Positions 1 to 64,000 of a DNA stretch of 64,000 bases are shown piece after piece. This DNA comes from a bacterium (lineage in GTDB: Bacteria > Hinthialibacterota > Hinthialibacteria > Hinthialibacterales > Hinthialibacteraceae). Made by a program: the position numbers and the translations under genes. The notes beneath the pieces were generated by a model. That model was not told the origin of the DNA. It did no database searches and saw only the letters and a list, made by a program, of their open reading frames with translations. The stretch lies in the NCBI GenBank assembly GCA_016125385.1, contig WGLV01000006.1, positions 1-64,000 of the forward strand. The letters are read 5' to 3'. Every line of letters starts with the position of its first letter. Position 1 is the stretch's first letter.

Positions 1-73
1 CGCGGCGCAACAACTCATCCGCCAGATGCGATCCCAGAAAACCCGCGCCGCCGGTGATTAACGTACGAGGCAT
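1..73 (-). CDS. NAD-dependent sugar epimerase/dehydratase, N-terminal fragment
   Basis: Only the first 24 codons lie in the window; the rest runs off the left edge. The start ATG is at 71-73 on the minus strand. The N-terminus reads MPRTLITGGAGFLGSHLADE, which contains the GxxGxxG dinucleotide-binding loop of extended short-chain dehydrogenases (nucleotide-sugar epimerases and 4,6-dehydratases). The family is clear from this loop; the substrate cannot be judged from the fragment. Confidence 0.8.
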   Translation of the reverse strand, partial: MPRTLITGGAGFLGSHLADELLRR

Positions 74-210
74 TGTTTCGTCCTTAACCCGTTGAAATGG
101 TTCAAATCGCGCGTCCCGGCCCTGCGGCCGTTGACTCGGTGCATCCTATCAGCAGGCGGCGCCTGGAGCAAGTTTATCGGCGTGTGAGGGGAAGTTCCCT
201 TTTCATAAAC

Positions 211-252
211 AAAAACCGGGGCGGAATAAAAATCCCGCCCCGATGGTTTTTT
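211..252 (-). terminator. Rho-independent terminator (bidirectional) after the SufR-like gene
   Basis: Perfect 8-bp stem CGGGGCGG / CCGCCCCG (217-224 and 235-242) with a 10-nt loop. On the minus strand it is followed by GTTTTTG, on the plus strand by a T6 run. It lies 30 bp past the stop codon of the regulator at 282-929. Confidence 0.8.
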
Positions 253-281
253 CGTATCAGGTCTGCAAACGCCGCGTTGAA

Positions 282-929
282 TTACTTGTGTACGCAGCCG
301 CCGTTGCCGTTCCCTTTGACGAACTTGTAGACGCAGGCGTGACCGCCGTCGATCATGTGGTCGACGCGCTCGACCTGAAGCCCGATCAACTCACGGAACA
401 GCGCCAGTTCCTGCTGGCAGATTTCGGGGTACTCATGCGCGACCCGCGAAATCGGGCAGTTGTGCTCGACGAATTCGAACGAGCCGTCCCGGTCGGACAG
501 GTTGGTCATATACCCTTCCTGATCGCGTAGCTGGCTCAGGGTTTGAATCCGTTCGTCGGTTCCGCCGCCGTTCATGCGCGATTCATACTGGGTTTTCAGT
601 TTTTTGCGGCGCTGGTCGAGCAGCTGGCCGATCTTGTCGCGGCCGTCCATCTCTTCCATGGTGCGGAGCAGATTGATGATCAGATCGTTATACTGCTGGG
701 GGAAAAATTTGTCGGAACGGGGAGTGAGTTTGAAATACAACGCGGGACGCCCCGCTTTCTGCCGGACGAACTCTGAATCGAGCACGCCTTCTTTTTCCAT
801 CGCGGTCAGATGCTGGCGCGCGCCCATTGAGGTTACGCCTAACGCTTCGCCAACCTGTTTGGCGGTCATCTTTCCGTTTTTCTTAAGCAGACAAAGGATG
901 GTCATTCGGGTGGGACGTTCATTCGCCAT
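282..929 (-). CDS. SufR-like Fe-S cluster-sensing transcriptional repressor
   Basis: A 215-residue regulator. The N-terminal winged helix-turn-helix (about residues 5-70; 'TAKQVGEALGVTSMGARQHL') is of the ArsR/DeoR type. The C-terminal third carries the cysteine pattern of SufR, a repressor that binds a [4Fe-4S] cluster and controls suf genes: C158 in 'HNCPI', C171 in 'YPEIC' and C199 in 'HACVY', with a further C212 near the end. ATG at 929 was chosen because AGAGG sits 8-9 nt upstream; a TTG at 971 would overlap the promoter region. No suf genes are adjacent, so its targets are elsewhere or not visible. A strong promoter with flanking palindromes suggests autoregulation (inference). Confidence 0.75.
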   Translation of the reverse strand: MANERPTRMTILCLLKKNGKMTAKQVGEALGVTSMGARQHLTAMEKEGVLDSEFVRQKAGRPALYFKLTPRSDKFFPQQYNDLIINLLRTMEEMDGRDKIGQLLDQRRKKLKTQYESRMNGGGTDERIQTLSQLRDQEGYMTNLSDRDGSFEFVEHNCPISRVAHEYPEICQQELALFRELIGLQVERVDHMIDGGHACVYKFVKGNGNGGCVHK

Positions 930-962
930 GATGAAACCTCTCAAAGATGCGATGTTTTCCTG

Positions 963-1037
963 TTTGGGCAATCAGGAATTAGAAATTATATTAATATCTT
1001 AATTGAAATTGTCAATTATTATTTTGCCCAAATTGGG
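963..1037 (-). promoter_or_regulatory. Promoter and candidate operators of the SufR-like gene
   Basis: Reading leftward, -35 TTGACA (1010-1015) and -10 TATAAT (985-990) both match sigma-70 consensus, with a long 19-nt spacer. They lie inside a 9-bp inverted repeat, TTTGGGCAA (963-971) and TTGCCCAAA (1024-1032). The outer arm continues into an 11-bp palindrome CCCAAATTGGG (1027-1037). This placement would let a dimeric repressor block transcription. The suboptimal 19-nt spacer is also common in regulated promoters. The remaining 1038-1219 holds only A+T-rich DNA with two TTTATAAAG copies and no gene. Confidence 0.6.
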
Positions 1038-1219
1038 AGAATCGGAGGGAAGACCGTTTGCTCCTCTGTCTGATAGTATATCACGCTGGTTTATAAAGTG
1101 AATTTATAAAGATGGATTTTAATAACTTTTTTTATTATCTAGCCGGTTTATAGGGATTTATCTGTGATCCGCCTGAATTCGATGTCCTGATAAATCAACT
1201 ATCACGGCCCAACGGGGCC

Positions 1220-2260
1220 TCACTGGTTGAATTCAAATTTCTGCTCGTCCAGTTCGCGGTACGTCACCGCTTCGGTCGAACTGGCGATCGCGGAGAGCAC
1301 CACGCGCGCGTTGCCGAAGACCGGAGCCCACATATCGATGGAGGTTTCCCAGTTTTTGATGTCGACTGGAACAATGGTGGGCGACTTGGGATCGGTGGTA
1401 CGCGAGTCCCAGATCAACAACGCCAGCCGCTCGTCAGGGTGCAGCGTGGTGGGAGGCGGCGTTTGGAAGCGGATATGCACGATCTGCTGTTCGACGACTT
1501 TCTGCCCGCTGGAAGCCACGGTCAGCAGCACGCGCTCGCCTGAAGCGACCCGCGCGCCGGGGTTGGGCCGCTGTTCGAGCACCCGGCCCCATTGCGATGG
1601 ATCGTTGGTCTGGGTGTAACTCACGCTTTCCTTGCTCAGCTGAAACGGCTTGGGCGAGCCGGGATCAAGCACATCGTCGATGTCCATGCCGACGTAATTC
1701 GGCATGACGTAATCGGGCGGCTTGGGGCCGAGGCTGACCAGCAGGCTGACCGCCTTTTCCGGTACCAGCCGGGCGCCCGGCTCGGGGTCCTGCGCCAGCA
1801 CTTCGCCCTCGGGGTGGAGCGAATTAAACACGGCGGCGCGCTGGTTGATGTTGAGATGAGCGCTGCGCAGGTCGTATCCCACGTCGTTTTCATTCCCGCC
1901 CACCGCGTCTGGAATCATAGCCAGGCGCGGCCCCTGGCTGACGGTGATCTGAATGCGCCGGCCGATTTTGACCGAACTGTTGGGGTAAGGCCATTGTTCG
2001 ATCACGATGTCGGGCGGCGTCTCTTCGTCAATGACCTCGTCGATCGGCACGGCGACCTGTAATTCAGCCTCGGTCAGGGTCTCGATCGCCTTGGCCTTGG
2101 TCATACCCACCACGCGCGGCACCGCCACCGTCTCGCCTTGAATCAGATAATCGAGCAGAAAAAATCCGCCCAGCCCCATGCCGGCCATCAATAACACCAG
2201 CATGGTGACGCCGATCATGAAATTTCCGATCAGGCGAGCGAAAAAACGGATGATTCTCAT
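1220..2260 (-). CDS. Membrane-anchored PASTA-domain protein
   Basis: A 346-residue protein with one N-terminal transmembrane helix (about residues 10-37) followed by three PASTA-type repeats. Each repeat has the 'VP.vvGm...A...L' start and a 'PGARV..G..V.L.VS.G' end; they cover roughly residues 45-255. A C-terminal domain of about 90 residues is not recognised. PASTA domains bind peptidoglycan fragments and usually sit on Ser/Thr kinases or penicillin-binding proteins; no kinase or transpeptidase domain is present here. The gene follows rsmB by 6 nt, so the two are co-transcribed. An ATG at 2260 or the overlapping GTG at 2263 could both start it. Likely role: sensing or binding cell wall outside the membrane (inference). 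Confidence 0.75.
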   Translation of the reverse strand: MRIIRFFARLIGNFMIGVTMLVLLMAGMGLGGFFLLDYLIQGETVAVPRVVGMTKAKAIETLTEAELQVAVPIDEVIDEETPPDIVIEQWPYPNSSVKIGRRIQITVSQGPRLAMIPDAVGGNENDVGYDLRSAHLNINQRAAVFNSLHPEGEVLAQDPEPGARLVPEKAVSLLVSLGPKPPDYVMPNYVGMDIDDVLDPGSPKPFQLSKESVSYTQTNDPSQWGRVLEQRPNPGARVASGERVLLTVASSGQKVVEQQIVHIRFQTPPPTTLHPDERLALLIWDSRTTDPKSPTIVPVDIKNWETSIDMWAPVFGNARVVLSAIASSTEAVTYRELDEQKFEFNQ

Positions 2261-2269
2261 CACGGGCGG

Positions 2270-3673
2270 TTATGCCTTTCCGCGAAAATCGTTTGATGGT
2301 CCCCGTCGCCGCAACCGGGCGGCGAACGCGCCGTCGAGCCCCGTTTCGGCGGGCTGAATGGTCAACAGGCCGCGCTCGTCGAGACGGTCCAGAAACGCCG
2401 ATGGAATCGCCGCCGTGGGCGGCTCGATCGTAAATGACTCATTGCGTTGAATAAAACGCTCGACCACCTGTTCGTTCTCGGCGGGCGAGAGCGTGCAGGT
2501 TGAGTATATCAGCGCACCGCCGGGTTTCACCGCCGCCGCGCATCGTTCCAGCATGGCGAGCGCCTGATCGCCCAGCCGTTGCGAATCGCCGGGGTCGAGC
2601 CGCCAGCGCAAATCGGGATGACGCCGGAAGGCGCCCCATCCGGTGCAGGGCGCGTCGACGGCCACCAGATCGAACGGTTGCTGAAAGTGTAGGTCATCCT
2701 TCAGGATGTCCAAGACCCGGGTTTCGATGCAGCGAAGCCCCAGCCCGAGGCGCTCGCTCTCCAGCCGGCGCAGCCGCGCTTCAGCTCGGTCGGTGGCGAG
2801 CAGGCTTCCCTCGCCGCGCAGGGCGTCGGCCAGCGCGAACGCCTTGCCGCCGGGGGCGGCGCAGGCGTCCCAGATGCGCATGCCCGGCTGAGCGCCCGCC
2901 GCGGCCGCCGCCAGCATGGCGGCGCCGTCCTGCACGACCCATTCGGTTTGCTCAAACAGCCAGGGCGTTACCGAATCGTCGCCGATTTCGATCCTGTTCA
3001 AAAAACGGTCGTCGGCGGAAAACCGAACGCCGTTTTCGTTTAAAATCGCCTCCGCTTCGCCGCGTGGAACCCGCAGCCGCAATGAGAGCGGCGCGCGGGT
3101 GTTGTTATATTCGCACAGCGCGCGCGCCTTTTGTTCGCCCCACAACTTGATCCAGCGATTGACCAGCCAGCCGGGGTGCGACTGCGTGACGGTTAAATAG
3201 GGGATGGCGCCATCGCCTGGAGCGGGCCATTTGAGATTCGCTTTTTCACGATCGAGCGAGCGCAGAATGCCGTTCACTGCTTTCGACAGGCCGCCCAGCC
3301 GATTCGCGCGGGTCAGTTCGACCGCGTCGGATACGATCGCGTAGGCGGGGACGCGATCGAGAAAGAGCAACTGGTACGCCGAAAGTTCCAGTATCCGTTG
3401 AACGATCGGCGGCAGGGCATCCCACTGTTTGGCGAAACGGCGCAGGGCGAAGCGGACGCGCCCCAGCCAGCGGCAGGTCCCCCGGGTGATTTCGCGCGCG
3501 AGGGCTGAATCGCGCGAATCGAAGGCCTCGTCGTCCACGTCGCTGGCGGCGTCGAGCAGGGTGACCTGGCGCGAGAGACAATCGTCGAGCCATTGCAGCG
3601 CCAGCGTTCGGGCGGGCGAAGGCGCCTTGGCGTTACGCGGTTTATTCATCGATTGTTGGGGGCGTTTAGGCAT
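2270..3673 (-). CDS. rsmB: 16S rRNA (cytosine-C5)-methyltransferase RsmB
   Basis: Methylates a cytosine of 16S rRNA using S-adenosylmethionine. The N-terminal NusB-like RNA-binding domain (about residues 22-150) precedes the Rossmann methyltransferase domain. Visible motifs are the SAM-binding WDACAAPGGK (268-277), the general motif IV D-A-P-C (340-343) and the catalytic-cysteine motif S-T-C (C393). Length of 467 residues is normal. Start codon is uncertain: an ATG at 3649 is also possible and neither has a strong ribosome-binding site. It is the first gene of a two-gene unit with the PASTA protein, a pairing that recurs in other bacteria. Confidence 0.9.
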   Translation of the reverse strand: MPKRPQQSMNKPRNAKAPSPARTLALQWLDDCLSRQVTLLDAASDVDDEAFDSRDSALAREITRGTCRWLGRVRFALRRFAKQWDALPPIVQRILELSAYQLLFLDRVPAYAIVSDAVELTRANRLGGLSKAVNGILRSLDREKANLKWPAPGDGAIPYLTVTQSHPGWLVNRWIKLWGEQKARALCEYNNTRAPLSLRLRVPRGEAEAILNENGVRFSADDRFLNRIEIGDDSVTPWLFEQTEWVVQDGAAMLAAAAAGAQPGMRIWDACAAPGGKAFALADALRGEGSLLATDRAEARLRRLESERLGLGLRCIETRVLDILKDDLHFQQPFDLVAVDAPCTGWGAFRRHPDLRWRLDPGDSQRLGDQALAMLERCAAAVKPGGALIYSTCTLSPAENEQVVERFIQRNESFTIEPPTAAIPSAFLDRLDERGLLTIQPAETGLDGAFAARLRRRGPSNDFRGKA

Positions 3674-3694
3674 GGGAGCTTTGTCTGCATTGAT

Positions 3695-3730
3695 TCACGA
3701 AAACTCGAAAAGACACGAATTCCACGAATA
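3695..3730. repeat. 36-bp direct repeat, copy 1 (3' side of GxxExxY gene)
   Basis: Starts TCACGAAAACTCGAAAAGAC and ends CCACGAATA. The identical 36 bp recurs at 4201-4236 in the same orientation. The two copies bracket the GxxExxY gene, about 0.5 kb apart. Confidence 0.9.
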
Positions 3731-3737
3731 TTCAGTC

Positions 3738-4110
3738 TTAGTTTACGATTCGTTTGATTTCCAACTTTTTTGCTCCAAAGTTGAGAAGAAGTCCGATTTT
3801 TTTCTGCGGCGCGCAAATACGAGAGAGTTTGAATGAAATCGACATCCTCGAGCGCGGCTTTGGCTTTGATCTCAATCAGGCAGGCGCCGGCAAAAAAATC
3901 CACTCGCTTTTTCCCCACTTTTTTGCCTTTATAAAAAACGGTTATTTCCGCTTCGCGTGAAAACTCGATTCCCCGGAAAGCCAGTTCGTAAAACAGAGCT
4001 CGTTGATAAATCACTTCCTGAAAACCGGGCCCGAGCGTGTTATGGACTTCAAGAGCGGCGGCGATGATTTCCGATGTGCCATCGTTGAATTCATGTCTAC
4101 CTTGGCTCAT
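3738..4110 (-). pseudogene. GxxExxY (PDDEXK-type) protein, frameshifted
   Basis: The N-terminal 100 residues match the small GxxExxY family: 'NTLGPGFQEVIYQRAL' carries the name motif, and 'VDFFAGACLIEIKA' supplies the nuclease-like D...ExK. After 'LSYLRA' the frame leaves the family and continues into nonsense to 3646. Removing one A from the A7 run at 3797-3803 restores the usual ending (…GLLLNFG..KLEIKRIV) and a stop at 3738-3740. So this is a +1 frameshift in a homopolymer: a real mutation, a phase-variable tract, or a sequencing error. The gene sits among short repeats on both sides and is unrelated to the rsmB unit. Confidence 0.75.
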
Positions 4111-4200
4111 GATCTTTCTGTTTGAAATGAACCACGTTGTATTTGGTTTATGTTTCTCATTCTTGCATTCTTGATCTTGTTGAGTTCAGTCCGTATTGAA

Positions 4201-4236
4201 TCACGAAAACTCGAAAAGACACGAATTCCACGAATA
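4201..4236. repeat. 36-bp direct repeat, copy 2 (5' side of GxxExxY gene)
   Basis: Identical to 3695-3730, same strand. The match extends a few bases further on the left side with one difference (attga[a/t]tcacga). Confidence 0.9.
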
Positions 4237-4250
4237 ACAGCATTAAAGGA

Positions 4251-4406
4251 TTTTTTCGTGCTTTTCTTTTGCTTCGTGCTTTCGTGATTCAAAAATCTCG
4301 AGACCAACAAGAACCACGAATTCGAAACGAGCGCGTCCCTCTTGCGTAATTTATCTGCTTTTCTCGTGTTTTTCTTTTGCTTCGTGTTTTCGTAATTCAA
4401 AAAACG
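4251..4406. repeat. Pair of degenerate CACGAA-type repeats
   Basis: Two similar 40-bp blocks, 4257-4296 and 4363-4403. Both read TCGTG[C/T]TTTTCTTTTGCTTCGTG followed by [C/T]TTTCGT[G/A]ATTCAAAAA. On the minus strand they give the same CACGAA / GAAAAGCACGAA wording as the 36-bp repeats, so the whole stretch 4111-4440 is repeat-derived. No gene is supported there; the open frame crossing it merely translates the repeats. Confidence 0.75.
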
Positions 4407-4472
4407 AAAATAATCAGAAATAGAAAAACACCGCGAACCGATGCAACGATATCGTAAAAGCGCGGAAAGCAT

Positions 4473-4501
4473 GAGGGGGACCGCGCAACGCGATCCCCCT
4501 C
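4473..4501. terminator. Hairpin 3' of the YugP-type protease gene
   Basis: Stem GAGGGGGA-x-CGCG / CGCG-x-TCCCCCTC with a 3-nt loop, 32 bp after the stop codon of the protease gene. It lacks a U-tract, so termination is likely but not certain. Confidence 0.5.
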
Positions 4502-4533
4502 GGTTTGTGTGTGGAATTATTGGAACGAACGGC

Positions 4534-5238
4534 TTAGTCGCGCCGGCCTCCGATAAAGAACGAGGCGTAATACAGTAGCATCAGGATGGAGCCGATGGCG
4601 GCGGCGACATAGGTCAGCGCGGCGGCGCGCAACACTCGCCCGGTACCCGCGTGTTCTTCCGACGTGACGATGCCGTATTGATTCAGGCAGACCATCGCGC
4701 GGCGGCTGGCGTCGAACTCAACCGGCAAGGTAATGATGGTGAACAGCACCGACATCGCGTAGAACAACACGCCGGCGATGCCCAGCATGATGCCGAACTG
4801 TCCCATCGCGAATTGCAGGAAAATACCCGCCATGATCAGAATCATACCCAGTTGTGAGCCTGTCATCGCCAGCGGATAAAACCCTTGACGCAGTTTCAAC
4901 GGCAGGTAACCCACTTTGTCCTGCAGGGCGTGGCCCGCTTCGTGCGCCGCGACGCCGACCGAGGCGACCGACGGTTGATCGTATACCACGCTCGAAAGGC
5001 GCAGCACGCGAGAACTGGGGTCGTAGTGGTCGGTCAGTTCGCCCGCCACGCGTTCGATGCGGATGTCCTGCAATCCGTTGGCGTCGAGAATGTATCGCGC
5101 CGCGCGGGCGCCGTTCATCCCGCTGCGAATCGGAACCTGGCTGTAACGCGCGAAGGTCGCCTGTACGCCTTTGCTGGCCAGCCCCATCATCGCCATGATG
5201 GCCAGGGTGATCAGCATGTACATCGGATCGAATATCAT
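4534..5238 (-). CDS. YugP-type membrane zinc metallopeptidase
   Basis: A 234-residue integral membrane protease of the YugP (neutral zinc metallopeptidase 2) family. The HEAGH zinc-binding motif is at residues 99-103. It is preceded by the family's 'HYDPSSRVLRLS..VY..PSVASVGVAAHEAGHA' region and followed by three hydrophobic segments; a first membrane helix is at residues 7-25. ATG at 5238 is favoured over upstream options because GAGG lies 7 nt before it and the length then matches the family (about 225-235). It stands alone. The 265 bp upstream (5239-5503) hold no gene that I can see. Confidence 0.85.
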   Translation of the reverse strand: MIFDPMYMLITLAIMAMMGLASKGVQATFARYSQVPIRSGMNGARAARYILDANGLQDIRIERVAGELTDHYDPSSRVLRLSSVVYDQPSVASVGVAAHEAGHALQDKVGYLPLKLRQGFYPLAMTGSQLGMILIMAGIFLQFAMGQFGIMLGIAGVLFYAMSVLFTIITLPVEFDASRRAMVCLNQYGIVTSEEHAGTGRVLRAAALTYVAAAIGSILMLLYYASFFIGGRRD

Positions 5239-5503
5239 CGTTTTCCTCGTTTTTGTCTCCAGAAGACGGAGAGGATTTAAGAACTGTTTTTGTCGTGAGG
5301 CCGCCGTGTTTTGTTCGCTTTTTTTAACGGAACTCACGCTCGGATTGTTACGCAAAAAACGTGCAAATGCCCATGAATTCAGTCGCGATTGCGTTATGTA
5401 TATACGAATCAGTGAATAAATACTTTCACGTTATGCGGAAACGTTTATGGCCGGCTGAGCCGGAATGGCTCACTGAAGAAAATTGACGGGTTAAAAAAGA
5501 TTG

Positions 5504-6682
5504 TCAGGCGTTCGCGGACGCCTGCGATTTCCGCACGGCCAGAACCAGCGCCGCCGAGATGCCGACCAGCGTCGCGCCCGCCGCGAAAGGCGAATGCGCG
5601 CCCGCCGCACCGAACAACGCCGTGCCGAGCAACGGCCCGAGAATACGCCCCATGCTGGCCATCGACTGATTCAGCCCCAGCATGCCGCCCTGAACTTCCT
5701 GAGCGCTGAACTGCGAAATCAGGCTGACCAGCGCGGGCGAGGCGAACCCGGCGCTGACCGACATGATGAACACCGAGGTGAGAAACATCGTGGGCGTTTG
5801 CGATTCGCTGATGAGCATCAGCCCCGCGAAGACGCCGAATACGCCCATCGTCAATACGTTAAAGTCGCCCAGCCGCTTCGAGACGCGCCCCACCATGCCG
5901 CCCTGGATGAACGTCATCACCAGCCCCACGCCGAACAGCACCAGGCCGTTGGTGCGGGCGTTCCAGCCGAACTGGTCGAGCACGAACAGCGCGAAGGTGC
6001 TCTCCATCGCTGAAAACGCGATGTAATACAGCAGCGAGGTCAACAGCAGCGTCGGTACGCAGCGCATGCCGAGCGCGCTTGAAATCAGCCCCCATGAATA
6101 CCGCTTGCGAACCGGCGACTCCACGTCGGCGCGCTTGGTTTCGGGCAGCATGAAAGCCGCCATGCAGAAATCGAGACCCGACAGACCGGCGGCGATCAGA
6201 AAGGGAAGCGTGTAATTATGTTCGCCGACAAAGACGCCCGCCATCGCCGGGCCGAAGACGAAGCCCAGCCCGATCGCCGCGCCCACCATGCCCATGCCCT
6301 TGGTGCGTTTTTCGGGCGGCATCACGTCGGCGATGATCGCGTTGGCGGTCGAGATGTTGGCGGCCGCCACGCCGGACAGAATGCGCGAGATGAACAGGCC
6401 GGTCAGCGTGTGTGAGTATGCGAAAATCAGGTACCCCGCCGTCGAGCCCGCCAGACTCAGCAGAATAATCGGCCTCCGCCCCGCCCGGTCCGATATCGCG
6501 CCCCACAGCGGCGCGAATAAAAACTGGGCCAGCGAGTACGACGTCATTAGCAGGCCCACCATGAAAGGCGAGGCCCCATAGTCGACGGCGACGTAAGGGA
6601 GAAGCGGGATGAGAATCCCGAAACCGAGCAGATCGAGGAATACGGTGAAAAATACGACGGGTAAGACCGAACGGTTATTCAT
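5504..6682 (-). CDS. MFS transporter, TetA/DHA1-like drug:proton antiporter
   Basis: A 392-residue protein with about 12 hydrophobic segments. The DHA1/TetA signature is present: loop 2-3 motif 'GAISDRAGRRPIIL', and 'GFGILIPLLPYVA' in helix 1. The repeat half has the weaker counterpart 'GRVSKRLGD'. Such proteins export small hydrophobic compounds using the proton gradient; the substrate cannot be predicted. ATG at 6682 begins right before the first membrane helix; no clear ribosome-binding site is seen. Divergent from purD. Confidence 0.85.
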   Translation of the reverse strand: MNNRSVLPVVFFTVFLDLLGFGILIPLLPYVAVDYGASPFMVGLLMTSYSLAQFLFAPLWGAISDRAGRRPIILLSLAGSTAGYLIFAYSHTLTGLFISRILSGVAAANISTANAIIADVMPPEKRTKGMGMVGAAIGLGFVFGPAMAGVFVGEHNYTLPFLIAAGLSGLDFCMAAFMLPETKRADVESPVRKRYSWGLISSALGMRCVPTLLLTSLLYYIAFSAMESTFALFVLDQFGWNARTNGLVLFGVGLVMTFIQGGMVGRVSKRLGDFNVLTMGVFGVFAGLMLISESQTPTMFLTSVFIMSVSAGFASPALVSLISQFSAQEVQGGMLGLNQSMASMGRILGPLLGTALFGAAGAHSPFAAGATLVGISAALVLAVRKSQASANA

Positions 6683-6798
6683 AAGCGAAACATTGAGTCC
6701 CGTGTGGAATCGTAGTGGTTGATCTCCTGCTGCCGTGGCGTAACGTCTTTTCAAATTTGTAGCCGAGATTGAAGGCTTTCACTAGGGTGAGGCGATCC

Positions 6799-6827
6799 TT
6801 GGTCGATGACGCGGGCTGAGTTACTAT
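6799..6827 (+). promoter_or_regulatory. Sigma-70 promoter of purD
   Basis: -35 TTGGTC (6799-6804), 17-nt spacer, -10 TACTAT (6822-6827). It lies 45 bp before the purD start, in the divergent gap with the MFS gene. Confidence 0.5.
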
Positions 6828-6871
6828 GCTTGCGCGTATTGAACAAGTTTCCGTCAAGATTGGAGAAAACC

Positions 6872-8173
6872 ATGCGCAAGCGGCCTAAAAACGTCATCGT
6901 CGTGGGCGGCGGTGGACGCGAGCATGCGCTGATCTGGAAGTTGAATCAGTCCGATGAAATCAGCGATATCTGGAGCATCCCCGGCAACGCGGGCGCGGCC
7001 GAACTGGCCCGGCGCGTGCCGATGTCGTCCGATTCGGTCAGCAATATCGCCTCGTTTTCGCTGGTCGAGCGCAGCGCGCTGGTGGTGATCGGCCCCGAGG
7101 CGCCGCTGGCGCTGGGGCTGGCGGACTGTTGCCGGGTCGAGGGCGTCACGGCGTTCGGTCCCTCGCAGCGGGCGGCGCGCATCGAGAGTTCAAAGCGCTT
7201 CGCGCGCGAGCTGATGAAAAAATACGGCGTCCCCACGCCCGAGTTCGAATCGTTTACCGATCCCGGCGCGGCGAAGGCCTTCGTCAGCCTGCTGGCTGAA
7301 CGCGGCAAGCGATGCGTGGTAAAGGCTGACGGTCTGGCGGCGGGCAAGGGCGCCATCGTCACCAGTACGCCTGAAGAAGCCGCCGCCGCCATTGATCTCT
7401 GCCTGGTTGAAAGAGCGTTCGGCGAATCCGGCCAGACCGTCGTGGTGGAAGAACGCCTTGAGGGCCCCGAACTGTCGGTCTTCGCGATCACCGACGGCAA
7501 AAACCTGGTGGTGTTGCCCCCCGCGCAGGATCACAAACCCATCGGTGAAGGCGATACCGGCCCCAACACCGGCGGCATGGGCGCGTATAGCCCGGTCCCC
7601 CTCGCTACCGATGAATTGATGAACGAGATCATCGAAACCGTACTCAAGCCCACCGTTCGCGGTATGGAATCGGAAGGCTGTCCGTATAGTGGACTGTTGT
7701 ACGCGGGCCTGATGATACACGAAGGCAAGCCGTTCGTGATCGAATTCAACTGCCGTTTCGGCGATCCCGAGACGCAGGCGGTTCTGCCCGTCATCGAAGA
7801 AGACCTGTTCCCGCTGCTGATGGGCTCGGCCACGGGGGCGCTCGGCGAAGACCGCGTCATCAAGGCGTCGGGATGCGCGATGACGGTGGTGCTCGCCTCG
7901 GGCGGATACCCCGGCTCGTATGAAAAAGGCAAGGTCATCGAAGGCCTCGACCGGGTGAAAAACGAGATGGACGGCAAAGCCATCGTCTTTCACGCGGGCA
8001 CGGAAACCCAGGACGGAAAAACCGTCACTGCGGGCGGCCGCGTGCTGGCGGTGACGGGGCTGGGCGCGACGTTTGACGAAGCCCGCGCCAACGCCTACGC
8101 GGCGGCGGATCTGATTACCTTCGAAGGAAAATACCTGCGCCGCGACATCGGCTACCGCTTGAACAACGCATAA
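6872..8173 (+). CDS. purD: Phosphoribosylamine-glycine ligase
   Basis: Catalyses ATP-dependent ligation of glycine to phosphoribosylamine, the second step of purine synthesis. The 433-residue sequence has the N-terminal 'VIVVGGGGREHAL' fold, an ATP-grasp domain ('KADGLAAGKGAIV'), the GARS signature 'FNCRFGDPETQA', and the C-terminal domain 'CAMTVVLASGGYPGSY'. ATG at 6872 was chosen: GGAG lies about 7 nt upstream and the length fits. No other pur gene is adjacent; it is a single-gene unit ended by a strong terminator. Confidence 0.95.
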   Translation: MRKRPKNVIVVGGGGREHALIWKLNQSDEISDIWSIPGNAGAAELARRVPMSSDSVSNIASFSLVERSALVVIGPEAPLALGLADCCRVEGVTAFGPSQRAARIESSKRFARELMKKYGVPTPEFESFTDPGAAKAFVSLLAERGKRCVVKADGLAAGKGAIVTSTPEEAAAAIDLCLVERAFGESGQTVVVEERLEGPELSVFAITDGKNLVVLPPAQDHKPIGEGDTGPNTGGMGAYSPVPLATDELMNEIIETVLKPTVRGMESEGCPYSGLLYAGLMIHEGKPFVIEFNCRFGDPETQAVLPVIEEDLFPLLMGSATGALGEDRVIKASGCAMTVVLASGGYPGSYEKGKVIEGLDRVKNEMDGKAIVFHAGTETQDGKTVTAGGRVLAVTGLGATFDEARANAYAAADLITFEGKYLRRDIGYRLNNA

Positions 8174-8201
8174 CAGACGCCGAATTTTTTGAATCGAATT
8201 G

Positions 8202-8234
8202 AAAAAAGGCTCCCCACACCCGGGGAGCCTTTTT
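8202..8234. terminator. Strong bidirectional terminator between purD and epimerase
   Basis: AAAAAAGGCTCCCC / GGGGAGCCTTTTT with a 6-nt loop: a perfect GC-rich stem with A- and T-runs, so it works on both strands. It separates the converging purD and the gene ending at 8264. Confidence 0.9.
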
Positions 8235-8263
8235 GATTTCCTATATACATCTCGTCTCGAAGA

Positions 8264-9376
8264 TTACACCAGTCCCCGCTTCGCCAGCTCCTGCGAGGCG
8301 GCGTCGAACAGGTCTTTCGCTTCGACGGTGCGCGACCATTCAATGATCTCCCGCATTCCATCTTCCAGCGAGACGCGCGGCTGATAACCCAGCCGCGACT
8401 GAATCTTCGAGATATCGGCGTAACAGTGGCGCGTATCGCCCTTGCGGTACTTGCCGGTGATCTCGGGCTGAATCGGCGAATCGTAAATCTTCGCCAGTGT
8501 TTCGGCGATTTCCCTGATCGGGGTCATCTTGCCCGTGCCGAGGTTGAATACCTGGTAGTTCGCCTCGTCTTTTTCCATCGCCAGCAGGTTCGCCTGCGCC
8601 ACGTCATGCACCGAGACGAAATCGCGCGATTGCAGACCGTCTTCATAAATCACCGGCGGATTTCCGTTGGCCAGCCGGCTCATAAAGATCGCGATCACGC
8701 CGGTGTAGGGGTTCGACAGCGACTGGCGCGGGCCGAACACGTTGAAATAACGCAACGCCACCGCGGGAATCGAGTACGTCCGCCCGATGCTGAGCGTCAT
8801 GTCTTCCTGATCACGCTTGGTGATGGCGTAGATCGCGCGGCAGTCCTGAGCCGTTGACTCCGGCGTGGGGACGGGGTCCATCACCGCGCCGCAGTGCGGG
8901 CATTCATGCTCCCAGCGGGCGCTGGCCAGTTGTTCTTCTTCACGGAACTCCGGCTTGACGGCCCCGTGTTCGGGGCACGCGCAGAGCCCTTCGCCATAGC
9001 TCGACTGCGACGCCGCCACGATGATCTTCTGAACGGAATGATTCGTGTTGGCCAGCAGGTCGAGCAGGTTGGCGGTTCCGCCGGTGTTCACGTCGACGTA
9101 ATGCTTGACCTGGTATTGCGATTGCCCCATGCCGACGGCGGCGGCTTCGTGAAAGACGATCTCCTGGCCTTTCAGCGCGCTTTCCAGCGCGTCCATGTCG
9201 CGCACGTCGCCCTGGATGAATTCCGCCTCGGCGTTGAGATGGGCGGGTTTTTCGCGATTGGGGTGAACCTGTGGATCGAGGTTGTCGAAGATACGGACCT
9301 GATGGCCGCGTTCGACCAGTTCATCCACGATGTGCGAGCCGATGAATCCCGCGCCGCCGGTGACAAGTACTTTCAT
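8264..9376 (-). CDS. NAD-dependent nucleotide-sugar epimerase with zinc-ribbon-like insert
   Basis: A 370-residue extended SDR enzyme. It has an N-terminal TGGAGFIGSH NAD-binding loop, 'FHEAAAV', the catalytic Y183-x-x-x-K187 (shifted downstream by an insert) and 'ALRYFNVFGPRQ'. These place it with UDP-glucose 4-epimerase-like proteins. Between the Ser region ('SQSSYGEG') and the Tyr is an insert of about 45 residues with two cysteine pairs, C132-x-C134 and C159-x-x-C162, probably a zinc knuckle; a subfamily of such epimerases exists. A GGAG box precedes the ATG. The gene overlaps the upstream membrane glycosyltransferase by 4 bp (ATGA), so it probably supplies its sugar donor. Confidence 0.85.
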   Translation of the reverse strand: MKVLVTGGAGFIGSHIVDELVERGHQVRIFDNLDPQVHPNREKPAHLNAEAEFIQGDVRDMDALESALKGQEIVFHEAAAVGMGQSQYQVKHYVDVNTGGTANLLDLLANTNHSVQKIIVAASQSSYGEGLCACPEHGAVKPEFREEEQLASARWEHECPHCGAVMDPVPTPESTAQDCRAIYAITKRDQEDMTLSIGRTYSIPAVALRYFNVFGPRQSLSNPYTGVIAIFMSRLANGNPPVIYEDGLQSRDFVSVHDVAQANLLAMEKDEANYQVFNLGTGKMTPIREIAETLAKIYDSPIQPEITGKYRKGDTRHCYADISKIQSRLGYQPRVSLEDGMREIIEWSRTVEAKDLFDAASQELAKRGLV

Positions 9377-11307
9377 GGTGCGTCTCCTTCTGGTTTGTCG
9401 TCGTATAAAAACAGGTGGCCGATCGAGAAGGCGTCGTCGCCTTCTTTCGGCAGAATTCGGATCTGGTCGTACCCGCCCTCCGATACCTCCGGTGGAACCG
9501 CGAATACGCGCGACGCCATGCCGCGCTTTACGGCCGGATTTTCGGGAACGGGCGTCTCCAGTAGGGTGTCACCGCCGCGGCGGTATTGCATTGTATAAAG
9601 GTCGTTGCTGTCGAGGCTGATTTCGATCCAGGGTTCGTGATGAACCCCGCCCAGGTTAATTGTGAGTCCATCCTCGAAGAAAACGAAGGTATCCTCATGG
9701 TCCCAGTCGATTTCATTTGGCAGACGCCGGCTCAGATCGTCCAGCGTGATCGTGCTCCACGGCTCGCTCTGGTAATATTCGCGGTCGATCCAGTGTGAAT
9801 ACAGCCCCAGGTTCATTTTGACGATCGCCGCCCATCGCGCCGCCGAAAATAACGGCCCGCTGGTGATGAGCCGCAGCTTTTCGTAATATTTCGCCAGGTT
9901 CGGGTCTCGAAACTTCAACTCACCGCTTCGTATGGTCTCGATGTAGCCTTCGGGAACCATACGCCAGAAATGGCCGATGCGCTGGTGAAAATCGCGCCGC
10001 GCCGGCAGCCGCGCCAGCAGGGGGTCGGTCAGCGCGAATACGTCGACGAAGTGAATTTCCGGCCCGCCGTAAAATCCCATCAGCCCCATGTTGCCCTGTT
10101 TGATGATGTCGCCTTCGTGGGCGCGGGTCTCCCTGACGAATTTCACCATCCATTCCGAGGAGAATTTCTCTCCAACAGGAACCTTCATCAGTCCGGTTCG
10201 CTGGTAATACTCGGCGCGTTCGTCGGCGATGCCATAGTCGTCGATGGGCTTGTTAATATTGATGCCGTATTCCACACCGCTTAAAAACGAAGGATTCGGC
10301 GCCGCGAAGCCCAGCGCGATCAAAACCGCCAGCGCCGCCCACAGCCGCCATGCGCGCGGATCCGCCTGCTCGCGCCCCCAGGCCAGCGCCGCGCAGAAGA
10401 AGGGTACCGACAGCATGCGCCCGCTCATGAAATCGCCGCCCGCCTTGACGATGTACGCCAGGTACAACACGGTTCCCGCCGCCAGCGCGCCGCGCCGCGT
10501 ATCGCGCGTCATGCACGCCAGCGCGATAAAGCCGGCGATCACCGTCAGCGTGACCGGATCGCGCCGCAGTGAATTCATCAGGTATTGAAAACCGTGTTCG
10601 AGCAGCCACGCCTGCGGCAGGCCGCTGCCGAGCTTCGCGTAGGCCGTGTTAGGGAAAGGAAAACCGTAATAGACCACCGAAAACGCTTCCCATGCGATGA
10701 ACGGCGTAAAGCCCAGCGCCGCCAGCCCGGCGTGTTTCCAACTCCGGTTCCGGTAAAACGTGTGCGCCAGCGCGGGCGCCACGATCAGAATTTCGTCCAT
10801 GCGGTTCAGCGTGATGAGCGACGCCAGCAGCGACAGCCTGAACAGGGTGCGCGGCGTCGGCTCGCCGCTCAGATAGAGCCCCCAGAAGAGCGCCATCAGG
10901 GCGTAAGACAGTGGATTCTCCAGACCGGAGGTCCCATAGTCGATGAAGGCTTTGGAGAGTATGCACATCGCCAATACCAGCAGCGCCGCGCCTTCGCTCG
11001 CCGTGAGGCGGAACGCGGCGTACAGCACGGCGAACAGGGTGAGCCCGATCGAGGTGAGAATCGCGGCGTAATACGTCTCGCCGGTTATCAATCGCCCGAA
11101 GGCGATGACGAACATCCACAACGGATGCGTGTACGCCTGTACGCGCTCATCCACGTTCCAGCGCAAGCCGTATCCGTGAAATAAATTGTCGACCGTCCGG
11201 TAGGTGATAAAGGCGTCGTCGCACAGCCACGCGGTCTTGAACAGAATCACCGCCAGCAGGCCCACGATCAGCGCCAATAACAGTTGGGTTTCCGATTTCC
11301 GGCTCAT
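9373..11307 (-). CDS. Multi-spanning GT-C-type membrane glycosyltransferase
   Basis: A 644-residue protein. The N-terminal ~390 residues hold about 10 membrane helices; the rest is a soluble domain. The first outer loop carries 'CDDAFITYRTVDNLFHG' and then 'VDERVQAYTHPLW', the acidic-pair motif of bacterial GT-C enzymes related to mycobacterial arabinofuranosyl transferases, which use polyprenyl-phosphate sugars. I infer sugar transfer outside the cytoplasmic membrane; the acceptor is unknown. ATG at 11307 is used, with a TTG directly before it. It is translationally coupled to the downstream epimerase and probably forms one transcript with the 11436-14219 gene, 128 bp upstream. Confidence 0.7.
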   Translation of the reverse strand: MSRKSETQLLLALIVGLLAVILFKTAWLCDDAFITYRTVDNLFHGYGLRWNVDERVQAYTHPLWMFVIAFGRLITGETYYAAILTSIGLTLFAVLYAAFRLTASEGAALLVLAMCILSKAFIDYGTSGLENPLSYALMALFWGLYLSGEPTPRTLFRLSLLASLITLNRMDEILIVAPALAHTFYRNRSWKHAGLAALGFTPFIAWEAFSVVYYGFPFPNTAYAKLGSGLPQAWLLEHGFQYLMNSLRRDPVTLTVIAGFIALACMTRDTRRGALAAGTVLYLAYIVKAGGDFMSGRMLSVPFFCAALAWGREQADPRAWRLWAALAVLIALGFAAPNPSFLSGVEYGININKPIDDYGIADERAEYYQRTGLMKVPVGEKFSSEWMVKFVRETRAHEGDIIKQGNMGLMGFYGGPEIHFVDVFALTDPLLARLPARRDFHQRIGHFWRMVPEGYIETIRSGELKFRDPNLAKYYEKLRLITSGPLFSAARWAAIVKMNLGLYSHWIDREYYQSEPWSTITLDDLSRRLPNEIDWDHEDTFVFFEDGLTINLGGVHHEPWIEISLDSNDLYTMQYRRGGDTLLETPVPENPAVKRGMASRVFAVPPEVSEGGYDQIRILPKEGDDAFSIGHLFLYDDKPEGDAP

Positions 11308-11435
11308 CAAGGTTCAGATTCCATCGCGCGTCTGATCGCGTCTTCTAAAAGACGTTCGGATCCCAAAGCGATTTTCAATTCATGGTAAAGATCGATCCGA
11401 ATACCACGCGGATTTTTTAATGTTCAATACGATCT

Positions 11436-14219
11436 CTAACTGGGATACCCCTGCGGGCGCAACGCGCACTTCAGGATTCTCTCCGAGCCGTCGTGGAAAC
11501 GCAGCGTAATTCGCATCATAGTCCCGTCCGGGATGTAGTCGCCGAAATAGGGATTCGCCGCGTACAGCCGCAATCGCACCGGTCGATCGATCGTTACGTT
11601 CATGGGGGCTCCGTACTTCACCCATTTCGTCGGCTCTTCGCCGATCGCGAGCGGCAACAGTTTCCACGTGACCTGACTCGTCCTGGTCGTCCACATGTTG
11701 GTTATCATCCTCCCGGCGGGGACCGGTTCCTCAACCAGATCAATCGAGTCAAGCGTTTTGCCAAGGCAATCCGGACCGAGCCACACGCCGAATTCCAGAT
11801 CGCGCAACTGATCGGGCGCCCAGTCGCTTTTGCCGACCCGGTCGGTGGAGACGTCAACGTACCAGGCGCGTGTTTCGCTCCCGTGCCGCGTAACGATCAG
11901 CCAGGCCGTCCCGGCGATCGCCGCCGCGATCAGGACGCCGCTCGCCCAGCGCGCCGTGCGTTTCGACAGAATGAGCCGCCTCAGGCGTTTCAGAGTGCGT
12001 GCGCGGCCTTCCATCATCCTGAACGAGCCGTTTGATGCCATCGCGGCGATCAGAATCAGCGCGGAAATGATCGAGACGGCGTATCCCGCGTAGTCGATCC
12101 ATTCCGCCGCGTAACGCAGTTCCACGTTGCCGTTCCCGGTCTGGAACGCGATATACCGGCCCGCGTCGGCCGGGTCGTCTGCACGAATATACTGTTGAAT
12201 GGGCGCGGGTTCGCCATTGACGAAAGCCTTCCATTTGCGATACCGCGCTACGCCGACTCTCAACCAGGCGCCGCCATCCACCCCGCTGACGTGAAACGAG
12301 ATCCGGCCGGGTTCCTGACCGGTTAACTCTACCGTGGCGCCCGGCGCATTGAGAATCTCCCAGGGTTGGGCGCGGTATCCGGGCGCCTGGTAAGCGCCGA
12401 TCGACTCCCAGCGTCCGGTTTCGTTCAGGTCTAACGTCTTCATCTGTTGAAACGGCCACCACTCAAACGCCGTCACGTTACAGATCAGGTATTTCATCCC
12501 GCTCAGCCCGGGCGCGGTTAAATCGAGCCACGTCGAGCGGGTGTCGGCGATCATGGTGGGCATGTACTGCGGACCGACAATGGGCCAGCCCCGCGTGAAG
12601 GGAAGCGTCGAACCGAACGCCGCGTGTTCCACCCCCACTTTGGGGTAGAGCAGCGGCATGGCGAGATCGTCTTCATTGACCGGTTCGAAGCCTTGCGCGT
12701 CGATCCACTGCACCGCGTGAAGGTATTGTTCCTGGTACACGGCGTCGGTTTCCGAGGTGGAGATCGGAAAAGGATCGCGTAACGCCTGGTACTGATGGGC
12801 CATCTCGCGAATCAGAGGAAGCGTAAACGCCAGCGCCGCCGCCAGGGCGCAGAGGCGGACGGTTTGCCCGCCGATGGATGGATGCTCTCCCGCGATTTTG
12901 CGGGCGAAGACGGCGGTCATCGGGCCAACTCGCTCCAGCAGGTTCTTCGTCATGCCGCCCGCCAGAATCGCCCCCAGATAATACGAACATTCCCAGAACC
13001 GGTGCGCGGGCACGTGCGAAAATACGTATGCCGCCTTCGGGCTGAACAGCAGTTCGTATTTCCCCTCGTCCAGAATGAAGCCGCACAGCCCCGCCGCCGC
13101 GATCAGCGCGACGGGGCGCCGCGCCGAAAACGCGCCCCACGCCAGCGCGGCGATGATGAACAGATTCGCGATGGGCAGAAAATTGGCGTTCAGATGTCCG
13201 CTCAAAAGCCGAATCGCGAATACGCCGAGGTTCATCGGCATCATGCCATAGGGTTGCGTCCATCGGCTGCTGGCGATGAAGGGAACCAGCCACCAGGCGG
13301 TCAATCCGAATCCCAATGCGAAAAAAAGCAGATTTCGCCATTGACGGTGCAGATAGACCGGCGTGTTGCGCGTTTGCAACCACGCCGCCGCCGCCATCGC
13401 GCCTCCAAACAGCATCAGCGCCGGCAGCGCGAATACGTGGATCAGCAACGCGGCCATGATGAGCAGGGCGAGCCCGGCCATGCGCGGGCGCCCCGCGCCG
13501 CCGTGCATGAGCGTGGCGAGGTAAACCACTGTGATCGAAATCAGCGCGGTATCCAGCTCCTGCGAATAACCGCCGCAATGAAAAAAGACGAAATGATTGA
13601 GCGGGTCCAGCGTCAGAATCAGCCCCGTCAAAAACCCCGCGGCCACTCCGAACCAGCGCCGTGCGATGACGTAAGCCGCCCCCACGAAGAACGCCCAAGT
13701 CAGCGTGAGAAGCAGCTTATACGCCGCCGCCAGACCCAGCGTGTAAAACGTCAACGCCCGCAGCCCGCAATACAAAAGCGCCGCGCCGGGGGGGTACAGG
13801 TCGTTCAGGGGAATCCCCGCGCCGATCGAACCCGACCAGGGCAACAGCGTCCCCTGCTTGATCAGGGCCAACTCGGTCAGATAAAACCGCAGCATCACGC
13901 TGGTATGATCGATGGTGACGGGAAACCCCGGGGCCCAGAATCGATGGAACATCGCTGCTGAAACCGCCGCCAGCGCCAGCGGCGCCCACGCTTCGCGGAA
14001 AAACGCCCGTACGCGAGGAGACTGGATCCGTGCGGCCGCCCGCCCCAGCTCAGCCACGGCGCCCGCCGCGAGCAGAACGGCCCCCGCCCGCGCGAACGCC
14101 TCGAACCAGAACGGCGTCAACGGACCCGCCGCCGCGCCGGCTTCGCCCGCGGCCCAAGCCAGCGCCGTGACGGCGGTGAAAAGGGCGTAGGCAAGCGTCC
14201 GTGTCAGGAGAGGATTCAT
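11436..14219 (-). CDS. Very large polytopic membrane protein, YfhO/GT-C-like
   Basis: About 927 residues. Roughly the first 470 contain some 12 membrane helices, with an outer-loop motif 'GIPLNDLYPPGAAL' and an acidic 'TIDHTS' like those of YfhO-type and other GT-C membrane proteins. A long soluble part follows (about 480-740) with a YfhO-like beta-rich section ('GRISFHVSGVDGGAWLRVGV', 'YRKWKAFVNGEPAPIQQY'). Two more helices lie near residues 735 and 790, then a C-terminal soluble domain. The 'W.a.vNG' wording is typical of YfhO family tails. Function is inferred as glycosyl transfer or glycan export. ATG at 14219 is preferred (weak GGAAG upstream); 14231 is an alternative. Confidence 0.6.
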   Translation of the reverse strand: MNPLLTRTLAYALFTAVTALAWAAGEAGAAAGPLTPFWFEAFARAGAVLLAAGAVAELGRAAARIQSPRVRAFFREAWAPLALAAVSAAMFHRFWAPGFPVTIDHTSVMLRFYLTELALIKQGTLLPWSGSIGAGIPLNDLYPPGAALLYCGLRALTFYTLGLAAAYKLLLTLTWAFFVGAAYVIARRWFGVAAGFLTGLILTLDPLNHFVFFHCGGYSQELDTALISITVVYLATLMHGGAGRPRMAGLALLIMAALLIHVFALPALMLFGGAMAAAAWLQTRNTPVYLHRQWRNLLFFALGFGLTAWWLVPFIASSRWTQPYGMMPMNLGVFAIRLLSGHLNANFLPIANLFIIAALAWGAFSARRPVALIAAAGLCGFILDEGKYELLFSPKAAYVFSHVPAHRFWECSYYLGAILAGGMTKNLLERVGPMTAVFARKIAGEHPSIGGQTVRLCALAAALAFTLPLIREMAHQYQALRDPFPISTSETDAVYQEQYLHAVQWIDAQGFEPVNEDDLAMPLLYPKVGVEHAAFGSTLPFTRGWPIVGPQYMPTMIADTRSTWLDLTAPGLSGMKYLICNVTAFEWWPFQQMKTLDLNETGRWESIGAYQAPGYRAQPWEILNAPGATVELTGQEPGRISFHVSGVDGGAWLRVGVARYRKWKAFVNGEPAPIQQYIRADDPADAGRYIAFQTGNGNVELRYAAEWIDYAGYAVSIISALILIAAMASNGSFRMMEGRARTLKRLRRLILSKRTARWASGVLIAAAIAGTAWLIVTRHGSETRAWYVDVSTDRVGKSDWAPDQLRDLEFGVWLGPDCLGKTLDSIDLVEEPVPAGRMITNMWTTRTSQVTWKLLPLAIGEEPTKWVKYGAPMNVTIDRPVRLRLYAANPYFGDYIPDGTMMRITLRFHDGSERILKCALRPQGYPS

Positions 14220-14273
14220 CCCGTCTTCCATGAGTTTCGATTCGGGCGTCGCGCCCGTCCGGGTATGGTATAA

Positions 14274-14340
14274 ATTTCCGGCGGGAAATGAAACGGCGCC
14301 GCTTCCCTCACTCTCCATCCACCCCGCCGAATGCTACAGT
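14274..14340. promoter_or_regulatory. Divergent promoter region between two membrane glycosyltransferase genes
   Basis: The 164-bp gap at 14220-14383 serves both genes. An inverted repeat ATTTCC-N4-GGAAAT is at 14274-14289. An extended -10 for the rightward gene, TGCTACAGT, is at about 14332-14340. Neither is experimentally supported; no clear -35 is visible. Confidence 0.3.
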
Positions 14341-14383
14341 AATGCCTGTCTTATAAGATCGTTCACGGCATAACCATGGAATT

Positions 14384-16609
14384 ATGACGGGTGAACCGTT
14401 GGAATCCAACGCACTGAATCAATCTCAATCAGATTCCGCCCAATCGCCTCGGCGCCTCGGCCGCCGCGCGATTCAGACCGGGTTACGGCGCGGTCTGTTC
14501 GCGGCGCCGGTGCTGCTCGCGCTGTATTTCGAGTGGCGTTTTTACAGCAAGGCGCATGGCCTGCCGCTGGATGACGGCTACATCTATCTGCAATACGTCA
14601 AAAACCTCGCCGCCGGACAGGGCCTCAGCTTCAACCCGGGCGAGATCAGCTTCGGCGTCACCAGTTTTCTTTACGCCGTGCTCTGCGGCTTTCTCCACAG
14701 CGTGACGCCTTTCTGGGACGCCATCACCGCCATGCAGGTGGCCGGCGCGGGCGCTCATCTGGCGCTGGTGATACTCATTCAGTGCGTGGTTTACGCTGAA
14801 ACCCGTAACCTGACGCTGGCGTCGTTTTGCGGGTGGGGCGTCGCCGCCTGCCGAGCGTTTTATTTTACCGGACCCGCCGGGCTTGAGACCACGCTTTTTC
14901 ACTTCATGACGCTGGCGTCGTTCGGCGGCTTGCTGATGACGCGGCTGCATCCCGCCTGGCGCGGATTATTGTGCGGGCTGCTGTATCTCACTCGGCCCGA
15001 GGGGCTTCTCGTCGCGTGCGGCTATCTGTTTTTCCTTTTAACGTCCCCGTTCATCATTCGTCCCGCCGGCGGCGAACGCGGATGGAAGCCATTACTGATC
15101 CACGCGGCATATTTCGTCGCCGCGTTTCTGATGGTTGTGCTGCCGTATGAGTTGTACGTCTATTATCACAGCGGTTTGTGGCTGCCCACCACCTTCTATG
15201 GAAAACTGCTGTCGCACAATGATTTCACCGGCTGGCCCATCGGCAAGAAGATCCGCGAGGGCTTCTTCTCAATGACCAAAGGGTACGAAGCGGTGATTTA
15301 TCAGGACCCGACTCAGGCTTCGTATTGCATTCTTCTCGCCCTGAGCGTGTTCTCGCTGCTGCTATTCTGTTTCCGTTGTGGATCGAGCGCCATCGATCCG
15401 CGCCGCTTCGCGGCGCGCACCGTGATGTTTTCCTTTTTTCTGCTGCCGGTGATGTACGGCGCCGCGTTTCATACCAGCGCCCAGTTCGGCGGGTACGCCG
15501 CGCGCTACGTGCAGGTGCTCATCGTTCTGTTTTTCGTTGAGGGCGCCTTCGCATTGTCGGCGCTGATCGATTGGGCGGCGCGGTGGATCGCAACCCCGTC
15601 GCGGCGCTGCTGGGCGCGTAATCTGGCGGCGCTGGCGTTCGCCGCACCCATGCTGTACGTCATCATGACCACCGTGTTCGAGCGCCTGCCTTATGACCTC
15701 GATTATCACCATTTCAACGTGGTTGAGCGTCAGGGCGTTCGCATGCAGGCCGCCCGCTGGCTGCGTGAAAATACGCCTGAATCGGCGCGCCTGCTGCTGG
15801 GCAGCACCGGGCTGGGCGTGATCGGCGCTTACAGCGAACGCTACTGCAAAGATGAAGGCGGCCTGATCAATCCCGACATTTTCCCCTACCTGCAAAACTT
15901 CAGCGATTTCGCGCCCCACTGGTTTAACATGATGGAATACATGAAGGCCGAGCGCCTGACGTATTACACCACCTACGTCAAGAACATGATCCATAACCCG
16001 ATTACCCATCCCACGCGGTTCACCACGCTGGCGGGCCGCGTCTTCGATCAGAAACTGCTCGACGATCCGGTGAATGACGAAGTCGGCGAGATCCGCATCT
16101 TTCGCTTTGAGGCCCCCGAACTATACGACTTGTGGGACGATACGGCTCACTACATGCGCGCGCTCGACCGCAATCCCGAAGCCCCCGTCATCGAAGGACG
16201 CATCGTTCAGACTGAATGGAACGGACGCCGCGTGGTGGCGCTCTCCGGGCGCGAGGCCCATTACCTCGAAGCCCAGTACGATCTCATCATGCCAACCAAC
16301 GCTCGTTTGTCCGCCAGCCTGGCGATCGACGTCCCCGAGCGTGATTACGGAGCCGGCGAGTGGGTGCGGTTCAATATGTACGTCGATCGCCATAATCAGC
16401 GCGAGGTGGTCTTTTCCGAAACCTTCGATGTGCGCGATCTCCCCCGCCGCGAGCCCTTCAAACGGGTTGAGCTCGATCTCAGCCGCTACAGCGGTCAGTA
16501 CGTGACCTTCTGCCTTGCGGCGGGAACGGCTTTAATGCCCGAGCCGGGGCCCTACTGGATGGGCTGGATCGATCCGCGTCTCGATTCAGCGGACGATGTT
16601 CAGCCCTGA
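14384..16609 (+). CDS. GT-C-type membrane glycosyltransferase with soluble C-terminal domain
   Basis: A 741-residue protein. The first ~40 residues are cytoplasmic and basic, then about 10 membrane helices run to residue ~430. The first outer loop has 'LDDGYIYLQYVKNLAAGQG', the same acidic-pair plus aromatic motif as the 9373-11307 protein, and 'TRPEG' stands after helix 5, also typical. The C-terminal ~300 residues are soluble and include a beta-sandwich-like stretch ('GAGEWVRFNMYVDRHNQ'). Predicted to move a sugar from a polyprenyl carrier on the outer face of the membrane. It stands just before obg, but an 86-bp gap separates them. Confidence 0.65.
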   Translation: MTGEPLESNALNQSQSDSAQSPRRLGRRAIQTGLRRGLFAAPVLLALYFEWRFYSKAHGLPLDDGYIYLQYVKNLAAGQGLSFNPGEISFGVTSFLYAVLCGFLHSVTPFWDAITAMQVAGAGAHLALVILIQCVVYAETRNLTLASFCGWGVAACRAFYFTGPAGLETTLFHFMTLASFGGLLMTRLHPAWRGLLCGLLYLTRPEGLLVACGYLFFLLTSPFIIRPAGGERGWKPLLIHAAYFVAAFLMVVLPYELYVYYHSGLWLPTTFYGKLLSHNDFTGWPIGKKIREGFFSMTKGYEAVIYQDPTQASYCILLALSVFSLLLFCFRCGSSAIDPRRFAARTVMFSFFLLPVMYGAAFHTSAQFGGYAARYVQVLIVLFFVEGAFALSALIDWAARWIATPSRRCWARNLAALAFAAPMLYVIMTTVFERLPYDLDYHHFNVVERQGVRMQAARWLRENTPESARLLLGSTGLGVIGAYSERYCKDEGGLINPDIFPYLQNFSDFAPHWFNMMEYMKAERLTYYTTYVKNMIHNPITHPTRFTTLAGRVFDQKLLDDPVNDEVGEIRIFRFEAPELYDLWDDTAHYMRALDRNPEAPVIEGRIVQTEWNGRRVVALSGREAHYLEAQYDLIMPTNARLSASLAIDVPERDYGAGEWVRFNMYVDRHNQREVVFSETFDVRDLPRREPFKRVELDLSRYSGQYVTFCLAAGTALMPEPGPYWMGWIDPRLDSADDVQP

Positions 16610-16695
16610 TTCCGGCTACAATTCGTTTTGTAAAGTTCAATCAGTTTCAGAGAGGATTCGGCCTGAGTACGGCGCGGGCCGGGCGAGAGTCAACC

Positions 16696-17787
16696 ATGCC
16701 TCAACAGGAAGGTTCGTTCATCGACCGCATTAAACTGCGGCTCAAAGCGGGAGACGGCGGCGCCGGCGCGGTGTCGTTCCGTCATGAAAAATACGTCCAG
16801 CTGGGCGGTCCCGACGGCGGCGACGGCGGCAAGGGCGGCTCCGTGATTCTGCGCGTCAATACCGGCCTTAATACGCTGGAAAAACTCCACTCCCAGTCGT
16901 TTTATCACGCTCAGGACGGTGAACGAGGCGGTAAAAACAATTGCACCGGCGCCAACGGCGCCGACATCGTGCTTGAGGTTCCCCCCGGTACGGTGGTGTT
17001 TAACGAAGAAACCGGGGAACTGGCGCTGGATATGGAAGATCACCCCGGCGGCGAAGCGGTTCTGCCCAAGGGGGGCGACGGCGGCAAGGGCAACACCCGG
17101 TTCGCCACCGCGACCAACCATGCGCCGCGCAAGGCGACTCCCGGCTGGCCCGGCGAAGAACTGACCGCCGTTCTCGAAATTAAAACCGTCGCTCAGGTGG
17201 GGCTGATCGGCCTGCCCAACGCGGGCAAGTCGACCCTGATCTCCTCAATCACCGGCGCCCGTCCGCGCGTGGCCGATTACCCGTTTACCACGCTTCAGCC
17301 GGTGCTGGGCGCCGTGCCGCTTGAAGACGGCGGCTGTTTCGTCATCGCCGACATCCCCGGCATCATCCAGGGCGCTCACGAGGGCGTGGGGCTGGGGCTC
17401 GACTTTCTGCGTCATATTGAACGCACCCGCATGCTGCTCTACGTGATCGAAATCTCGCCGCATGATCCCGACCAGCCCGCGCGGACGCTCCGCGATCTGC
17501 AACATGAAGTCCGCCAGTACAGCGAAGAGATTCTCAGCCGCCCGTTTCTGATCGCGCTCAACAAGGTCGATCTGCTCGACGATGAAGACGAACTCGCCCT
17601 GGTGCTCGACTCTTTCCGCGCCGAGTGGCCCGGACTGCCGCAAGATCGCGTCTTCGTGATTTCCGCCCGCGGCAAAACCAATACGGAAACACTCCGCAAA
17701 AAAATCATCTCTATGTATACTGAACTGGTTCGTCCCATCGAAAAACCGGACGAACCGGAACAACCCTTTCATCCCTTGAACGGATAG
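16696..17787 (+). CDS. obgE: Obg-family GTPase (ribosome assembly, stress control)
   Basis: A 363-residue GTPase. The glycine-rich Obg fold fills residues 1-160 ('KAGDGGAGAVSFRHEKY', 'GGDGGKGGSV'), followed by the G domain. Visible G motifs: G1 GLPNAGKS (172-179), G2 F-T-T (197-199), G3 D-I-P-G (219-222) and G4 N-K-V-D. Obg binds the large ribosomal subunit and responds to ppGpp in known cases. It is followed after 38 nt by proB, a frequent pairing in bacteria, so they likely form an operon. Confidence 0.97.
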   Translation: MPQQEGSFIDRIKLRLKAGDGGAGAVSFRHEKYVQLGGPDGGDGGKGGSVILRVNTGLNTLEKLHSQSFYHAQDGERGGKNNCTGANGADIVLEVPPGTVVFNEETGELALDMEDHPGGEAVLPKGGDGGKGNTRFATATNHAPRKATPGWPGEELTAVLEIKTVAQVGLIGLPNAGKSTLISSITGARPRVADYPFTTLQPVLGAVPLEDGGCFVIADIPGIIQGAHEGVGLGLDFLRHIERTRMLLYVIEISPHDPDQPARTLRDLQHEVRQYSEEILSRPFLIALNKVDLLDDEDELALVLDSFRAEWPGLPQDRVFVISARGKTNTETLRKKIISMYTELVRPIEKPDEPEQPFHPLNG

Positions 17788-17825
17788 GCTGGTGGAGGAG
17801 TCCGCCGGCGCCGCTGAATTCATCC

Positions 17826-18959
17826 ATGAATACGCAAATCGCGTCGTATCTGAAAGACATCAAACGCATCGTGGTCAAAGTGGGCACGCGCGTCATCGAT
17901 CACGAAAAAACCCACTTCAATCTGCCCGTCATCGAGTCGCTGGTCGCCGAGATCGCCGAGCTGAAGGCGAGCGGCGTGGAGGTGATTCTGGTCTCATCGG
18001 GCGCGGTGGGCGCCGGGTTGCGCGCGCTCAAGGTGGCCGGACGTCCCTCGTCGGTTCCCCTGCGCCAGGCGTACGCCGCCATCGGCCAGGGCCGCCTGAT
18101 GAAGGCCTACAGCGACCTGTTCGCCAATCACGGCGTCATCGCCGCTCAGGTTCTGCTGACCCGCTCCGATCTCGACCGCCGCGAGTCGTACAACAACGCG
18201 CGCGAAACCCTGCATCATCTGCTGACCATCGGAGCCGCGCCGATTATTAACGAAAACGACACCGTCTCGGTCGAAGAACTCACCTTCGGCGATAATGACA
18301 TGCTCGCCGCGCTGGTGGCGGGCGCGATGGAAGCCCAGTTGCTGATTCTGCTCACCACGGTGGACGGCCTCTACCGGTCGTTCGATCCAGAAACCAGAAC
18401 CGGCGATTTGATCGAGACCATCGACGATTTCGACGCCGCTTTCCAATGGGTTCATCACAAGCAGGACTCCATGTCGATGGGCGGAATGAAGTCGAAGCTG
18501 CAGGCCGCCAACACCGCCGCGTCGAAGGGCGTGCTGGCCGCGATATCCAACGGGCTTCAACCCGGCGTATTGCGCGGCGTTCTGACCGGCGACGCCCGCG
18601 CCACCTGGATTCTGCCCAACCGCAAAAAACTGGCCGCGTGGAAGTACTACCTGCGTTACGCCAAAAAGCCCTGCGGCGGATCGATCGTGGTCGACGCGGG
18701 CGCCGTACAGGCGGTGATCGACGGCGGCAAAAGCCTGCTGGCTTCCGGCGTTCGCGAGATCAAAGGGAGTTTCGGCGAAAAAGACCTCGTATGCGTCGTC
18801 GATCCGCTCGGCGTGGAGATCGCCCGCGGGCTGGTGAATTACGCCTCGGCTGAATTAAGCCAGGTTGCGGGCCGCTCCAGCGGCGAGATCAAAAAAATGC
18901 CCGGAGGCCATCAGTCGGGCGTGGTCATCCACCGCGACAACCTTGTTTTAGTGAAATAA
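17826..18959 (+). CDS. proB: Glutamate 5-kinase with C-terminal PUA domain
   Basis: First enzyme of proline synthesis: phosphorylates glutamate to gamma-glutamyl phosphate. The amino-acid kinase domain (1-260) shows 'VVKVGTRVI', 'LVSSGAVGAGLRAL', 'INENDTVS' and 'FGDNDMLAALVA'. The PUA domain ('GSIVVDAGAVQAVIDGGKSLLASGV') fills 280-360. Length 377 is normal for the two-domain form. proA is not next to it. Ends in a good terminator. Confidence 0.96.
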   Translation: MNTQIASYLKDIKRIVVKVGTRVIDHEKTHFNLPVIESLVAEIAELKASGVEVILVSSGAVGAGLRALKVAGRPSSVPLRQAYAAIGQGRLMKAYSDLFANHGVIAAQVLLTRSDLDRRESYNNARETLHHLLTIGAAPIINENDTVSVEELTFGDNDMLAALVAGAMEAQLLILLTTVDGLYRSFDPETRTGDLIETIDDFDAAFQWVHHKQDSMSMGGMKSKLQAANTAASKGVLAAISNGLQPGVLRGVLTGDARATWILPNRKKLAAWKYYLRYAKKPCGGSIVVDAGAVQAVIDGGKSLLASGVREIKGSFGEKDLVCVVDPLGVEIARGLVNYASAELSQVAGRSSGEIKKMPGGHQSGVVIHRDNLVLVK

Positions 18960-18988
18960 GACGAAGCCTGAACCTGGAGATAAAGATA

Positions 18989-19018
18989 AAGCCGGAGAGC
19001 CAACGCCCTCCGGCTTTT
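18989..19018. terminator. Terminator after proB
   Basis: AAGCCGGAG ... CTCCGGCTTTT, 9-bp stem with an 11-nt loop followed by TTTTGTATTT. The A-rich 5' side lets it also serve the converging fragment at 19042. Confidence 0.85.
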
Positions 19019-19041
19019 GTATTTCGAATGACGGAAAACGC

Positions 19042-19371
19042 TCAGTACAGCGACCAGCCCGACACGTCCGTCGGAACGGCGCCGATGGTGTAACGGCCAT
19101 AGCCGTACAGACCGCTGTAGAACAGAATTTCCACCGCGCCCGCCGGATAGCCGTCCAGATGGTTGACTTCGATGTCGCCCATCGTCCCATGCCAGAAAGG
19201 ATTAAAATCGCCGCTGCTGGGGTAGAAGGGTTCATCCATTTTGGTCACGTCGTACTTGTGCGAGGCGATCGGCGTGTCGGGATCGCCCAGAAAGTTCTGG
19301 CTGTATACGTTGATCCAGCCCGGCGTGGCGGGACCATTTTCTGCCGGTGTCGATGTTTTTCTGAAAAATAC
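19042..19371 (-). pseudogene. C-terminal remnant of a secreted protein
   Basis: An open minus-strand frame with good G+C-rich codon use for about 110 codons. It includes 'PGWINVYSQNFLGDPDTP' and 'AGAVEILFYSGLYGYGRYT', and ends 'DVSGWSLY'. There is no credible start: the frame is open up to 19425, but its upstream end runs into A+T-rich DNA that belongs to the neighbouring island. It looks like the tail of a larger extracellular protein whose front was lost when the A+T-rich segment arrived. The final W-S-L-Y matches the tail of the CotH protein (W-R-L-Y). Confidence 0.5.
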
Positions 19372-19443
19372 TTGATAATATGTAATGATTTTATTATTAT
19401 ATATTTTGTCCTTAATATTTCCTTATCGAGAAAGGTAAATACG

Positions 19444-20199
19444 ATGATGAAAAAAATTGGAGTATCGAGTAGAATTTTTCTTTTTGCTGTATTGGCGCTT
19501 GTTCCTCATATTGCGGCGGCGACGCCACAACCGTATTATCAACTGCTAATCGCGAGTATACCATCGGAAAATATTTCTATTTATCTGGAGGCTTGGAGAG
19601 GAACTTATACCAATATACCTGAATTGTCATATTCTTTTTCGGGCTCAGTTTTTGGTTCTTATACTTGGAATGGTCATCAAACTGATGTGGCGACTGAAGT
19701 GCATCATTCAAGGCTTCATTATTTATATAGGTTACGGTTCGATAACAATGGGACATCGAATTATTCAGGTGGTGATTTGATTCATTTTTCTTCTTCTGCA
19801 TATGTGCCGGTGAAGGGCGCGAAAACCGTGATAAATGTGAATAATCAGGTTTTAGAGTGGGATAACGCGACTGTCATTGGGGTGGAAGGGCAGGATGAAG
19901 ATACTGGGACTATAAAATCGGAAGCTTATTCAACGCCAAGTTGGCATTTTACTGATGAACAAGATGGAAATTATTCGGTTTTGCTAAAATATTTTTCTCA
20001 ATATATCTACACGCCATCAATCACTGCAGGCACTTGCTCGTACTCTCAGGAATACGATAACTCTAACTTCCAACTTTGGATCAAGTTTTGTGAGATATAC
20101 CATCAGGCCTTTGGTTGGACAGGTAGTTTTTCGATTGACTATTCTGGAGAAATCCATTTTTATTACTCGATCTCAGGAACCGGTTTGGTGGTTTACTAA
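19444..20199 (+). CDS. Secreted protein of unknown function in an A+T-rich island
   Basis: A 251-residue protein with a signal peptide (basic 'MMKKIGVSSRIF' then a hydrophobic stretch ending '…PHIAAA'). The mature part is rich in Tyr, Ser, Trp and Asn and looks beta-stranded ('SGSVFGSYTWNGHQTD', 'FSIDYSGEIHFYYSISGTG'). It has two cysteines. I recognise no family. AAAGGT lies 8 nt before the ATG. Codons are strongly A/T-ending, unlike every neighbour, and the composition change begins near 19365 and ends near 20200. I infer recent horizontal transfer. It faces the ppiC-like gene, with a 14-bp gap. Confidence 0.75.
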   Translation: MMKKIGVSSRIFLFAVLALVPHIAAATPQPYYQLLIASIPSENISIYLEAWRGTYTNIPELSYSFSGSVFGSYTWNGHQTDVATEVHHSRLHYLYRLRFDNNGTSNYSGGDLIHFSSSAYVPVKGAKTVINVNNQVLEWDNATVIGVEGQDEDTGTIKSEAYSTPSWHFTDEQDGNYSVLLKYFSQYIYTPSITAGTCSYSQEYDNSNFQLWIKFCEIYHQAFGWTGSFSIDYSGEIHFYYSISGTGLVVY

Positions 20200-20213
20200 A
20201 ATGAAAAAGATTT

Positions 20214-21257
20214 TTACGAGGCCTTTTTGAATTCGAACGTCTTCGGATCGAACAGGCGTTCGACCTCGATCGCCTTTTTGGCTTCGTCGATCAGCTGTTG
20301 ATGGTACTCGCGCGCTTTCTGGAGATATAACTGCTGCTTGACGTAGGGTTTGGCTTCTTCCAGCGACATCTCATGGTCGGTGCACCAGATGATGTGATAC
20401 CCGAAATCGGTCTCAACCACATCGCTGACCTCGCCCTCCGCCAGCCTGAACGCCGCTTTCATAAATGGTTCGTTGTACTCTTCGCTGTTACGGAAGATAT
20501 ATCCAAGGTCGCCGCCCTGCTGGCGAGACTTTCCGTCCTGTGAATAGCGTGACGCCAGTTGAGCGAAGGTCTGGGCGGGGTTGTCGCCAATCATCTTGCG
20601 CAGTTGTTCCGCGCGTTCTCTGGCTTTTTCGCGCGCCTCGTCGCCTTCTTCCAGCGTCGCGCCCACGAAAATATGACTGGCGCGGATGCAGTAGGGATAC
20701 CGGAACTGGAGATTGTTTTTGTAGTAATAATCTTCGATGGTTTTGTCGTCCGGCTCGTAGCTGAATTTTTCCAGCCGTTGCTGCTCGAGCATCTGCTTGG
20801 CCAGATGATGCTTGATCGATTCCTTAAAGCCGTCTTCGTCCACGCCCAGCGCCTTCAGCGTTTCATCATACTGATCGCGCGAGGTCAACTCGTCCTTGAT
20901 CTGTTGAAAGGCGGCGTCGACGTCTTCCTTGCTCGGCTCAAGACCTTCTTTTTCCGCCATGATGCGCAGCGCGTAGATGTCGATGAGCGACTCATACAGG
21001 TTGGGCAGAATCTCTTTAAAGCGCTTTTGCCCTTCTTCCGAGCTGAGCGAGAGACCGCTTTTTGACAGCGCGAGCACGCCCAGCACCTCCAGTTCGTCGA
21101 AATAGACTTTTTCCCCATTGATGACGGCGATGGGGTCGCCTTTTGAATTCATTGAACATCCTGACGTCATCACGGCGGTGAACAGGGCGAAGATCGCCGC
21201 GATCGCGGTCCATGCGCGAAGTGATCCGTCCGGGATTGGTTGTGAACGATACGGCAT
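20214..21257 (-). CDS. Parvulin-type (PpiC/SurA-like) peptidyl-prolyl isomerase, exported
   Basis: A 347-residue extracytoplasmic foldase. The N-terminal hydrophobic segment ends in 'TSGCS', a near-lipobox, so it may be a lipoprotein. A SurA-like helical N-domain (about 40-170) precedes one parvulin domain (about 185-290). That domain shows 'RASHIFVG', 'FAQLASRYSQDG..RQQGGDLGY' and 'GEVSDVVETDFGYHII', all hallmarks of PpiC. AAGGAA precedes the ATG. Helps fold exported proteins, which fits the many secreted proteins nearby. Single gene; divergent from the DPM-like glycosyltransferase. Confidence 0.9.
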   Translation of the reverse strand: MPYRSQPIPDGSLRAWTAIAAIFALFTAVMTSGCSMNSKGDPIAVINGEKVYFDELEVLGVLALSKSGLSLSSEEGQKRFKEILPNLYESLIDIYALRIMAEKEGLEPSKEDVDAAFQQIKDELTSRDQYDETLKALGVDEDGFKESIKHHLAKQMLEQQRLEKFSYEPDDKTIEDYYYKNNLQFRYPYCIRASHIFVGATLEEGDEAREKARERAEQLRKMIGDNPAQTFAQLASRYSQDGKSRQQGGDLGYIFRNSEEYNEPFMKAAFRLAEGEVSDVVETDFGYHIIWCTDHEMSLEEAKPYVKQQLYLQKAREYHQQLIDEAKKAIEVERLFDPKTFEFKKAS

Positions 21258-21377
21258 GATTCAGTTCCTTTAGGAAACGTTGATTTCCCAATATGATATG
21301 AAACGCCGCCGCGATCAATCCGAAAAGAACACGGGCGGCGAAAATACAACGGGCGACGACCCACGGATGAAACTCGG

Positions 21378-22091
21378 ATGGATTCGCGGACCCTGGTTTT
21401 TTTACCGACTTACAACGAGCGTGAAAACCTCGTCGACCTCATCGAACAACTCTTCGCCCTCGGGCGCAACCTCTCCGTACTGGTGGTCGACGATCTCTCG
21501 CCGGACGGCACCGGCGAGCTCGCCGAAAAACTCGCCGAACAATACCGGGGCAAGATTCGAGTGATTCATCGCGACGGCCCGCGCGGGCGCGGTCACGCCG
21601 GTGTGACGGGGCTGCGCGAGGCGGCCGCTTCGCCGTGCGATTATGTCGTCGAGATGGACGCCGACCTGTCTCATCACCCCAGCGACCTCCCCCGCCTGCT
21701 CGACGCCGCCAGCGGCGCCGATCTGGTGATCGGTTCGCGTTACGTTGAAGGCGGGCGCACCGAAAATTTCGGCTGGTTCCGCGTTTTGAACAGCCGCGTC
21801 GCGGCGGGGCTGACCTGGCTGTTTCTCGGCCTCGGTTATACCGATCCCACGTCGGGCTACCGCGTCTACCGCCGCGATCTGCTCGCCAGGCTCCCGTGGG
21901 ACAAAATGATCTCTCCGGGACCCTCCATCGTTGAAGAAACCTTATATTACATCCAGCGCGAGGGCGCCCGCATCGCCGAAGTTCCCATCACCTTCCGCGA
22001 ACGTCAGGAAGGCCGCTCGAAACTCAACGTCTGGATCCGGGTGCGATGGATACTCGCCATGCTGCGGATCCGCCGGGCGGCCAACTCGTGA
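21378..22091 (+). CDS. DPM1-like polyprenyl-phosphate sugar synthase (GT2)
   Basis: A 237-residue family 2 glycosyltransferase of the dolichol-phosphate mannose synthase type. It has 'LPTYNERENLVDLI', D38-D39 'DDLSPDGTG', the metal-binding D94-A-D96 in 'VEMDADLSHHP', 'GSRYVEGG' and 'DPTSGYRVY'. No C-terminal membrane helices, as in the soluble DPM1/Ppm1 form. Known members move a sugar from a nucleotide to polyprenyl phosphate at the inner face of the membrane. This would feed the GT-C proteins around it. Its last codons overlap a GTG start of the next gene by 4 bp. Confidence 0.88.
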   Translation: MDSRTLVFLPTYNERENLVDLIEQLFALGRNLSVLVVDDLSPDGTGELAEKLAEQYRGKIRVIHRDGPRGRGHAGVTGLREAAASPCDYVVEMDADLSHHPSDLPRLLDAASGADLVIGSRYVEGGRTENFGWFRVLNSRVAAGLTWLFLGLGYTDPTSGYRVYRRDLLARLPWDKMISPGPSIVEETLYYIQREGARIAEVPITFRERQEGRSKLNVWIRVRWILAMLRIRRAANS

Positions 22092-23536
22092 ACGCCGCCG
22101 CCGAACCGCGCGGTCTGATTGCGATGCGCGCGGCGCTGTGGGCGGGGTGCGTACTGTACGCGTTGCTGTTCGTCTATCATGGCGTGCGGGTCGCGGCTTA
22201 TCCCTACGATCTCGATAACAGCGAAGGGTTTCTGCTCTACCAGTCGATGCGTCTCGCTCATGGCGAGTTTCTTTACCCGACGCTTGGCGGCGACCCGCCC
22301 TGGCTCGTTGACAATTACCCGCCGTTGTATCCGCTGGCGGGCGCTTTGGGCGTCAAACTGTTCGGTCCCTCGTTGCAATGGCTTCGCTTCATATCGCTGG
22401 CTTCCACCATCGGAGCGGCGGCGTTGCTCGGCGTCTGGGCCTATCTGAAAACGCGCGTCCGGTCGGCGGGGTGGATGGCCGCGCTGGTCTATCTTTCGTT
22501 TTACCACGTCTACAACTGGGGAGCCCTGGCGCGCGTTGACGCACTCGGCGGCTTGTTCGCCATCGCCGCGCTGGTCTGGTTTGAATGGCGCGGCGGTTGG
22601 AAGATGGCGGCGCTGTTCTGTCTGCTGGCGTTGTTCACCAAACAGTCGTTGATCGCGGCGCCGGCGGCGATCGCCCTCTCGTTGTTTTTTCAAAATCGGC
22701 GCAAGGCGGCGTCGTTCATCGCCTCACTGATGGTGTCGGGCGCCATGCTGCTCGGGCTGATGTTGCTCGCCTCTTCAGGCCGCGCCTGGATTCATCTGGT
22801 TTCGTATAATGTGAACGCGTTTTACTGGCTCGACGTCTGGCTCAACTTTCGCCACTGGTTTATGTTTTATACGGTGTGGGGCGCCGCGCCGCTCGCCTTG
22901 CTGATCGTGTTCGGCCGGGCCGACGTCTCATTCTGGTTTACGCTGTTCGCCATCGGTGAAGCGCTGCTCTGCGGAAAAATCGGTTCCGCGCCCAATTATT
23001 TTCTGTCGCTGGCCGCATCGGCGTCATTGGGGACCGGGCTGCTCTATGGCTGGCTCGCGCGCGGCGGCGATTCGAACCGCACGGGCATGGTATTATTCGT
23101 AGTCGCGGGGCTGCTTCAACTGGCCGCTACCATCCACTGGCCTCACACCCCGCTGGACTTCGCCGCGACGCCGGGGCGTTCCGACGCGCAGGCCGGTCGT
23201 CTCGCGGTGGAATACCTCAAGCAGGTCGAGGGGCCCGTGTATGCCGAACTGGCGGGCCTGGGCGTCGCCGCCGGTCATCCGCCCGTGATGATGTCGTTTA
23301 TCTGTACGCAACTGGCGCATGAGGGGATATGGAACCCCGAGCCGATGCTTGAGCGCATCCGTGAACGCCGGTTCGCCGCCATTGCGCTTCAGTTCAACCT
23401 CGCGTCGCCTGAGTGGGACCGCCGCCGCTTTCTTGAAAGCGCTATCGCCGCCATGCGGGAAAATTACTCACTGGCGCGACAGGTCGGCCCCTGGTTCATT
23501 TATCGGCCCCGCGCCGCCGAATCCGCGCAAGGGTGA
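22088..23536 (+). CDS. GT39/GT-C-type membrane glycosyltransferase
   Basis: A 482-residue polytopic protein. It has about 10 membrane helices and a first outer loop 'YPYDLDNSEGFLLYQSMRLAHG', then 'DNYPPLYPL', the layout of ArnT/PMT-type transferases with an acidic residue pair after helix 1. The soluble C-terminus has about 80 residues. The GTG start at 22088 is chosen because it overlaps the preceding stop as GTGA; ATG at 22124 is possible. Translational coupling to the DPM-like synthase strongly suggests it uses the polyprenyl-phosphate sugar that enzyme makes. Confidence 0.72.
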   Translation: MNAAAEPRGLIAMRAALWAGCVLYALLFVYHGVRVAAYPYDLDNSEGFLLYQSMRLAHGEFLYPTLGGDPPWLVDNYPPLYPLAGALGVKLFGPSLQWLRFISLASTIGAAALLGVWAYLKTRVRSAGWMAALVYLSFYHVYNWGALARVDALGGLFAIAALVWFEWRGGWKMAALFCLLALFTKQSLIAAPAAIALSLFFQNRRKAASFIASLMVSGAMLLGLMLLASSGRAWIHLVSYNVNAFYWLDVWLNFRHWFMFYTVWGAAPLALLIVFGRADVSFWFTLFAIGEALLCGKIGSAPNYFLSLAASASLGTGLLYGWLARGGDSNRTGMVLFVVAGLLQLAATIHWPHTPLDFAATPGRSDAQAGRLAVEYLKQVEGPVYAELAGLGVAAGHPPVMMSFICTQLAHEGIWNPEPMLERIRERRFAAIALQFNLASPEWDRRRFLESAIAAMRENYSLARQVGPWFIYRPRAAESAQG

Positions 23537-23624
23537 CCGATTGCGTGCGAATGAAGGTACAATAAGGAATTAATGGTTGGACGCCTTTTTTCTGTTTGCT
23601 GATCCCATCTGAGAGAGTACGGCT

Positions 23625-24653
23625 ATGGTTGAATTGTATTCCGAATTACGCAAAGACCCGCTTCGCGGTGAATGGGTGCTGATCGCGCCGCATCCCCAGC
23701 GTGAACACCTCGCCAATATTCCCCGTGAAGACTGGCCCCAGACCGCTGATGCGGTTTTCGCCGATCCCGAGGGCGCGGGGGCGCAGGTGTTGTGGAGCCG
23801 CTGTCAGGCGATACCCGATCATGAAGAGATCGTCATTCGCGTGATCGCCAACCGCCATCCGCTCTATCGCGTCGAATACAAGGACGGCGTCGACGAAATG
23901 GGCGTCTACCGCCGGATGAGCGGCCTCGGCGCGCATGAAATCTTCATCGAGAGCGACCGCCCCGCCGACTCGTTGCTCACCATGAGCGAGGCGCATTATT
24001 CGATGGTTCTTGAGGCGCTTCAGGAACGAATTAAAGACCTCAAACGCGACTTCCGCCTCAAATCATTCTCTTTTTTCCGGGAATGGGCTTGCGGCAAAAC
24101 GCCTCCCCAGGTGCATCCTCATTCTCAAATGGTGGTCAGTTCGATCGTCCCCGCCGGTCTGGAACGTGAACTGGCGCTGGCCCTTCAATACCATAAAGAG
24201 AATGGACGCTGCCCCGTCTGCGCCATGATCGAGCAGGAAATCGCTGAAGACGCCCGCGTCGTATTCCGTTCGGAACGAATCGCCGCGTATTGTCCTTACG
24301 CTTCACGCGCCCCGTTTGAAGTGCATATCGCCCCGCGTGAACATCAGGCCTGCTTCAGCCGCGAACCGATGGAGATGCTTTCTCAACTCGCCGACGCGAT
24401 CAAATCCGTCGCGTTGCGTCTCGACCGGGCTCTGCCGGGATGGATGCTGGTCATGGCCCTCCGCACCAAACCCGCCATTCCTGACGATACCAGACAGGAT
24501 AAACTCGCCGATCAGGCGTATCACTGGCGCGTTGAATTTATCCCCCGGCCGCCCGGCGACTCTCTCTGGGCTGAACGCACCGGTTCGCCGATTATTCACA
24601 CCCCGCCTGAACACGCCGCCGCCTGGCTGCGCGAGCTGGGCGCGTCTGCATGA
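23625..24653 (+). CDS. galT: Galactose-1-phosphate uridylyltransferase-like protein
   Basis: A 342-residue HIT-superfamily nucleotidyltransferase. The N-terminal 'SELRKDPLRGEWVLIAP', 'NRHPLYRVE' and the catalytic H164-P-H-S-Q168 are those of GalT, which exchanges UMP between UDP-glucose and galactose-1-phosphate. The C-terminal half ends in 'YHWRVEFIPR', the second HIT-like module. Cysteine pair C196-x-x-C199 is an extra possible zinc site. In archaeal and some bacterial homologues the true substrate can differ, so the exact sugar is less sure than the family. The stop overlaps the next gene's ATG (ATGA). Confidence 0.85.
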   Translation: MVELYSELRKDPLRGEWVLIAPHPQREHLANIPREDWPQTADAVFADPEGAGAQVLWSRCQAIPDHEEIVIRVIANRHPLYRVEYKDGVDEMGVYRRMSGLGAHEIFIESDRPADSLLTMSEAHYSMVLEALQERIKDLKRDFRLKSFSFFREWACGKTPPQVHPHSQMVVSSIVPAGLERELALALQYHKENGRCPVCAMIEQEIAEDARVVFRSERIAAYCPYASRAPFEVHIAPREHQACFSREPMEMLSQLADAIKSVALRLDRALPGWMLVMALRTKPAIPDDTRQDKLADQAYHWRVEFIPRPPGDSLWAERTGSPIIHTPPEHAAAWLRELGASA

Positions 24654-25636
24654 GAGCCGCCGCCGCGCTGAAGCGGGCCGCGTGGCTGCTGGTGGTCACG
24701 GCGGCGCTGACGGCGGGTTTGTATCTCGCGCGCGGCCTGCCGCCGGTGGGCGCCGACGGCCCCTACATGGCGCGTCTTATCGAGCGTGAAACCGTCCCGA
24801 TGTATTACCGTTCACTGCTGACGTTGTGGATCCATCGCGCCTGTTACGCCGCGCTGTCTCCGTTGGGTTGGGATGGAGAGCGTGCGATGGCGTTCAGCAG
24901 CGCGCTGGCGGGCGCCTTCGCCTTGCAGGCGTTATGGGCGTTGCGCCCCCGCGCCGCCTTCATCGCGATCAACGTGTTGTGCGGTTCGTTTCTGGTCTTT
25001 GTGGGCCATATCGAGAACTACGCCTGGGTTAACGCGTTTCTCATCGCTTCATACCTCTATCTTCAGCGCTGGTTCGAGGGGCGCGCTCCTCTCTGGCCCG
25101 CGATGACGTTCTTTTTTCTCGCCGCGCTTTCACACATGCTGGCGTTGTTTTATGCGCCCGCCTTCGTTTACGCCTTGCGGAAAAATCCGCGTTTCAATCC
25201 GCTGGAGGCGTTGATCCCCCTGCTGGCGTTCATTTCCATCGTTGTGACGCTTTCGCTCTGTTGTACGATGCAGGGAACCGAAATCGGTCTCGAACGGCTC
25301 GTCCCGCTGCTTGAACGCTGGAAGGCCAAAAACCACTGGTTTACTTTTTTTTCATGGGAACATCTCAAGATGCTGGCCTGGTTTCATCAGCGCGCGGCGT
25401 TTCTCGGCGTCCCCATCGAGTTGCCGCTGTTATGGATGCTTCGCCGCCGCGTTCAGACGCCGTTTCAGAAATTTCTCGTCATCAATGTGTTTTGCGGGTT
25501 GGCGTGGACGACGATCTGGCATCCTGATTGGGGGGCGATGGATTGGGATCTCTTCAGTCAGTTCGCGATTCCATTACACGTATTGCTCGGGCTTCTGATC
25601 GTAAAACCGGCTGGGAATAATGAAACATCAGCTTGA
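24650..25636 (+). CDS. Polytopic membrane protein, probable GT-C relative
   Basis: A 328-residue hydrophobic protein with about 8 membrane helices. It overlaps galT by 4 bp, so the two are coupled. The outer loop after helix 1 has 'GADGPYMARLIERE', with an acidic residue near the place GT-C enzymes keep theirs. 'GHIENYAWVNAF' follows helix 3 and recalls other hypothetical glycosyltransferases. No confident family match. Context suggests a role in glycan assembly. Confidence 0.55.
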   Translation: MRAAAALKRAAWLLVVTAALTAGLYLARGLPPVGADGPYMARLIERETVPMYYRSLLTLWIHRACYAALSPLGWDGERAMAFSSALAGAFALQALWALRPRAAFIAINVLCGSFLVFVGHIENYAWVNAFLIASYLYLQRWFEGRAPLWPAMTFFFLAALSHMLALFYAPAFVYALRKNPRFNPLEALIPLLAFISIVVTLSLCCTMQGTEIGLERLVPLLERWKAKNHWFTFFSWEHLKMLAWFHQRAAFLGVPIELPLLWMLRRRVQTPFQKFLVINVFCGLAWTTIWHPDWGAMDWDLFSQFAIPLHVLLGLLIVKPAGNNETSA

Positions 25637-25704
25637 ATACCCCGTTTCATCCTGAAATCCGGGTGCGGACGGCTGATATCCGAGACAAAACACACAACAA
25701 ACTG

Positions 25705-26469
25705 ATGACCGGACTGCGTAATCAAACCATTCTTGTATTGCGCGGCGAAGAAGATCAACTCGCCGCCGCCGAACTCATCCGCCAGCGCGGCGGAACCCCG
25801 GTCGCCTGTCCCATGATTGTGATCGCTCCGCCTGACGACCACTCTGGTCTCGACCGCGCCATCGCGGAGATCGATCGCTTCGACTGGATCGTCATGACCA
25901 GCGCGCACGCCGTCCGGTTTTTTATGGATCGATTCCGCCTGAGCCGCTCCGGTTCGCCCGTCGCCGCGCGCGTCGCCGTGATCGGCCCCGCCACCGAGGA
26001 GGCCGCGCGTGACGCGGGGCTTGAGCCCTCTTTTATCGCGGGCAAAGCCACCGCCGAAGAATGTTTACGGCGATTCGCGGAAGCGTACGCCATCGATGGA
26101 GTCCGTTTTTTTCTGCCGCTCTCTGATATCGCGCGGCGTACGTTGCCCGGCGGTTTGCGAGAACTGGGCGGAGAAGTGACCGAGGCCGTCGCGTACTGCA
26201 ACCACCCGGCTGAATCGGTAACGCCGGAAGCGCGCGAGGCCCTTTGCGCCGGCGCGCCTCCCTGGGCGCTGTTTACCAGCCCTTCAACCGTGTATGCGTT
26301 TCTGGATTGTCTGGAGAGAGAAGAAACATCGTACGCGTTTCATGCCGCGTCCATTGGCCCATCCACCAGCGCCGCCTTGCGCGAACGCGGATTAGAACCC
26401 GCCGCCGAAGCCGATCCCCACACCCTGCCGGGCTTGCTCGACGCCATCGAACGTGGCGTAACCCGGTAG
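25705..26469 (+). CDS. hemD: Uroporphyrinogen-III synthase
   Basis: A 254-residue two-lobed protein of the HemD fold, which closes the linear tetrapyrrole into uroporphyrinogen III. Recognisable parts are 'TILVLRGEEDQ', 'DWIVMTSAHAVRFF', 'VAVIGPATEEAARDAGL', 'LPLSDIARRTLPGGL' and 'ALFTSPSTVYAFL', in family order. ATG at 25705 is preferred because the length then fits; a TTG at 25633 would overlap the previous gene. HemD sequences diverge strongly, so the assignment rests on motif order. No other heme gene is adjacent. It meets the CotH gene tail-to-tail with a 10-bp gap. Confidence 0.82.
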   Translation: MTGLRNQTILVLRGEEDQLAAAELIRQRGGTPVACPMIVIAPPDDHSGLDRAIAEIDRFDWIVMTSAHAVRFFMDRFRLSRSGSPVAARVAVIGPATEEAARDAGLEPSFIAGKATAEECLRRFAEAYAIDGVRFFLPLSDIARRTLPGGLRELGGEVTEAVAYCNHPAESVTPEAREALCAGAPPWALFTSPSTVYAFLDCLEREETSYAFHAASIGPSTSAALRERGLEPAAEADPHTLPGLLDAIERGVTR

Positions 26470-26479
26470 CGAGGAAACT

Positions 26480-28429
26480 TCAGTACAGCCTCCACGACTC
26501 GATCGCCACTGGCGGCGCTCCCAGCCGCTGCCGGACGTAATTCAGCACGTAGGGCGTCCGCTGATCGATGAAGTCGTTCGCCCAGCCCACCGCTTTTTCC
26601 CAGTCGGCGGGTCTCTTGTCCTTCCCCCACTTGTCCGCCTCTCCAGGAATCGCGGGGCGGATCAGGTCGGCCAGCTCATTGAGCCGGGCGTGGACGTGAT
26701 CCGGCGCCAGCGCGCCCTCCAGGTGATCTTGCAGCCGCCGCCAGAAATACCGGCGATAGCCCGCGTTTTTGCAGAGAAAGTTAAACAGCGCGCCCGGCGC
26801 GTAATTAATGTCGTTGGCGTTGTCCATGGTGTTCTGATCGACGCGAAACCCCTGGCTGCCCGAACCGAACGAATACTCCACGTCCCATGAAAAAAACATC
26901 CACCCCGCGTTAGCGGTGCGTTCGCGTCCCGCGTACCAGTTATGGCGCGGCCAGTCGTAATTCTGAAGCCACACGTTGAGAATGATGTAATCGGTCAGGT
27001 TGTCGACGTCGACGAAATGCCCCAGTTCGTTGACTTCCTCGTCCGTCGCCGTGGAATGATTTCTCACCCACTGCGTCATGTCCGTGAATGCCTGCAGGTC
27101 TCCGTCTTTCGCTTCGCCGTCTGAGATGACGTCCCAGTCGTCGTCGTTGATGTAATAACGCATGAAGTTGTCGTTGATGCGTTCCGACGGGTTATAGATC
27201 CCCCAGTATTCGCCGTTGAGGTATAACTCGGTGAAAACGCCTTTCGCTTCGGGCCGGCCCATGTCGGCGCCGAGGTTGCGCGCCGTCTGGTCGCTGATAA
27301 GAATCGCGGTGGGGCGTTGCGATTCGTTGTCGTACCCCCAACTGTCGTTAAAGCCCGCTCTCAACACCAGCCGGTCGTAGTTCGCGCGCTCGCCGCCCAG
27401 AACGGGATAGGTCAACCGCGCCGGGCCGTATCGCGCCCTGAAGTACAGCCGGAACGATTTCTTCGGCGAACGCGTGCGAGAGGCTCCGCCGTGTATCCGC
27501 AACCCGCAGTCGACGCCGAACCGCCGCGTTCCGTCTTCGCCGATCCATTCCACCGAGGTTGGGCGTTCCCACGCCTCGCCGTACTGAGTGGGGTTGGCGT
27601 AAATTCCGGTTCGCGCGTTGAACAGGTTGGCGGGCTCAGTGACGACAGACACGATGGGCAGCGTCTGATCGCCGCGCATCACGTAGGTATTGGTCATAAT
27701 CGGGCTGGAGCCGTAATCGGTGCGGTACGCCCGCGCCCGGATGATGGAGGTCCCCGCGATCTCGATGGGCTGCGTATAGCGGTTGTCGCGCGTGTTGGGT
27801 TCTGAACCGTCAGTGGTGTAATAGATGCGCGCGTCCGCTTCGGCGGAAAGACTCAGGCTGAGCGTGGAGCGGTACACCCCGCCGGGAGGATCGAAAACCG
27901 GCGCGGCCGCGAAACCAATGACGCCGGCGCCGTTGGGTTGATTGGGGCTGGGCGAGGTGAAGTACAGCCACTGAGCGGGGTCGCTCGCCGAGCGGCCGTA
28001 TGAGACGTCGTAATGATGCTCGACGACGGGCGCCCGGTCGATTTCTTCGCTCAGCGAATTGTACAGTACGAGCGGCTCGCCTTCGCGATTCAGTTGAAAG
28101 TTGAGGTGGAACTCGCCTGCCGAGATCGTCCCGCGGCCGGTGGCGTAAACCAGCGTCAGCCCGCCCGGCGGAAGATTCAGCGCAGGGAAAATCCATTTAC
28201 GCGGCGCCAGCGGATCGTCGCTCAGGCTGTAGCCCGCCAGGTCGATGGCCTCCGGACCGGTGTTGATCAACTCCACCCATTCCAGCGCGTCTCCCTGATC
28301 GTCTTCGCTGGAGGTGTATGCGAGAAATTCATTGATCCGCACATCCGCCTGGGCCGAAATGTGGATCAACGCGGCGCACAAAAAGAACGTCAGGCGCGTG
28401 AGGCGCCCTGAAATATACAAGTCACTCAT
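26480..28429 (-). CDS. Secreted lamin-tail / CotH-kinase-like protein
   Basis: A 649-residue exported protein with an N-terminal signal peptide ('LTFFLCAALIHISAQA'). Domain order: lamin-tail domain (about 28-135; 'VRINEFLAYTSSEDDQGDALEW', 'VELINTG'), a chitobiase/beta-hexosaminidase C-terminal-type module (about 190-255; 'ARIYYTTDGSEPN'), then a CotH-like kinase domain (about 290-590; 'GLRIHGGASR..PKKSFRLYFR', 'GVFTELYLNGEYWGIYNPSERI', 'WFFSWDVEYSFG'-like region). CotH proteins of spores phosphorylate other coat proteins; bacterial lamin-tail versions are secreted with unknown substrates. ATG at 28429 has AGGGG 6 nt upstream; two ATGs precede it directly. It ends 'AIESWRLY', matching other secreted proteins of the window. 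Confidence 0.87.
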   Translation of the reverse strand: MSDLYISGRLTRLTFFLCAALIHISAQADVRINEFLAYTSSEDDQGDALEWVELINTGPEAIDLAGYSLSDDPLAPRKWIFPALNLPPGGLTLVYATGRGTISAGEFHLNFQLNREGEPLVLYNSLSEEIDRAPVVEHHYDVSYGRSASDPAQWLYFTSPSPNQPNGAGVIGFAAAPVFDPPGGVYRSTLSLSLSAEADARIYYTTDGSEPNTRDNRYTQPIEIAGTSIIRARAYRTDYGSSPIMTNTYVMRGDQTLPIVSVVTEPANLFNARTGIYANPTQYGEAWERPTSVEWIGEDGTRRFGVDCGLRIHGGASRTRSPKKSFRLYFRARYGPARLTYPVLGGERANYDRLVLRAGFNDSWGYDNESQRPTAILISDQTARNLGADMGRPEAKGVFTELYLNGEYWGIYNPSERINDNFMRYYINDDDWDVISDGEAKDGDLQAFTDMTQWVRNHSTATDEEVNELGHFVDVDNLTDYIILNVWLQNYDWPRHNWYAGRERTANAGWMFFSWDVEYSFGSGSQGFRVDQNTMDNANDINYAPGALFNFLCKNAGYRRYFWRRLQDHLEGALAPDHVHARLNELADLIRPAIPGEADKWGKDKRPADWEKAVGWANDFIDQRTPYVLNYVRQRLGAPPVAIESWRLY

Positions 28430-28565
28430 CATCATCCCCTGCACGGTCAGAAAAAACGCATGGCATTCAGGCGCGGCGCGCCCGCGCAACAAACAGTATC
28501 ATATTACGATTGAATTATCGACTGGAAAATCGATGGAATCTGGAAGGGGGTGTTTAATATACGGC

Positions 28566-29222
28566 CTACCGGCTTTTCGTGACGCCCACTCGCCTGCAGT
28601 AAGGCGTCAGCAGACATTGCGAACATTTCGGCGAGATCGGCGCGCACAGGTTCTGCCCGTAACAAACCAGCAGGTCGTTGATCTCGATCCAGTATTCTTT
28701 CGGCAGTTTTTTACGCAGGGCGGTTTCGGTTTGATCGGGCGTCTTCGTTTTGACGTAACCCCACCGGTTGCTGATGCGATGCACGTGCGTGTCGACGCAG
28801 ATACCCGGCAGGTTGTGACCCAGCGTCACCACCAGGTTCGCGGTTTTGCGGCCCACGCCGTTCAACGTCAATAACTCGTCGATCTCCGCCGGAACCTCGC
28901 CGCCGTAGCGTTCCAGCAACGCCCGGCATACGTCGTGGATGCTTTTCGCCTTGGTGTTATAAAAGCCGACCGGATAGATGAGTTGCGCCAGTTCTTCGAC
29001 GGGAATCTTCAACACGCCCCGAGGGGTGCGCGCTCGTTTTTGCAGGCGCCTGAAGGCCGTTGCCGTGGTCTCGTCCTTGGTGCGCAGACTGAGGATGCAC
29101 GAGATCAGCACCGCGAAGGGATCTCGGTCTTTCCCGGCCACCACCGTGACGGCTGGAGTCTTCCATTTCGCCGTCTCTTGCCGTAGGATACACACGGCTT
29201 CATGAATATCTTGAGTTTTCAT
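28566..29222 (-). CDS. nth: Endonuclease III (DNA glycosylase/AP lyase)
   Basis: A 218-residue base-excision repair enzyme acting on oxidised pyrimidines. The helix-hairpin-helix 'LNGVGRKTANLVV' carries the catalytic K126, and 'VDTHVHRISNRWG' carries D144. The [4Fe-4S] ligands C193-x6-C200-x2-C203-x5-C209 are complete. Normal length. Single gene, head-to-head with the 1,921-residue protein. Confidence 0.95.
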   Translation of the reverse strand: MKTQDIHEAVCILRQETAKWKTPAVTVVAGKDRDPFAVLISCILSLRTKDETTATAFRRLQKRARTPRGVLKIPVEELAQLIYPVGFYNTKAKSIHDVCRALLERYGGEVPAEIDELLTLNGVGRKTANLVVTLGHNLPGICVDTHVHRISNRWGYVKTKTPDQTETALRKKLPKEYWIEINDLLVCYGQNLCAPISPKCSQCLLTPYCRRVGVTKSR

Positions 29223-29319
29223 CTTGTCACCCGCGTTTCGGCCGCCCGCGGCCGCGCCATCGCGCCGCCGGGGCCGTTCATGAGTATGAAATCAATAAAC
29301 GGCGCGATCAATCCAAACC

Positions 29320-32300
29320 ATGGCTACCGCTGAAAAACGAACACTCGCCGCGCTCGCGTTGCTGATGATTTTCGCGCTGGCGCTGGTTTTACGTTTTGAT
29401 GGAATCGACTGGGCGCTTAAGGATGGAACCTATTCGTTTCACCCCGATGAACGCCACGTCGAAAACACCATCAACAGTCTGCGTCCCCAGGGGCTCAACG
29501 CCGATGAACTGGGGCTCCCGCTGTGGGAGAAGACGCGCCGGCTGTATGAACGCAACCTGAAAGTCGCCGATCCAGACGCGCCGGTGACGCCCGGTTCGCC
29601 CGGCCTGCGCCCCATCAATTACAACTACGGCACGCTGCCCAACTTTCTCTACCTGTTCTATCAGCGCTATCTGCAGGCATCGTACATCCCCGCGAGCGGA
29701 GGCCAGCCAGGCGGCGAGTGGGTATTTCTTCGCTTTCCGGGCGCGCTCGGTTTTCTGGCTCTGCTGATCGCGATCGGCGTGGGCGTGTGGATGTACCGCG
29801 CGCTCTGGCATGACATCACTCACGTTGAAAAATGCGTCAGACCCTGGCATCAGGATCCGCGCCGGTTGTTCTACGCCATCCCCTGTCTGTTGCTGCCGCT
29901 GGTGGGCTTGTTCGTCGCGGTCGCCGCGCCCCATTGGGTGACCGATTTCTCCCGCTATACGCCGGGGCCTTCTTCTTCGTTGCTGATCGGCCGCATGGTG
30001 ACCGCCTGGGCGGGCGCGTTCACCGTCTTGTTCGTCTATCTCATCGGACGCCACGCCTATAACGCCCTCGCCGGGCTGATCGGCGCCTTTTTTCTCGCGA
30101 CGGCGATGCTGCACGTCCAGAGCAGCCACTTCGCCACCGTCGACGTTCTACTTGGTTTTTTCGCCACAGCGGCTTGTTTTTTCATGCTGCGTCTCAGCCA
30201 GACCGCGCGGCTTCACTGGTATCTGCTTTCCGCCGCCGCCGTCGCCTGCGCCGCCGCCACCAAATGGAGCGGCCTGCTGTTGCTCGCGCCCTTCTTCATC
30301 GCTCACGCCGTTGCTCTGTTCTCCAGACAGGGCAAGCGCGCGGCCGTTCGCTGGATCCATCTCTTCTGGCTGATCTATACCGGATTCTTCCTGCTTCAGT
30401 TTCTGCGCGCCGCCACCTCCATCAATCCGCCGCTCAATGAAACCATCGGCGCGTGGTGGTCGTTGTGCTGGAGATGGTCGCCGCTGTTTGCGTTGATCGA
30501 GCTCGCCGCCTTTGCTTTGTCGTTGTACCTGCTTCGCTTGAAAATGGCATGGGATGGACGTGAGAAGGGCTGGATCGCCGACGCGTGGCGCGTCTATCGC
30601 CCCTGGGTCTGGTTTAGTCTGGCGGTCGGCTTTGGTCTCGCTGTCTTCTTCGCCGCCGAACCCTTCGCCTTCCTCGACGCCAATCACTTCGCGCAGGATA
30701 TGGCGCGCGAAGCCGCGTACAACAGCACCGGCGAAATCTCCATCTGGTATACCCAGCAGTTCAATCACACCATCCCGGTCATCACTTCGCTGGATAACCT
30801 CTTTTATCCGTCGCTCGATTACCTGACCGCCTTTTTCGTGGTGGGCGGCTGTCTGTACGCCCTGTGGCGAATGCTGGCCGGCGCGAATTCCGCCGACGTG
30901 TTTCTCTGTGCGTTCGTCATCCCCGCGTTTTTCATTCTCACCTCGGCCCACAGTAAATACCCGCGTTACATGCTGATGGTGCTTCCGGTGATGACCGCGC
31001 TGGGCGGGCGCTTTCTCGCCGATATGATTCGCCTTCAGCCCGCGTTCTACACGCCCGGCGCGCCAGGGCTTGGTTTCGCCGCCCGGCGCTGGGTCCGCCG
31101 CCTCGGCTTCGTCCTCGGCGCGGCGGCGATGGTGAGCGGGTTGATCTACGGCGTGTCTTACGTCGGGGTCTATCATCGCCCTCATACGCTGGTGCAGGCT
31201 TCGCGCTATATGAAAAGCGTGCTCAAATCCAGCGACGTGGTGCTGGTCAATAACGTCGATGAAGGGGGCGGGTTCCCCAATACCGTCGAACTGGGTTTTC
31301 ATTACGCCGGACCCGACGGCCGGCTCTATCTTGAGTCAGCCAATTACTACGCCGAAAAACTCGCTCAGGCCGACTACATTATTTTCCGCAGCAAGCGCCC
31401 GTATGGCACCACACTGCAAAACCCCGATCTCTATCCGGCGGTCAACCAGTTTCTTCGCGTATTATTTTCAGAGCAGCTCGGTTTTCGCATCGAAAAGGTG
31501 TTCACCAATCCACCGCGTTTTCTCGGGCTTGAGTTCCGCGTCGATGAAGAAGATGAAACCGCTCGTATTTACGATCACCCCAAGGTGATCGTCTTCAAAA
31601 AAAATCAGAACCTGAGCGTTGACGCCATGCGCCGCCTGCTGATGCAGCCGCCCGAGTGGATACAGCGGATCGGCGCGAGCGAGATTCTGCGCGTCAGAGA
31701 AGGCCATCCCGTGTTTCAGCACGTCAATGCGTTCCCCGTGCTGCGCTATTGGATCGCCCTGCAGCTGGTCGGCCTGATCGGCTTCCTGCTGATTTTCCCG
31801 CTTTGTTCGCGAATGCCCGACGGCGGCTGGGGCGTATCCAAGATCGCCGGGCTCGCGCTCTGGACGTGGTTCAGCTGGATGATGGCGTCCACCGGCGTCA
31901 TGTCCGCTTCACCGCTTCAATTCGCGCTGGCTTTTCTCGCGCTCGCGGCGGCGGCCGCCTTCGCCGCGTGGCGGTATCGCGATGACCTGCGCGCTTTCTT
32001 TACAAAGCGCGCTGCGGCTGTCGTTGGTCTTGAACTGCTCTTTCTGGCGATCTGGGCGTTCTTCCTGATCGTTCGCGCTTGGCATCCGGCGGCGGCCTGG
32101 GGCGAAAAGCCAATGAACTTCTCTTTCGTCAACGCCGTATACCGCGCTTCGACGTTCCCGCCCGAAGACCCCTGGATCAGCGGCGAGTCGATCAACTACT
32201 ACTACTACGGCCACATGATTTATTCGCTGCTGGGGCGCGCCGCCGGGCTCGACCCCGAATATCTTTTCACCATTGGCGCGGCTTCCATCGGCGGCCTGAC

Positions 32301-35085
32301 GGCGCTGGGCGTGTTTTCAGTCGCCTTTGCGTTGTGCCGCCGCGTCTGGCTCTCGCTGTTCTCCGTCTGGCTTTACCTGTTTTCCGCGCATGTGATCACG
32401 TTTTTCCAGATGGTACGCGTCGCGCTCAAACAGGACCCGGGGCTCTACGCCTCATGGAGCGATTGCGCGCGTGCGCTGGGGACGATTCTGCATTGGCTAT
32501 GGCTCTCCGTCAGCGTATGGCTGGGTTTTGGCGGTGAGGTCGCGCGGCTGGAGTTATTCCAGTTGGATTACGACCGCCTCTTCTGGGCGGCGCGCACCAT
32601 CTGGCCCAACGTGGTCGCCAACGAATTCCCCTACTGGACGAATCTGTTCGCCGACTTCCACGCCCACATGCTGGTGGTTCCGTTTTCTCTGGCGTATCTG
32701 TACATGCTCTACGCCATGTTCTCGCGCCCGCGCCTCGAACTCACCGCTTCGTTATGGAGCGGCTTCGCCGCCTGGCTCGCGCTTATGCTGGGCGTGGTGA
32801 CCTGCACCAACACCTGGGACGCCCCCGGTCTTGTTATTGCGCTCGCGCTGACCCTGCTGGTGAAATGGACGCGTGAATCCGAATTGCTGCTGTCACGGCG
32901 ACCCGTTGAATGGACCGCGCCCGCCGCGTGGCGTTCGCTGGCGTGTATGCCGCTCGCGCCGCTGGGGTCGATCCTCCTGCTCAGCGTCGTGCTGATGCTC
33001 CCCTTCCATTGCAACTTCACCTCTCGCGTCACCAGCGCCGCACTGATGACCGAGGGGCAGACCTCGCTGACGTTGTATCTTCACTGGTGGGCTCATCTCA
33101 TCCTGCCGCTGATCGCCGCCGTGTTGACCGCGGTGTTGATCCGCCGCGAGGGCGGTCTTTCCTGGAAGCGCGGCCTGGCGTTTTTCGTCATGCTGGGGGC
33201 GTCGATCGCGTTGTTCCGCCTGATCGCTTCATGGAACGTGTTTGGCTTCCCGCCGCCCATGTCGCTGAATGATCCGCCGCTCGATTACACCGTGGTCGGC
33301 GTCTTTCTGCCGTTTCTCGTGGTGCTGTTCGCTTTGCTCTGGCGGCGCGGCCGCGATGCGCGCGAGACGTTCGCGTATCTGCTCGCCTTCGTGGGGCTGG
33401 GGCTTTCGCTCGGCATCGAACTGGTCTACATCAAGGAGGGGTGGGGCCGCCCGCAGCACCGCTGGAACACGGTCTTCAAATTCAATCTTCAGACGTGGCT
33501 CTATCTCTCACTGTTCGCGCCATGCGCCTGCCTGATGGTCTGGACCGCGCTGGGCCGCTTTACATCGCGCGCCGGCGCCGCGTTCGGCTGGGTGAGCCGC
33601 GCGGGCTTTGCCGCCGTTTACGCCGGGCTGCTGGCGTTGACGCTGCCTTTCACCCTGCTCGCGCCCTCGCTGGTGACGTTCACCAACGGCGCCGAGTGGC
33701 GCGACGCGCGCGGCGAGCGCCCCACGCTCGACGCCCTCGCCTGGCTGCGTAAAGAACAATACCCCGACTACGCCGCCGTTCAGTGGTTCCAGCGTTTCGT
33801 TTCCGGTTCGCCCAACATCGTTGAGATGCCCGACGGCTATTACAACGAAGTCTCGCGCTTCTCCATCAATACCGGCCTGCCCACCGTTATCGGCTGGTCG
33901 CATCACGTGGGCGAGCGTCTTCACGTCGATCAGAAGGTCCCGCGCACGCGCGACGCCGACCTGATCTACGAGTCGGAAAATCCAAACGAAGTGCGCGGAC
34001 TTCTGGCGAAATACCAGGTCGACTACCTCGTCTTCGGCTCCATCGAGATGAACAAGCGCCGCGAGAGTTACGGCCATACGGCGTATTACGGCCCACAGTC
34101 GCTGCGCCGCATCCAGTCGATGCCCGATACGTTTCAGTTGATCTACCGCTATGACGATACCTCGCTCTTTCACGTCCGCCGCGACCTGAATGAAGCCTAC
34201 GCCCCGCCCGAACCCGCGCCGCCGCCCGCCGCCCAGTCGCCTCAGGCCGGCGCCTCGATCTGGCAGGGCGAGCGCGGGAGCGATAACGGCCAGTTTCTTG
34301 AGCCGCGCGGTCTGCTGCTCGCGCCTGACGGACGCATCGTCGTCGCCGACACTTTCAACAACCGTCTGCAGGTCTTCAACCCCGATGGAACCTTTGCGTG
34401 GAAACTGGATCGCCTCGGCCCCGACGCCGGCCCCTTCAAGGAGCCCAACGCGCTGACCGTCGATCCCGAGAGCGGCGTCTTTTACGTCGCCGACACCTGG
34501 AACAACCGCCTGGTGTTGATCGGTTCGAAGGGCGAGTTCATCGGCGCCTCGCCATCGCTGTTTTACGCGCCGCGCGGCATCGCCTTCCATCCGCAAAAAC
34601 GCCTGATCTACCTCTGCGACACCGGCAACCATCTCGTCAAGGTGATGGAACCCAGCGGCAACCTCGTCGCGACCTGGGGCGTCCCCGGCGGCGGCTCCGA
34701 TGAAAATTCGTTTCAGGAACCCGTCGGCGTGGCCGTCTCGCCCGAAGGCGACGTGCTGATCGCCGACTCGCTCAACCGCCGTGTCAAAACCTATACCGCC
34801 GATGGCCAGCTGTTGCGTATGTGGCCCATTCAGACCTCGTGGGACCAGCCCGGCGGCTATGAAACCCACCTCGCCTGCGCGCCGGATGGAACCGTCTTCC
34901 TCACCGACCCCGGCGAGGGCAGCGTCCACATTTATAACGCGACCGGCGAACTCCAGCGCAAGATCGTTACCGATGTACAGGACCGTCCGCTTGGACGTCC
35001 GGTAGGAATCGCGTTACTCGGCGATGGCCGAGTCCTCGTCACCGATATCAGCCAGCGCGGCGTCACCATGCACGTGATTCAGTGA
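29320..35085 (+). CDS. Giant GT39 - YYY (DUF2298) - NHL repeat fusion membrane protein
   Basis: A 1,921-residue protein with three parts. Residues 8-620 form a GT39/PMT-type module: D43-E44 in 'FHPDERHVENT' after helix 1 and about 12 helices. Residues 745-1560 form a YYY/DUF2298 module: a run of helices around the namesake 'GESINYYYYGHM' (958-965), 'WTNLFADFHAHM', 'NTWDAPGL' and 'IKEGWGRPQHRWNTVFKF'. Residues 1640-1921 form a six-bladed NHL propeller, each blade like 'EPRGLLLAPDGRIVVADTFN'. The GT39 part should transfer a polyprenyl-linked sugar; the YYY part is a known membrane domain of unknown activity; the propeller would bind a ligand outside. No internal stop or frameshift. It stands alone, with no operon partner. 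Confidence 0.85.
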   Translation: MATAEKRTLAALALLMIFALALVLRFDGIDWALKDGTYSFHPDERHVENTINSLRPQGLNADELGLPLWEKTRRLYERNLKVADPDAPVTPGSPGLRPINYNYGTLPNFLYLFYQRYLQASYIPASGGQPGGEWVFLRFPGALGFLALLIAIGVGVWMYRALWHDITHVEKCVRPWHQDPRRLFYAIPCLLLPLVGLFVAVAAPHWVTDFSRYTPGPSSSLLIGRMVTAWAGAFTVLFVYLIGRHAYNALAGLIGAFFLATAMLHVQSSHFATVDVLLGFFATAACFFMLRLSQTARLHWYLLSAAAVACAAATKWSGLLLLAPFFIAHAVALFSRQGKRAAVRWIHLFWLIYTGFFLLQFLRAATSINPPLNETIGAWWSLCWRWSPLFALIELAAFALSLYLLRLKMAWDGREKGWIADAWRVYRPWVWFSLAVGFGLAVFFAAEPFAFLDANHFAQDMAREAAYNSTGEISIWYTQQFNHTIPVITSLDNLFYPSLDYLTAFFVVGGCLYALWRMLAGANSADVFLCAFVIPAFFILTSAHSKYPRYMLMVLPVMTALGGRFLADMIRLQPAFYTPGAPGLGFAARRWVRRLGFVLGAAAMVSGLIYGVSYVGVYHRPHTLVQASRYMKSVLKSSDVVLVNNVDEGGGFPNTVELGFHYAGPDGRLYLESANYYAEKLAQADYIIFRSKRPYGTTLQNPDLYPAVNQFLRVLFSEQLGFRIEKVFTNPPRFLGLEFRVDEEDETARIYDHPKVIVFKKNQNLSVDAMRRLLMQPPEWIQRIGASEILRVREGHPVFQHVNAFPVLRYWIALQLVGLIGFLLIFPLCSRMPDGGWGVSKIAGLALWTWFSWMMASTGVMSASPLQFALAFLALAAAAAFAAWRYRDDLRAFFTKRAAAVVGLELLFLAIWAFFLIVRAWHPAAAWGEKPMNFSFVNAVYRASTFPPEDPWISGESINYYYYGHMIYSLLGRAAGLDPEYLFTIGAASIGGLTALGVFSVAFALCRRVWLSLFSVWLYLFSAHVITFFQMVRVALKQDPGLYASWSDCARALGTILHWLWLSVSVWLGFGGEVARLELFQLDYDRLFWAARTIWPNVVANEFPYWTNLFADFHAHMLVVPFSLAYLYMLYAMFSRPRLELTASLWSGFAAWLALMLGVVTCTNTWDAPGLVIALALTLLVKWTRESELLLSRRPVEWTAPAAWRSLACMPLAPLGSILLLSVVLMLPFHCNFTSRVTSAALMTEGQTSLTLYLHWWAHLILPLIAAVLTAVLIRREGGLSWKRGLAFFVMLGASIALFRLIASWNVFGFPPPMSLNDPPLDYTVVGVFLPFLVVLFALLWRRGRDARETFAYLLAFVGLGLSLGIELVYIKEGWGRPQHRWNTVFKFNLQTWLYLSLFAPCACLMVWTALGRFTSRAGAAFGWVSRAGFAAVYAGLLALTLPFTLLAPSLVTFTNGAEWRDARGERPTLDALAWLRKEQYPDYAAVQWFQRFVSGSPNIVEMPDGYYNEVSRFSINTGLPTVIGWSHHVGERLHVDQKVPRTRDADLIYESENPNEVRGLLAKYQVDYLVFGSIEMNKRRESYGHTAYYGPQSLRRIQSMPDTFQLIYRYDDTSLFHVRRDLNEAYAPPEPAPPPAAQSPQAGASIWQGERGSDNGQFLEPRGLLLAPDGRIVVADTFNNRLQVFNPDGTFAWKLDRLGPDAGPFKEPNALTVDPESGVFYVADTWNNRLVLIGSKGEFIGASPSLFYAPRGIAFHPQKRLIYLCDTGNHLVKVMEPSGNLVATWGVPGGGSDENSFQEPVGVAVSPEGDVLIADSLNRRVKTYTADGQLLRMWPIQTSWDQPGGYETHLACAPDGTVFLTDPGEGSVHIYNATGELQRKIVTDVQDRPLGRPVGIALLGDGRVLVTDISQRGVTMHVIQ

Positions 35086-35153
35086 TGGTGTATTGTTTTG
35101 AGGGGAATATGCCAATTTTGTTTTTTTTGAAATTGTTCAACCCAAAAGTCTGA

Positions 35154-35239
35154 GGACGCCCGCCGGGTGAAACTTTTGCAAGCGAATGAGACTTTGAGCG
35201 GAGCGTCTCCTGAGCGGAAAAGTTTTACCCAAGGGCGCC
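35154..35239. repeat. 86-bp palindromic dispersed repeat, copy 1
   Basis: Imperfect palindrome: outer GACGCCC/GGGCGCC, then GGGTGAAACTTTT pairing with AAAAGTTTTACCC (one G-T pair), and an inner GAGAC/GTCTC stem. A second copy of the same length is at 46716-46801. It lies between converging genes, 68 bp after the giant gene. The rest of 35086-35398 shows T-rich and C-rich stretches but no gene. Confidence 0.8.
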
Positions 35240-35398
35240 TGAACAAAAAGGAAATTAATCTCTTCCATTCGTTCCCATAAAAGTATTCAAATTTTGATGC
35301 CGTGGATGAAAATCGGGGGGGTGGGGGAAAATTCACATCGACCCCGGTCGAATCAAAATGAAATACCGAACATCGTATTGTACAATTGCTCGATCTGC

Positions 35399-36529
35399 TT
35401 ACCTGACTAACCGCAAAACCGCCTCGCATACTATCTCCACCTGCTCTTCCGTCATGGCGGGGTAAAAGGGCAGCGTGACCTCGCGCGCGGCGATCTCTTC
35501 CGTCAACGGACATCCGCACTCGGCGTACTCCTGATACGCGCTGAATCGATGGATGGGCGGATAATGAATCGACGTCTGGATTCCCTCCGACTTCAGCGCC
35601 TCAATAAACGCCGTCCGATCCGTCGCTTCGGGCAATGCGATCGGAAAGATGTGAACGCCGGTTTGTTCGATGTCATGCTCCCTGAACGGAATCGTAATGG
35701 CCGAACCGTCCAGCCGCTCGCGATACTGCCGGTAGACCTCGCGCCGCCGCGCCAGAAAGCCGTCGAGCCGCGCCAGCTGGCTCAGCCCCAGCCGCGCGCG
35801 GATCTCGTCGATGCGGTAGTTCAGCCCGGCGTGGGTGACGTCGTAAGAGATCGCCCGCCCCTGGTAGCGGTCCAGCGTCAGCGTGGTCATCCCGTGCGAA
35901 CGCAGCCGCCGGATGCGCTCGTCGAGCGCGGCGTCGCGCGCCGCCGCCATCCCGCCTTCACCGGTGGTCATGTTCTTGTTGGTGAAAAAACTGAAACAGC
36001 CCACGTCGCCCCAGGTCCCCAGCGCCGCGCCCCGGTACGCCGTGGTCAGCGCGTGCGCGCAGTCTTCGATGACCGCCAACCCCCGCGCCTTCGCGATGCT
36101 GGCGATCTCTTCCATGCGGCAGGCGAAGCCCGCGTAATGCACCACGATGACCGCTCGCGTCCGCGGCGTGATCTTCGCTTCCAGATCGGCGGGCGACATC
36201 GTCCAGTCATCGCGGGAGTGAATGTCGGCGAACACCGGCCGCGCGCCCGTCGCCCGGATCACGTTCGCACAGGCGCAGAAGGTCAGCGAGGGCGGAATCA
36301 CCTCATCGCCCGGCCCGATCTCCAGCGCCATCAGCGCCAGGTGAAGCGCCGCCGTCCCGCTGTTGACCGCCGCCGCGCGCGGAGCGCCCAGCCTCGCGGC
36401 GAAGGCGTCTTCAAATTCGCGCGCCGCCGCGCCCATCGTCAGCCACCCGTCGCGCAACGGCCGTGTAACCGCGCGTTCATCGTCTTCGTTAAAGTCGGGC
36501 TCAAAAAGTGAAATTCGCCAGTCGGTCAT
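35399..36529 (-). CDS. DegT/DnrJ/EryC1-type sugar aminotransferase (PLP)
   Basis: A 376-residue PLP enzyme that aminates keto-sugars on nucleotide carriers. It has 'AVNSGTAALHLAL', 'PSLTFCACANVIRATGA', the PLP phosphate region 'VIEDCAHALT', the catalytic K185 in 'FFTNKNMTTGEGG', and 'LNYRIDEIRARLGLSQL'. It most resembles perosamine/WecE-type 4-aminotransferases and not the LegC type. The ATG overlaps the stop of the nucleotidyltransferase by 4 bp. With the LegB-like dehydratase upstream, the logical reaction is C4-amination of a 4-keto-6-deoxy sugar (inference). Confidence 0.9.
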   Translation of the reverse strand: MTDWRISLFEPDFNEDDERAVTRPLRDGWLTMGAAAREFEDAFAARLGAPRAAAVNSGTAALHLALMALEIGPGDEVIPPSLTFCACANVIRATGARPVFADIHSRDDWTMSPADLEAKITPRTRAVIVVHYAGFACRMEEIASIAKARGLAVIEDCAHALTTAYRGAALGTWGDVGCFSFFTNKNMTTGEGGMAAARDAALDERIRRLRSHGMTTLTLDRYQGRAISYDVTHAGLNYRIDEIRARLGLSQLARLDGFLARRREVYRQYRERLDGSAITIPFREHDIEQTGVHIFPIALPEATDRTAFIEALKSEGIQTSIHYPPIHRFSAYQEYAECGCPLTEEIAAREVTLPFYPAMTEEQVEIVCEAVLRLVR

Positions 36530-37233
36530 TGGGGGAGGTACTGATCCCGGTTGGTTTCAAAATGCTCGCTGGCCGCCTGCAGGTCTTCGGGGGTGCCCAT
36601 GTCGAGCCATTCGCCCCTGAAGGGATACACGCTGACCGGTTCGTCCGCGTCGAGCAGTTTCAACATCAATTGATCGAAACCCAGCGGCTGGTCTCTCTCG
36701 ATGTAGTTCATGATGCGCGGCTCAAAGATATAGACGCCCATGCTGACGTCATAGTCGAACTCGGGCTTCTCCTGAAAAGCCGTCATGCGGTTTTCGCTGT
36801 TGTATTTCAACACCCCCAGCGAGATCTTGACGTGCCGTTTACAGGTCGCCACCGTGGCGATGCAGCCCAGCTTCTGGTGATAGGCCATCAGTTCGCTGTA
36901 GTTCAGATCGGTGAGCAGGTCGCCGTTCATCACCAGAAAAGGCTGATCCAGCCGGTCGATCAGCGCCAGTGGACCGATGGTGTTCAGCGGCTTGTCTTCC
37001 AGTGAGTAATCGATGTTTACGCCCCATTTATGCCCGTCTCCCATGACGGCCATGATCAGCTCGGCGTGATACCCCACCGCCAGCGTCAGATCGTCGAAGC
37101 CGTTCGCCGCCAGCTGGCGAACCACCACTTCCAGAATCGGCATATCGCTCAGTGGAACCAGCGGCTTGGGCACGACCAGCGTGTATGGAAACAACCGGCG
37201 GCCTTTGCCGCCCGCGAGAATCACCGCGCGCAT
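36526..37233 (-). CDS. Sugar-1-phosphate nucleotidyltransferase
   Basis: A 235-residue NTP-transferase fold enzyme. The N-terminal signature 'ILAGGKGRRLFPYT' with 'PKPLVPL' binds the nucleotide; 'NGDLLTD' holds the metal-binding Asp and 'FRGEWLDMGTPEDL' closes the fold. This compact form, without a hexapeptide domain, matches glucose-1-phosphate or glucosamine-1-phosphate thymidylyl/guanylyl transferases, such as PtmE-like enzymes of legionaminate pathways. Exact nucleotide and sugar are not visible. Middle gene of the three-gene nucleotide-sugar unit. Confidence 0.85.
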   Translation of the reverse strand: MRAVILAGGKGRRLFPYTLVVPKPLVPLSDMPILEVVVRQLAANGFDDLTLAVGYHAELIMAVMGDGHKWGVNIDYSLEDKPLNTIGPLALIDRLDQPFLVMNGDLLTDLNYSELMAYHQKLGCIATVATCKRHVKISLGVLKYNSENRMTAFQEKPEFDYDVSMGVYIFEPRIMNYIERDQPLGFDQLMLKLLDADEPVSVYPFRGEWLDMGTPEDLQAASEHFETNRDQYLPQ

Positions 37234-37286
37234 GGAATGGATCCCTTCCGGTCATGCAGAGTCCAGAACATTGAATACCGCGCTCA

Positions 37287-38282
37287 TTATATCGAAAAGC
37301 GGCGAATATCAAAAAAGTCGGGGTGCTGCTTTACGAACTCAATCGTCTTCCGCAATCCATCGCGCAAACTCACCCTGGGCGCCCATCCCGTCAGCTCTCT
37401 CGCCTTACGGTTATCGCTGATCAGGTGCATCACCTCGCTGGCTTCGGGCCGCAGGCGTTTTTCATCGCATTCGATCGGTTTTCCAGTACCCGTCAGTTCC
37501 TGAACCATCGCCGCGAGTTCGCCGATCGAGATCGTCTCTCCAACGCCCAGATTGATCGTTTCGCCAACCGCGCCCGGTGCGAGCGCCGCCGCGATGAAAC
37601 CCTCCGCCGTGTCGCTGACGTAGGTCAGGTCGCGCTTCGGCGAGAGCGCGCCCAGTTGAATCGAAGGCGCGTCGGACAGCGCCTGGCTGATAATGGTGGG
37701 AATCACCGCGCGCGCCGACTGCCTCGGGCCGTAGGTATTGAACGGCCTCACCGTCACCGCCGGCAGATCGAAACTCCTCACGAAACTCTCCACCGCCTTG
37801 TCCGCGCCGATTTTTGAGGCGGAATAGGGCGACTGCGCCTGCAACGGATGTTCTTCGTCGATCGGCGTACGCAGCGCGGTGCCATAACACTCGCTCGTCG
37901 AGGTGAACACCGCGCGCTCAACCTCCTCGCGTAAACACGCCTCCAGCACGTTAACCGTCCCCAGCACGTTGGTCTGAAAGTAGGCCGTCGGCGCCGCGTA
38001 GGAATACGGGATGCTGATCAGAGCCGCCAGATGAAACACGTGCGTCTTGCCTTTCACCAACGTACGGACGAAATGCGGATCGGTCACGTCTCCCGCGACT
38101 GTTTCGACGGCGTCGAGTACGCTGGTCGGCGCGTATTCCAGGTTGCTCCATCGCGGCCGGGCGTCATAGTGCGTCATCGCGGTGACGCGGCCCGCGCGAG
38201 CGACCAGCGCTTCAACCAGGTGTGAGCCGATAAAACCGCCGGCGCCGGTGACGAGAACGTGGGCTTGACTCAGATCGTTCAT
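37287..38282 (-). CDS. LegB-like NAD-dependent nucleotide-sugar 4,6-dehydratase
   Basis: A 331-residue extended SDR protein with 'TGAGGFIGSHLVEAL' at residues 12-26 and Y153-x-x-x-K157. The stretches 'HLAALISIPYSY', 'SPYSASKIGADKAVESF', 'RPFNTYGPRQSARAVIPTI' and 'LSPKRDLTYVSDT' are close to the LegB family. LegB makes the 4-keto-6-deoxy form of nucleotide-linked N-acetylglucosamine on the way to legionaminic or bacillosamine-type sugars. The downstream nucleotidyltransferase and aminotransferase fit the same route. No legG, legI, legH or legF genes are in the window. Confidence 0.85.
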   Translation of the reverse strand: MNDLSQAHVLVTGAGGFIGSHLVEALVARAGRVTAMTHYDARPRWSNLEYAPTSVLDAVETVAGDVTDPHFVRTLVKGKTHVFHLAALISIPYSYAAPTAYFQTNVLGTVNVLEACLREEVERAVFTSTSECYGTALRTPIDEEHPLQAQSPYSASKIGADKAVESFVRSFDLPAVTVRPFNTYGPRQSARAVIPTIISQALSDAPSIQLGALSPKRDLTYVSDTAEGFIAAALAPGAVGETINLGVGETISIGELAAMVQELTGTGKPIECDEKRLRPEASEVMHLISDNRKARELTGWAPRVSLRDGLRKTIEFVKQHPDFFDIRRFSI

Positions 38283-38450
38283 AAGCGGGCGAGGTTTCCA
38301 TTCAAAATGAGCGATGAAAAGGAATGAAAATTCAGTTTGATTCTCTATTGACCCAAAACTTTACTTATCTTATAATCATTATCGACTTGCTCTGCAGTGG
38401 GGCGAGTCTGACAATGCACCCCCGAGGAGGGGCCGCTTCCCCCCAACGCC

Positions 38451-38491
38451 GAACCGGCGGCTCCTCCTCTCCCCCCAACTCCCGCCGGTTC
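38451..38491. repeat. Long-loop inverted repeat in the 38.3-38.5 kb gap
   Basis: Perfect 10-bp arms GAACCGGCGG (38451-38460) and CCGCCGGTTC (38482-38491) around a C-rich 21-nt loop. It sits 27 bp beyond the transglutaminase gene's stop. No T-run follows, so a terminator role is only possible. Confidence 0.4.
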
Positions 38492-38517
38492 TTGCCAATC
38501 AACCGCCAGACGCCCGA

Positions 38518-40143
38518 TTATCGATCTTCTTTGAAGTCCAGAATTTCGACCTTCAGGTTGCCGATCATTTTGGCGATATCGGTCTGAGAATCGAGCGCGC
38601 CCTGCGCAAGTTTGATATGCGCGGCGTCCATCTCAATACGGTTCAGCGTCGAGTCGATGGGCATCCAGTGTCCATTGGCGTAAATTTCATTCCATGCGTG
38701 GTAATACAGCCCATCGTCCTGATAAACCAGCCCCGCGATGATCTTGGTCGGAATCCCGATCGATCGCGCCAGCGCGGCGAACAGCGTCGAGTGTTCGTTA
38801 CAGTCGCCTTTCATGCTGTTCAACACTTCCAGCGCGGAGGGAATGGTGACGCGAAACTCTTTTTCGATGTTGATATACAGCCACATCGCGATCTTTTCCG
38901 CCGCCGCCCACTGGTTTTGCGATCCCTGGGTGATCTCAAGCGCCTTCTGACGGATGCGCGGGCTGCCTGATTGAATCAGCGCGTCGTCCTCCAGATACGG
39001 CTTCACGCCTTCATCAGAACTCGGCTCCTGATAGGGCGGCTCCTGAACGGGCAGCTGAGCGATCAGTCCGGAATAATCGACGCGCCGGGTTTTGAAGGTA
39101 TAAATCCCGTTCTCAGTGCTTTCCAGCGTCTGGTAATACCCGTCGTCGGGAATATCGGCGCCGTCTTCGCCATCCACGGTATAGCGCATCTCGCCGGTCC
39201 GCTTTGGATCGGGAATCTTCACTTTCGTCAGAATGCGCGAGGCGTCGATCAGGTCGGTGCTTTCTTTCGCGTTTGAAGTGGGTTCGGGCATGATCGGTTT
39301 TGAGCGGAACTCGCGGTTTTCGGCGTCGCCCGCTTTTTCGCGCACCGCGGTGAAGGCGATGCCGCTGACCTGGCTGTTTTCCTGATACACTTCGCCGCTG
39401 TCATCGACCCATGACGTGGCTTTAAAGCCTTTATAGTCCATCACGATCCGGTGCGCTTCAACTTTTTCCTGCGTGGTGGGCAGCTCCAGCGTGTCGAGCC
39501 CTTCGACCGTCACCACAATGTCGCCCATCGCCATCGACAGCGGGTCGTATACCTGGTACACATAGCGCGCGCCTTCTTTCAAACCATCGCGCGCCGCCAG
39601 CAGGTGTATGACGTCGGTGTGATACACCGGCCCGTCGAGCGGGAGTTTCTTTACGTTGGTGTGGTCTTCCGATTTGGTGTTTAACACCAGCACCGGTTTC
39701 CCGTCTTCCGTCTGTACCTCGCCCTTCAGATTGATCGTCTGTCCGCTTGAGTTGAAACTGAACTGAAACGTGCGGATCGACAGATCTTTGTTCAGCGTGC
39801 CGTAGTTCCTCACGTTGATATCGAACGGCATACCCATCGCCTGAATACGCCATTCCGATTCCGATTGAAACAGATAATAATCCAGCGGCGCGGCCGCTCC
39901 GCCGCTTTCCTCGTTGCTGATAGGCGCTTCTTCCTTCAACAGAAAGCGGCTGTATCCGATCTTGTCGCCGCCCAGGTAAAAACCAAGATGCTGTTCGCGC
40001 ATGATCAGCGCTCCGTTGGCGATGTCGATTTGCGCGTCGCGCGTTAAAAACGACTCGCTTGAGACGTCTTTTCGTAACAACCAGATCGCCGCCGCGAAGA
40101 TCAGCAGGGCGGCGATGGTCAATTTGTATCGAAATAACTTCAT
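38518..40143 (-). CDS. Membrane-anchored transglutaminase-like protein
   Basis: A 541-residue protein with one N-terminal membrane helix (about residues 8-24). A large beta-rich region follows, then a C-terminal transglutaminase-like domain (about 400-510). The papain-type triad is visible: C448 in 'MKGDCNEHS', H482 in 'YYHAWNEIY' and D497 in 'MPIDST'. Members act as extracytoplasmic proteases, amidases or crosslinkers; the target is unknown. ATG at 40143 is preferred because AAGGA lies 8 nt upstream; 40149 is the alternative. Divergent from the sulfatase-like gene. Confidence 0.85.
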   Translation of the reverse strand: MKLFRYKLTIAALLIFAAAIWLLRKDVSSESFLTRDAQIDIANGALIMREQHLGFYLGGDKIGYSRFLLKEEAPISNEESGGAAAPLDYYLFQSESEWRIQAMGMPFDINVRNYGTLNKDLSIRTFQFSFNSSGQTINLKGEVQTEDGKPVLVLNTKSEDHTNVKKLPLDGPVYHTDVIHLLAARDGLKEGARYVYQVYDPLSMAMGDIVVTVEGLDTLELPTTQEKVEAHRIVMDYKGFKATSWVDDSGEVYQENSQVSGIAFTAVREKAGDAENREFRSKPIMPEPTSNAKESTDLIDASRILTKVKIPDPKRTGEMRYTVDGEDGADIPDDGYYQTLESTENGIYTFKTRRVDYSGLIAQLPVQEPPYQEPSSDEGVKPYLEDDALIQSGSPRIRQKALEITQGSQNQWAAAEKIAMWLYINIEKEFRVTIPSALEVLNSMKGDCNEHSTLFAALARSIGIPTKIIAGLVYQDDGLYYHAWNEIYANGHWMPIDSTLNRIEMDAAHIKLAQGALDSQTDIAKMIGNLKVEILDFKEDR

Positions 40144-40286
40144 CGTCATGGTCCTTGTTCAATCAGGTTTCGCGGTAAGGGCGCGCCCGATTCCATATCA
40201 TGGCCGCGCCCCGCGTCGATTCCCCCGCGGGAGATTATAATAACGAACGTTACGCTCACGTTTGTGGTGAACCCGGGCGCAACCAG

Positions 40287-40315
40287 CGAAAATCACAAGG
40301 GTAACGTGATTTTTC
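40287..40315. repeat. Hairpin repeat family, partial copy C
   Basis: CGAAAATCAC - 9 nt - GTGATTTTTC. The same palindrome with an 8-nt spacer is the core of the 99-bp repeats at 52577 and 54705. Weaker similarity extends leftwards (TTACGCTCACG; GGGCGCAACC). It lies in a divergent gap, 78 bp before the sulfatase-fold gene. Confidence 0.6.
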
Positions 40316-40392
40316 ACCGCGATGATTCCAAACGGTATCGTGCCGGTAAGTATATACGCCTGACCGCATGTCCTTATAGGATAACCGAACGC

Positions 40393-42243
40393 ATGCAAAA
40401 GATCACTCTCAATATTCCCCTGTGGATTCGCCTCCTGACGCTGGTCGTATCAGGGGGATTGCTTTTGTCCTCCTGTTCGAGGCCGAACCGGTTGGAACCG
40501 GGCGCTTTCTCCGGAAAAAACGTCCTGCTGATCAGCATCGACACCTGCCGCCCCGATTACCTCGAACCATACGGATCGGACCGCGCCAGGACGCCCAATC
40601 TGCTCGAACTTGCCGCACGGGGCGCCGTCTTTGACGACGCCGTTACTCCGGTTCCGCTGACGTTGCCTTCTCATACCACCATCATGACGGGGCTCCACCC
40701 CATCCAGCACGGCGTGCGCGATAATTTCAACGGGGTGTTGTCAGATCAGGCCGTCACGCTGGCCGAGCTCTTTCATGAGGCGGGCTATGAAACCTCCGCC
40801 GTGGTGGGCGCCATACTTCTCTCGCGCCGCACCGGCATCGCCCAGGGATTCAATTCCTACGACGACCTGTTCGAGATGCGCGATTTTCAGGCGGTCGAAC
40901 CCGTGATCGAGCGTAAGGGCGACCGTGTGGTCGATTCGGCCTTGCGCTGGCTTACCGATTATCAGAGCCGCGCCTCGGGCAAGCCGTTTTTTCTGTTCGT
41001 CCACTTCTACGACGCCCACATGTTTTATCAGCCGCCCGCGCCATTCGACGTGGAGTATCAGGAATCGCCTTACGCCGGCGAACTCGCTTTCGTTGATTAT
41101 TGCATCGGTCAGTTGCTGGACGCGATTCAATCCAAAGGGTATGACGATGACACGCTGATCGTCGCGCTGGGCGATCACGGCGAGAGTTTGGGAGAGCATC
41201 GCGAAGAAACCCACGGACTCTTTCTTTATGAATCGACCGTTCACGTGCCGTTGATCGTACGTCCGCCGGCAACGCGCGCCGGCTGGCATGGGCGCCGTAT
41301 CGCGTCCTCCGTCTCGCTGGAAGACGTCGCCCCCACCTTGATCGATCTGTGTGGACTCGGCCCCATCCGGACTCATGGAATCAGCCTTCTGCCCCTTCTT
41401 CGTGGAGACCAACCCGCCGAACCGCGCATGATCACGCTTGAAACCCAGTATCCCGTCACCTACAACTGGAGCCCGCTGTTCGCGTTACGCTTTGATGGAG
41501 AAAAATACGTCCACGCGCCGCATCCAGAATATTACGATCTGACGCAGGACCCTCATGAAACGAAAAATCTCGTCGAAACCGATTCCGCTCACGCCGATCA
41601 ACTCAACCGCTTGCTTGAAGAACAACTGCTTGAGTTAACCCGCACCGCTTCCTTCACGCCTGAACTGCAAATGTCCTCTCAACGATCCGAAGCGCTGGCG
41701 TCATTGGGGTACGTTGGCGGAGGGGAAGTGCGTGAAGCCACCTCTGAGATGGATCGTCCCGATCCCAAGGATTGCGTCGCCATTTACAATCAGATCGATC
41801 GCGGGTTGGTTGCGCTGGCGCGCTCCAACGTTTCCGAGGCGTTAAATCTGTTTCGCGGGGCGCTGGCGCTCGATCCTCAAAATCCAGCCGTGCTGCTGAA
41901 TCTGGGGCAGACTTATGCTCGCATGAAAGATTACGATCAAGCGGTTTCGTATGTCAAAAAGGCGATCGAGGCCGCGCCCGCCAATGAGATGATCAAGCTC
42001 AATCTGGCCAAAATACTGATGATGGCTGACAGATACAGCGAAGCGGAGGAGATTTTGCGGGCTTTCGTCGAACGCTTCCCCAGTCAGGCGGACGCGTACT
42101 ATCAGCTCGGGGTGATCGCGCTGAAAAAAGACCGCCCTTCCGAGGCGCGTGAGTGGTTCGAGCGGGCCCGCCGCTGGATGCCCGACATCCCCGGCCTCGA
42201 CGAAGCGATGAAGCAGGTCGAATCCGCGTCAAAAACCAACTAA
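40393..42243 (+). CDS. Sulfatase/alkaline-phosphatase-fold lipoprotein with TPR tail
   Basis: A 616-residue lipoprotein: signal peptide and lipobox L-S-S-C (C28). Residues 42-410 form a sulfatase-superfamily domain with metal-binding 'ISIDTCRPDYLEPYG', 'PSHTTIMTGLHP' and 'ALGDHGESLGEH'. The nucleophile position of classical sulfatases (C/S-x-P-S-R) here reads T90-L-P-S-H94. The formylglycine cysteine is therefore absent and a Thr could act instead, as in phosphotransferases of this fold. Residues 455-610 hold about four TPR repeats ('ALDPQNPAVLLNLGQTYARM'), a protein-binding scaffold. ATG at 40393 sits ahead of the signal peptide. Function as hydrolase or phosphotransferase at the cell surface is inferred. 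Confidence 0.82.
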   Translation: MQKITLNIPLWIRLLTLVVSGGLLLSSCSRPNRLEPGAFSGKNVLLISIDTCRPDYLEPYGSDRARTPNLLELAARGAVFDDAVTPVPLTLPSHTTIMTGLHPIQHGVRDNFNGVLSDQAVTLAELFHEAGYETSAVVGAILLSRRTGIAQGFNSYDDLFEMRDFQAVEPVIERKGDRVVDSALRWLTDYQSRASGKPFFLFVHFYDAHMFYQPPAPFDVEYQESPYAGELAFVDYCIGQLLDAIQSKGYDDDTLIVALGDHGESLGEHREETHGLFLYESTVHVPLIVRPPATRAGWHGRRIASSVSLEDVAPTLIDLCGLGPIRTHGISLLPLLRGDQPAEPRMITLETQYPVTYNWSPLFALRFDGEKYVHAPHPEYYDLTQDPHETKNLVETDSAHADQLNRLLEEQLLELTRTASFTPELQMSSQRSEALASLGYVGGGEVREATSEMDRPDPKDCVAIYNQIDRGLVALARSNVSEALNLFRGALALDPQNPAVLLNLGQTYARMKDYDQAVSYVKKAIEAAPANEMIKLNLAKILMMADRYSEAEEILRAFVERFPSQADAYYQLGVIALKKDRPSEAREWFERARRWMPDIPGLDEAMKQVESASKTN

Positions 42244-42271
42244 GGAATTTCTTTGTAATGGTTGAGCCAGA

Positions 42272-42544
42272 TTAAAAACGGCTTGGCTTCGCGAAGATAT
42301 CCAGCAAGATGACCTTTTCATCGTCATATACGTAGTAAACGTTAATATCCTGTTGGTTGATGCTGTCAAACCAGGTTTTTATATAAACGAATTTTTCCTG
42401 TAAAGTGATTTTTCTGTCGCTTGAAAGTGGATTGATCGATAATCTCCACTTAATGTTTTCGAGCATCTCGTCAAATCGGAGACTATTTCGCCGAATGATT
42501 TCAGCATGGTCATCGAACTGAGCGCTTGATTCAATTCGATGCAA
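42272..42544 (-). CDS. Probable toxin partner of the Panacea protein (RelE/ParE-like)
   Basis: A 90-residue protein. The C-terminus 'VYYVYDDEKVILLDIFAKPSRF' resembles the last strands of RelE/ParE-superfamily toxins, but the match is weak. It starts at TTG 42544, supported by AAGGAG 9 nt upstream, and overlaps the 3' end of the Panacea gene by 14 bp. That order (antitoxin then toxin, overlapping) is usual in type II pairs. I recognise no catalytic residue set, so the toxin assignment relies mainly on position. Confidence 0.6.
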   Translation of the reverse strand: MHRIESSAQFDDHAEIIRRNSLRFDEMLENIKWRLSINPLSSDRKITLQEKFVYIKTWFDSINQQDINVYYVYDDEKVILLDIFAKPSRF

Positions 42545-43109
42545 GAACTTCCGCTCCTTCGAGGTCGGCTAATAGTTTTTCGAGGTCGGCTAATAGTTTT
42601 TTCCCGTATTCGATCGCTTCTTGAGAAGGTTCTGAATCCGATAACAACACGGTGTGATACGGAATGTCTTCCCCAATGTTCACCAGTTGCCATCCGCTGA
42701 ATTTGTGACTCAGATCGCTGACCTGGGTTGCCGATTGTTCTTCCAGTTGATCGAGAACAATGTTGATGATGGATATTTCTTCAGGTGAAAATAAATCAAG
42801 TTGGTATTCCTGCAAGGTGACAGGCTTCTTTTGTTCGTATTGGCCGAGCATGCCAATCGATTGAGCCATTTCCCCTTTTTTTATCAGATGCTTTAAAACT
42901 TTTTCCGCGTGATTCGGCACGGGGCCGAATGGCTCTTTGTGGTAGTTGTCGCCGCTTATGGATGCCCCGATCTTTTTGTACGCAAGAAAATCGGAGAAAA
43001 ACAGGATTTTATTTAACTTGGTGACGCTGAAAAAGCGGTCTTCGCTTGAACGTGCTGAAATGTATTTGATTAATTCGCGGTATTTTTTATTATCTGTATG
43101 TTTTGACAT
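42531..43109 (-). CDS. Panacea/SocA-like (DUF4065) antitoxin
   Basis: A 192-residue protein. The Panacea domain covers about residues 8-130: 'VTKLNKILFFSDFLAYKKIG', 'GDNYHKEPFGPVPNHAEKVL' and 'DLFSPEEISIINIVLDQL' are its hallmarks. Panacea domains are known antitoxin modules that pair with many unrelated toxins. ATG at 43109 has GGAGAG about 9 nt upstream. The C-terminal tail carries a perfect tandem duplication of seven residues (KLLADLE) just before the overlap with the toxin-like gene. Probably autoregulated as a pair, but no operator is evident. Confidence 0.82.
   Translation of the reverse strand: MSKHTDNKKYRELIKYISARSSEDRFFSVTKLNKILFFSDFLAYKKIGASISGDNYHKEPFGPVPNHAEKVLKHLIKKGEMAQSIGMLGQYEQKKPVTLQEYQLDLFSPEEISIINIVLDQLEEQSATQVSDLSHKFSGWQLVNIGEDIPYHTVLLSDSEPSQEAIEYGKKLLADLEKLLADLEGAEVLASN
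42559..42600. repeat. 21-bp perfect tandem duplication in the Panacea gene
   Basis: The unit TCGAGGTCGGCTAATAGTTTT occurs twice without change at 42559-42579 and 42580-42600. It is in frame and adds seven codons (KLLADLE) to the antitoxin's C-terminus. Perfect identity means it is recent. Confidence 0.95.
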
Positions 43110-43192
43110 GATTGCGTCTCTCCACCTGCTATATCTTCCCTCTATTATTCTATAAATCCCTGCATTCAGGCGCAACTATATTTTTATTGCGA

Positions 43193-44467
43193 TTACGTCT
43201 TTCTCGGTTTTTTCTTTGCGGCGGGGAAGAGCACGTTGTTCAGAATGAGCCGGTAACCCGGCGAGTTGGGATGCTGCGACAGGTCGGTGTCTCCTTCGCC
43301 CACCAGGTGCTGCGCGTCTTCGGGGTCGTGCCCCGCCAGAAAGGTGAACGTCCCGTCGCCCAGCACGCCGTGAATGTATTTCGCCACGCCCGTCCCGGGA
43401 AAGTCGGCCAGCACGATGACGTTCGGCTTCAACTTCGATTTTCGAAACGCCGTGGTCTGCCCCAGAAAGTCGGGAACTTTGCTGGTGTGATCCTGAGTGA
43501 GAATAGTCGGAACCGGATCGAACTTGGCGGAAAAATCAAACAGCGTAAAAAACTGAGCCTGATACCGCTCTCCCGGCGTGACCGGGCTGGGCCCGGTGTC
43601 GATGTCGGAGAATTCATAAATGAGCGGGTTGGTCACGAGGCTGAAATTCGTGAACGCCAGCGTGTTGTTGAAGTTCAATTTCTCCTGGTAGCCCGGCGTC
43701 AGGCCGTCGCCGTCGATCTCCGGCGCTACGATGTCGAGCCCCCGCGCCGCCAGCGCGATGTCGAGCGTGTCGGTCGCCGCGCACATGGCGAACAGAAATC
43801 CGCCGCGTTGCACGTAATCGTGAATCGCCTCCGCCACCGCGCCCTTATGGTCCTGCACCTTGCTGTATCCCGCCTTGCGCGCCATGGCTTCAAACTGCCT
43901 CACCTGCTCCTGATACCACGGCGTATTACGAAAACTGCGATAAAATTTGCCGTACTGTCCGGTGAAATCCTCGTGATGCAGGTGCAGCCAGTCGTAATTG
44001 TTCAATTTGCCGTCCAGCGCTTCTTCGTCCCAGATTTTGTCGTAGGGAATATCGGCGTAGGTCAGCGCCAGCGTCACCGCGTCGTCCCACGGGTCGGCGG
44101 TGGGCGGCGTATACACCGCCACCTTGGGCGCTTTTTCCAGCGGGATGCGATCCATGTTGTTCTCTTCGATCTGCTGGTAGATCGCCTGTACGGCGGCGTC
44201 GTCGACCGTCGTGGCCGTTACACCCTGCATGGCGGCTTTTTTCAGCGCCGAGTCGGTGTCGAAAATCAGAAACGATCCGCCCCGGTAATTCAACAGCCAT
44301 TCCGCCTTCATCCCCTGCTGTAACGCCCAGTAGGTGACGCCGTACGCCTTCAGATGATCGGTCTGACCTTCCGCGTCCATGGGAATGAGCAGCGCGCCGG
44401 CGTGAACGCGCGCCGCGATAAACGCAATGAGCAGCAGCATCGGGAGAAACCGGGTTCTTTTAGTCAT
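43193..44467 (-). CDS. Conserved exported protein, family often mislabelled 'asparagine synthetase B'
   Basis: A 424-residue protein with a signal peptide ('FLPMLLLIAFIAARVHA'). The mature part holds 'LLIPMDAEGQTDHLKAYGV', 'AEWLLNYRGGSFLI', 'KVAVYTPPTADPWDDAVTLAL' and 'YDWLHLHHEDFTGQYGKFY'. I know these from Bacteroidetes proteins that carry the name asparagine synthetase B, but none of the glutaminase or synthetase motifs of AsnB is present. 'GGFLFAMCAATDTLDIALAA' looks like a glutamine-amidotransferase-like Cys nucleophile turn. True function unknown. It follows the YIP1 gene by 14 nt, so the pair is probably co-transcribed. Confidence 0.7.
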   Translation of the reverse strand: MTKRTRFLPMLLLIAFIAARVHAGALLIPMDAEGQTDHLKAYGVTYWALQQGMKAEWLLNYRGGSFLIFDTDSALKKAAMQGVTATTVDDAAVQAIYQQIEENNMDRIPLEKAPKVAVYTPPTADPWDDAVTLALTYADIPYDKIWDEEALDGKLNNYDWLHLHHEDFTGQYGKFYRSFRNTPWYQEQVRQFEAMARKAGYSKVQDHKGAVAEAIHDYVQRGGFLFAMCAATDTLDIALAARGLDIVAPEIDGDGLTPGYQEKLNFNNTLAFTNFSLVTNPLIYEFSDIDTGPSPVTPGERYQAQFFTLFDFSAKFDPVPTILTQDHTSKVPDFLGQTTAFRKSKLKPNVIVLADFPGTGVAKYIHGVLGDGTFTFLAGHDPEDAQHLVGEGDTDLSQHPNSPGYRLILNNVLFPAAKKKPRKT

Positions 44468-44481
44468 AAATTCTGTGGTCC

Positions 44482-45078
44482 TTACATAAACAGCCATGCG
44501 CCGATTTTATATGCGCCCATGATGACGAGTCCGATGGCGCAAATCGAGGTGATCGCGCCCACGATGAATAATACGATCGCCGGCGCCGCCGCGATCGACA
44601 GCGCCTGCTGGCGGGAGAGCTTGACGATCTCCTGTAACGCGAACTGCAACAGAAAGTAAAACGCACAGGCGATAAAAAAGTGATTCACGATAGGAATCGG
44701 AACCAGCAGCAGCACGTACCCCAGCCAGCTGTACGCCACGCACCGGAACACCGCTTCAAAGGTAAAATCCTCTCTCACCATCCGCGCCGCGCCGTAGGTC
44801 AGCGCCGCCAGCGCGTACACCGACGCCAGCGCATACAGCGCCGAGGGCAACATCCATAAAAACGAAAATCCCAGCGTAAACGGCGCCCACAACAGCGCGT
44901 ACGCCGCCTTGGGAACCAGAATGCACCCGCTGGCGAACAGCGTCGGGTCCAGATAACCCTGCTGTGCGGCTTCTTCCTTGAAAAAATCGCGTGGATTGCT
45001 CAGTACGCGTTTAACCTGAGAGATGAACCGTTTGACGATCTCTTTCAGCTTGCGCCGTTTTCCCGTTGCCTCGTTCAT
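44482..45078 (-). CDS. YIP1-family membrane protein
   Basis: A 198-residue protein with a short basic cytoplasmic N-terminus ('VKRFISQVKRVLSNPRDFFKEEAAQ'), then five or so membrane helices, including 'IPIVNHFFIACAFYFLLQFALQEI'. The 'lsnP..ff' entry followed by five helices is the YIP1 pattern. Role unknown in bacteria. ATG at 45078 was chosen since the upstream extension is not hydrophobic and has no ribosome-binding site. First gene of a pair with the 43193-44467 protein. Confidence 0.7.
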   Translation of the reverse strand: MNEATGKRRKLKEIVKRFISQVKRVLSNPRDFFKEEAAQQGYLDPTLFASGCILVPKAAYALLWAPFTLGFSFLWMLPSALYALASVYALAALTYGAARMVREDFTFEAVFRCVAYSWLGYVLLLVPIPIVNHFFIACAFYFLLQFALQEIVKLSRQQALSIAAAPAIVLFIVGAITSICAIGLVIMGAYKIGAWLFM

Positions 45079-45279
45079 GCCTGGCTGGCCGTCCTTCGCC
45101 TGTGTGGCGTTTCGTCGTATTTCGAGTATGATGCAATCGGACCAATCGCGCAAATCGTCCCGCGCGCCGTCCATCTTTTATACGAGGGCGGTGAAGACTT
45201 TCTTCCACCGCCGCCCGGCGAAAAAAAGTGGTTTTCATCACGTTGAACCCGATGCCTGCTTTGGCAATAAAAATGCGCC

Positions 45280-46674
45280 ATGCCTCGATCCAGCCGCCAG
45301 GACGCCCTGTTTGAAGAACCCGATGGTTTCGCGCCGGAAAGCGCCCTCGCGCCCGATGCGCCTCTCGCCGAGCGTTGCCGCCCCGCCGCGCTTGAAGCCT
45401 ACGTGGGGCAGGATGCGATTCTGGGGCCGGGGCGTCCCCTGCGCAAGGCGATTGAAGACGATCGCGTCCCCTCAATGATCTTGTGGGGGCCGCCCGGCAG
45501 TGGAAAAACCACCCTCGCCCGTCTGGTGGCGCGCCTCACCCGCTCCGAGTTTCTCCAGCTCTCCGCCACCAGCAGCGGAACCAAAGACCTGCGCGCCGTC
45601 GTTGAACGAGCCGAACTCAGCCGCCGAGCCGGGCGTAAGACGATCCTCTTTATCGACGAAATCCATCGCTGGAACAAATCCCAGCAGGACGCCCTGCTTC
45701 CGCACGTCGAATCGGGGTTGGTGATTCTGATCGGCGCCACGACGGAAAACCCCTCGTTTGAAGTCAACGCCGCGCTTTTGTCGCGGTGTACGGTCTACAC
45801 CCTCGCGCCGCTCGGCGAAGTCGCGCTCACCGCCGTCCTGAGCCGCGCCATCGGGTTCCTCGCGGAGGAGGGCTGCGTCATCGAAGCCGAGCCCGAGGCC
45901 CTCTCGCGCATCGCCGCCGCCTCGCATGGCGACGCCCGCGCCGCGCTGAACGCGCTGGAGGGCGCCGCGCGTTTTATCGCGCCCGAGGGCGGCGTGATTC
46001 GCCTGACCGCCGAGTCGCTCGCCGAAGCGCTGCAAGACAAGCGCATGCTGTACGATAAGTCGGGCGAAGAACATTACAACGTGATCTCCGCTTTCCACAA
46101 ATCGATGCGCGGTTCCGATCCGCAGGCCGCGCTCTATTGGCTGGCGCGCATGATGGAATCGGGCGAAGACCCGCTGTACGCCGCGCGCCGCATGGTCCGC
46201 TTCGCCAGTGAAGACGTTGGCCTCGCAGACCCGAACGCCTTGCTGATCGCCATCGCGGCGCGCGATTCATATCACATGCTGGGCAGCCCCGAAGGCGAAC
46301 TGGCGCTGGCTCAGGCCGCTGTTTATCTCGCCTGCGCGCCCAAGAGTAACTCGCTCTACAAGGCCTATGGCGAGGCGATGGCGGCGGTGAAACAGCGCGG
46401 CTACCTGCCCGTTCCGCTGCATATCCGCAACGCGCCCACCAAGCTGATGGACGGCCTCGGGTATGGAAAGGGCTACCAGTACGCCCACGATTTCGACCAT
46501 GCCTACGTCGCACAGGATTACCTGCCAGATCCGTTGCGGGGGAGCAGGTTTTATGAGCCCGCCGATCGCGGCTATGAGGCGAAGATCAAAGAGCGCATGG
46601 ACTTCTGGCGCAAACTCGCCGAAGCCAATCAGCCCGCCGCGAATCCGGATTCCGAAAAGAAAAAGGGCGAATAA
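45280..46674 (+). CDS. rarA: Replication-associated recombination protein A (AAA+ ATPase)
   Basis: A 464-residue clamp-loader-like ATPase that acts at stalled replication forks. Walker A WGPPGSGKTT (69-78), Walker B FIDEIHR (D126-E127), sensor 'IGATTENPSFEVNAALLSR' and the C-terminal tetramer domain ('NVISAFHKSMRGSDPQAALYW', 'ASEDVGLADPNAL') are all present. Normal length. Divergent from the YIP1 gene; ends 42 bp before a dispersed repeat. Confidence 0.96.
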   Translation: MPRSSRQDALFEEPDGFAPESALAPDAPLAERCRPAALEAYVGQDAILGPGRPLRKAIEDDRVPSMILWGPPGSGKTTLARLVARLTRSEFLQLSATSSGTKDLRAVVERAELSRRAGRKTILFIDEIHRWNKSQQDALLPHVESGLVILIGATTENPSFEVNAALLSRCTVYTLAPLGEVALTAVLSRAIGFLAEEGCVIEAEPEALSRIAAASHGDARAALNALEGAARFIAPEGGVIRLTAESLAEALQDKRMLYDKSGEEHYNVISAFHKSMRGSDPQAALYWLARMMESGEDPLYAARRMVRFASEDVGLADPNALLIAIAARDSYHMLGSPEGELALAQAAVYLACAPKSNSLYKAYGEAMAAVKQRGYLPVPLHIRNAPTKLMDGLGYGKGYQYAHDFDHAYVAQDYLPDPLRGSRFYEPADRGYEAKIKERMDFWRKLAEANQPAANPDSEKKKGE

Positions 46675-46715
46675 TCAGGAGAAAAATAATTCTCAAAAGA
46701 TACACGTGGATGGAT

Positions 46716-46801
46716 GGCGCCCCGCAGGGTGATACGTTTACAAGCGAATGAGACGAATTGCGGAGCGTCTCCTGAGCGGGAAAAGTTTTACTCAAGGGCG
46801 C
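46716..46801. repeat. 86-bp palindromic dispersed repeat, copy 2
   Basis: Same length and order of blocks as 35154-35239. Shared blocks include CAAGCGAATGAGAC, GCGGAGCGTCTCCTGAGCGG and AAAAGTTTTAC-CAAGGGCGC. Outer arms GCGCCC/GGGCGC are perfect here. It lies between rarA and birA. Confidence 0.8.
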
Positions 46802-46848
46802 GTCAAGCAATCACAAGATAATTTTGAAAAAACCTTGGATTATTCTAC

Positions 46849-47868
46849 ATGCAACCGATCAATCCCTCTGACTTGAACTGCGCTTGCGGTTCCGAAGATA
46901 AAACCCTTGCCATGCGATTTCTGATGGAGCGCCCTCTCCAGCCTGCGCGTCTCGAAGAGATCGCCCGCGCCGCGCGCCTGACGCTGGAAGAAGCCGCTCT
47001 CGCGCTGGCCGAATTGTTGATGGAGAACGCGTCGCTGATTTCGCCCGCGCCGGAGACCTTCGCGTATCAGCCTGATGACCAGTCGCTGCATCCCGACGCC
47101 GTCGCCGCGAGCCTCGCCACGCGCTGGTGGGGCCATCAGGTGTGGCACGGCGCCGAGATCGCCTCCACCATCGACGTCGCCCGCCGCCTGCTCGAATCGC
47201 CGCAGGCGCACGGCCTGTTGGTTTGCGCCGATAGCCAGACTTCGGGGCGCGGCCGCCAGGGTGCCGCGTGGAACTCGCCGCGCGGCAAAGACCTGCTGCT
47301 GACCTTTCTCGTTCGCCTGCGCGACTGGAACCCGCCCGCGTCGCTGTTGTCGCTTTACGCGGCGGGGGGCGTCGTCAAGGCGCTGGTCGATTCGTTCGGC
47401 GTCGACGCGCGCATCAAGTGGCCCAACGACGTGATCGTGGATGGCAAAAAACTGGGCGGCGTACTGGTTGAACGCGTCCCCGAGCACAACCTTGCGATGG
47501 TCAGCCTCGGTCTCAACGTGTTGAGCGGTCCCGCCGACTGGCCCGGCGCCTTGCGCCGCGAGGCGGTCTCGCTCGCGTCGCTTGATGGCGCCGAGTGGAG
47601 CCGCCGCGCCGTGCTGATCGAACTGGGCCGCGCGTGGGAAACGCTGTGGGACGAGGCCTCCCGCGACGGCGGCGAGTGTGTGTTGCGCGTTTGGCGCGAG
47701 CGATCCGCCACGGCGGGCCGCCGGGTGTCGCTCATCCATCGCGAGCGTGAGTACGCCGGTGTGGCGGAAGACATCGACTTGCAGGGCCGCCTGCGCCTGC
47801 GCCTCGACGACGGCGCCGCGCTGACCCTCCCCGCCGAAGAAGCCCATCGCCTCCGCCTGGCGGAGTGA
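46849..47868 (+). CDS. birA: Biotin-protein ligase (BirA) with N-terminal HTH-like domain
   Basis: A 339-residue enzyme that activates biotin and attaches it to carrier proteins. Catalytic motifs are the biotinyl-AMP loop 'SGRGRQGAAWNSP', 'KWPNDVIVDGKKLGGVLVE' and 'GLGLNV'-type 'SLGLNVLS'. A C-terminal SH3-like domain ends the protein ('GVAEDIDLQGRLRLRLDDG'). The first ~70 residues form a small helical domain that could be a winged-helix repressor ('LEEIARAARLTLEEAALAL'), as in bifunctional BirA. No biotin genes are adjacent. Confidence 0.93.
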   Translation: MQPINPSDLNCACGSEDKTLAMRFLMERPLQPARLEEIARAARLTLEEAALALAELLMENASLISPAPETFAYQPDDQSLHPDAVAASLATRWWGHQVWHGAEIASTIDVARRLLESPQAHGLLVCADSQTSGRGRQGAAWNSPRGKDLLLTFLVRLRDWNPPASLLSLYAAGGVVKALVDSFGVDARIKWPNDVIVDGKKLGGVLVERVPEHNLAMVSLGLNVLSGPADWPGALRREAVSLASLDGAEWSRRAVLIELGRAWETLWDEASRDGGECVLRVWRERSATAGRRVSLIHREREYAGVAEDIDLQGRLRLRLDDGAALTLPAEEAHRLRLAE

Positions 47869-47935
47869 TGGAAATTGGATGAATTACGTGGACATGATCG
47901 CTATAGAATGAGATAAACGCGAATGGAGGCACGCA

Positions 47936-48133
47936 TTGCCCCGCAAGGTCCGTGATTTGATTAAAGAATTGGAACAAGCTGGATTCGTTGATTGAGGTGG
48001 AAAAGGAAGCCACCTGAATTTTGTGCATCCAAGCGTTTTTAAGCCAGTAACAATATCCGGGCGTTTAGGGGACGATGCACTGCAATATCAAGAGAAAGCC
48101 GTTCGGTTGGCGATTGAGGAGTCGAAAAAATGA
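47936..48133 (+). pseudogene. hicA: HicA toxin gene with an in-frame TGA
   Basis: Reads as a 65-residue HicA (double-stranded-RNA-binding-fold mRNA nuclease) with one stop: 'RKVRDLIKELEQAGFVD' then TGA (47993-47995), then 'GGKGSHLNFVHPSVFKPVTI'. The catalytic His of G-S-H lies after the stop. The expected residue at the stop is Arg, so CGA to TGA explains it. TTG at 47936 has GGAGG 6 nt upstream. The end overlaps the hicB ATG (ATGA), so operon order is intact. The toxin is most likely dead unless the TGA is read through. Confidence 0.8.
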
Positions 48134-48369
48134 CCAAGGGCGACCGGTATGTGAAATTGGTGGAGTGGTCTGACGAAGACGCCTGTTTTATAGGTATCTG
48201 TCCGGAATTATTTTATGGAGGCTTTCACGGTCATGAAGCCGAGGCCGTGTTCTCTGAACTCCGCCGTATTGTAGAAGAGACCGTCGAACTGTATGAACGC
48301 GATGGCAAGCCGCTTCCCATTCCCATGTCGGGCCGCGAATTCGTCAACGCCATGCAGGAACTTGTATGA
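48130..48369 (+). CDS. hicB: HicB-type antitoxin
   Basis: A 79-residue HicB-family protein with the partial RNase H-like fold: 'WSDEDACFIGICPELFYGGFHG' and then 'VEETVELYERDGKPLPIP'. The normal role is to bind HicA and repress the operon. It is intact while the preceding hicA carries a nonsense mutation, a stable way to keep an orphan antitoxin. Confidence 0.82.
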   Translation: MTKGDRYVKLVEWSDEDACFIGICPELFYGGFHGHEAEAVFSELRRIVEETVELYERDGKPLPIPMSGREFVNAMQELV

Positions 48370-48495
48370 ACGATGGATGCTGAAATTGGATTGAAGCGGC
48401 GCCTGGTTGGTTTGATGAACGAAATTAAAACGGTTCGCTTCGCGTTCGTTAGAAAATTCGGCTTATATGCCGCTCTCGAATGTTGAGCGGATGTG

Positions 48496-48669
48496 ATGCG
48501 TTTTTGGGGTGGATGAAAGTACCGGCTCCGCCGTCGCGCAATGGTTGCGTAAACAGGGGCGCGAAGTCTGTTCTGTTTTTGAAGTCACCCGCGTAGCGAA
48601 AGATGGTGACTTCATCCCGAAAGCGTTTCTGGAGAATTGGATCCTGATATCGAATGACAAGAATTTTCG
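48496..48669 (+). pseudogene. DUF5615 PIN-like toxin remnant
   Basis: From 48508 the plus strand encodes 'VDESTGSAVAQWLRKQG' and 'ENWILISNDKNF', the two acidic cores of DUF5615 PIN-like nucleases (D-E at the start, N-D-K-D-F near the end). The expected start 'M-R-F-L' is present at 48496 but out of frame by one base, with an extra base in TTTTTGGGG. After D-K-N-F the frame leaves the family and runs into unrelated sequence. So the gene is frameshifted at the 5' end and cut at the 3' end. No DUF433 partner is visible. The rest of 48370-48784 holds no supported gene. Confidence 0.55.
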
Positions 48670-48751
48670 CCCGTCACCCGTTCCCTTGATGTATCCGTCT
48701 AGCGCTCCCGCCTCCATTCACCCTCACGGTCATTCGTGTATTCTGATTTAT

Positions 48752-48760
48752 TGTTACTAT
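48752..48760 (+). promoter_or_regulatory. Extended -10 element before the 48785 gene
   Basis: TGTTACTAT (TGN-TACTAT), 25 bp before the start codon and followed by GGGGAG as ribosome-binding site. The -35 candidate TTCGTG, 16 nt away, is poor, consistent with an extended -10 promoter. Confidence 0.4.
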
Positions 48761-48784
48761 TTCGCTTCGCTGGGGAGATGAATC

Positions 48785-49981
48785 ATGCTGCATCGCCACG
48801 CCCTGATCGCCTGTTTCGTCATGCTGGTAGCGTTTCCGGCGCTGGCCGCGCCGCCTGAAGTCCCTCGCGTCGATGGCGTGGTTCCGTTGGATCCTCAGCC
48901 TGAAGCCGGCGATCCCGCGATGATCTGGTATGACGATTTCGACGGCCCCGCCCGATCCTATCCCGAGTCGAACGGCCCGCTGGTTGACGCCGAAGCCTAT
49001 GGCGGTTCGGGGCGTTCGCTGCTCAACCATTATCCCAAAGGATCGCGCGGCGAGGGCGGGCGCAAGATCTTTTTCGGCGACTCACCCGCCTATAAACCCG
49101 TCCGGGCGGGTGAAAAGTTTGAAGACGTTTATTGGCGCATCTACCTCAAGATGCAATACGGCTGGACGGGCGGCGGCCCGGCCAAACTCTCCCGCGCCAC
49201 CAGCCTCGTTTCATCCAACTGGGCTCAGTCGATGATCTCCCACGTCTGGAGCAGCGGAGAATCGCTGACGCTCGATCCGGCTTCCGGCGTGGTCAATGGC
49301 GAAGTGGTTACCACCAGATATAATGATTTCGACAACCTCCACTGGCTTGGCAACAAACCCGTGTCGCGTTTCAAAATCTTCAGCGCCGAAGAATCGGGCC
49401 GCTGGGTCTGCGTCGAGGCGCACGCCCGTCTCAACACGCCAGGCGAAAAAGACGGTCTCAACCAGCTCTGGATCGACGGCCGCCTCGAAGCCGAACGCGT
49501 CAATCTCGATTGGCGCGGGACCTATGATGAATACGGGATCAACGCCGTCTTTCTGGAAGCCTACTGGAACGACGGTTCACCGGTTACGCAGGATCGCTGG
49601 ATCGACAACTTCGTCGTGTCAACCCATCCCATCGGGCCGGTCACCTGTTCCACCAATCCAACATTGATCAGAACGCCCTATCGGGGAGACGGCTCGCTCG
49701 CCGCGTGGCGGGTGGAGATCGCCGAAGATGAAAACGGCTCGGGCGTTGTGTGGCGTTCCGCTGACGTAACGAACTCGGAACGAGTGGATGTGAACGAACA
49801 GAACGGCGAGTTCGTCGGAACTCACGCGGGCGAGACGCGGCTTAAACCCGCTGGCGTCTACTTCTGCCGAATCCGCCAGCAATCCGATTCGGGCGAGTGG
49901 TCGGCGTGGAGCGAATGGCATCAGCCCTTCAAAACCGAACCCGCCGGAACCCGCATCGGCGCCTGGGGCCTCCTGCGCTGA
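48785..49981 (+). CDS. Secreted protein, polysaccharide-lyase/lectin-like, W-x-L tail
   Basis: A 398-residue protein with a signal peptide ('LIACFVMLVAFPALA'). The body ('IWYDDFDGPARSYPE', 'VYWRIYLKMQYGWTGGGPAKL', 'WVCVEAHARLNTPGEKDGLNQLWIDG') has the wording of jelly-roll polysaccharide lyases and lectin-like glucanase folds (W..E...kln....dG....WiDG). The last ~100 residues form a fibronectin/Ig-like domain ('GVYFCRIRQQSDSGEWSAWSEWH'). It ends 'RIGAWGLLR'. Substrate unknown. The final ~30 bp plus a few bases after the stop are duplicated at 50783, beyond the MntA/HepT cassette. Confidence 0.68.
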   Translation: MLHRHALIACFVMLVAFPALAAPPEVPRVDGVVPLDPQPEAGDPAMIWYDDFDGPARSYPESNGPLVDAEAYGGSGRSLLNHYPKGSRGEGGRKIFFGDSPAYKPVRAGEKFEDVYWRIYLKMQYGWTGGGPAKLSRATSLVSSNWAQSMISHVWSSGESLTLDPASGVVNGEVVTTRYNDFDNLHWLGNKPVSRFKIFSAEESGRWVCVEAHARLNTPGEKDGLNQLWIDGRLEAERVNLDWRGTYDEYGINAVFLEAYWNDGSPVTQDRWIDNFVVSTHPIGPVTCSTNPTLIRTPYRGDGSLAAWRVEIAEDENGSGVVWRSADVTNSERVDVNEQNGEFVGTHAGETRLKPAGVYFCRIRQQSDSGEWSAWSEWHQPFKTEPAGTRIGAWGLLR

Positions 49982-49989
49982 GATGTGCG
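49951..49989. repeat. Left copy of direct repeat flanking the MntA/HepT cassette
   Basis: Contains the end of the 48785 gene, from CCGCATCGGCGCCTGGGGCC through its TGA stop to GATGTGCG. It matches 50783-50821 over 39 bp with a couple of differences. Confidence 0.9.
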
Positions 49990-50057
49990 CGATGCAAAAA
50001 AACATTTGGAAAGAGTCCAGGCGAAATCGAACGTTCCCCTGACGGTTAATTGACTTG

Positions 50058-50063
50058 TATAAT
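50058..50063 (+). promoter_or_regulatory. -10 element of the MntA/HepT cassette
   Basis: TATAAT, preceded by TTGACTTG. The -35 is unclear; TTCCCC 18 nt upstream is weak. It lies 64 bp before the mntA start and inside the cassette, so the cassette carries its own promoter. Confidence 0.4.
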
Positions 50064-50126
50064 AGTTATGGAAATCGAGCGGTGATTTTTCATCATTTTT
50101 TCCGCTAAACAGGGGAACCAAAGCCG

Positions 50127-50435
50127 ATGGTCGAGTCAAAGCGTGAAATTTTTCATGTTCTCGAACGGAACCGGGCGCGGCTCAAGGCGCTTGGCGTCAA
50201 GCGAATCGGTTTATTCGGATCGTTCGTCCGCGATGAAAATCGCCCTGATAGCGACGTGGATTTCCTCGTCGAATTTGAGCGGGGGATGAAGTCGTTTGAT
50301 AGTTTTATGGAGTTGTATTTTCTTCTGGAAGAAGAGACGCACCGCAAAATTGAGCTGGTGACGCTGGAATCGCTCAGTCCCCATCTCGGGCCTCACATTC
50401 TTCGGGAGGTTGAATATGTCTCCCTCGCCGCTTGA
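50127..50435 (+). CDS. mntA: MntA-type nucleotidyltransferase antitoxin
   Basis: A 102-residue minimal nucleotidyltransferase. The motif G-S-F-V-R (residues 30-34) followed by D-S-D-V-D is the MNT catalytic centre that adds AMP to HepT and blocks it. The rest ('MELYFLLEEETHRKIELVT') fits the family. It overlaps hepT by 20 bp, and a GGGAGG box for hepT lies within its coding end. Intact. Confidence 0.88.
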   Translation: MVESKREIFHVLERNRARLKALGVKRIGLFGSFVRDENRPDSDVDFLVEFERGMKSFDSFMELYFLLEEETHRKIELVTLESLSPHLGPHILREVEYVSLAA

Positions 50436-50770
50436 ATTTCTTCGGCATATTCTTGATGAGACGGATTACCTGATTGAAGCAAAAAAAGATAACGAAAGAC
50501 GATTTCCTGAATGATGCGACTCTTCGCCGCGCATTTGTACGCAGCATCGAAATCATTGGCGAGGCCGCCAAAAAAATCCCCACCGAATTAAAGAACCGCT
50601 ATCCCGATGTGAAGTGGAAATACATCGCGGGGATGAGAGACCGGTTGATCCATCATTATTTTGGTGTGGATTATGAGATCGCCTGGGATGTCGTTGAAAA
50701 CAGAATTCCTGACCTGCGTGAAACCGTGATGCTGATCGTATCGCGTGAAAACGCGGATAATCTAAAGTAA
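50416..50770 (+). pseudogene. hepT: HepT-type HEPN toxin, frameshifted
   Basis: Starts at ATG 50416 with GGGAGG 7 nt upstream: '[21 protein letters not shown]'. After the A7 run (50481-50487) the reading frame goes to a stop, while the +1 frame continues the family: '[20 protein letters not shown]', then '[20 protein letters not shown]', with the HEPN active-site R-x4-H-x-Y. Taking one A out of the run restores a normal HepT of about 117 residues. The toxin is thus inactive as sequenced, or phase-variable, or the run is misread. Confidence 0.8.
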
Positions 50771-50782
50771 GCGTTTTTTGAT

Positions 50783-50821
50783 CCGCATCCGCGCCTGGGG
50801 CCTCCTGCGCTGAGATGAGCG
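50783..50821. repeat. Right copy of direct repeat flanking the MntA/HepT cassette
   Basis: Repeats 49951-49989: same GCGCCTGGGGCCTCCTGCGC core, same TGA stop, same GATG-GCG after it. It encodes I-R-A-W-G-L-L-R-stop with no gene in front, 12 bp after the hepT stop. Confidence 0.9.
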
Positions 50822-50830
50822 GGCGCCGCG

Positions 50831-51805
50831 TTACGGCTGAATGATGGGTGAGCCGCTGGCCCATTCAACCTTGGCCCACGAGAGCCGCCAGGTTTTCCCC
50901 TGATCGTTGTTCCCCTGATAAAACAGATACATCGCGCCGTCGTCATCCGTGAACAGATACGGGTGGCCCGATTCGCTGGAGTTCCACTCGTCCGGCTTGC
51001 CATTGGGCAACACCGGTTGATCTGAAATCCGCGTCCAGTGAACGCCGTCTTCGCTGACCGCGCAGCCGATCTGTTGAGGTTTGTTGTTATAGGCTCCGGC
51101 GTAAAACATATAGAGTTTTCCGTTATGAACGCATAACGCCGGCGCTTCGATGCAGTCCTGCTCCCAGTCCAGTTCGGGCTTGAGAATGGGACCGTCTCCC
51201 AGTTGCGTCCAGGCGCTTCGGCTGAAATCCGAATCGAGCGGCGCCGCCGCCACGCCCAGCATCTGAATCTTCATCGCGGGGTCGCGTGTCGCGAAATACA
51301 ACAACAGCTGGTCTCCGAACGCGATGACGTCCGCGTCGATGGCTCGTCCCGCGTTCCATTCTCCTTCCGGTGAAAAGATCGGGTTGCTTGCGTCGCGCTC
51401 GAAATGGACTCCGTCATCGGAGACGGCGTGGCAGATAGCGTCGTGGCGGCCGTTGCCATACGTCTGATAAAACAGATGTACGCGTCCGTTATGCACCAGG
51501 GCGCCCGGCGCCGCGATGCCTTTCTTTTCGGCTGTGTCCGGCAGGCCATACAATTCACCGGCTTTTTCCCAATGCAACAGGTCTTCGCTTTGCGCGATTC
51601 CGATACTCCATCCGTCAGGTTCCCGGCCGTCCTGAAACGGCGGCAGCGAATAGTACATAAAATAGCGCCCGTCGAAATGAACGACCGCCGGGTCTTTTGA
51701 AAACGGCTTGCCCCGCGACTCGTCGGCATATCGCATGGAACCGCTCTCCGCCAGCGGCGCGGCCAACAGCGCCGCGGTCAGAATCAGAATTTGTATGAAT
51801 GCCAT
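50831..51805 (-). CDS. Secreted GH43-like five-bladed beta-propeller glycosidase
   Basis: A 324-residue exported protein with a signal peptide ('FIQILILTAALLAAPLAES'). Propeller blades show 'FSKDPAVVHFDGRYFMYYS', 'GIAAPGALVHNGRVHLFYQTY', 'IEAPALCVHNGKLYMFYAG' and 'SGHPYLFTDDDGAMYLFYQG'. These are the 'D-P-x-v...g.yyl' repeats of GH43/GH117-type enzymes; the first D (in KDPAVV) and E (in IEAP) are at the usual catalytic positions. Likely trims plant or microbial polysaccharides outside the cell. AAGGGAGA precedes the ATG. Single gene. Confidence 0.78.
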   Translation of the reverse strand: MAFIQILILTAALLAAPLAESGSMRYADESRGKPFSKDPAVVHFDGRYFMYYSLPPFQDGREPDGWSIGIAQSEDLLHWEKAGELYGLPDTAEKKGIAAPGALVHNGRVHLFYQTYGNGRHDAICHAVSDDGVHFERDASNPIFSPEGEWNAGRAIDADVIAFGDQLLLYFATRDPAMKIQMLGVAAAPLDSDFSRSAWTQLGDGPILKPELDWEQDCIEAPALCVHNGKLYMFYAGAYNNKPQQIGCAVSEDGVHWTRISDQPVLPNGKPDEWNSSESGHPYLFTDDDGAMYLFYQGNNDQGKTWRLSWAKVEWASGSPIIQP

Positions 51806-51932
51806 CCGCGATCTCCCTTAATTGATGATGTTTCGCGCAAATTATGAGAAAAATTGGGAAAAAAGGCGAGCGCTATGTTGTGACATGACGGCGGCGGAGT
51901 TTCTATCGCGGATGATGCGGAGCAGGGCAAGG

Positions 51933-52511
51933 TTATCTCCCGTGACGCTGAATCAGCCCTCGGCTGTTGAGGCCGTTGGTCACGTTAAAGTCGTAAAACA
52001 GAATCGTCTTCCCTCGTACCACTCCGCCCGTGACCGTATCGTAGGGAAACTCCAGCGTATTCGGCCCGATCGATGAGATCATCCAGGTGACTTGCTCCGG
52101 ATGATTGAGGCTGTTCCAGAACATGGTGGCTGGTTGGTGGTTTTCATCGATTTCTTTCAGAATGTTCCAATTATAAAACCAGTAACCATGATCGTGTGAA
52201 AACGGCGATTCGCCCGTCCCGCCGCTCAGATAGGCGACCGGCGTGGTGAACTGATAGAGATTGGTGACGTGCGTCGGGCTGACCAGCGTTTGCGTCCCGC
52301 TGCTGGCCTGTACGGTGTCGGGCAGACCGTTCCAGTCGAGACGGTACATCTCCAGCGCGTCCTGTACGATGCGGATATCGGCTTGCGAACGCGCCACCTT
52401 CGATTTGATCATCGCGCCCTGCAGGTTGACGATCGCGATCGCGGCTAGGATGCCGATAATCGCCACCACCACAAGCAGTTCGATGAGCGTAAATCCGTCT
52501 CGTTTCATCAT
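51933..52511 (-). CDS. Type IV pilin/type II secretion pseudopilin-like protein
   Basis: A 192-residue protein with the prepilin motif near the start: 'KRDG|FTLIELLVVVAIIGILA', cleaved after Gly with Phe+1 and Glu+5. The hydrophobic helix is followed by a GspG-like 'KSKVARSQADIRIVQDALEMYRLDWNGLPD'. The C-terminal part is a variable beta domain, typical of substrate or pseudopilins. No pilus assembly genes are near. ATG at 52508 is an equal start. Confidence 0.88.
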   Translation of the reverse strand: MMKRDGFTLIELLVVVAIIGILAAIAIVNLQGAMIKSKVARSQADIRIVQDALEMYRLDWNGLPDTVQASSGTQTLVSPTHVTNLYQFTTPVAYLSGGTGESPFSHDHGYWFYNWNILKEIDENHQPATMFWNSLNHPEQVTWMISSIGPNTLEFPYDTVTGGVVRGKTILFYDFNVTNGLNSRGLIQRHGR

Positions 52512-52576
52512 GCGCTTTCAACGATCTTGAATCAGGCCCCTGCAAATACAGTTTATAATCTATAGCGGTTGTCAGA

Positions 52577-52675
52577 ATTACGTTCGTATTGGACCTTGGC
52601 ACAATCGCCGAAAATCACAAGGGAACGTGATTTTCGGCACGCTTAATCTGAAAGTAACTTTGGCAACAAATATAT
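52577..52675. repeat. Hairpin repeat family, copy A (99 bp)
   Basis: Core palindrome CGAAAATCAC-N8-GTGATTTTCG, with shared flanks TTGGACCTTGGC on the left and TAATCTGAA...AACAAATATA on the right. A copy of equal length lies at 54705-54803. A second smaller palindrome of the same form, ATCAC-N8-GTGAT, overlaps its right end (52674-52691). It sits in the divergent gap 52512-52816 between the pseudopilin and FG-GAP genes, with TATAAT at 52742-52747 downstream. No gene lies in the gap. Confidence 0.75.
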
Positions 52676-52816
52676 CACAAGGCGGCGTGATTCCACTCAA
52701 CAACAATTTGCGGTGACAACTTTTTACAGATCGCATATAGTTATAATTGGACTCAACTTCTCTGCTGAACCATAATCGATTGTCTATTCAGCCAAACTTT
52801 TTCAGGAGACTCCTCA

Positions 52817-54160
52817 ATGAATGGGATTCGAGTCATCAGCACGACCGTCTTTGCGTCGCTCTGCCTGGCGGCGTGGACGCCGAACGCCGGCGCCGCCGTC
52901 CAGATGCGTGAAATACAGACATTCGACGCCGGTCTGCGTACCACTGATCTCGCGGCGGGCGATCTCGACGGCGACGGCGATATCGACCTCGCCTTCACCA
53001 ACATGGTTGGAAACTCGATTGGCCTCGCGTTTAACCAGGGCGACGGGTCTTTCGCCGATTTCGTCGATCTGCCCCTCCCGCAGGATCGTAAAAACCCGCT
53101 GGCGCTCGATGTGGGCGACGTTGACGGCGACGGCGTGATAGATATCGTCGTCGCGTACAACCAGACGATTGAAAACTCGCCTCAGCCGTTCAAAGATTCC
53201 GCCGTCATGGTGTTGTGGGGCGCTCCGGATGGAACCTACACCCCTACGATCTTGACCATGTTCGGCGTCCCCAGTTCCGTGCTGATCGCTGACGTGAACG
53301 CGGATGGCAGGAACGACGTGGTGGTGGGCAATAACGGAGGCTTTCAGTTTGACGTGGGCTTCATCGATCAGGTCGACGCGGGCATCGTGATCTGGACGAA
53401 CAAGGGATCTCGCTCGTTTAACGCCGCGCGTGAAGTCACCTCCGAAGGCTCGATCGTTGACGTGGCGGCGGGCGACATCAATGGCGATGGCGTACTCGAC
53501 GTATTCGGTTCCAATCAGGGCGTGGTTTCGATTCAGTCCAACCCCATCGCCATCGTCCTGTCGGGCGTCCGCGTGACGCTGTTCACAAACACCGGGGGAC
53601 AGCTGCAGAACACCAGCCGCGTTAACCTCACCCTCCCGCCCTGGGACGTTGAACCTTTCGACTCGAACGGCGACCAGTATACCGATTTCGCCGTCGCCAT
53701 CGTGGGCGAGTCTGACCCGATCAATGTCTTGTCGTTCACCGGCAAGAACGCGTCCGTCAATCTGTATGAAAACACCGGAACGGGCTTCACCCTTAAATCC
53801 AAAATCGCCACTCCGGGCGTGACCTACGCCGTTTCGCCGCATGACTTCGACGGCGACGGCGACGTCGATGTGGCCGCCACCGTACAGGAAATCAGCGGCA
53901 ACGTGCTGATCCCCAGCTTGTGGATTTACGAACAGACCGAGCCCGGCGTCTACACCGAAACCGACGCCCTGCCGCTCGACGCCGAGCCGCGTTACCTCGA
54001 AACCCGCGACTTCGACGGCGATGGCGATCTCGACGTCGCGGTGCTGTGCGTCGTGAAAGACAGCTCTGACGCAACCGATTCGGAAATCGGCAAGATATCG
54101 GTGTTTGAAAACCTGTATCTCACCCCGTCCAGCGCCATCGGTTGGGAACTGCTGAAATAA
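52817..54160 (+). CDS. Secreted FG-GAP/VCBS beta-propeller protein, W-x-L tail
   Basis: A 447-residue exported protein: signal peptide ('TTVFASLCLAAWTPNAGAA') and then seven calcium-binding FG-GAP repeats. These show D-x-D-G-D-G-x-x-D-type loops: 'DLDGDGDIDLAF', 'DVDGDGVIDIVV', 'DVNADGRNDVVV', 'DINGDGVLDVFG', 'DSNGDQYTDFAV', 'DFDGDGDVDVAA' and 'DFDGDGDLDVAV'. Together they form an integrin-alpha-like propeller. It has no enzyme domain. It ends 'SAIGWELLK', comparable to the 48785 protein's tail. Probably a surface binding or structural protein. Confidence 0.88.
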   Translation: MNGIRVISTTVFASLCLAAWTPNAGAAVQMREIQTFDAGLRTTDLAAGDLDGDGDIDLAFTNMVGNSIGLAFNQGDGSFADFVDLPLPQDRKNPLALDVGDVDGDGVIDIVVAYNQTIENSPQPFKDSAVMVLWGAPDGTYTPTILTMFGVPSSVLIADVNADGRNDVVVGNNGGFQFDVGFIDQVDAGIVIWTNKGSRSFNAAREVTSEGSIVDVAAGDINGDGVLDVFGSNQGVVSIQSNPIAIVLSGVRVTLFTNTGGQLQNTSRVNLTLPPWDVEPFDSNGDQYTDFAVAIVGESDPINVLSFTGKNASVNLYENTGTGFTLKSKIATPGVTYAVSPHDFDGDGDVDVAATVQEISGNVLIPSLWIYEQTEPGVYTETDALPLDAEPRYLETRDFDGDGDLDVAVLCVVKDSSDATDSEIGKISVFENLYLTPSSAIGWELLK

Positions 54161-54185
54161 ACTCGAAAACCAATCAATACAAAAA

Positions 54186-54219
54186 GGCCCGCCGTGTTGA
54201 TTCACGGCGGGCTTTTTTT
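54186..54219. terminator. Strong terminator between FG-GAP and STAS genes
   Basis: GCCCGCCGTG / CACGGCGGGC perfect 10-bp stem, 6-nt loop, then T7. A5 on the other side makes it bidirectional for the converging STAS gene. Confidence 0.93.
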
Positions 54220-54237
54220 CAATTCCGGTATGAACGG

Positions 54238-54573
54238 TTACAGCATCTTGTCGATCGCGTCGAAATCGGTCTTGTATATCTTCACCACCTGATCCAGGCG
54301 AATCACGTCGAACAACTCCCGCAGGTTTGCGTTGGGCGAGCAGACCGCCATGGTTCCGTTCACTTCTTCAACCTTGCGAAGCCCTTCCATCAGCGAACGG
54401 ATGCCCGCGCTGCTCATATATTCCGTTTTGGTAAAATCGATTAACACCTTGTTGCTGCCCGAATCCACCGCTTTGACAATGCAGGCTGAAAATTCCTGTA
54501 ACGCGGTGGCGTCGATGCGCCCCTCCGGCTTGATGATGGTAAGATCGCCTTCTTTGCGCGTTTCAATGTTCAT
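54238..54573 (-). CDS. STAS-domain anti-sigma-factor antagonist
   Basis: A 111-residue single-domain protein of the SpoIIAA/RsbV type. 'LTIIKPEGRIDATALQEF' starts the fold and 'DFTKTEYMSSAGIRSLMEGL' holds the phosphorylatable Ser (S54/S55). When not phosphorylated, such proteins bind an anti-sigma kinase. No partner kinase or sigma gene is adjacent. ATG at 54573 has AGGAGG 9 nt upstream. Confidence 0.9.
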   Translation of the reverse strand: MNIETRKEGDLTIIKPEGRIDATALQEFSACIVKAVDSGSNKVLIDFTKTEYMSSAGIRSLMEGLRKVEEVNGTMAVCSPNANLRELFDVIRLDQVVKIYKTDFDAIDKML

Positions 54574-54704
54574 CTCTGACGCCTCCTGCCCCCCACGCCG
54601 TGCGCGAAGGAATATGCTCATCAACCCGAATCGATGGAATCTGTGTTTTCACGCGCTGATTATACGCCGCCCTGCCGAAGGTATTTATTTCAGTATTCGT
54701 AAAA

Positions 54705-54803
54705 ATTATGTTCCTGTTGGACCTTGGCGAAATCGGCGAAAACCACAGGGAAAGGTGATTTTCGCCTCGTGTAATCTGAACGTGGCTTTGATAACAAATA
54801 TAA
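54705..54803. repeat. Hairpin repeat family, copy B (99 bp)
   Basis: Matches copy A block by block: TTGGACCTTGGC, core CGAAAACCAC-N8-GTGATTTTCG (one mismatch in the stem), TAATCTGAA, AACAAATATA. Like copy A it lies in a divergent gap (54574-55012), and TTATAATTGGA occurs about 60 bp after it, as it does after copy A. The rest of the gap has a clear promoter but no gene. Confidence 0.75.
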
Positions 54804-54916
54804 AACTTTACACGACAGTCCGCATTTTCCCGCAAAAAAGAAAATTCCTCAAGCGAGAAAGCCATTATAATTGGAAAAGAAACGCCGTCTATACTTGATA
54901 GAACAGGTCAACATGC

Positions 54917-54946
54917 TTGACATTCATCCTTCCATCTTGGTATAAT
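54917..54946 (+). promoter_or_regulatory. Consensus sigma-70 promoter of the 55013 gene
   Basis: -35 TTGACA (54917-54922), 18-nt spacer, -10 TATAAT (54941-54946): both hexamers perfect. The transcript would have a leader of about 60 nt before the ATG at 55013. Confidence 0.8.
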
Positions 54947-55012
54947 CCACGTTAAAACGACTCAAATTATCGTCTTTTTAAAGACGGGAATTGGAAGGGT
55001 CTCCATAAGAAA

Positions 55013-56677
55013 ATGACAGCGAAAGCCGATCGGTGTTCTGTTCGTTATCCCTTGACTTTTGAAGTGGATACAAAAGAATGGCGGGCGCTTCGGCCTCAAA
55101 TTCGCTCGCTTTTTGAAACGATCGCCAAACAGACCGCTCAACGCTACCGCGAGGCTCATCAGGCGGTGGATAAAGCGCTTGACGACGCTCCTCTTCAATT
55201 GCCCAAACCCATCGTTCAGGACGATGACGCCCGAGCCGTTCTTCAACTCGCGTATGAAGTCGAAGAAGAAATCATCAAAGGCGACTCCGACCGCGAAGAA
55301 ACCATTCGCCGGGTTGGACGTCATATCCGTGAAGCGTTGTCTGATCGCCTTTTAACCGAACACCTCTCGTTTCTGGAGAGTATTTTCGCTCGCGGCGATG
55401 AAGGCGCGCGTGAACTGGTTCGCCTGCTCGGCATCGAAGACCGCTTTGACGGGATCAAACCGCTGCGGCGCTTCATGAAAAAGATCGAAATATACCGCCA
55501 GATCGGTTCGTTCATCCACGGCCCCGAGCTCAGTCTTTCCAGCGTCAAAATCCGCAATCGCTCCGGCGCGCGCGCCGAACGCGGCAACCTCTGGCCTGCC
55601 GACCGCCGTGAAAAATACGAATTTCTCGAGGCGCTCGCCGACGGCAACAATGTCTGCCCGCCCTTTACGGAAGCGGATCTGGAATTCCTCGTCAGCCAGT
55701 CCAGTCAGGAAATGCTCAAGAAAAAAACCGACCTGCTGATTGAGGAACTGGGCTTCGTCGAGCCCAATCGCCTCAAGGCCAATTACTCGCGCCTGCGCGA
55801 TCACCTCAAGCGCAGCAAACAGCGCCAGTCCGATTACGAACACCGCCGCAAGTTACTCAGCCAGCTGGGAGCCTCGCCCGACCAGATCGATTACATCTCG
55901 GCGCGCGCCACCTTCCAGACGATGAAAAACCTGCTCAAACTCGCCAATGGCAAACTGGCGATCTCCGACCTGATGGGCGGCAAGCGAACCATCCGGAAAC
56001 TTCTGCGCCGTAAGGGGCAGGCCCGCAGCCAGGCCGAAGTCTCGCTCGCCCGCTATCTCGAACGCGAAGAAGGCGTCGATCGCCGCATCGCCGAGGCCTA
56101 CGCCCGCACGCGCAAAAATCACTCGGTCGAACATCTTCAGAAAACGGTGAATTTTCTTAAAGAAAATTACAAGCGCTTTTACCGCGCTCACTGGGGGTTC
56201 CCCATTCGCGATAACGTGTTACGCCGCGCGCTTGAGCTGGGGCTCTCTCGCAATAAACTCAGCAAGCGCTCGCTGGCCACAAAAGACTTCGTCAACGATC
56301 TGCGCCGCGCCCTGGCGCTCGAAGAAGCCCTGCTGGTGAAAGAAAAAGAAAAACTCACCGCCGAAGACCGCCGCACCGCGCTTCAGCCGCTTAAGGAAGT
56401 GCTCGATTATGAAACCGACACCGATACCCGGAAGCAACTGTATTTCATTTACGAGCAGTTCTGTAACTTCGGGCTTTGCATCCCCAAAGACAAACTCAAA
56501 CAACTCTGCCTGAAGAACAACCGACTGTTCCCCAGCCCGCGCAAGGTGCAGGACGCGCTCGAGATTCTCAACGGGGCTTACCGCGCCATCGGGCAGCACG
56601 GCGAAACCCTCTGCATCCTGCCTGATTACATCAAGGTGCCTGAATCCCACCATTCCACCCCCACCTACATGGGGTGA
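55013..56677 (+). CDS. Large soluble protein of unknown function
   Basis: A 554-residue protein, very rich in Arg, Lys and Glu, predicted mostly helical, with no signal peptide or membrane helix. Helical stretches such as 'LRDHLKRSKQRQSDYEHRRK' suggest coiled coils or nucleic-acid binding. I recognise no domain. It is intact, has a consensus promoter and a GGAAGGG box, and is followed by a hairpin, so it looks expressed. It stands next to toxin-antitoxin loci and mobile repeats; a defence role is possible but nothing in the sequence proves it. Confidence 0.75.
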   Translation: MTAKADRCSVRYPLTFEVDTKEWRALRPQIRSLFETIAKQTAQRYREAHQAVDKALDDAPLQLPKPIVQDDDARAVLQLAYEVEEEIIKGDSDREETIRRVGRHIREALSDRLLTEHLSFLESIFARGDEGARELVRLLGIEDRFDGIKPLRRFMKKIEIYRQIGSFIHGPELSLSSVKIRNRSGARAERGNLWPADRREKYEFLEALADGNNVCPPFTEADLEFLVSQSSQEMLKKKTDLLIEELGFVEPNRLKANYSRLRDHLKRSKQRQSDYEHRRKLLSQLGASPDQIDYISARATFQTMKNLLKLANGKLAISDLMGGKRTIRKLLRRKGQARSQAEVSLARYLEREEGVDRRIAEAYARTRKNHSVEHLQKTVNFLKENYKRFYRAHWGFPIRDNVLRRALELGLSRNKLSKRSLATKDFVNDLRRALALEEALLVKEKEKLTAEDRRTALQPLKEVLDYETDTDTRKQLYFIYEQFCNFGLCIPKDKLKQLCLKNNRLFPSPRKVQDALEILNGAYRAIGQHGETLCILPDYIKVPESHHSTPTYMG

Positions 56678-56712
56678 GAAATGCTTTGATTTTCTGTAAC
56701 GAGCATGAAGAA

Positions 56713-56744
56713 ACGACCGGCTTATGTCAGAATAAGCCGGTCGT
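56713..56744. terminator. Perfect hairpin between converging genes
   Basis: 13-bp arms ACGACCGGCTTAT / ATAAGCCGGTCGT with a 6-nt loop. It overlaps the last codons of the regulator gene ending at 56722. The T-tract is weak (TTTCTTC on the minus strand). Confidence 0.6.
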
Positions 56745-57099
56745 TCTGTGAATAGGGATCGATTTCCAGTCGGATCGTTTGAATGGCGGGCGTGGGGGTT
56801 TTTCGCCGGTTCAGAGTCTTCATTTTAATCAAACCGGCTGACTCCATCTTGGCGAGAGTACGAGTCAGGTTCGGCGCCGCCCGGCCTGACAGCGTTGCGA
56901 GTTCCGCGATGGATTGTGGCTGCTTATCCCGGATGATCGCCAGCAGCTTCCTGTTTTCCGGCGTTAACAGCCGAGCCAGCGCTTCAACCGAGTTGAAACT
57001 GGTTTGCGCCGCGTCCTCCGGCGCTGGTTCTTCTCCTCGTGCGACGGCTCTCATTTCCTGTTCGAGAGAGTCGATATTCTGAATCTTAACCTGACTCAT
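56722..57099 (-). CDS. HTH regulator, probable antitoxin (TumA/HVO_A0114-like)
   Basis: A 125-residue protein. The winged helix-turn-helix at about 45-95 ('LLTPENRKLLAIIRDKQPQS' entry, 'IAELATLSGRAAPNLTRTLA') is of the MarR-like HVO_A0114 type found as the DNA-binding partner of DUF6516/TumE toxins. The start overlaps the end of the upstream toxin-like gene by 14 bp. It probably represses the pair through the palindromes upstream. Confidence 0.7.
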   Translation of the reverse strand: MSQVKIQNIDSLEQEMRAVARGEEPAPEDAAQTSFNSVEALARLLTPENRKLLAIIRDKQPQSIAELATLSGRAAPNLTRTLAKMESAGLIKMKTLNRRKTPTPAIQTIRLEIDPYSQNDRLILT

Positions 57100-57466
57100 C
57101 GGACTGACTCCTTTTCCGGGATTCCGTTACGTCTTGCACGGTTCCCGCGACGCCGCATTCATTCAACACTCTTCGAACTTCACGAAAAAAATCCTCCAAT
57201 AGCGCGTCCGCGTTCTTGAATTCATACGGCCGGCTTGGATCGTTCCTGCCTCGATGCCAGTGATCCGATCGACGGACGCCTGTTTTGCGATGACCGCTGA
57301 CGGAGTGTGCGTTGTCGAAACCGATCGATCGCGTTCCATCAGGAGCGTGCAAGGTAAATGAATAACGCAATCCATGCGGTCTCTCAGGCGTCGGTTCGAC
57401 TTTCCGGATATTAAATTTCAATGAATACCCTTGCTCCAGCCAGTGTACGCGCCCATCGAACGCCAA
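57086..57466 (-). CDS. TumE-like (DUF6516) toxin
   Basis: About 126 residues. 'PHGLRYSFTLHAPDGTRSIGFDNAHSV' and then 'HRKTG...DHWHRG' match the DUF6516/TumE pattern (Y-s-l-t-l-H, D-N-A-H, H-x-H near the middle). The start is uncertain: TTG at 57466 is used, and the frame stays open a little further upstream to a TAA, with no ATG. The gene comes before its HTH partner and overlaps it, as in HigBA- or TumEA-type loci. Confidence 0.65.
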   Translation of the reverse strand: MAFDGRVHWLEQGYSLKFNIRKVEPTPERPHGLRYSFTLHAPDGTRSIGFDNAHSVSGHRKTGVRRSDHWHRGRNDPSRPYEFKNADALLEDFFREVRRVLNECGVAGTVQDVTESRKRSQSDESG

Positions 57467-57509
57467 TAAAAATTCAAGCGTGTGGTCATCTTGATGCGGT
57501 TCCGTATCT

Positions 57510-57570
57510 TATCCTTATAGGATATTAAAGAGAATAGGGATTAATGCTCAATTTGCACAATAGAAATTGT
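57510..57570 (-). promoter_or_regulatory. Candidate operators of the TumE-like pair
   Basis: Palindrome TATCC-TTATA-GGATA (57510-57524) overlaps a minus-strand TATAAG -10, 44 bp before the toxin gene. A second inverted repeat ACAAT-AGAA-ATTGT is at 57557-57570. The position fits autorepression (inference). Confidence 0.45.
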
Positions 57571-57627
57571 TATTATTCATATTTTACCGGCTACGTCTAT
57601 AAAAATATTCTTCCCCCTCTCTTGTTT

Positions 57628-57647
57628 TACCGAACGGTAGGTATAAT
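57628..57647 (+). promoter_or_regulatory. Promoter and TetR-type operator of the pump operon
   Basis: TACCG-AA-CGGTA (57628-57639) is a near-perfect palindrome of the TetR-operator kind, directly before the -10 TATAAT (57642-57647). The ATG is 10 bp after the -10, so the mRNA would be leaderless or nearly so; no ribosome-binding site is visible. Confidence 0.6.
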
Positions 57648-57656
57648 GGTGGCGCT

Positions 57657-58286
57657 ATGGAAAAATCCTCCTCTCTTCCAACGGATTCGCGGACCGATCC
57701 GGCCGTTGCGCCGGATACGCGGCAGACGATCGCCCGCGCGGCGATTCGCCTGTTCGCGTACAACGGTTTTGATGGAACCAGCATCCGTGACATCGTAGAG
57801 GCGGCCGGCGTCACCAAACCCGTCCTCTATTACTACTTCAGCAGCAAGGAAGCGCTCTACCGCTCTCTGATTGATGACATCTACGCCCGGTGGATGCCCA
57901 AACTGGAAGAGACTCTCGCTCAGCCCGTTGATTTTTCCGTCCGCTTGCGGAACCTGCTTGAGTATTACTTCCGCTGTGAAGATGAACTGGAAGAACACAG
58001 CATCCGATTGATCTATTCCGCCGCATTCGGCCCGCTCAAACAGTCCAGACTCGTCAACATTTTCGAGTATGAACTCCGCCATATCGAATTATTGAAAGAA
58101 TTCTTTCAGGAAGGGATCGATAAAGGGTATATCCAGCCAGGAAACGTGGATGCGATCGTCCTTCACTTTTTCGGTTCCGTGATGAGCTATCTCAACTTGC
58201 GCCTGGTGGCCGGTCAGGAAATTGACCCCGCGGCGTATGAAACGATTCTTGATCTCGTGATGAACGGCATCGGACGGCGAACATGA
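57657..58286 (+). CDS. TetR-family repressor of the RND pump
   Basis: A 209-residue regulator. The TetR helix-turn-helix is at residues 22-68 ('ARAAIRLFAYNGFDGTSIRD', 'VLYYYFSSKEALYRSLIDDI'). The C-terminal ligand-binding domain starts near residue 75. Its stop overlaps the adaptor start by 4 bp, so it is the first gene of a tetR-adaptor-permease operon and probably represses it through the palindrome at 57628. Confidence 0.92.
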   Translation: MEKSSSLPTDSRTDPAVAPDTRQTIARAAIRLFAYNGFDGTSIRDIVEAAGVTKPVLYYYFSSKEALYRSLIDDIYARWMPKLEETLAQPVDFSVRLRNLLEYYFRCEDELEEHSIRLIYSAAFGPLKQSRLVNIFEYELRHIELLKEFFQEGIDKGYIQPGNVDAIVLHFFGSVMSYLNLRLVAGQEIDPAAYETILDLVMNGIGRRT

Positions 58287-59395
58287 TACGAAAATTCATT
58301 CTTTACATCCTGCTGATCGTCTTCTTTTTCGGCGCGTACGTCGCCATGTCGGTGATTCCCAACGACGAAGCCAAACCCGCCGAAACCGTCGAAGCCCCGC
58401 CCGCTCCATTGCGGGAGGTGATGGTCATGACGGTCGAGCCGGAGCCGTTTAATGAGACCATCAGCGTGCCAGGCGTAATTGAAGCCGCCGTTGACGTAAC
58501 CCTGGGCGCCGCGATTCCCGGCATCGTCGAACGCGTCATGGTGAAAGAGGGCGATTTCGTCCGCGAAGGGCAGGAACTCTTCGAAATCGATCTGCGTTCT
58601 CGCCAGGCCTTGCTCAATGATGCGCAGGCCGCCCTCGATCTCGCCGTCCGCACCCTCGAACGAAAGAAGACGTTACGAGACCGCGGCGACATCTCTACGC
58701 AGGATTACGACGAAGCCGTTACCGCCGAACAACGCGCCCGCGCCTCGGTTAACCGGTTTCAGGTGGAAGTCTCGCTGGGCAAAGTGACCGCGCCCGCTTC
58801 GGGTTTGATCGACAGCGTCCCTGTTGAAGAAGGCGAATATATGCGCGAAGGCGGCGAGTTGGCGCGTCTGCTCCAGCTGGAGTCCGTCGACGCCGCCGTC
58901 GGCGTACCCGAGCGTTACGCCGACGCCGTCTCGCAAGAAAAAACAGCCAGAGTGTTAATTGAAGCGCTTAATGAAACTCATGAGGCCCAGGTGCGCCGCG
59001 TGGCGTATGGCGGCGACGCTCGAACCAACACTTTCGAAGCGCTGCTGCGCATGAGCAATCCCGATCTCCGTATCCGGCCCGGCATGATCGTCCGAGCCGA
59101 ACTGATCGTCAAACGCGTTCCAAATGCGCTGCTGGTTCCATTGGCTGCGTTGGCCAAGCGCAAAAACGGCATGGTGGTTTACGTCGAAAAAAATGGAAAA
59201 GTCGAATCCCGCCTGGTCAGCATGGGCGCCGTGGAGGGCGACCGCGTCGAGATTCTCGATGGCGTCGCGCCTGACGACCGCGTGGTCGTCATCGGCCAGC
59301 AGGAACTGGTCGACGGCGAGGCCGTGCGCGTCGTCAATGTAATCTCCAGAGACGAAGCGGCTGAGATGATCCAGAAATCGCTGCCCCAAACATGA
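58283..59395 (+). CDS. RND efflux periplasmic adaptor (membrane fusion protein)
   Basis: A 370-residue protein anchored by an N-terminal helix (about residues 5-24), without a lipobox Cys. It shows the lipoyl half-motifs 'GIVERVMVKEGDFVREGQELFEID' and 'GKVTAPASGLIDSVPVEEGEYMREG', a short alpha-hairpin between them, a beta-barrel domain ('LRIRPGMIVRAELIV') and a membrane-proximal end. It links the inner-membrane RND pump to an outer-membrane channel. No TolC-type gene is in the window. Confidence 0.93.
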   Translation: MIRKFILYILLIVFFFGAYVAMSVIPNDEAKPAETVEAPPAPLREVMVMTVEPEPFNETISVPGVIEAAVDVTLGAAIPGIVERVMVKEGDFVREGQELFEIDLRSRQALLNDAQAALDLAVRTLERKKTLRDRGDISTQDYDEAVTAEQRARASVNRFQVEVSLGKVTAPASGLIDSVPVEEGEYMREGGELARLLQLESVDAAVGVPERYADAVSQEKTARVLIEALNETHEAQVRRVAYGGDARTNTFEALLRMSNPDLRIRPGMIVRAELIVKRVPNALLVPLAALAKRKNGMVVYVEKNGKVESRLVSMGAVEGDRVEILDGVAPDDRVVVIGQQELVDGEAVRVVNVISRDEAAEMIQKSLPQT

Positions 59396-59417
59396 AGTCG
59401 AAAACGCCAATACGCCC

Positions 59418-62400
59418 ATGAGTCTCACGTCATTCTCCGTCAACTACCGAACCACCACGATGGTCTTCATCGTCATCGTGGTCATTACCGGCATGTACGC
59501 CTATGGCATCCTGCCGCGTGAATCGTTCCCTGACATCACCATCCCCAACATCGTGGTGACCACCGTTTATGAGGGCGTGGCGCCGTCCGACATCGAAAGC
59601 CTCATCACCGACAAGATCGAAAAAAAACTGATGGGAATATCCGACGTTGACGAGGTGCGTTCCTATTCGTCCGAAGGCAATTCGACCATCATCATTGAAT
59701 TCACCAGCGACATCGATATTGACGACGCCTTGCAGAAAGTGCGTGACAAGGTCGACGAGGCCAAAGGTGATCTGCCCGACGATCTCGAAAACGATCCGAT
59801 GGTCAGCGAGATCAACCTGTCTGAATTCCCCATCATGTCGGTGATCGTCTATGGTCCGCTGGGGCTGGTTCGGCTCAAGGAAATCGCCGACGACATGTCC
59901 GACGACATCGAGACCATCAACGGCGTGCTTGAGGCGAAAGTCACCGGCGGGCTCGAACGCGAAATCCGTGTGGTGTATGACCCCGAGCGTCTCTCCGCCT
60001 ACAACCTTTCCGTCACCGCCGTGATGAACGCCGTAACATCCAACAACCTCAACACGCCCGGCGGCGATATGGATATCGGCCCGCGCAACTACCTCGTCAA
60101 AATCCCCGGCGAGTTCGAACGGCCCTCCGACGCGCGGCGTCTCATTCTCGATACCAATAACAATTTCCCCATTTACATTACTGACGTGGCTCGGCTCGAA
60201 GACGGTTTTGAAGAGCCCAAAACCAAAGCGCGCTACAACGGGCAGGACGCCGTCACCGTCGATGTCGTCAAACGCAGCGGCGAAAACATCATCCCCATCG
60301 CCGATCAGGTGAAGGCGCTGATCGCTGAATACGAACACGCCATGCCGGAGGGAACCCACTTCGCCATCGTCAGCGACCAGTCGCGCGATATTCGCACCAT
60401 GGTGTCCGATCTCGAAAACAGCATCCTCTCCGGTCTGATTCTCGTCGTGGCGGTGGTGTTTTTCGCGATGGGCCTGCGCAACTCCATGCTGGTGGCCAGC
60501 GCGATTCCACTCTCCATGTTGATCACCTTTTTCGTGATCTGGATTCTGGGGATGACGCTGAACATGGTGGTGCTGTTCTCGCTGGTGCTGGCGGTCGGGA
60601 TGCTGGTCGATAACGCCATCGTCATTGTCGAAAACGTCTATCGCCACATTCAGGAAGAAGGGCGCGGCAGAATCGAGGCCGCCATCGTTGCGACCCATGA
60701 AGTCCAGTGGCCCGTCATCGCTAGTACGGCGACCACTGTGGCCGCCTTTCTCCCCATGATTTTCTGGCCCGGCATCACCGGCGAATTCATGAAGTTTTTG
60801 CCCAAAACCGTCATTATCGCCCTCTTGGCTTCGTTGCTGGTGGCGCTGGTGGTCAACCCCACTCTGTGCAGCCTGTTCATCAAGGTGAAGCCGGCGCCGA
60901 AAGGCGCGCGCCGCCGAAGTCTGTTCATGCGCGCGTACGCCAGCCTGCTGGGCGGCGCGGTCGATATGCCTTTCTACACGCTCGCCGTGGCGGTGGGGAT
61001 GCTGGTCCTGGTCTTCATGTACTATGGCCGCTTCGGGCATGGCGTCGAGTTCTTCCCCGAGGTCGATCCGCCCCGCGCCTATGTTGACGTCAAGATGCCC
61101 AAGGGAACCAAACTCGATGAAACCGACCGAGTCGCCCGTCTGGCTGAAAATTACGCTCAGCAGGTGGGCGGCGTCGACAGCATCGTCACCAGCGTCGGAT
61201 CCATCGCCACCGGCGCCGATGCGTTTATGAGCGGCGGGGGAAAATCAGCCGACAAGGCGCGCATCATGCTTGAGTTCCCCGTGACCGAAGAGCGCAAAAC
61301 GCCCGCCAAAGAGATCATTCAGCGCATTCGCAAGCTGATCGAGCCGCTCTACGTCGCCGACGTCGAGGTGAAAGAAGAGGAGGGAGGCCCGCCCACCGGC
61401 GCGCCCGTCAACATCGAAATCTCCGGCGATTCATACGACGTGCTCGAACCCATCATGCGCCAGATCAAAGATACCATCCGCGGCGTTCCCGGGCTGGTCG
61501 ATCTCAAAGACGATTACGTCATCGCCCGGCCCGAGATCGTGGTCGACGTCGACAAAGAACGCGCCGCCCTGCTCGGGCTCGACACCCGTACCATCGCAAC
61601 CAACGTCAAAACCGCCATTCGCGGCATCGAAGCCGGCAAGTATCGAGACGGCAAGGACGAATACGACATTACCGTCCAGCTTCCGCTGGGACGCCGCAAG
61701 GACCTCGAAGCCCTGCGCAACCTGATGATCTCCGATCCGTTGGGCCGCTACGTGCCGATCAGTTCCGTCGCGGGCATTCACGTCTCCGCCGGGTTGGGCG
61801 CCATCGTTCATTCCGACCAGAAACGCGTCATCACCATCGAGGGCAAAAACGAGGGCCGCCTCGCTTCTGACGTGCTCGCCGACGTACAGACCGCGCTCAA
61901 GCCGCTCGAACTGCCGCGCGGCTACAAGATCGCCTATCGCGGCGAAAGCGAAGACCGCGAAGAAGCCGAAACTTTTCTCACCGAGGCCTTCGCCGCCGCG
62001 CTGATGCTGATCGCGCTCATTCTCGTTTCCGAGTTCAACTCGCTTTATAAGCCCTTCATCATCCTCACCTCCATCATTCTTTCAACGATGGGCGTCTTTA
62101 TCGGGCTGATGATCACTGAAACCCCCTTTGGCATCATCATGACCGGCATTGGCGTCATCAGCCTCGCCGGCGTGGTGGTCAACAACGCCATCGTGCTGCT
62201 TGATTACGTCGGCCAGTTGCGCGAACGCGGCGTATTGCCGCGTGAATCGCTCATCCAGGCGGGCGTGATCCGGCTGCGGCCCGTCATTCTGACCGCTGTA
62301 ACCACCATCCTCGGCCTGATCCCGATGGCGCTTGGAATCAGTTACGACTTCCGTAAGGGCGGCTGGCAGATCGGGACCGAATCGTCGCAATGGTGGGGGC

Positions 62401-62573
62401 CGATGGCGGTGGCGGTGATCTTCGGCCTGGCCTTCGCCACGGTGATGACGCTGGTGGTCGTCCCCGCGATGGTCTCAGCCGGCGACAAAACCGCCGCTCT
62501 ATTCGCCTGGCTTTTCGGGATGAAAAAAGAAGCCGAACCGCCGTATCAGCCGGTTAAATTGAGGTTGGATTAA
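59418..62573 (+). CDS. RND-superfamily efflux permease (AcrB/MdtB-like)
   Basis: A 1,051-residue proton-driven exporter. The first helix is followed by 'GILPRESFPDITIPNIVVTT', the N-terminal signature of AcrB-like pumps; 'AVGMLVDNAIVIVENVYRHI' carries the proton-relay Asp of helix 4. A second half repeats the layout: 'LPRGYKIAYRGESEDREEAE', 'TGIGVISLAGVVVNNAIVLL'. Length and 12-helix plan are normal. It follows the adaptor by 22 nt. Substrate unknown; likely drugs, solvents or metals. Confidence 0.95.
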   Translation: MSLTSFSVNYRTTTMVFIVIVVITGMYAYGILPRESFPDITIPNIVVTTVYEGVAPSDIESLITDKIEKKLMGISDVDEVRSYSSEGNSTIIIEFTSDIDIDDALQKVRDKVDEAKGDLPDDLENDPMVSEINLSEFPIMSVIVYGPLGLVRLKEIADDMSDDIETINGVLEAKVTGGLEREIRVVYDPERLSAYNLSVTAVMNAVTSNNLNTPGGDMDIGPRNYLVKIPGEFERPSDARRLILDTNNNFPIYITDVARLEDGFEEPKTKARYNGQDAVTVDVVKRSGENIIPIADQVKALIAEYEHAMPEGTHFAIVSDQSRDIRTMVSDLENSILSGLILVVAVVFFAMGLRNSMLVASAIPLSMLITFFVIWILGMTLNMVVLFSLVLAVGMLVDNAIVIVENVYRHIQEEGRGRIEAAIVATHEVQWPVIASTATTVAAFLPMIFWPGITGEFMKFLPKTVIIALLASLLVALVVNPTLCSLFIKVKPAPKGARRRSLFMRAYASLLGGAVDMPFYTLAVAVGMLVLVFMYYGRFGHGVEFFPEVDPPRAYVDVKMPKGTKLDETDRVARLAENYAQQVGGVDSIVTSVGSIATGADAFMSGGGKSADKARIMLEFPVTEERKTPAKEIIQRIRKLIEPLYVADVEVKEEEGGPPTGAPVNIEISGDSYDVLEPIMRQIKDTIRGVPGLVDLKDDYVIARPEIVVDVDKERAALLGLDTRTIATNVKTAIRGIEAGKYRDGKDEYDITVQLPLGRRKDLEALRNLMISDPLGRYVPISSVAGIHVSAGLGAIVHSDQKRVITIEGKNEGRLASDVLADVQTALKPLELPRGYKIAYRGESEDREEAETFLTEAFAAALMLIALILVSEFNSLYKPFIILTSIILSTMGVFIGLMITETPFGIIMTGIGVISLAGVVVNNAIVLLDYVGQLRERGVLPRESLIQAGVIRLRPVILTAVTTILGLIPMALGISYDFRKGGWQIGTESSQWWGPMAVAVIFGLAFATVMTLVVVPAMVSAGDKTAALFAWLFGMKKEAEPPYQPVKLRLD

Positions 62574-62679
62574 CCCCTGATGGCCTCTTGACGTGGTAAA
62601 TCCGTTTCCGGCGCTACCGGACTCGCCCGGCTTGGTGCTATCATCCCTTGTCGAATCCATTACGGCCCAGTGAGTCAAC

Positions 62680-63381
62680 ATGCCAAAGTATTCATTGAGC
62701 GTTTCCGTCTTTTTTCCGGCGCATAACGAAGCCGATAACATCGCGGCGCTGACCGAAAAAACCGTCGCCGTGCTCTCCGAACTGACCGATGACTTTGAAG
62801 TCATCATCGTCAACGACGGCAGCCGCGACGGCACCCGTGAAATCGCTGACGGCCTGGCGGAAAAGCATCCCCGGGTCCGCGCCGTCCATCACGAGGTCAA
62901 TCGCGGGTACGGCGGCGCCGTCAAAACCGGAATCGCCTCCGCCGCGAAGGAATGGATCTTCTTCACCGACGGCGACGGCCAGTTCGACGTCTCCGAACTC
63001 GCCCTGCTGTTTCCTCACGCCGGCGAGTATGACGCCGTGGTGGGCTATCGCATCGACCGGCAGGACCCCTTTCACCGCAAACTGTTCGCCTTCTGCTGGG
63101 GAACGCTGATCCGCTTTCTGTTCGGCTTTCGCGTGCGCGACCTCGATTGCGCTTTCAAACTGTTCCGCCGCCGTTATTTCGACGGCGTCGAGCTCAAGGC
63201 GGAGGGCGCCGTCATTTCCGTCGAAATCTTTTCCATCCTCACCCGCAACAAGGCGTCCATTAAACAGATCGGCGTTCATCACCTGCCGCGCGTCGCTGGA
63301 GAGCAATCCGGCGGCAGCCCGCACGTGGTGCTGCGCGCCTTCAAGGAACTCATGCTGCTCTACGGGAGGCTGCGCGCCTAG
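62680..63381 (+). CDS. GT2 glycosyltransferase, DPM-like
   Basis: A 233-residue family 2 glycosyltransferase: 'FFPAHNEADNIAALTEKTV', 'IIVNDGSRDGTRE', the metal-binding D97-G-D99 in 'FTDGDGQFD' and 'VRDLDCAFKLFRRRYF'. It resembles dolichol-phosphate-sugar synthase-like proteins without membrane helices. Together with the 21378 gene, the window has two such enzymes. Only 6 nt separate it from the MFS gene, so the two are likely co-transcribed. Confidence 0.85.
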   Translation: MPKYSLSVSVFFPAHNEADNIAALTEKTVAVLSELTDDFEVIIVNDGSRDGTREIADGLAEKHPRVRAVHHEVNRGYGGAVKTGIASAAKEWIFFTDGDGQFDVSELALLFPHAGEYDAVVGYRIDRQDPFHRKLFAFCWGTLIRFLFGFRVRDLDCAFKLFRRRYFDGVELKAEGAVISVEIFSILTRNKASIKQIGVHHLPRVAGEQSGGSPHVVLRAFKELMLLYGRLRA

Positions 63382-63387
63382 CCTCTC

Positions 63388-64000
63388 ATGGTGAGCCAAC
63401 TCCAGCCCGGCGTCGTTCCGTCGCAACGGCACGCCACCCTGTTCCGCGACGAGGCCCATCGCCGCGCCGGAACCTGGCTCATGGCCAACCAGTGGATGCT
63501 GTACAGCGGCATGGCCTGCACGCTGTCTCACTTCCCCCGTTATTACGATCTCGACCTTCATCTCGAAGACTGGCGCATCGGCCTGCTCATGGCGATCCCG
63601 CTGTTATGCGGCGCGCTGTTTCAGCCGGTCTGGGGAATGATCTCCGACCGCTGGCTGGGCCGCACCAACGCCTACCGCCTGGTGCAGGGGCTGACCGGCC
63701 TGTTTTTTCTCGCCTACAGCTTCAGTTATCAGTTGGGCGGTTTTGGCCTGCTGTTCGTCTCCGCCTGCGCGCTGATGACGTGTTATTCGTCGAACAGCCC
63801 GCTTTCATCGGGGCTGATCATGTCGCTGCTGGGGCCGGGCCGCCGTCACCTGTTCGGCCGCATCCGCGTCTTCGGCAGCATGAGCTTCACCGTCACCATT
63901 TTTCTTCTGTGTCCGCTGATGGTGAGCGTTTCCAACTGGCTGGGCGTCTATCCCCGCGAGGGAATCTTCTGGCTGGGCGCGCTGTTTTACGCCCTCGGCG
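63388..64000 (+). CDS. MFS transporter, N-terminal part (runs off the window)
   Basis: Starts at ATG 63388; 204 codons are visible with no stop. After a hydrophilic start, several membrane helices appear, and the MFS loop motif 'GMISDRWLGRTNAYRLVQG' follows helix 2. The layout ('YSGMACTLSHFPRYYDLDLH', 'LEDWRIGLLMAIPLLCGALF') is close to the MFS_1_like/nucleoside-proton symporter group. Substrate unknown. Confidence 0.8.
   Translation, partial: MVSQLQPGVVPSQRHATLFRDEAHRRAGTWLMANQWMLYSGMACTLSHFPRYYDLDLHLEDWRIGLLMAIPLLCGALFQPVWGMISDRWLGRTNAYRLVQGLTGLFFLAYSFSYQLGGFGLLFVSACALMTCYSSNSPLSSGLIMSLLGPGRRHLFGRIRVFGSMSFTVTIFLLCPLMVSVSNWLGVYPREGIFWLGALFYALG

Follow-up and report, generated by a model that had tools for sequence, protein, structure and literature searches.

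The window, a stretch of 64,000 nucleotides of bacterial DNA, carries on its forward strand a single open frame at positions 29320-35085, which starts with ATG and encodes 1921 residues with no internal stop. ORF reading and the Pfam and NCBIfam matches together bear out the preliminary description of one uninterrupted frame uniting a PMT/GT39 module (the GT39 label of the PMT_2 module being taken over from that description), a YYY/DUF2298 module and NHL repeats. In the Pfam scan PMT_2 (PF13231) matches residues 224-353 (E 1.9e-11, 44.9 bits against a gathering score of 26.1), DUF2298 (PF10060) residues 847-1394 (E 2.1e-80, 271 against 27.8 bits) and NHL five stretches (E 1.4e-26, 91.6 against 20 bits), and in the NCBIfam scan TIGR03662 matches residues 807-1578 (374.4 bits against a cut-off of 300.25, profile positions 5-697 of 727). 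The two motifs first picked out, D43-E44 and INYYYYGH at 958-965, lie at exactly these residues, the acid pair sitting inside the motif HPDE (41-44). The features are as follows.

29320-35085, forward: whole reading frame, GT39 unit, YYY unit and NHL propeller, 1921 residues (ORF, Pfam, NCBIfam; complete orthologues in seven other genomes of the phylum)
29320-31158, forward: membrane module of GT39/PMT_2 type, residues 1-613, with 14 hydrophobic peaks (PMT_2 match and hydropathy; limits approximate)
29440-29451, forward: HPDE motif, residues 41-44, with the putative catalytic acids of GT39 (D43 and E44 in 22/22 filled rows of 24 fused modules)
31159-31752, forward: soluble domain that ends the GT39 unit, residues 614-811 (198 residues free of hydrophobic peaks; lies opposite the C-terminal domain of YYY when the profiles are globally aligned)
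31738-34053, forward: YYY/DUF2298 module, residues 807-1578 (TIGR03662, PF10060)
32104-32118, forward: EKPMN, residues 929-933 (family consensus EKPMD), opposite the GT39 HPDE loop (profile alignment, 58-row conservation)
32191-32214, forward: INYYYYGH, residues 958-965, the YYY signature (Y960 in 58/58 copies, Y962 in 57/58, G964 in 56/58)
32653-32667, forward: DFHAH, residues 1112-1116, a near-invariant D-x-H-x-H (D in 55/58, H1114 in 58/58, H1116 in 56/58)
33460-33480, forward: RWNTVFK, residues 1381-1387, with R, N, F and K invariant (58/58 each)
34249-35082, forward: six-bladed NHL beta-propeller, residues 1644-1921, with Pfam giving five blades and reading the sixth (Pfam NHL; PDB relatives)

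The hydropathy profile has 14 peaks ahead of residue 614, none in a soluble stretch (614-811), another 14 within 812-1448 and then a soluble tail ending in the propeller, a pattern that indicates two similar units in a row, each with a membrane core and a soluble domain, followed by the NHL repeats. The earlier count of six propeller blades stands for the five that pass Pfam, the sixth (about 1884-1921) being recognised by eye only. The propeller has NHL repeats in common with those of TRIM71, Brat and Thin (PDB sequences, down to E 6e-42), but these are parts of RNA- or protein-binding eukaryotic proteins, whereas here the propeller lies behind a membrane protein and is presumably extracytoplasmic. 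The YYY module resembles TIGR03662/PF10060 (Chlor_Arch_YYY, DUF2298) in its full-length match over both curated cut-offs and in the YYY motif; many members of that family stand alone (about 700-950 residues), whereas the 1921-residue protein adds GT39 in front and NHL behind. The N-terminal module shares with PMT_2/GT39-like proteins a match over the cut-off, the first-loop acids of HPDE and Lys/Arg at residues 546 and 549, but it belongs to a separate subfamily found fused to or beside YYY.

The fusion gene stands alone, with few conserved neighbours. The best of them, a divergent endonuclease III-like gene (by reading) at 28566-29222, adjoins the fusion in five genomes of the family including the source, and a sugar operon around the fusion gene was rejected because the neighbourhood is not conserved. 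Positions 21378-25636 hold a cassette in which a GT2 enzyme, by reading like polyprenyl-phosphate sugar synthases, is joined by two membrane proteins, the first polytopic, with a galT-like gene between them; this four-gene order recurs upstream of the fusion in genome G002 and was not seen beside it in other genomes. The gene at 26480-28492, whose product we take to be a lamin-tail and CotH-type secreted protein, also lies upstream of the fusion in G002 and G005. Four genomes of the family have a gene for a small protein of 117-144 residues pointing at the 3' end of the fusion gene (L064:14126-14518, L067:9091-9444, L070:5623-6048 and L071:14269-14703); a search for it in the 64,000-nucleotide window gave no convincing match (best E 0.052). 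The stand-alone YYY gene of the source genome adjoins trpC and a gamma-glutamyltranspeptidase gene.

Within the phylum the architecture is widespread. Complete GT39-YYY-NHL frames are present in eight of the 14 genomes (G000, the source, and G002, G003, G005, G006, G008, G009 and G011), so the triple fusion is no assembly accident, and these eight copies in eight genomes rule out a chance fusion or assembly artefact. They share 239 invariant columns, including HPDE and the YYY motif. A full-length orthologue with 47% identity over residues 1-1912 is found in JABLXU010000003.1, from 'Candidatus Omnitrophota bacterium isolate Ch114'. In G004, G007, G012 and G013 the fusion is seen as pieces only, cut at contig ends; G010 has a GT39-YYY frame lacking NHL and a separate YYY-NHL protein; and in G001 the modules are neighbouring genes with short overlaps, in the order YYY (766 residues), GT39 (812) and YYY-NHL (1176), the last two overlapping by 7 nt. 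Most of the genomes also encode a stand-alone YYY protein of about 750-780 residues without GT39, which is a YYY-NHL protein in G011 and G012. A profile search found DUF2298 in 14/14 genomes of the phylum, and the initial statement that YYY proteins belong mainly to Chloroflexi and archaea is therefore too narrow. PMT_2 matches number 33 in the source genome (5.53 Mb, 77 contigs) and 11 to 42 per genome across the 14, a strong expansion of GT39-like enzymes in the phylum.

The fusion is conserved outside the phylum as well, counter to the lack of such fusions in other genomes that the preliminary description named as one part of its refutation. TIGR03662, scored against its curated cut-off, is present in 33 of 386 sampled genomes, 20 of them outside the phylum (counts that ignore relatedness). 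GT39 and YYY share a single frame in 12 of these 20, of which three have the three-part form with NHL (G232, G361 and G090) and three carry two YYY copies in the fusion (G073, G214 and G344). One further genome, G021, has adjacent, divergent YYY and GT39 genes with 68 bp between them, which with the overlapping genes of G001 provides the separate-gene neighbours that the preliminary description proposed to look for, and seven have stand-alone YYY only. In the phylum of G073, which we infer to be Chloroflexota, YYY exceeds the cut-off in 129/201 genomes; among long YYY frames hand-picked from the listed matches, 20/20 have a GT39 module of the same subfamily in front and 0/20 have NHL in frame. 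These numbers indicate that GT39-YYY is common and old and that the three-part form is a rarer variant. As we understand it, TIGR03662 is documented as including a class whose members have an additional N-terminal region and two domain copies, which the GT39-YYY-YYY proteins at L119-L121 fit. YYY matches were present in both archaeal control genomes (Haloferax volcanii and Methanosarcina acetivorans). Viral contigs yielded neither YYY nor GT39-unit relatives, and plasmids gave one weak, unannotated archaeal piece (Halarchaeum) covering 29% of the query.

Both modules of the fusion trace to single lineages. The YYY tree was made from the 58 copies whose coverage of the profile exceeds 600 positions, without the shorter ones truncated at contig ends. 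In it a single branch separates the 24 fused copies and the two split copies of G001 and G021 from all others (bootstrap 83, SH-aLRT 90), and by this tree the fused YYY domains are one lineage, apart from the stand-alone YYY proteins. In a FastTree phylogeny of 74 GT39-type modules, which has long branches, the 24 fused modules and the split genes of G001 and G021 form one clade (99), the 22 Agl23 proteins are separate (100), and the 26 other PMT_2 proteins are also apart, two of them attaching just outside the fused clade. As the split genes stay in both lineages, this YYY lineage and its GT39 subfamily keep together even where the fusion is lost.

The preliminary description had raised the possibility that DUF2298 has a GT-C fold with its own acidic pair. 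Deep profiles of 58 YYY rows and 24 fused GT39 rows (hhalign, 50% gap rule) align globally end to end, with a probability of 94-97 over 504-524 columns, or 72-76 without context pseudocounts. The corresponding probability is 62 for YYY against Agl23 and 25-88, varying with column choice, against mixed PMT_2, and it is at most 4 in either mode for the MFS and Polysacc_synt controls; reversed controls reach 53 (Agl23, 111 columns) and 71 (YYY on itself, 39 columns). The profile sets comprised 22/30 Agl23, 28/30 MFS, 29/30 Polysacc_synt and 26/28 PMT_2 loci. When the target was shuffled in 40-column blocks the true global score was reached in 0/80 shuffles of fused GT39, 0/60 of Agl23 and 1/60 of PMT_2, and the true local score in 0/80, 0/60 and 0/60, respectively. 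Single local alignments show the relation weakly, and it takes the 58-row and 24-row profiles to bring it out: a shallow comparison of 16 YYY with 10 GT39 rows gave no relation (probability 0.5), a PDB sequence search with the 16-row YYY alignment returned chance matches only and none to GT-C proteins, and one with the 10-row GT39 alignment reached an archaeal oligosaccharyltransferase at E 0.93 only. The proposed relation thus draws its support from profile-profile alignment with controls and gains none from AlphaFold models, which were built from two-row alignments (window and L003) and have a pLDDT of 34.9 for the YYY module (801-1640) and 41.0 for the GT39 unit (1-807). In our view the profile similarity is good, if not conclusive, evidence for YYY being a distant GT-C relative, and Pfam, we assume, may already list DUF2298 in the GT-C clan.

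The global alignment places conserved residues of the two units in register. EKxMD of YYY falls on HPDE of GT39, the two soluble domains fall on each other, and the YYY D-x-H-x-H lies near GT39 H265-x-Q-x-S-H270. HPDE contains the paired acids of the GT39 first loop, probably on the extracytoplasmic side. The YYY loop opposite it has its own near-invariant acids, E929 (55/57 filled rows) and D950 (54/58), the latter within DPW (950-952) and close to the N959-YYYY-G964 context of the signature, and further polar residues (E1102, R1381, N1383 and K1387) are present in 58/58 copies. Position 933, opposite GT39 E44, is more variable (D in 43 of the 58 copies, N in six, E in six, G in two and a gap in one). 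Within the phylum this residue (32116-32118) is Asn in five complete fusions of family f1, including the 1921-residue protein, Glu in G008 and G009 and Asp in G011, differences that possibly reflect a change of activity within the fused lineage; with N933 in place of an acid, the YYY unit here may be altered or rest on E929.

YYY also keeps company with a further membrane protein, TIGR03663, which NCBIfam names 'flippase activity-associated protein Agl23'; the TIGRFAM curators, we believe, noted the company of TIGR03662 and TIGR03663. TIGR03663 exceeds its cut-off in 43/386 genomes and in 32/33 YYY genomes, including 20/20 outside the phylum (about 3.7/33 expected by chance, relatedness uncorrected). 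The genes often form clusters: [Agl23-NHL][YYY][GT39-YYY-NHL] in G232 and G090 (loci L124 and L127), [GT39-YYY][YYY][Agl23-like] in L287, L289, L290 and L293, and [YYY][Agl23][NHL][NHL] in both G077 and G348, where in G077 genes for a polysaccharide flippase and a GT2 enzyme come next. Like the 1921-residue protein, Agl23 is a GT-C-like membrane protein that can be fused to NHL in this phylum: the source genome encodes a TIGR03663/Agl23-NHL fusion of 1048 residues (G000:C42, L176:8748-11894), its second GT-C-like propeller protein, and four more genomes examined in the phylum have the same fusion (L177-L180). The N-terminal unit of the 1921-residue protein, in contrast, is not matched by TIGR03663 at E up to 1 and groups in a different clade. 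As NHL is also joined to stand-alone YYY (L079, L080 and L085), the propeller is attached to fused YYY, stand-alone YYY and Agl23 alike. In G192 the TIGR03663 gene after YYY has PMT_2 and PA14 matches, a layout like that in a table of PMC8756737, where a DUF2298 gene is listed with a PMT2/PA14 gene for Chloroflexi bacterium 44-23. The association of YYY with GT39, Agl23 and NHL, as read from these sequences, supports a shared pathway.

We consider it rather probable that the 1921-residue protein consists of two GT-C-type units in tandem plus a propeller, with lipid-linked sugars outside the membrane as its substrates. The GT39 unit would take a sugar from a polyprenyl-phosphate donor via its extracytoplasmic HPDE loop, the YYY unit would be a second transferase or an acceptor-handling unit of the same assembly line, and the NHL propeller would hold the acceptor glycan or protein outside the membrane, the whole working with the stand-alone YYY and the Agl23-type (TIGR03663) protein that are its cluster-mates in related bacteria. 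It is plausible that, as the preliminary description proposed from the fusion, YYY and GT39 share one lipid-linked sugar or glycoprotein as their target. According to PMC11182771, archaeal HhAgl23, termed there a putative flippase for hexose-P-dolichol, suppresses yeast Rft1 loss, and the purified protein translocates a lipid-linked oligosaccharide (M5GN2) across liposome membranes; together with the GT39 acids, this reported activity points to polyprenyl-linked sugars used outside the membrane. We advance more tentatively, and as somewhat short of an even prospect, the larger proposal that YYY/DUF2298 is an unrecognised GT-C family which, with GT39-YYY(-NHL), stand-alone YYY and Agl23(-NHL), makes up one flip-and-transfer machine for a surface glycan or glycoprotein.

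The liposome activity of HhAgl23, the name given to TIGR03663 and its co-occurrence with YYY, often in adjacent genes, would also fit membrane units that, as Agl23, chiefly move lipid-linked sugars across the membrane, as a flippase or coupled to one, rather than form glycosidic bonds. We think this unlikely, as the GT39 unit is set apart from Agl23 in both profile match and clade, its HPDE, kept in all 22 filled rows, fits a transferase, and a MATE-like Polysacc_synt protein is encoded separately in the cluster at L129. Glycosylation complexes commonly have pseudo-enzyme partners, and YYY could likewise, in this lineage at least, serve the GT39 enzyme as a catalytically dead structural partner or as an acceptor-binding unit, as Asn opposite E44 in the five f1 fusions would suggest; the invariance or near-invariance of E929, D950, D1112, H1114, H1116, R1381, N1383 and K1387 over 58 copies, and the persistence of unfused YYY in the seven outside genomes, make this quite improbable. 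It is scarcely credible that abundant, promiscuous GT39 and NHL modules (33 PMT_2 matches in the source genome, NHL matches scattered over many loci) joined YYY by chance and with no functional message, given that the fused forms of YYY and of GT39 each make up a single lineage, that split members are still adjacent and that the same GT39 subfamily is present in all 20 of the long YYY frames picked from the phylum of G073.

A literature search found nothing on a mannosyltransferase with an NHL repeat in Chloroflexi glycosylation, nor under other names of the YYY family. If the curators' note on the TIGR03662-TIGR03663 pairing and a GT-C clan placement of DUF2298 do exist, the novelty lies in the pairing of YYY with a GT39 lineage and in the NHL variants. 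YYY, a membrane family without an assigned function, gains a testable place, as one of its lineages descends jointly with one GT39 subfamily, and the company it keeps (Agl23 and propellers) together with its own conserved acids defines mutants and donors to try. Should the proposed flip-and-transfer machine be real, this phylum would have two GT-C active sites and an acceptor-binding propeller in one chain of about 1.9 thousand residues. Our findings suggest a surface-glycosylation module that may be common to several bacterial groups and archaea.
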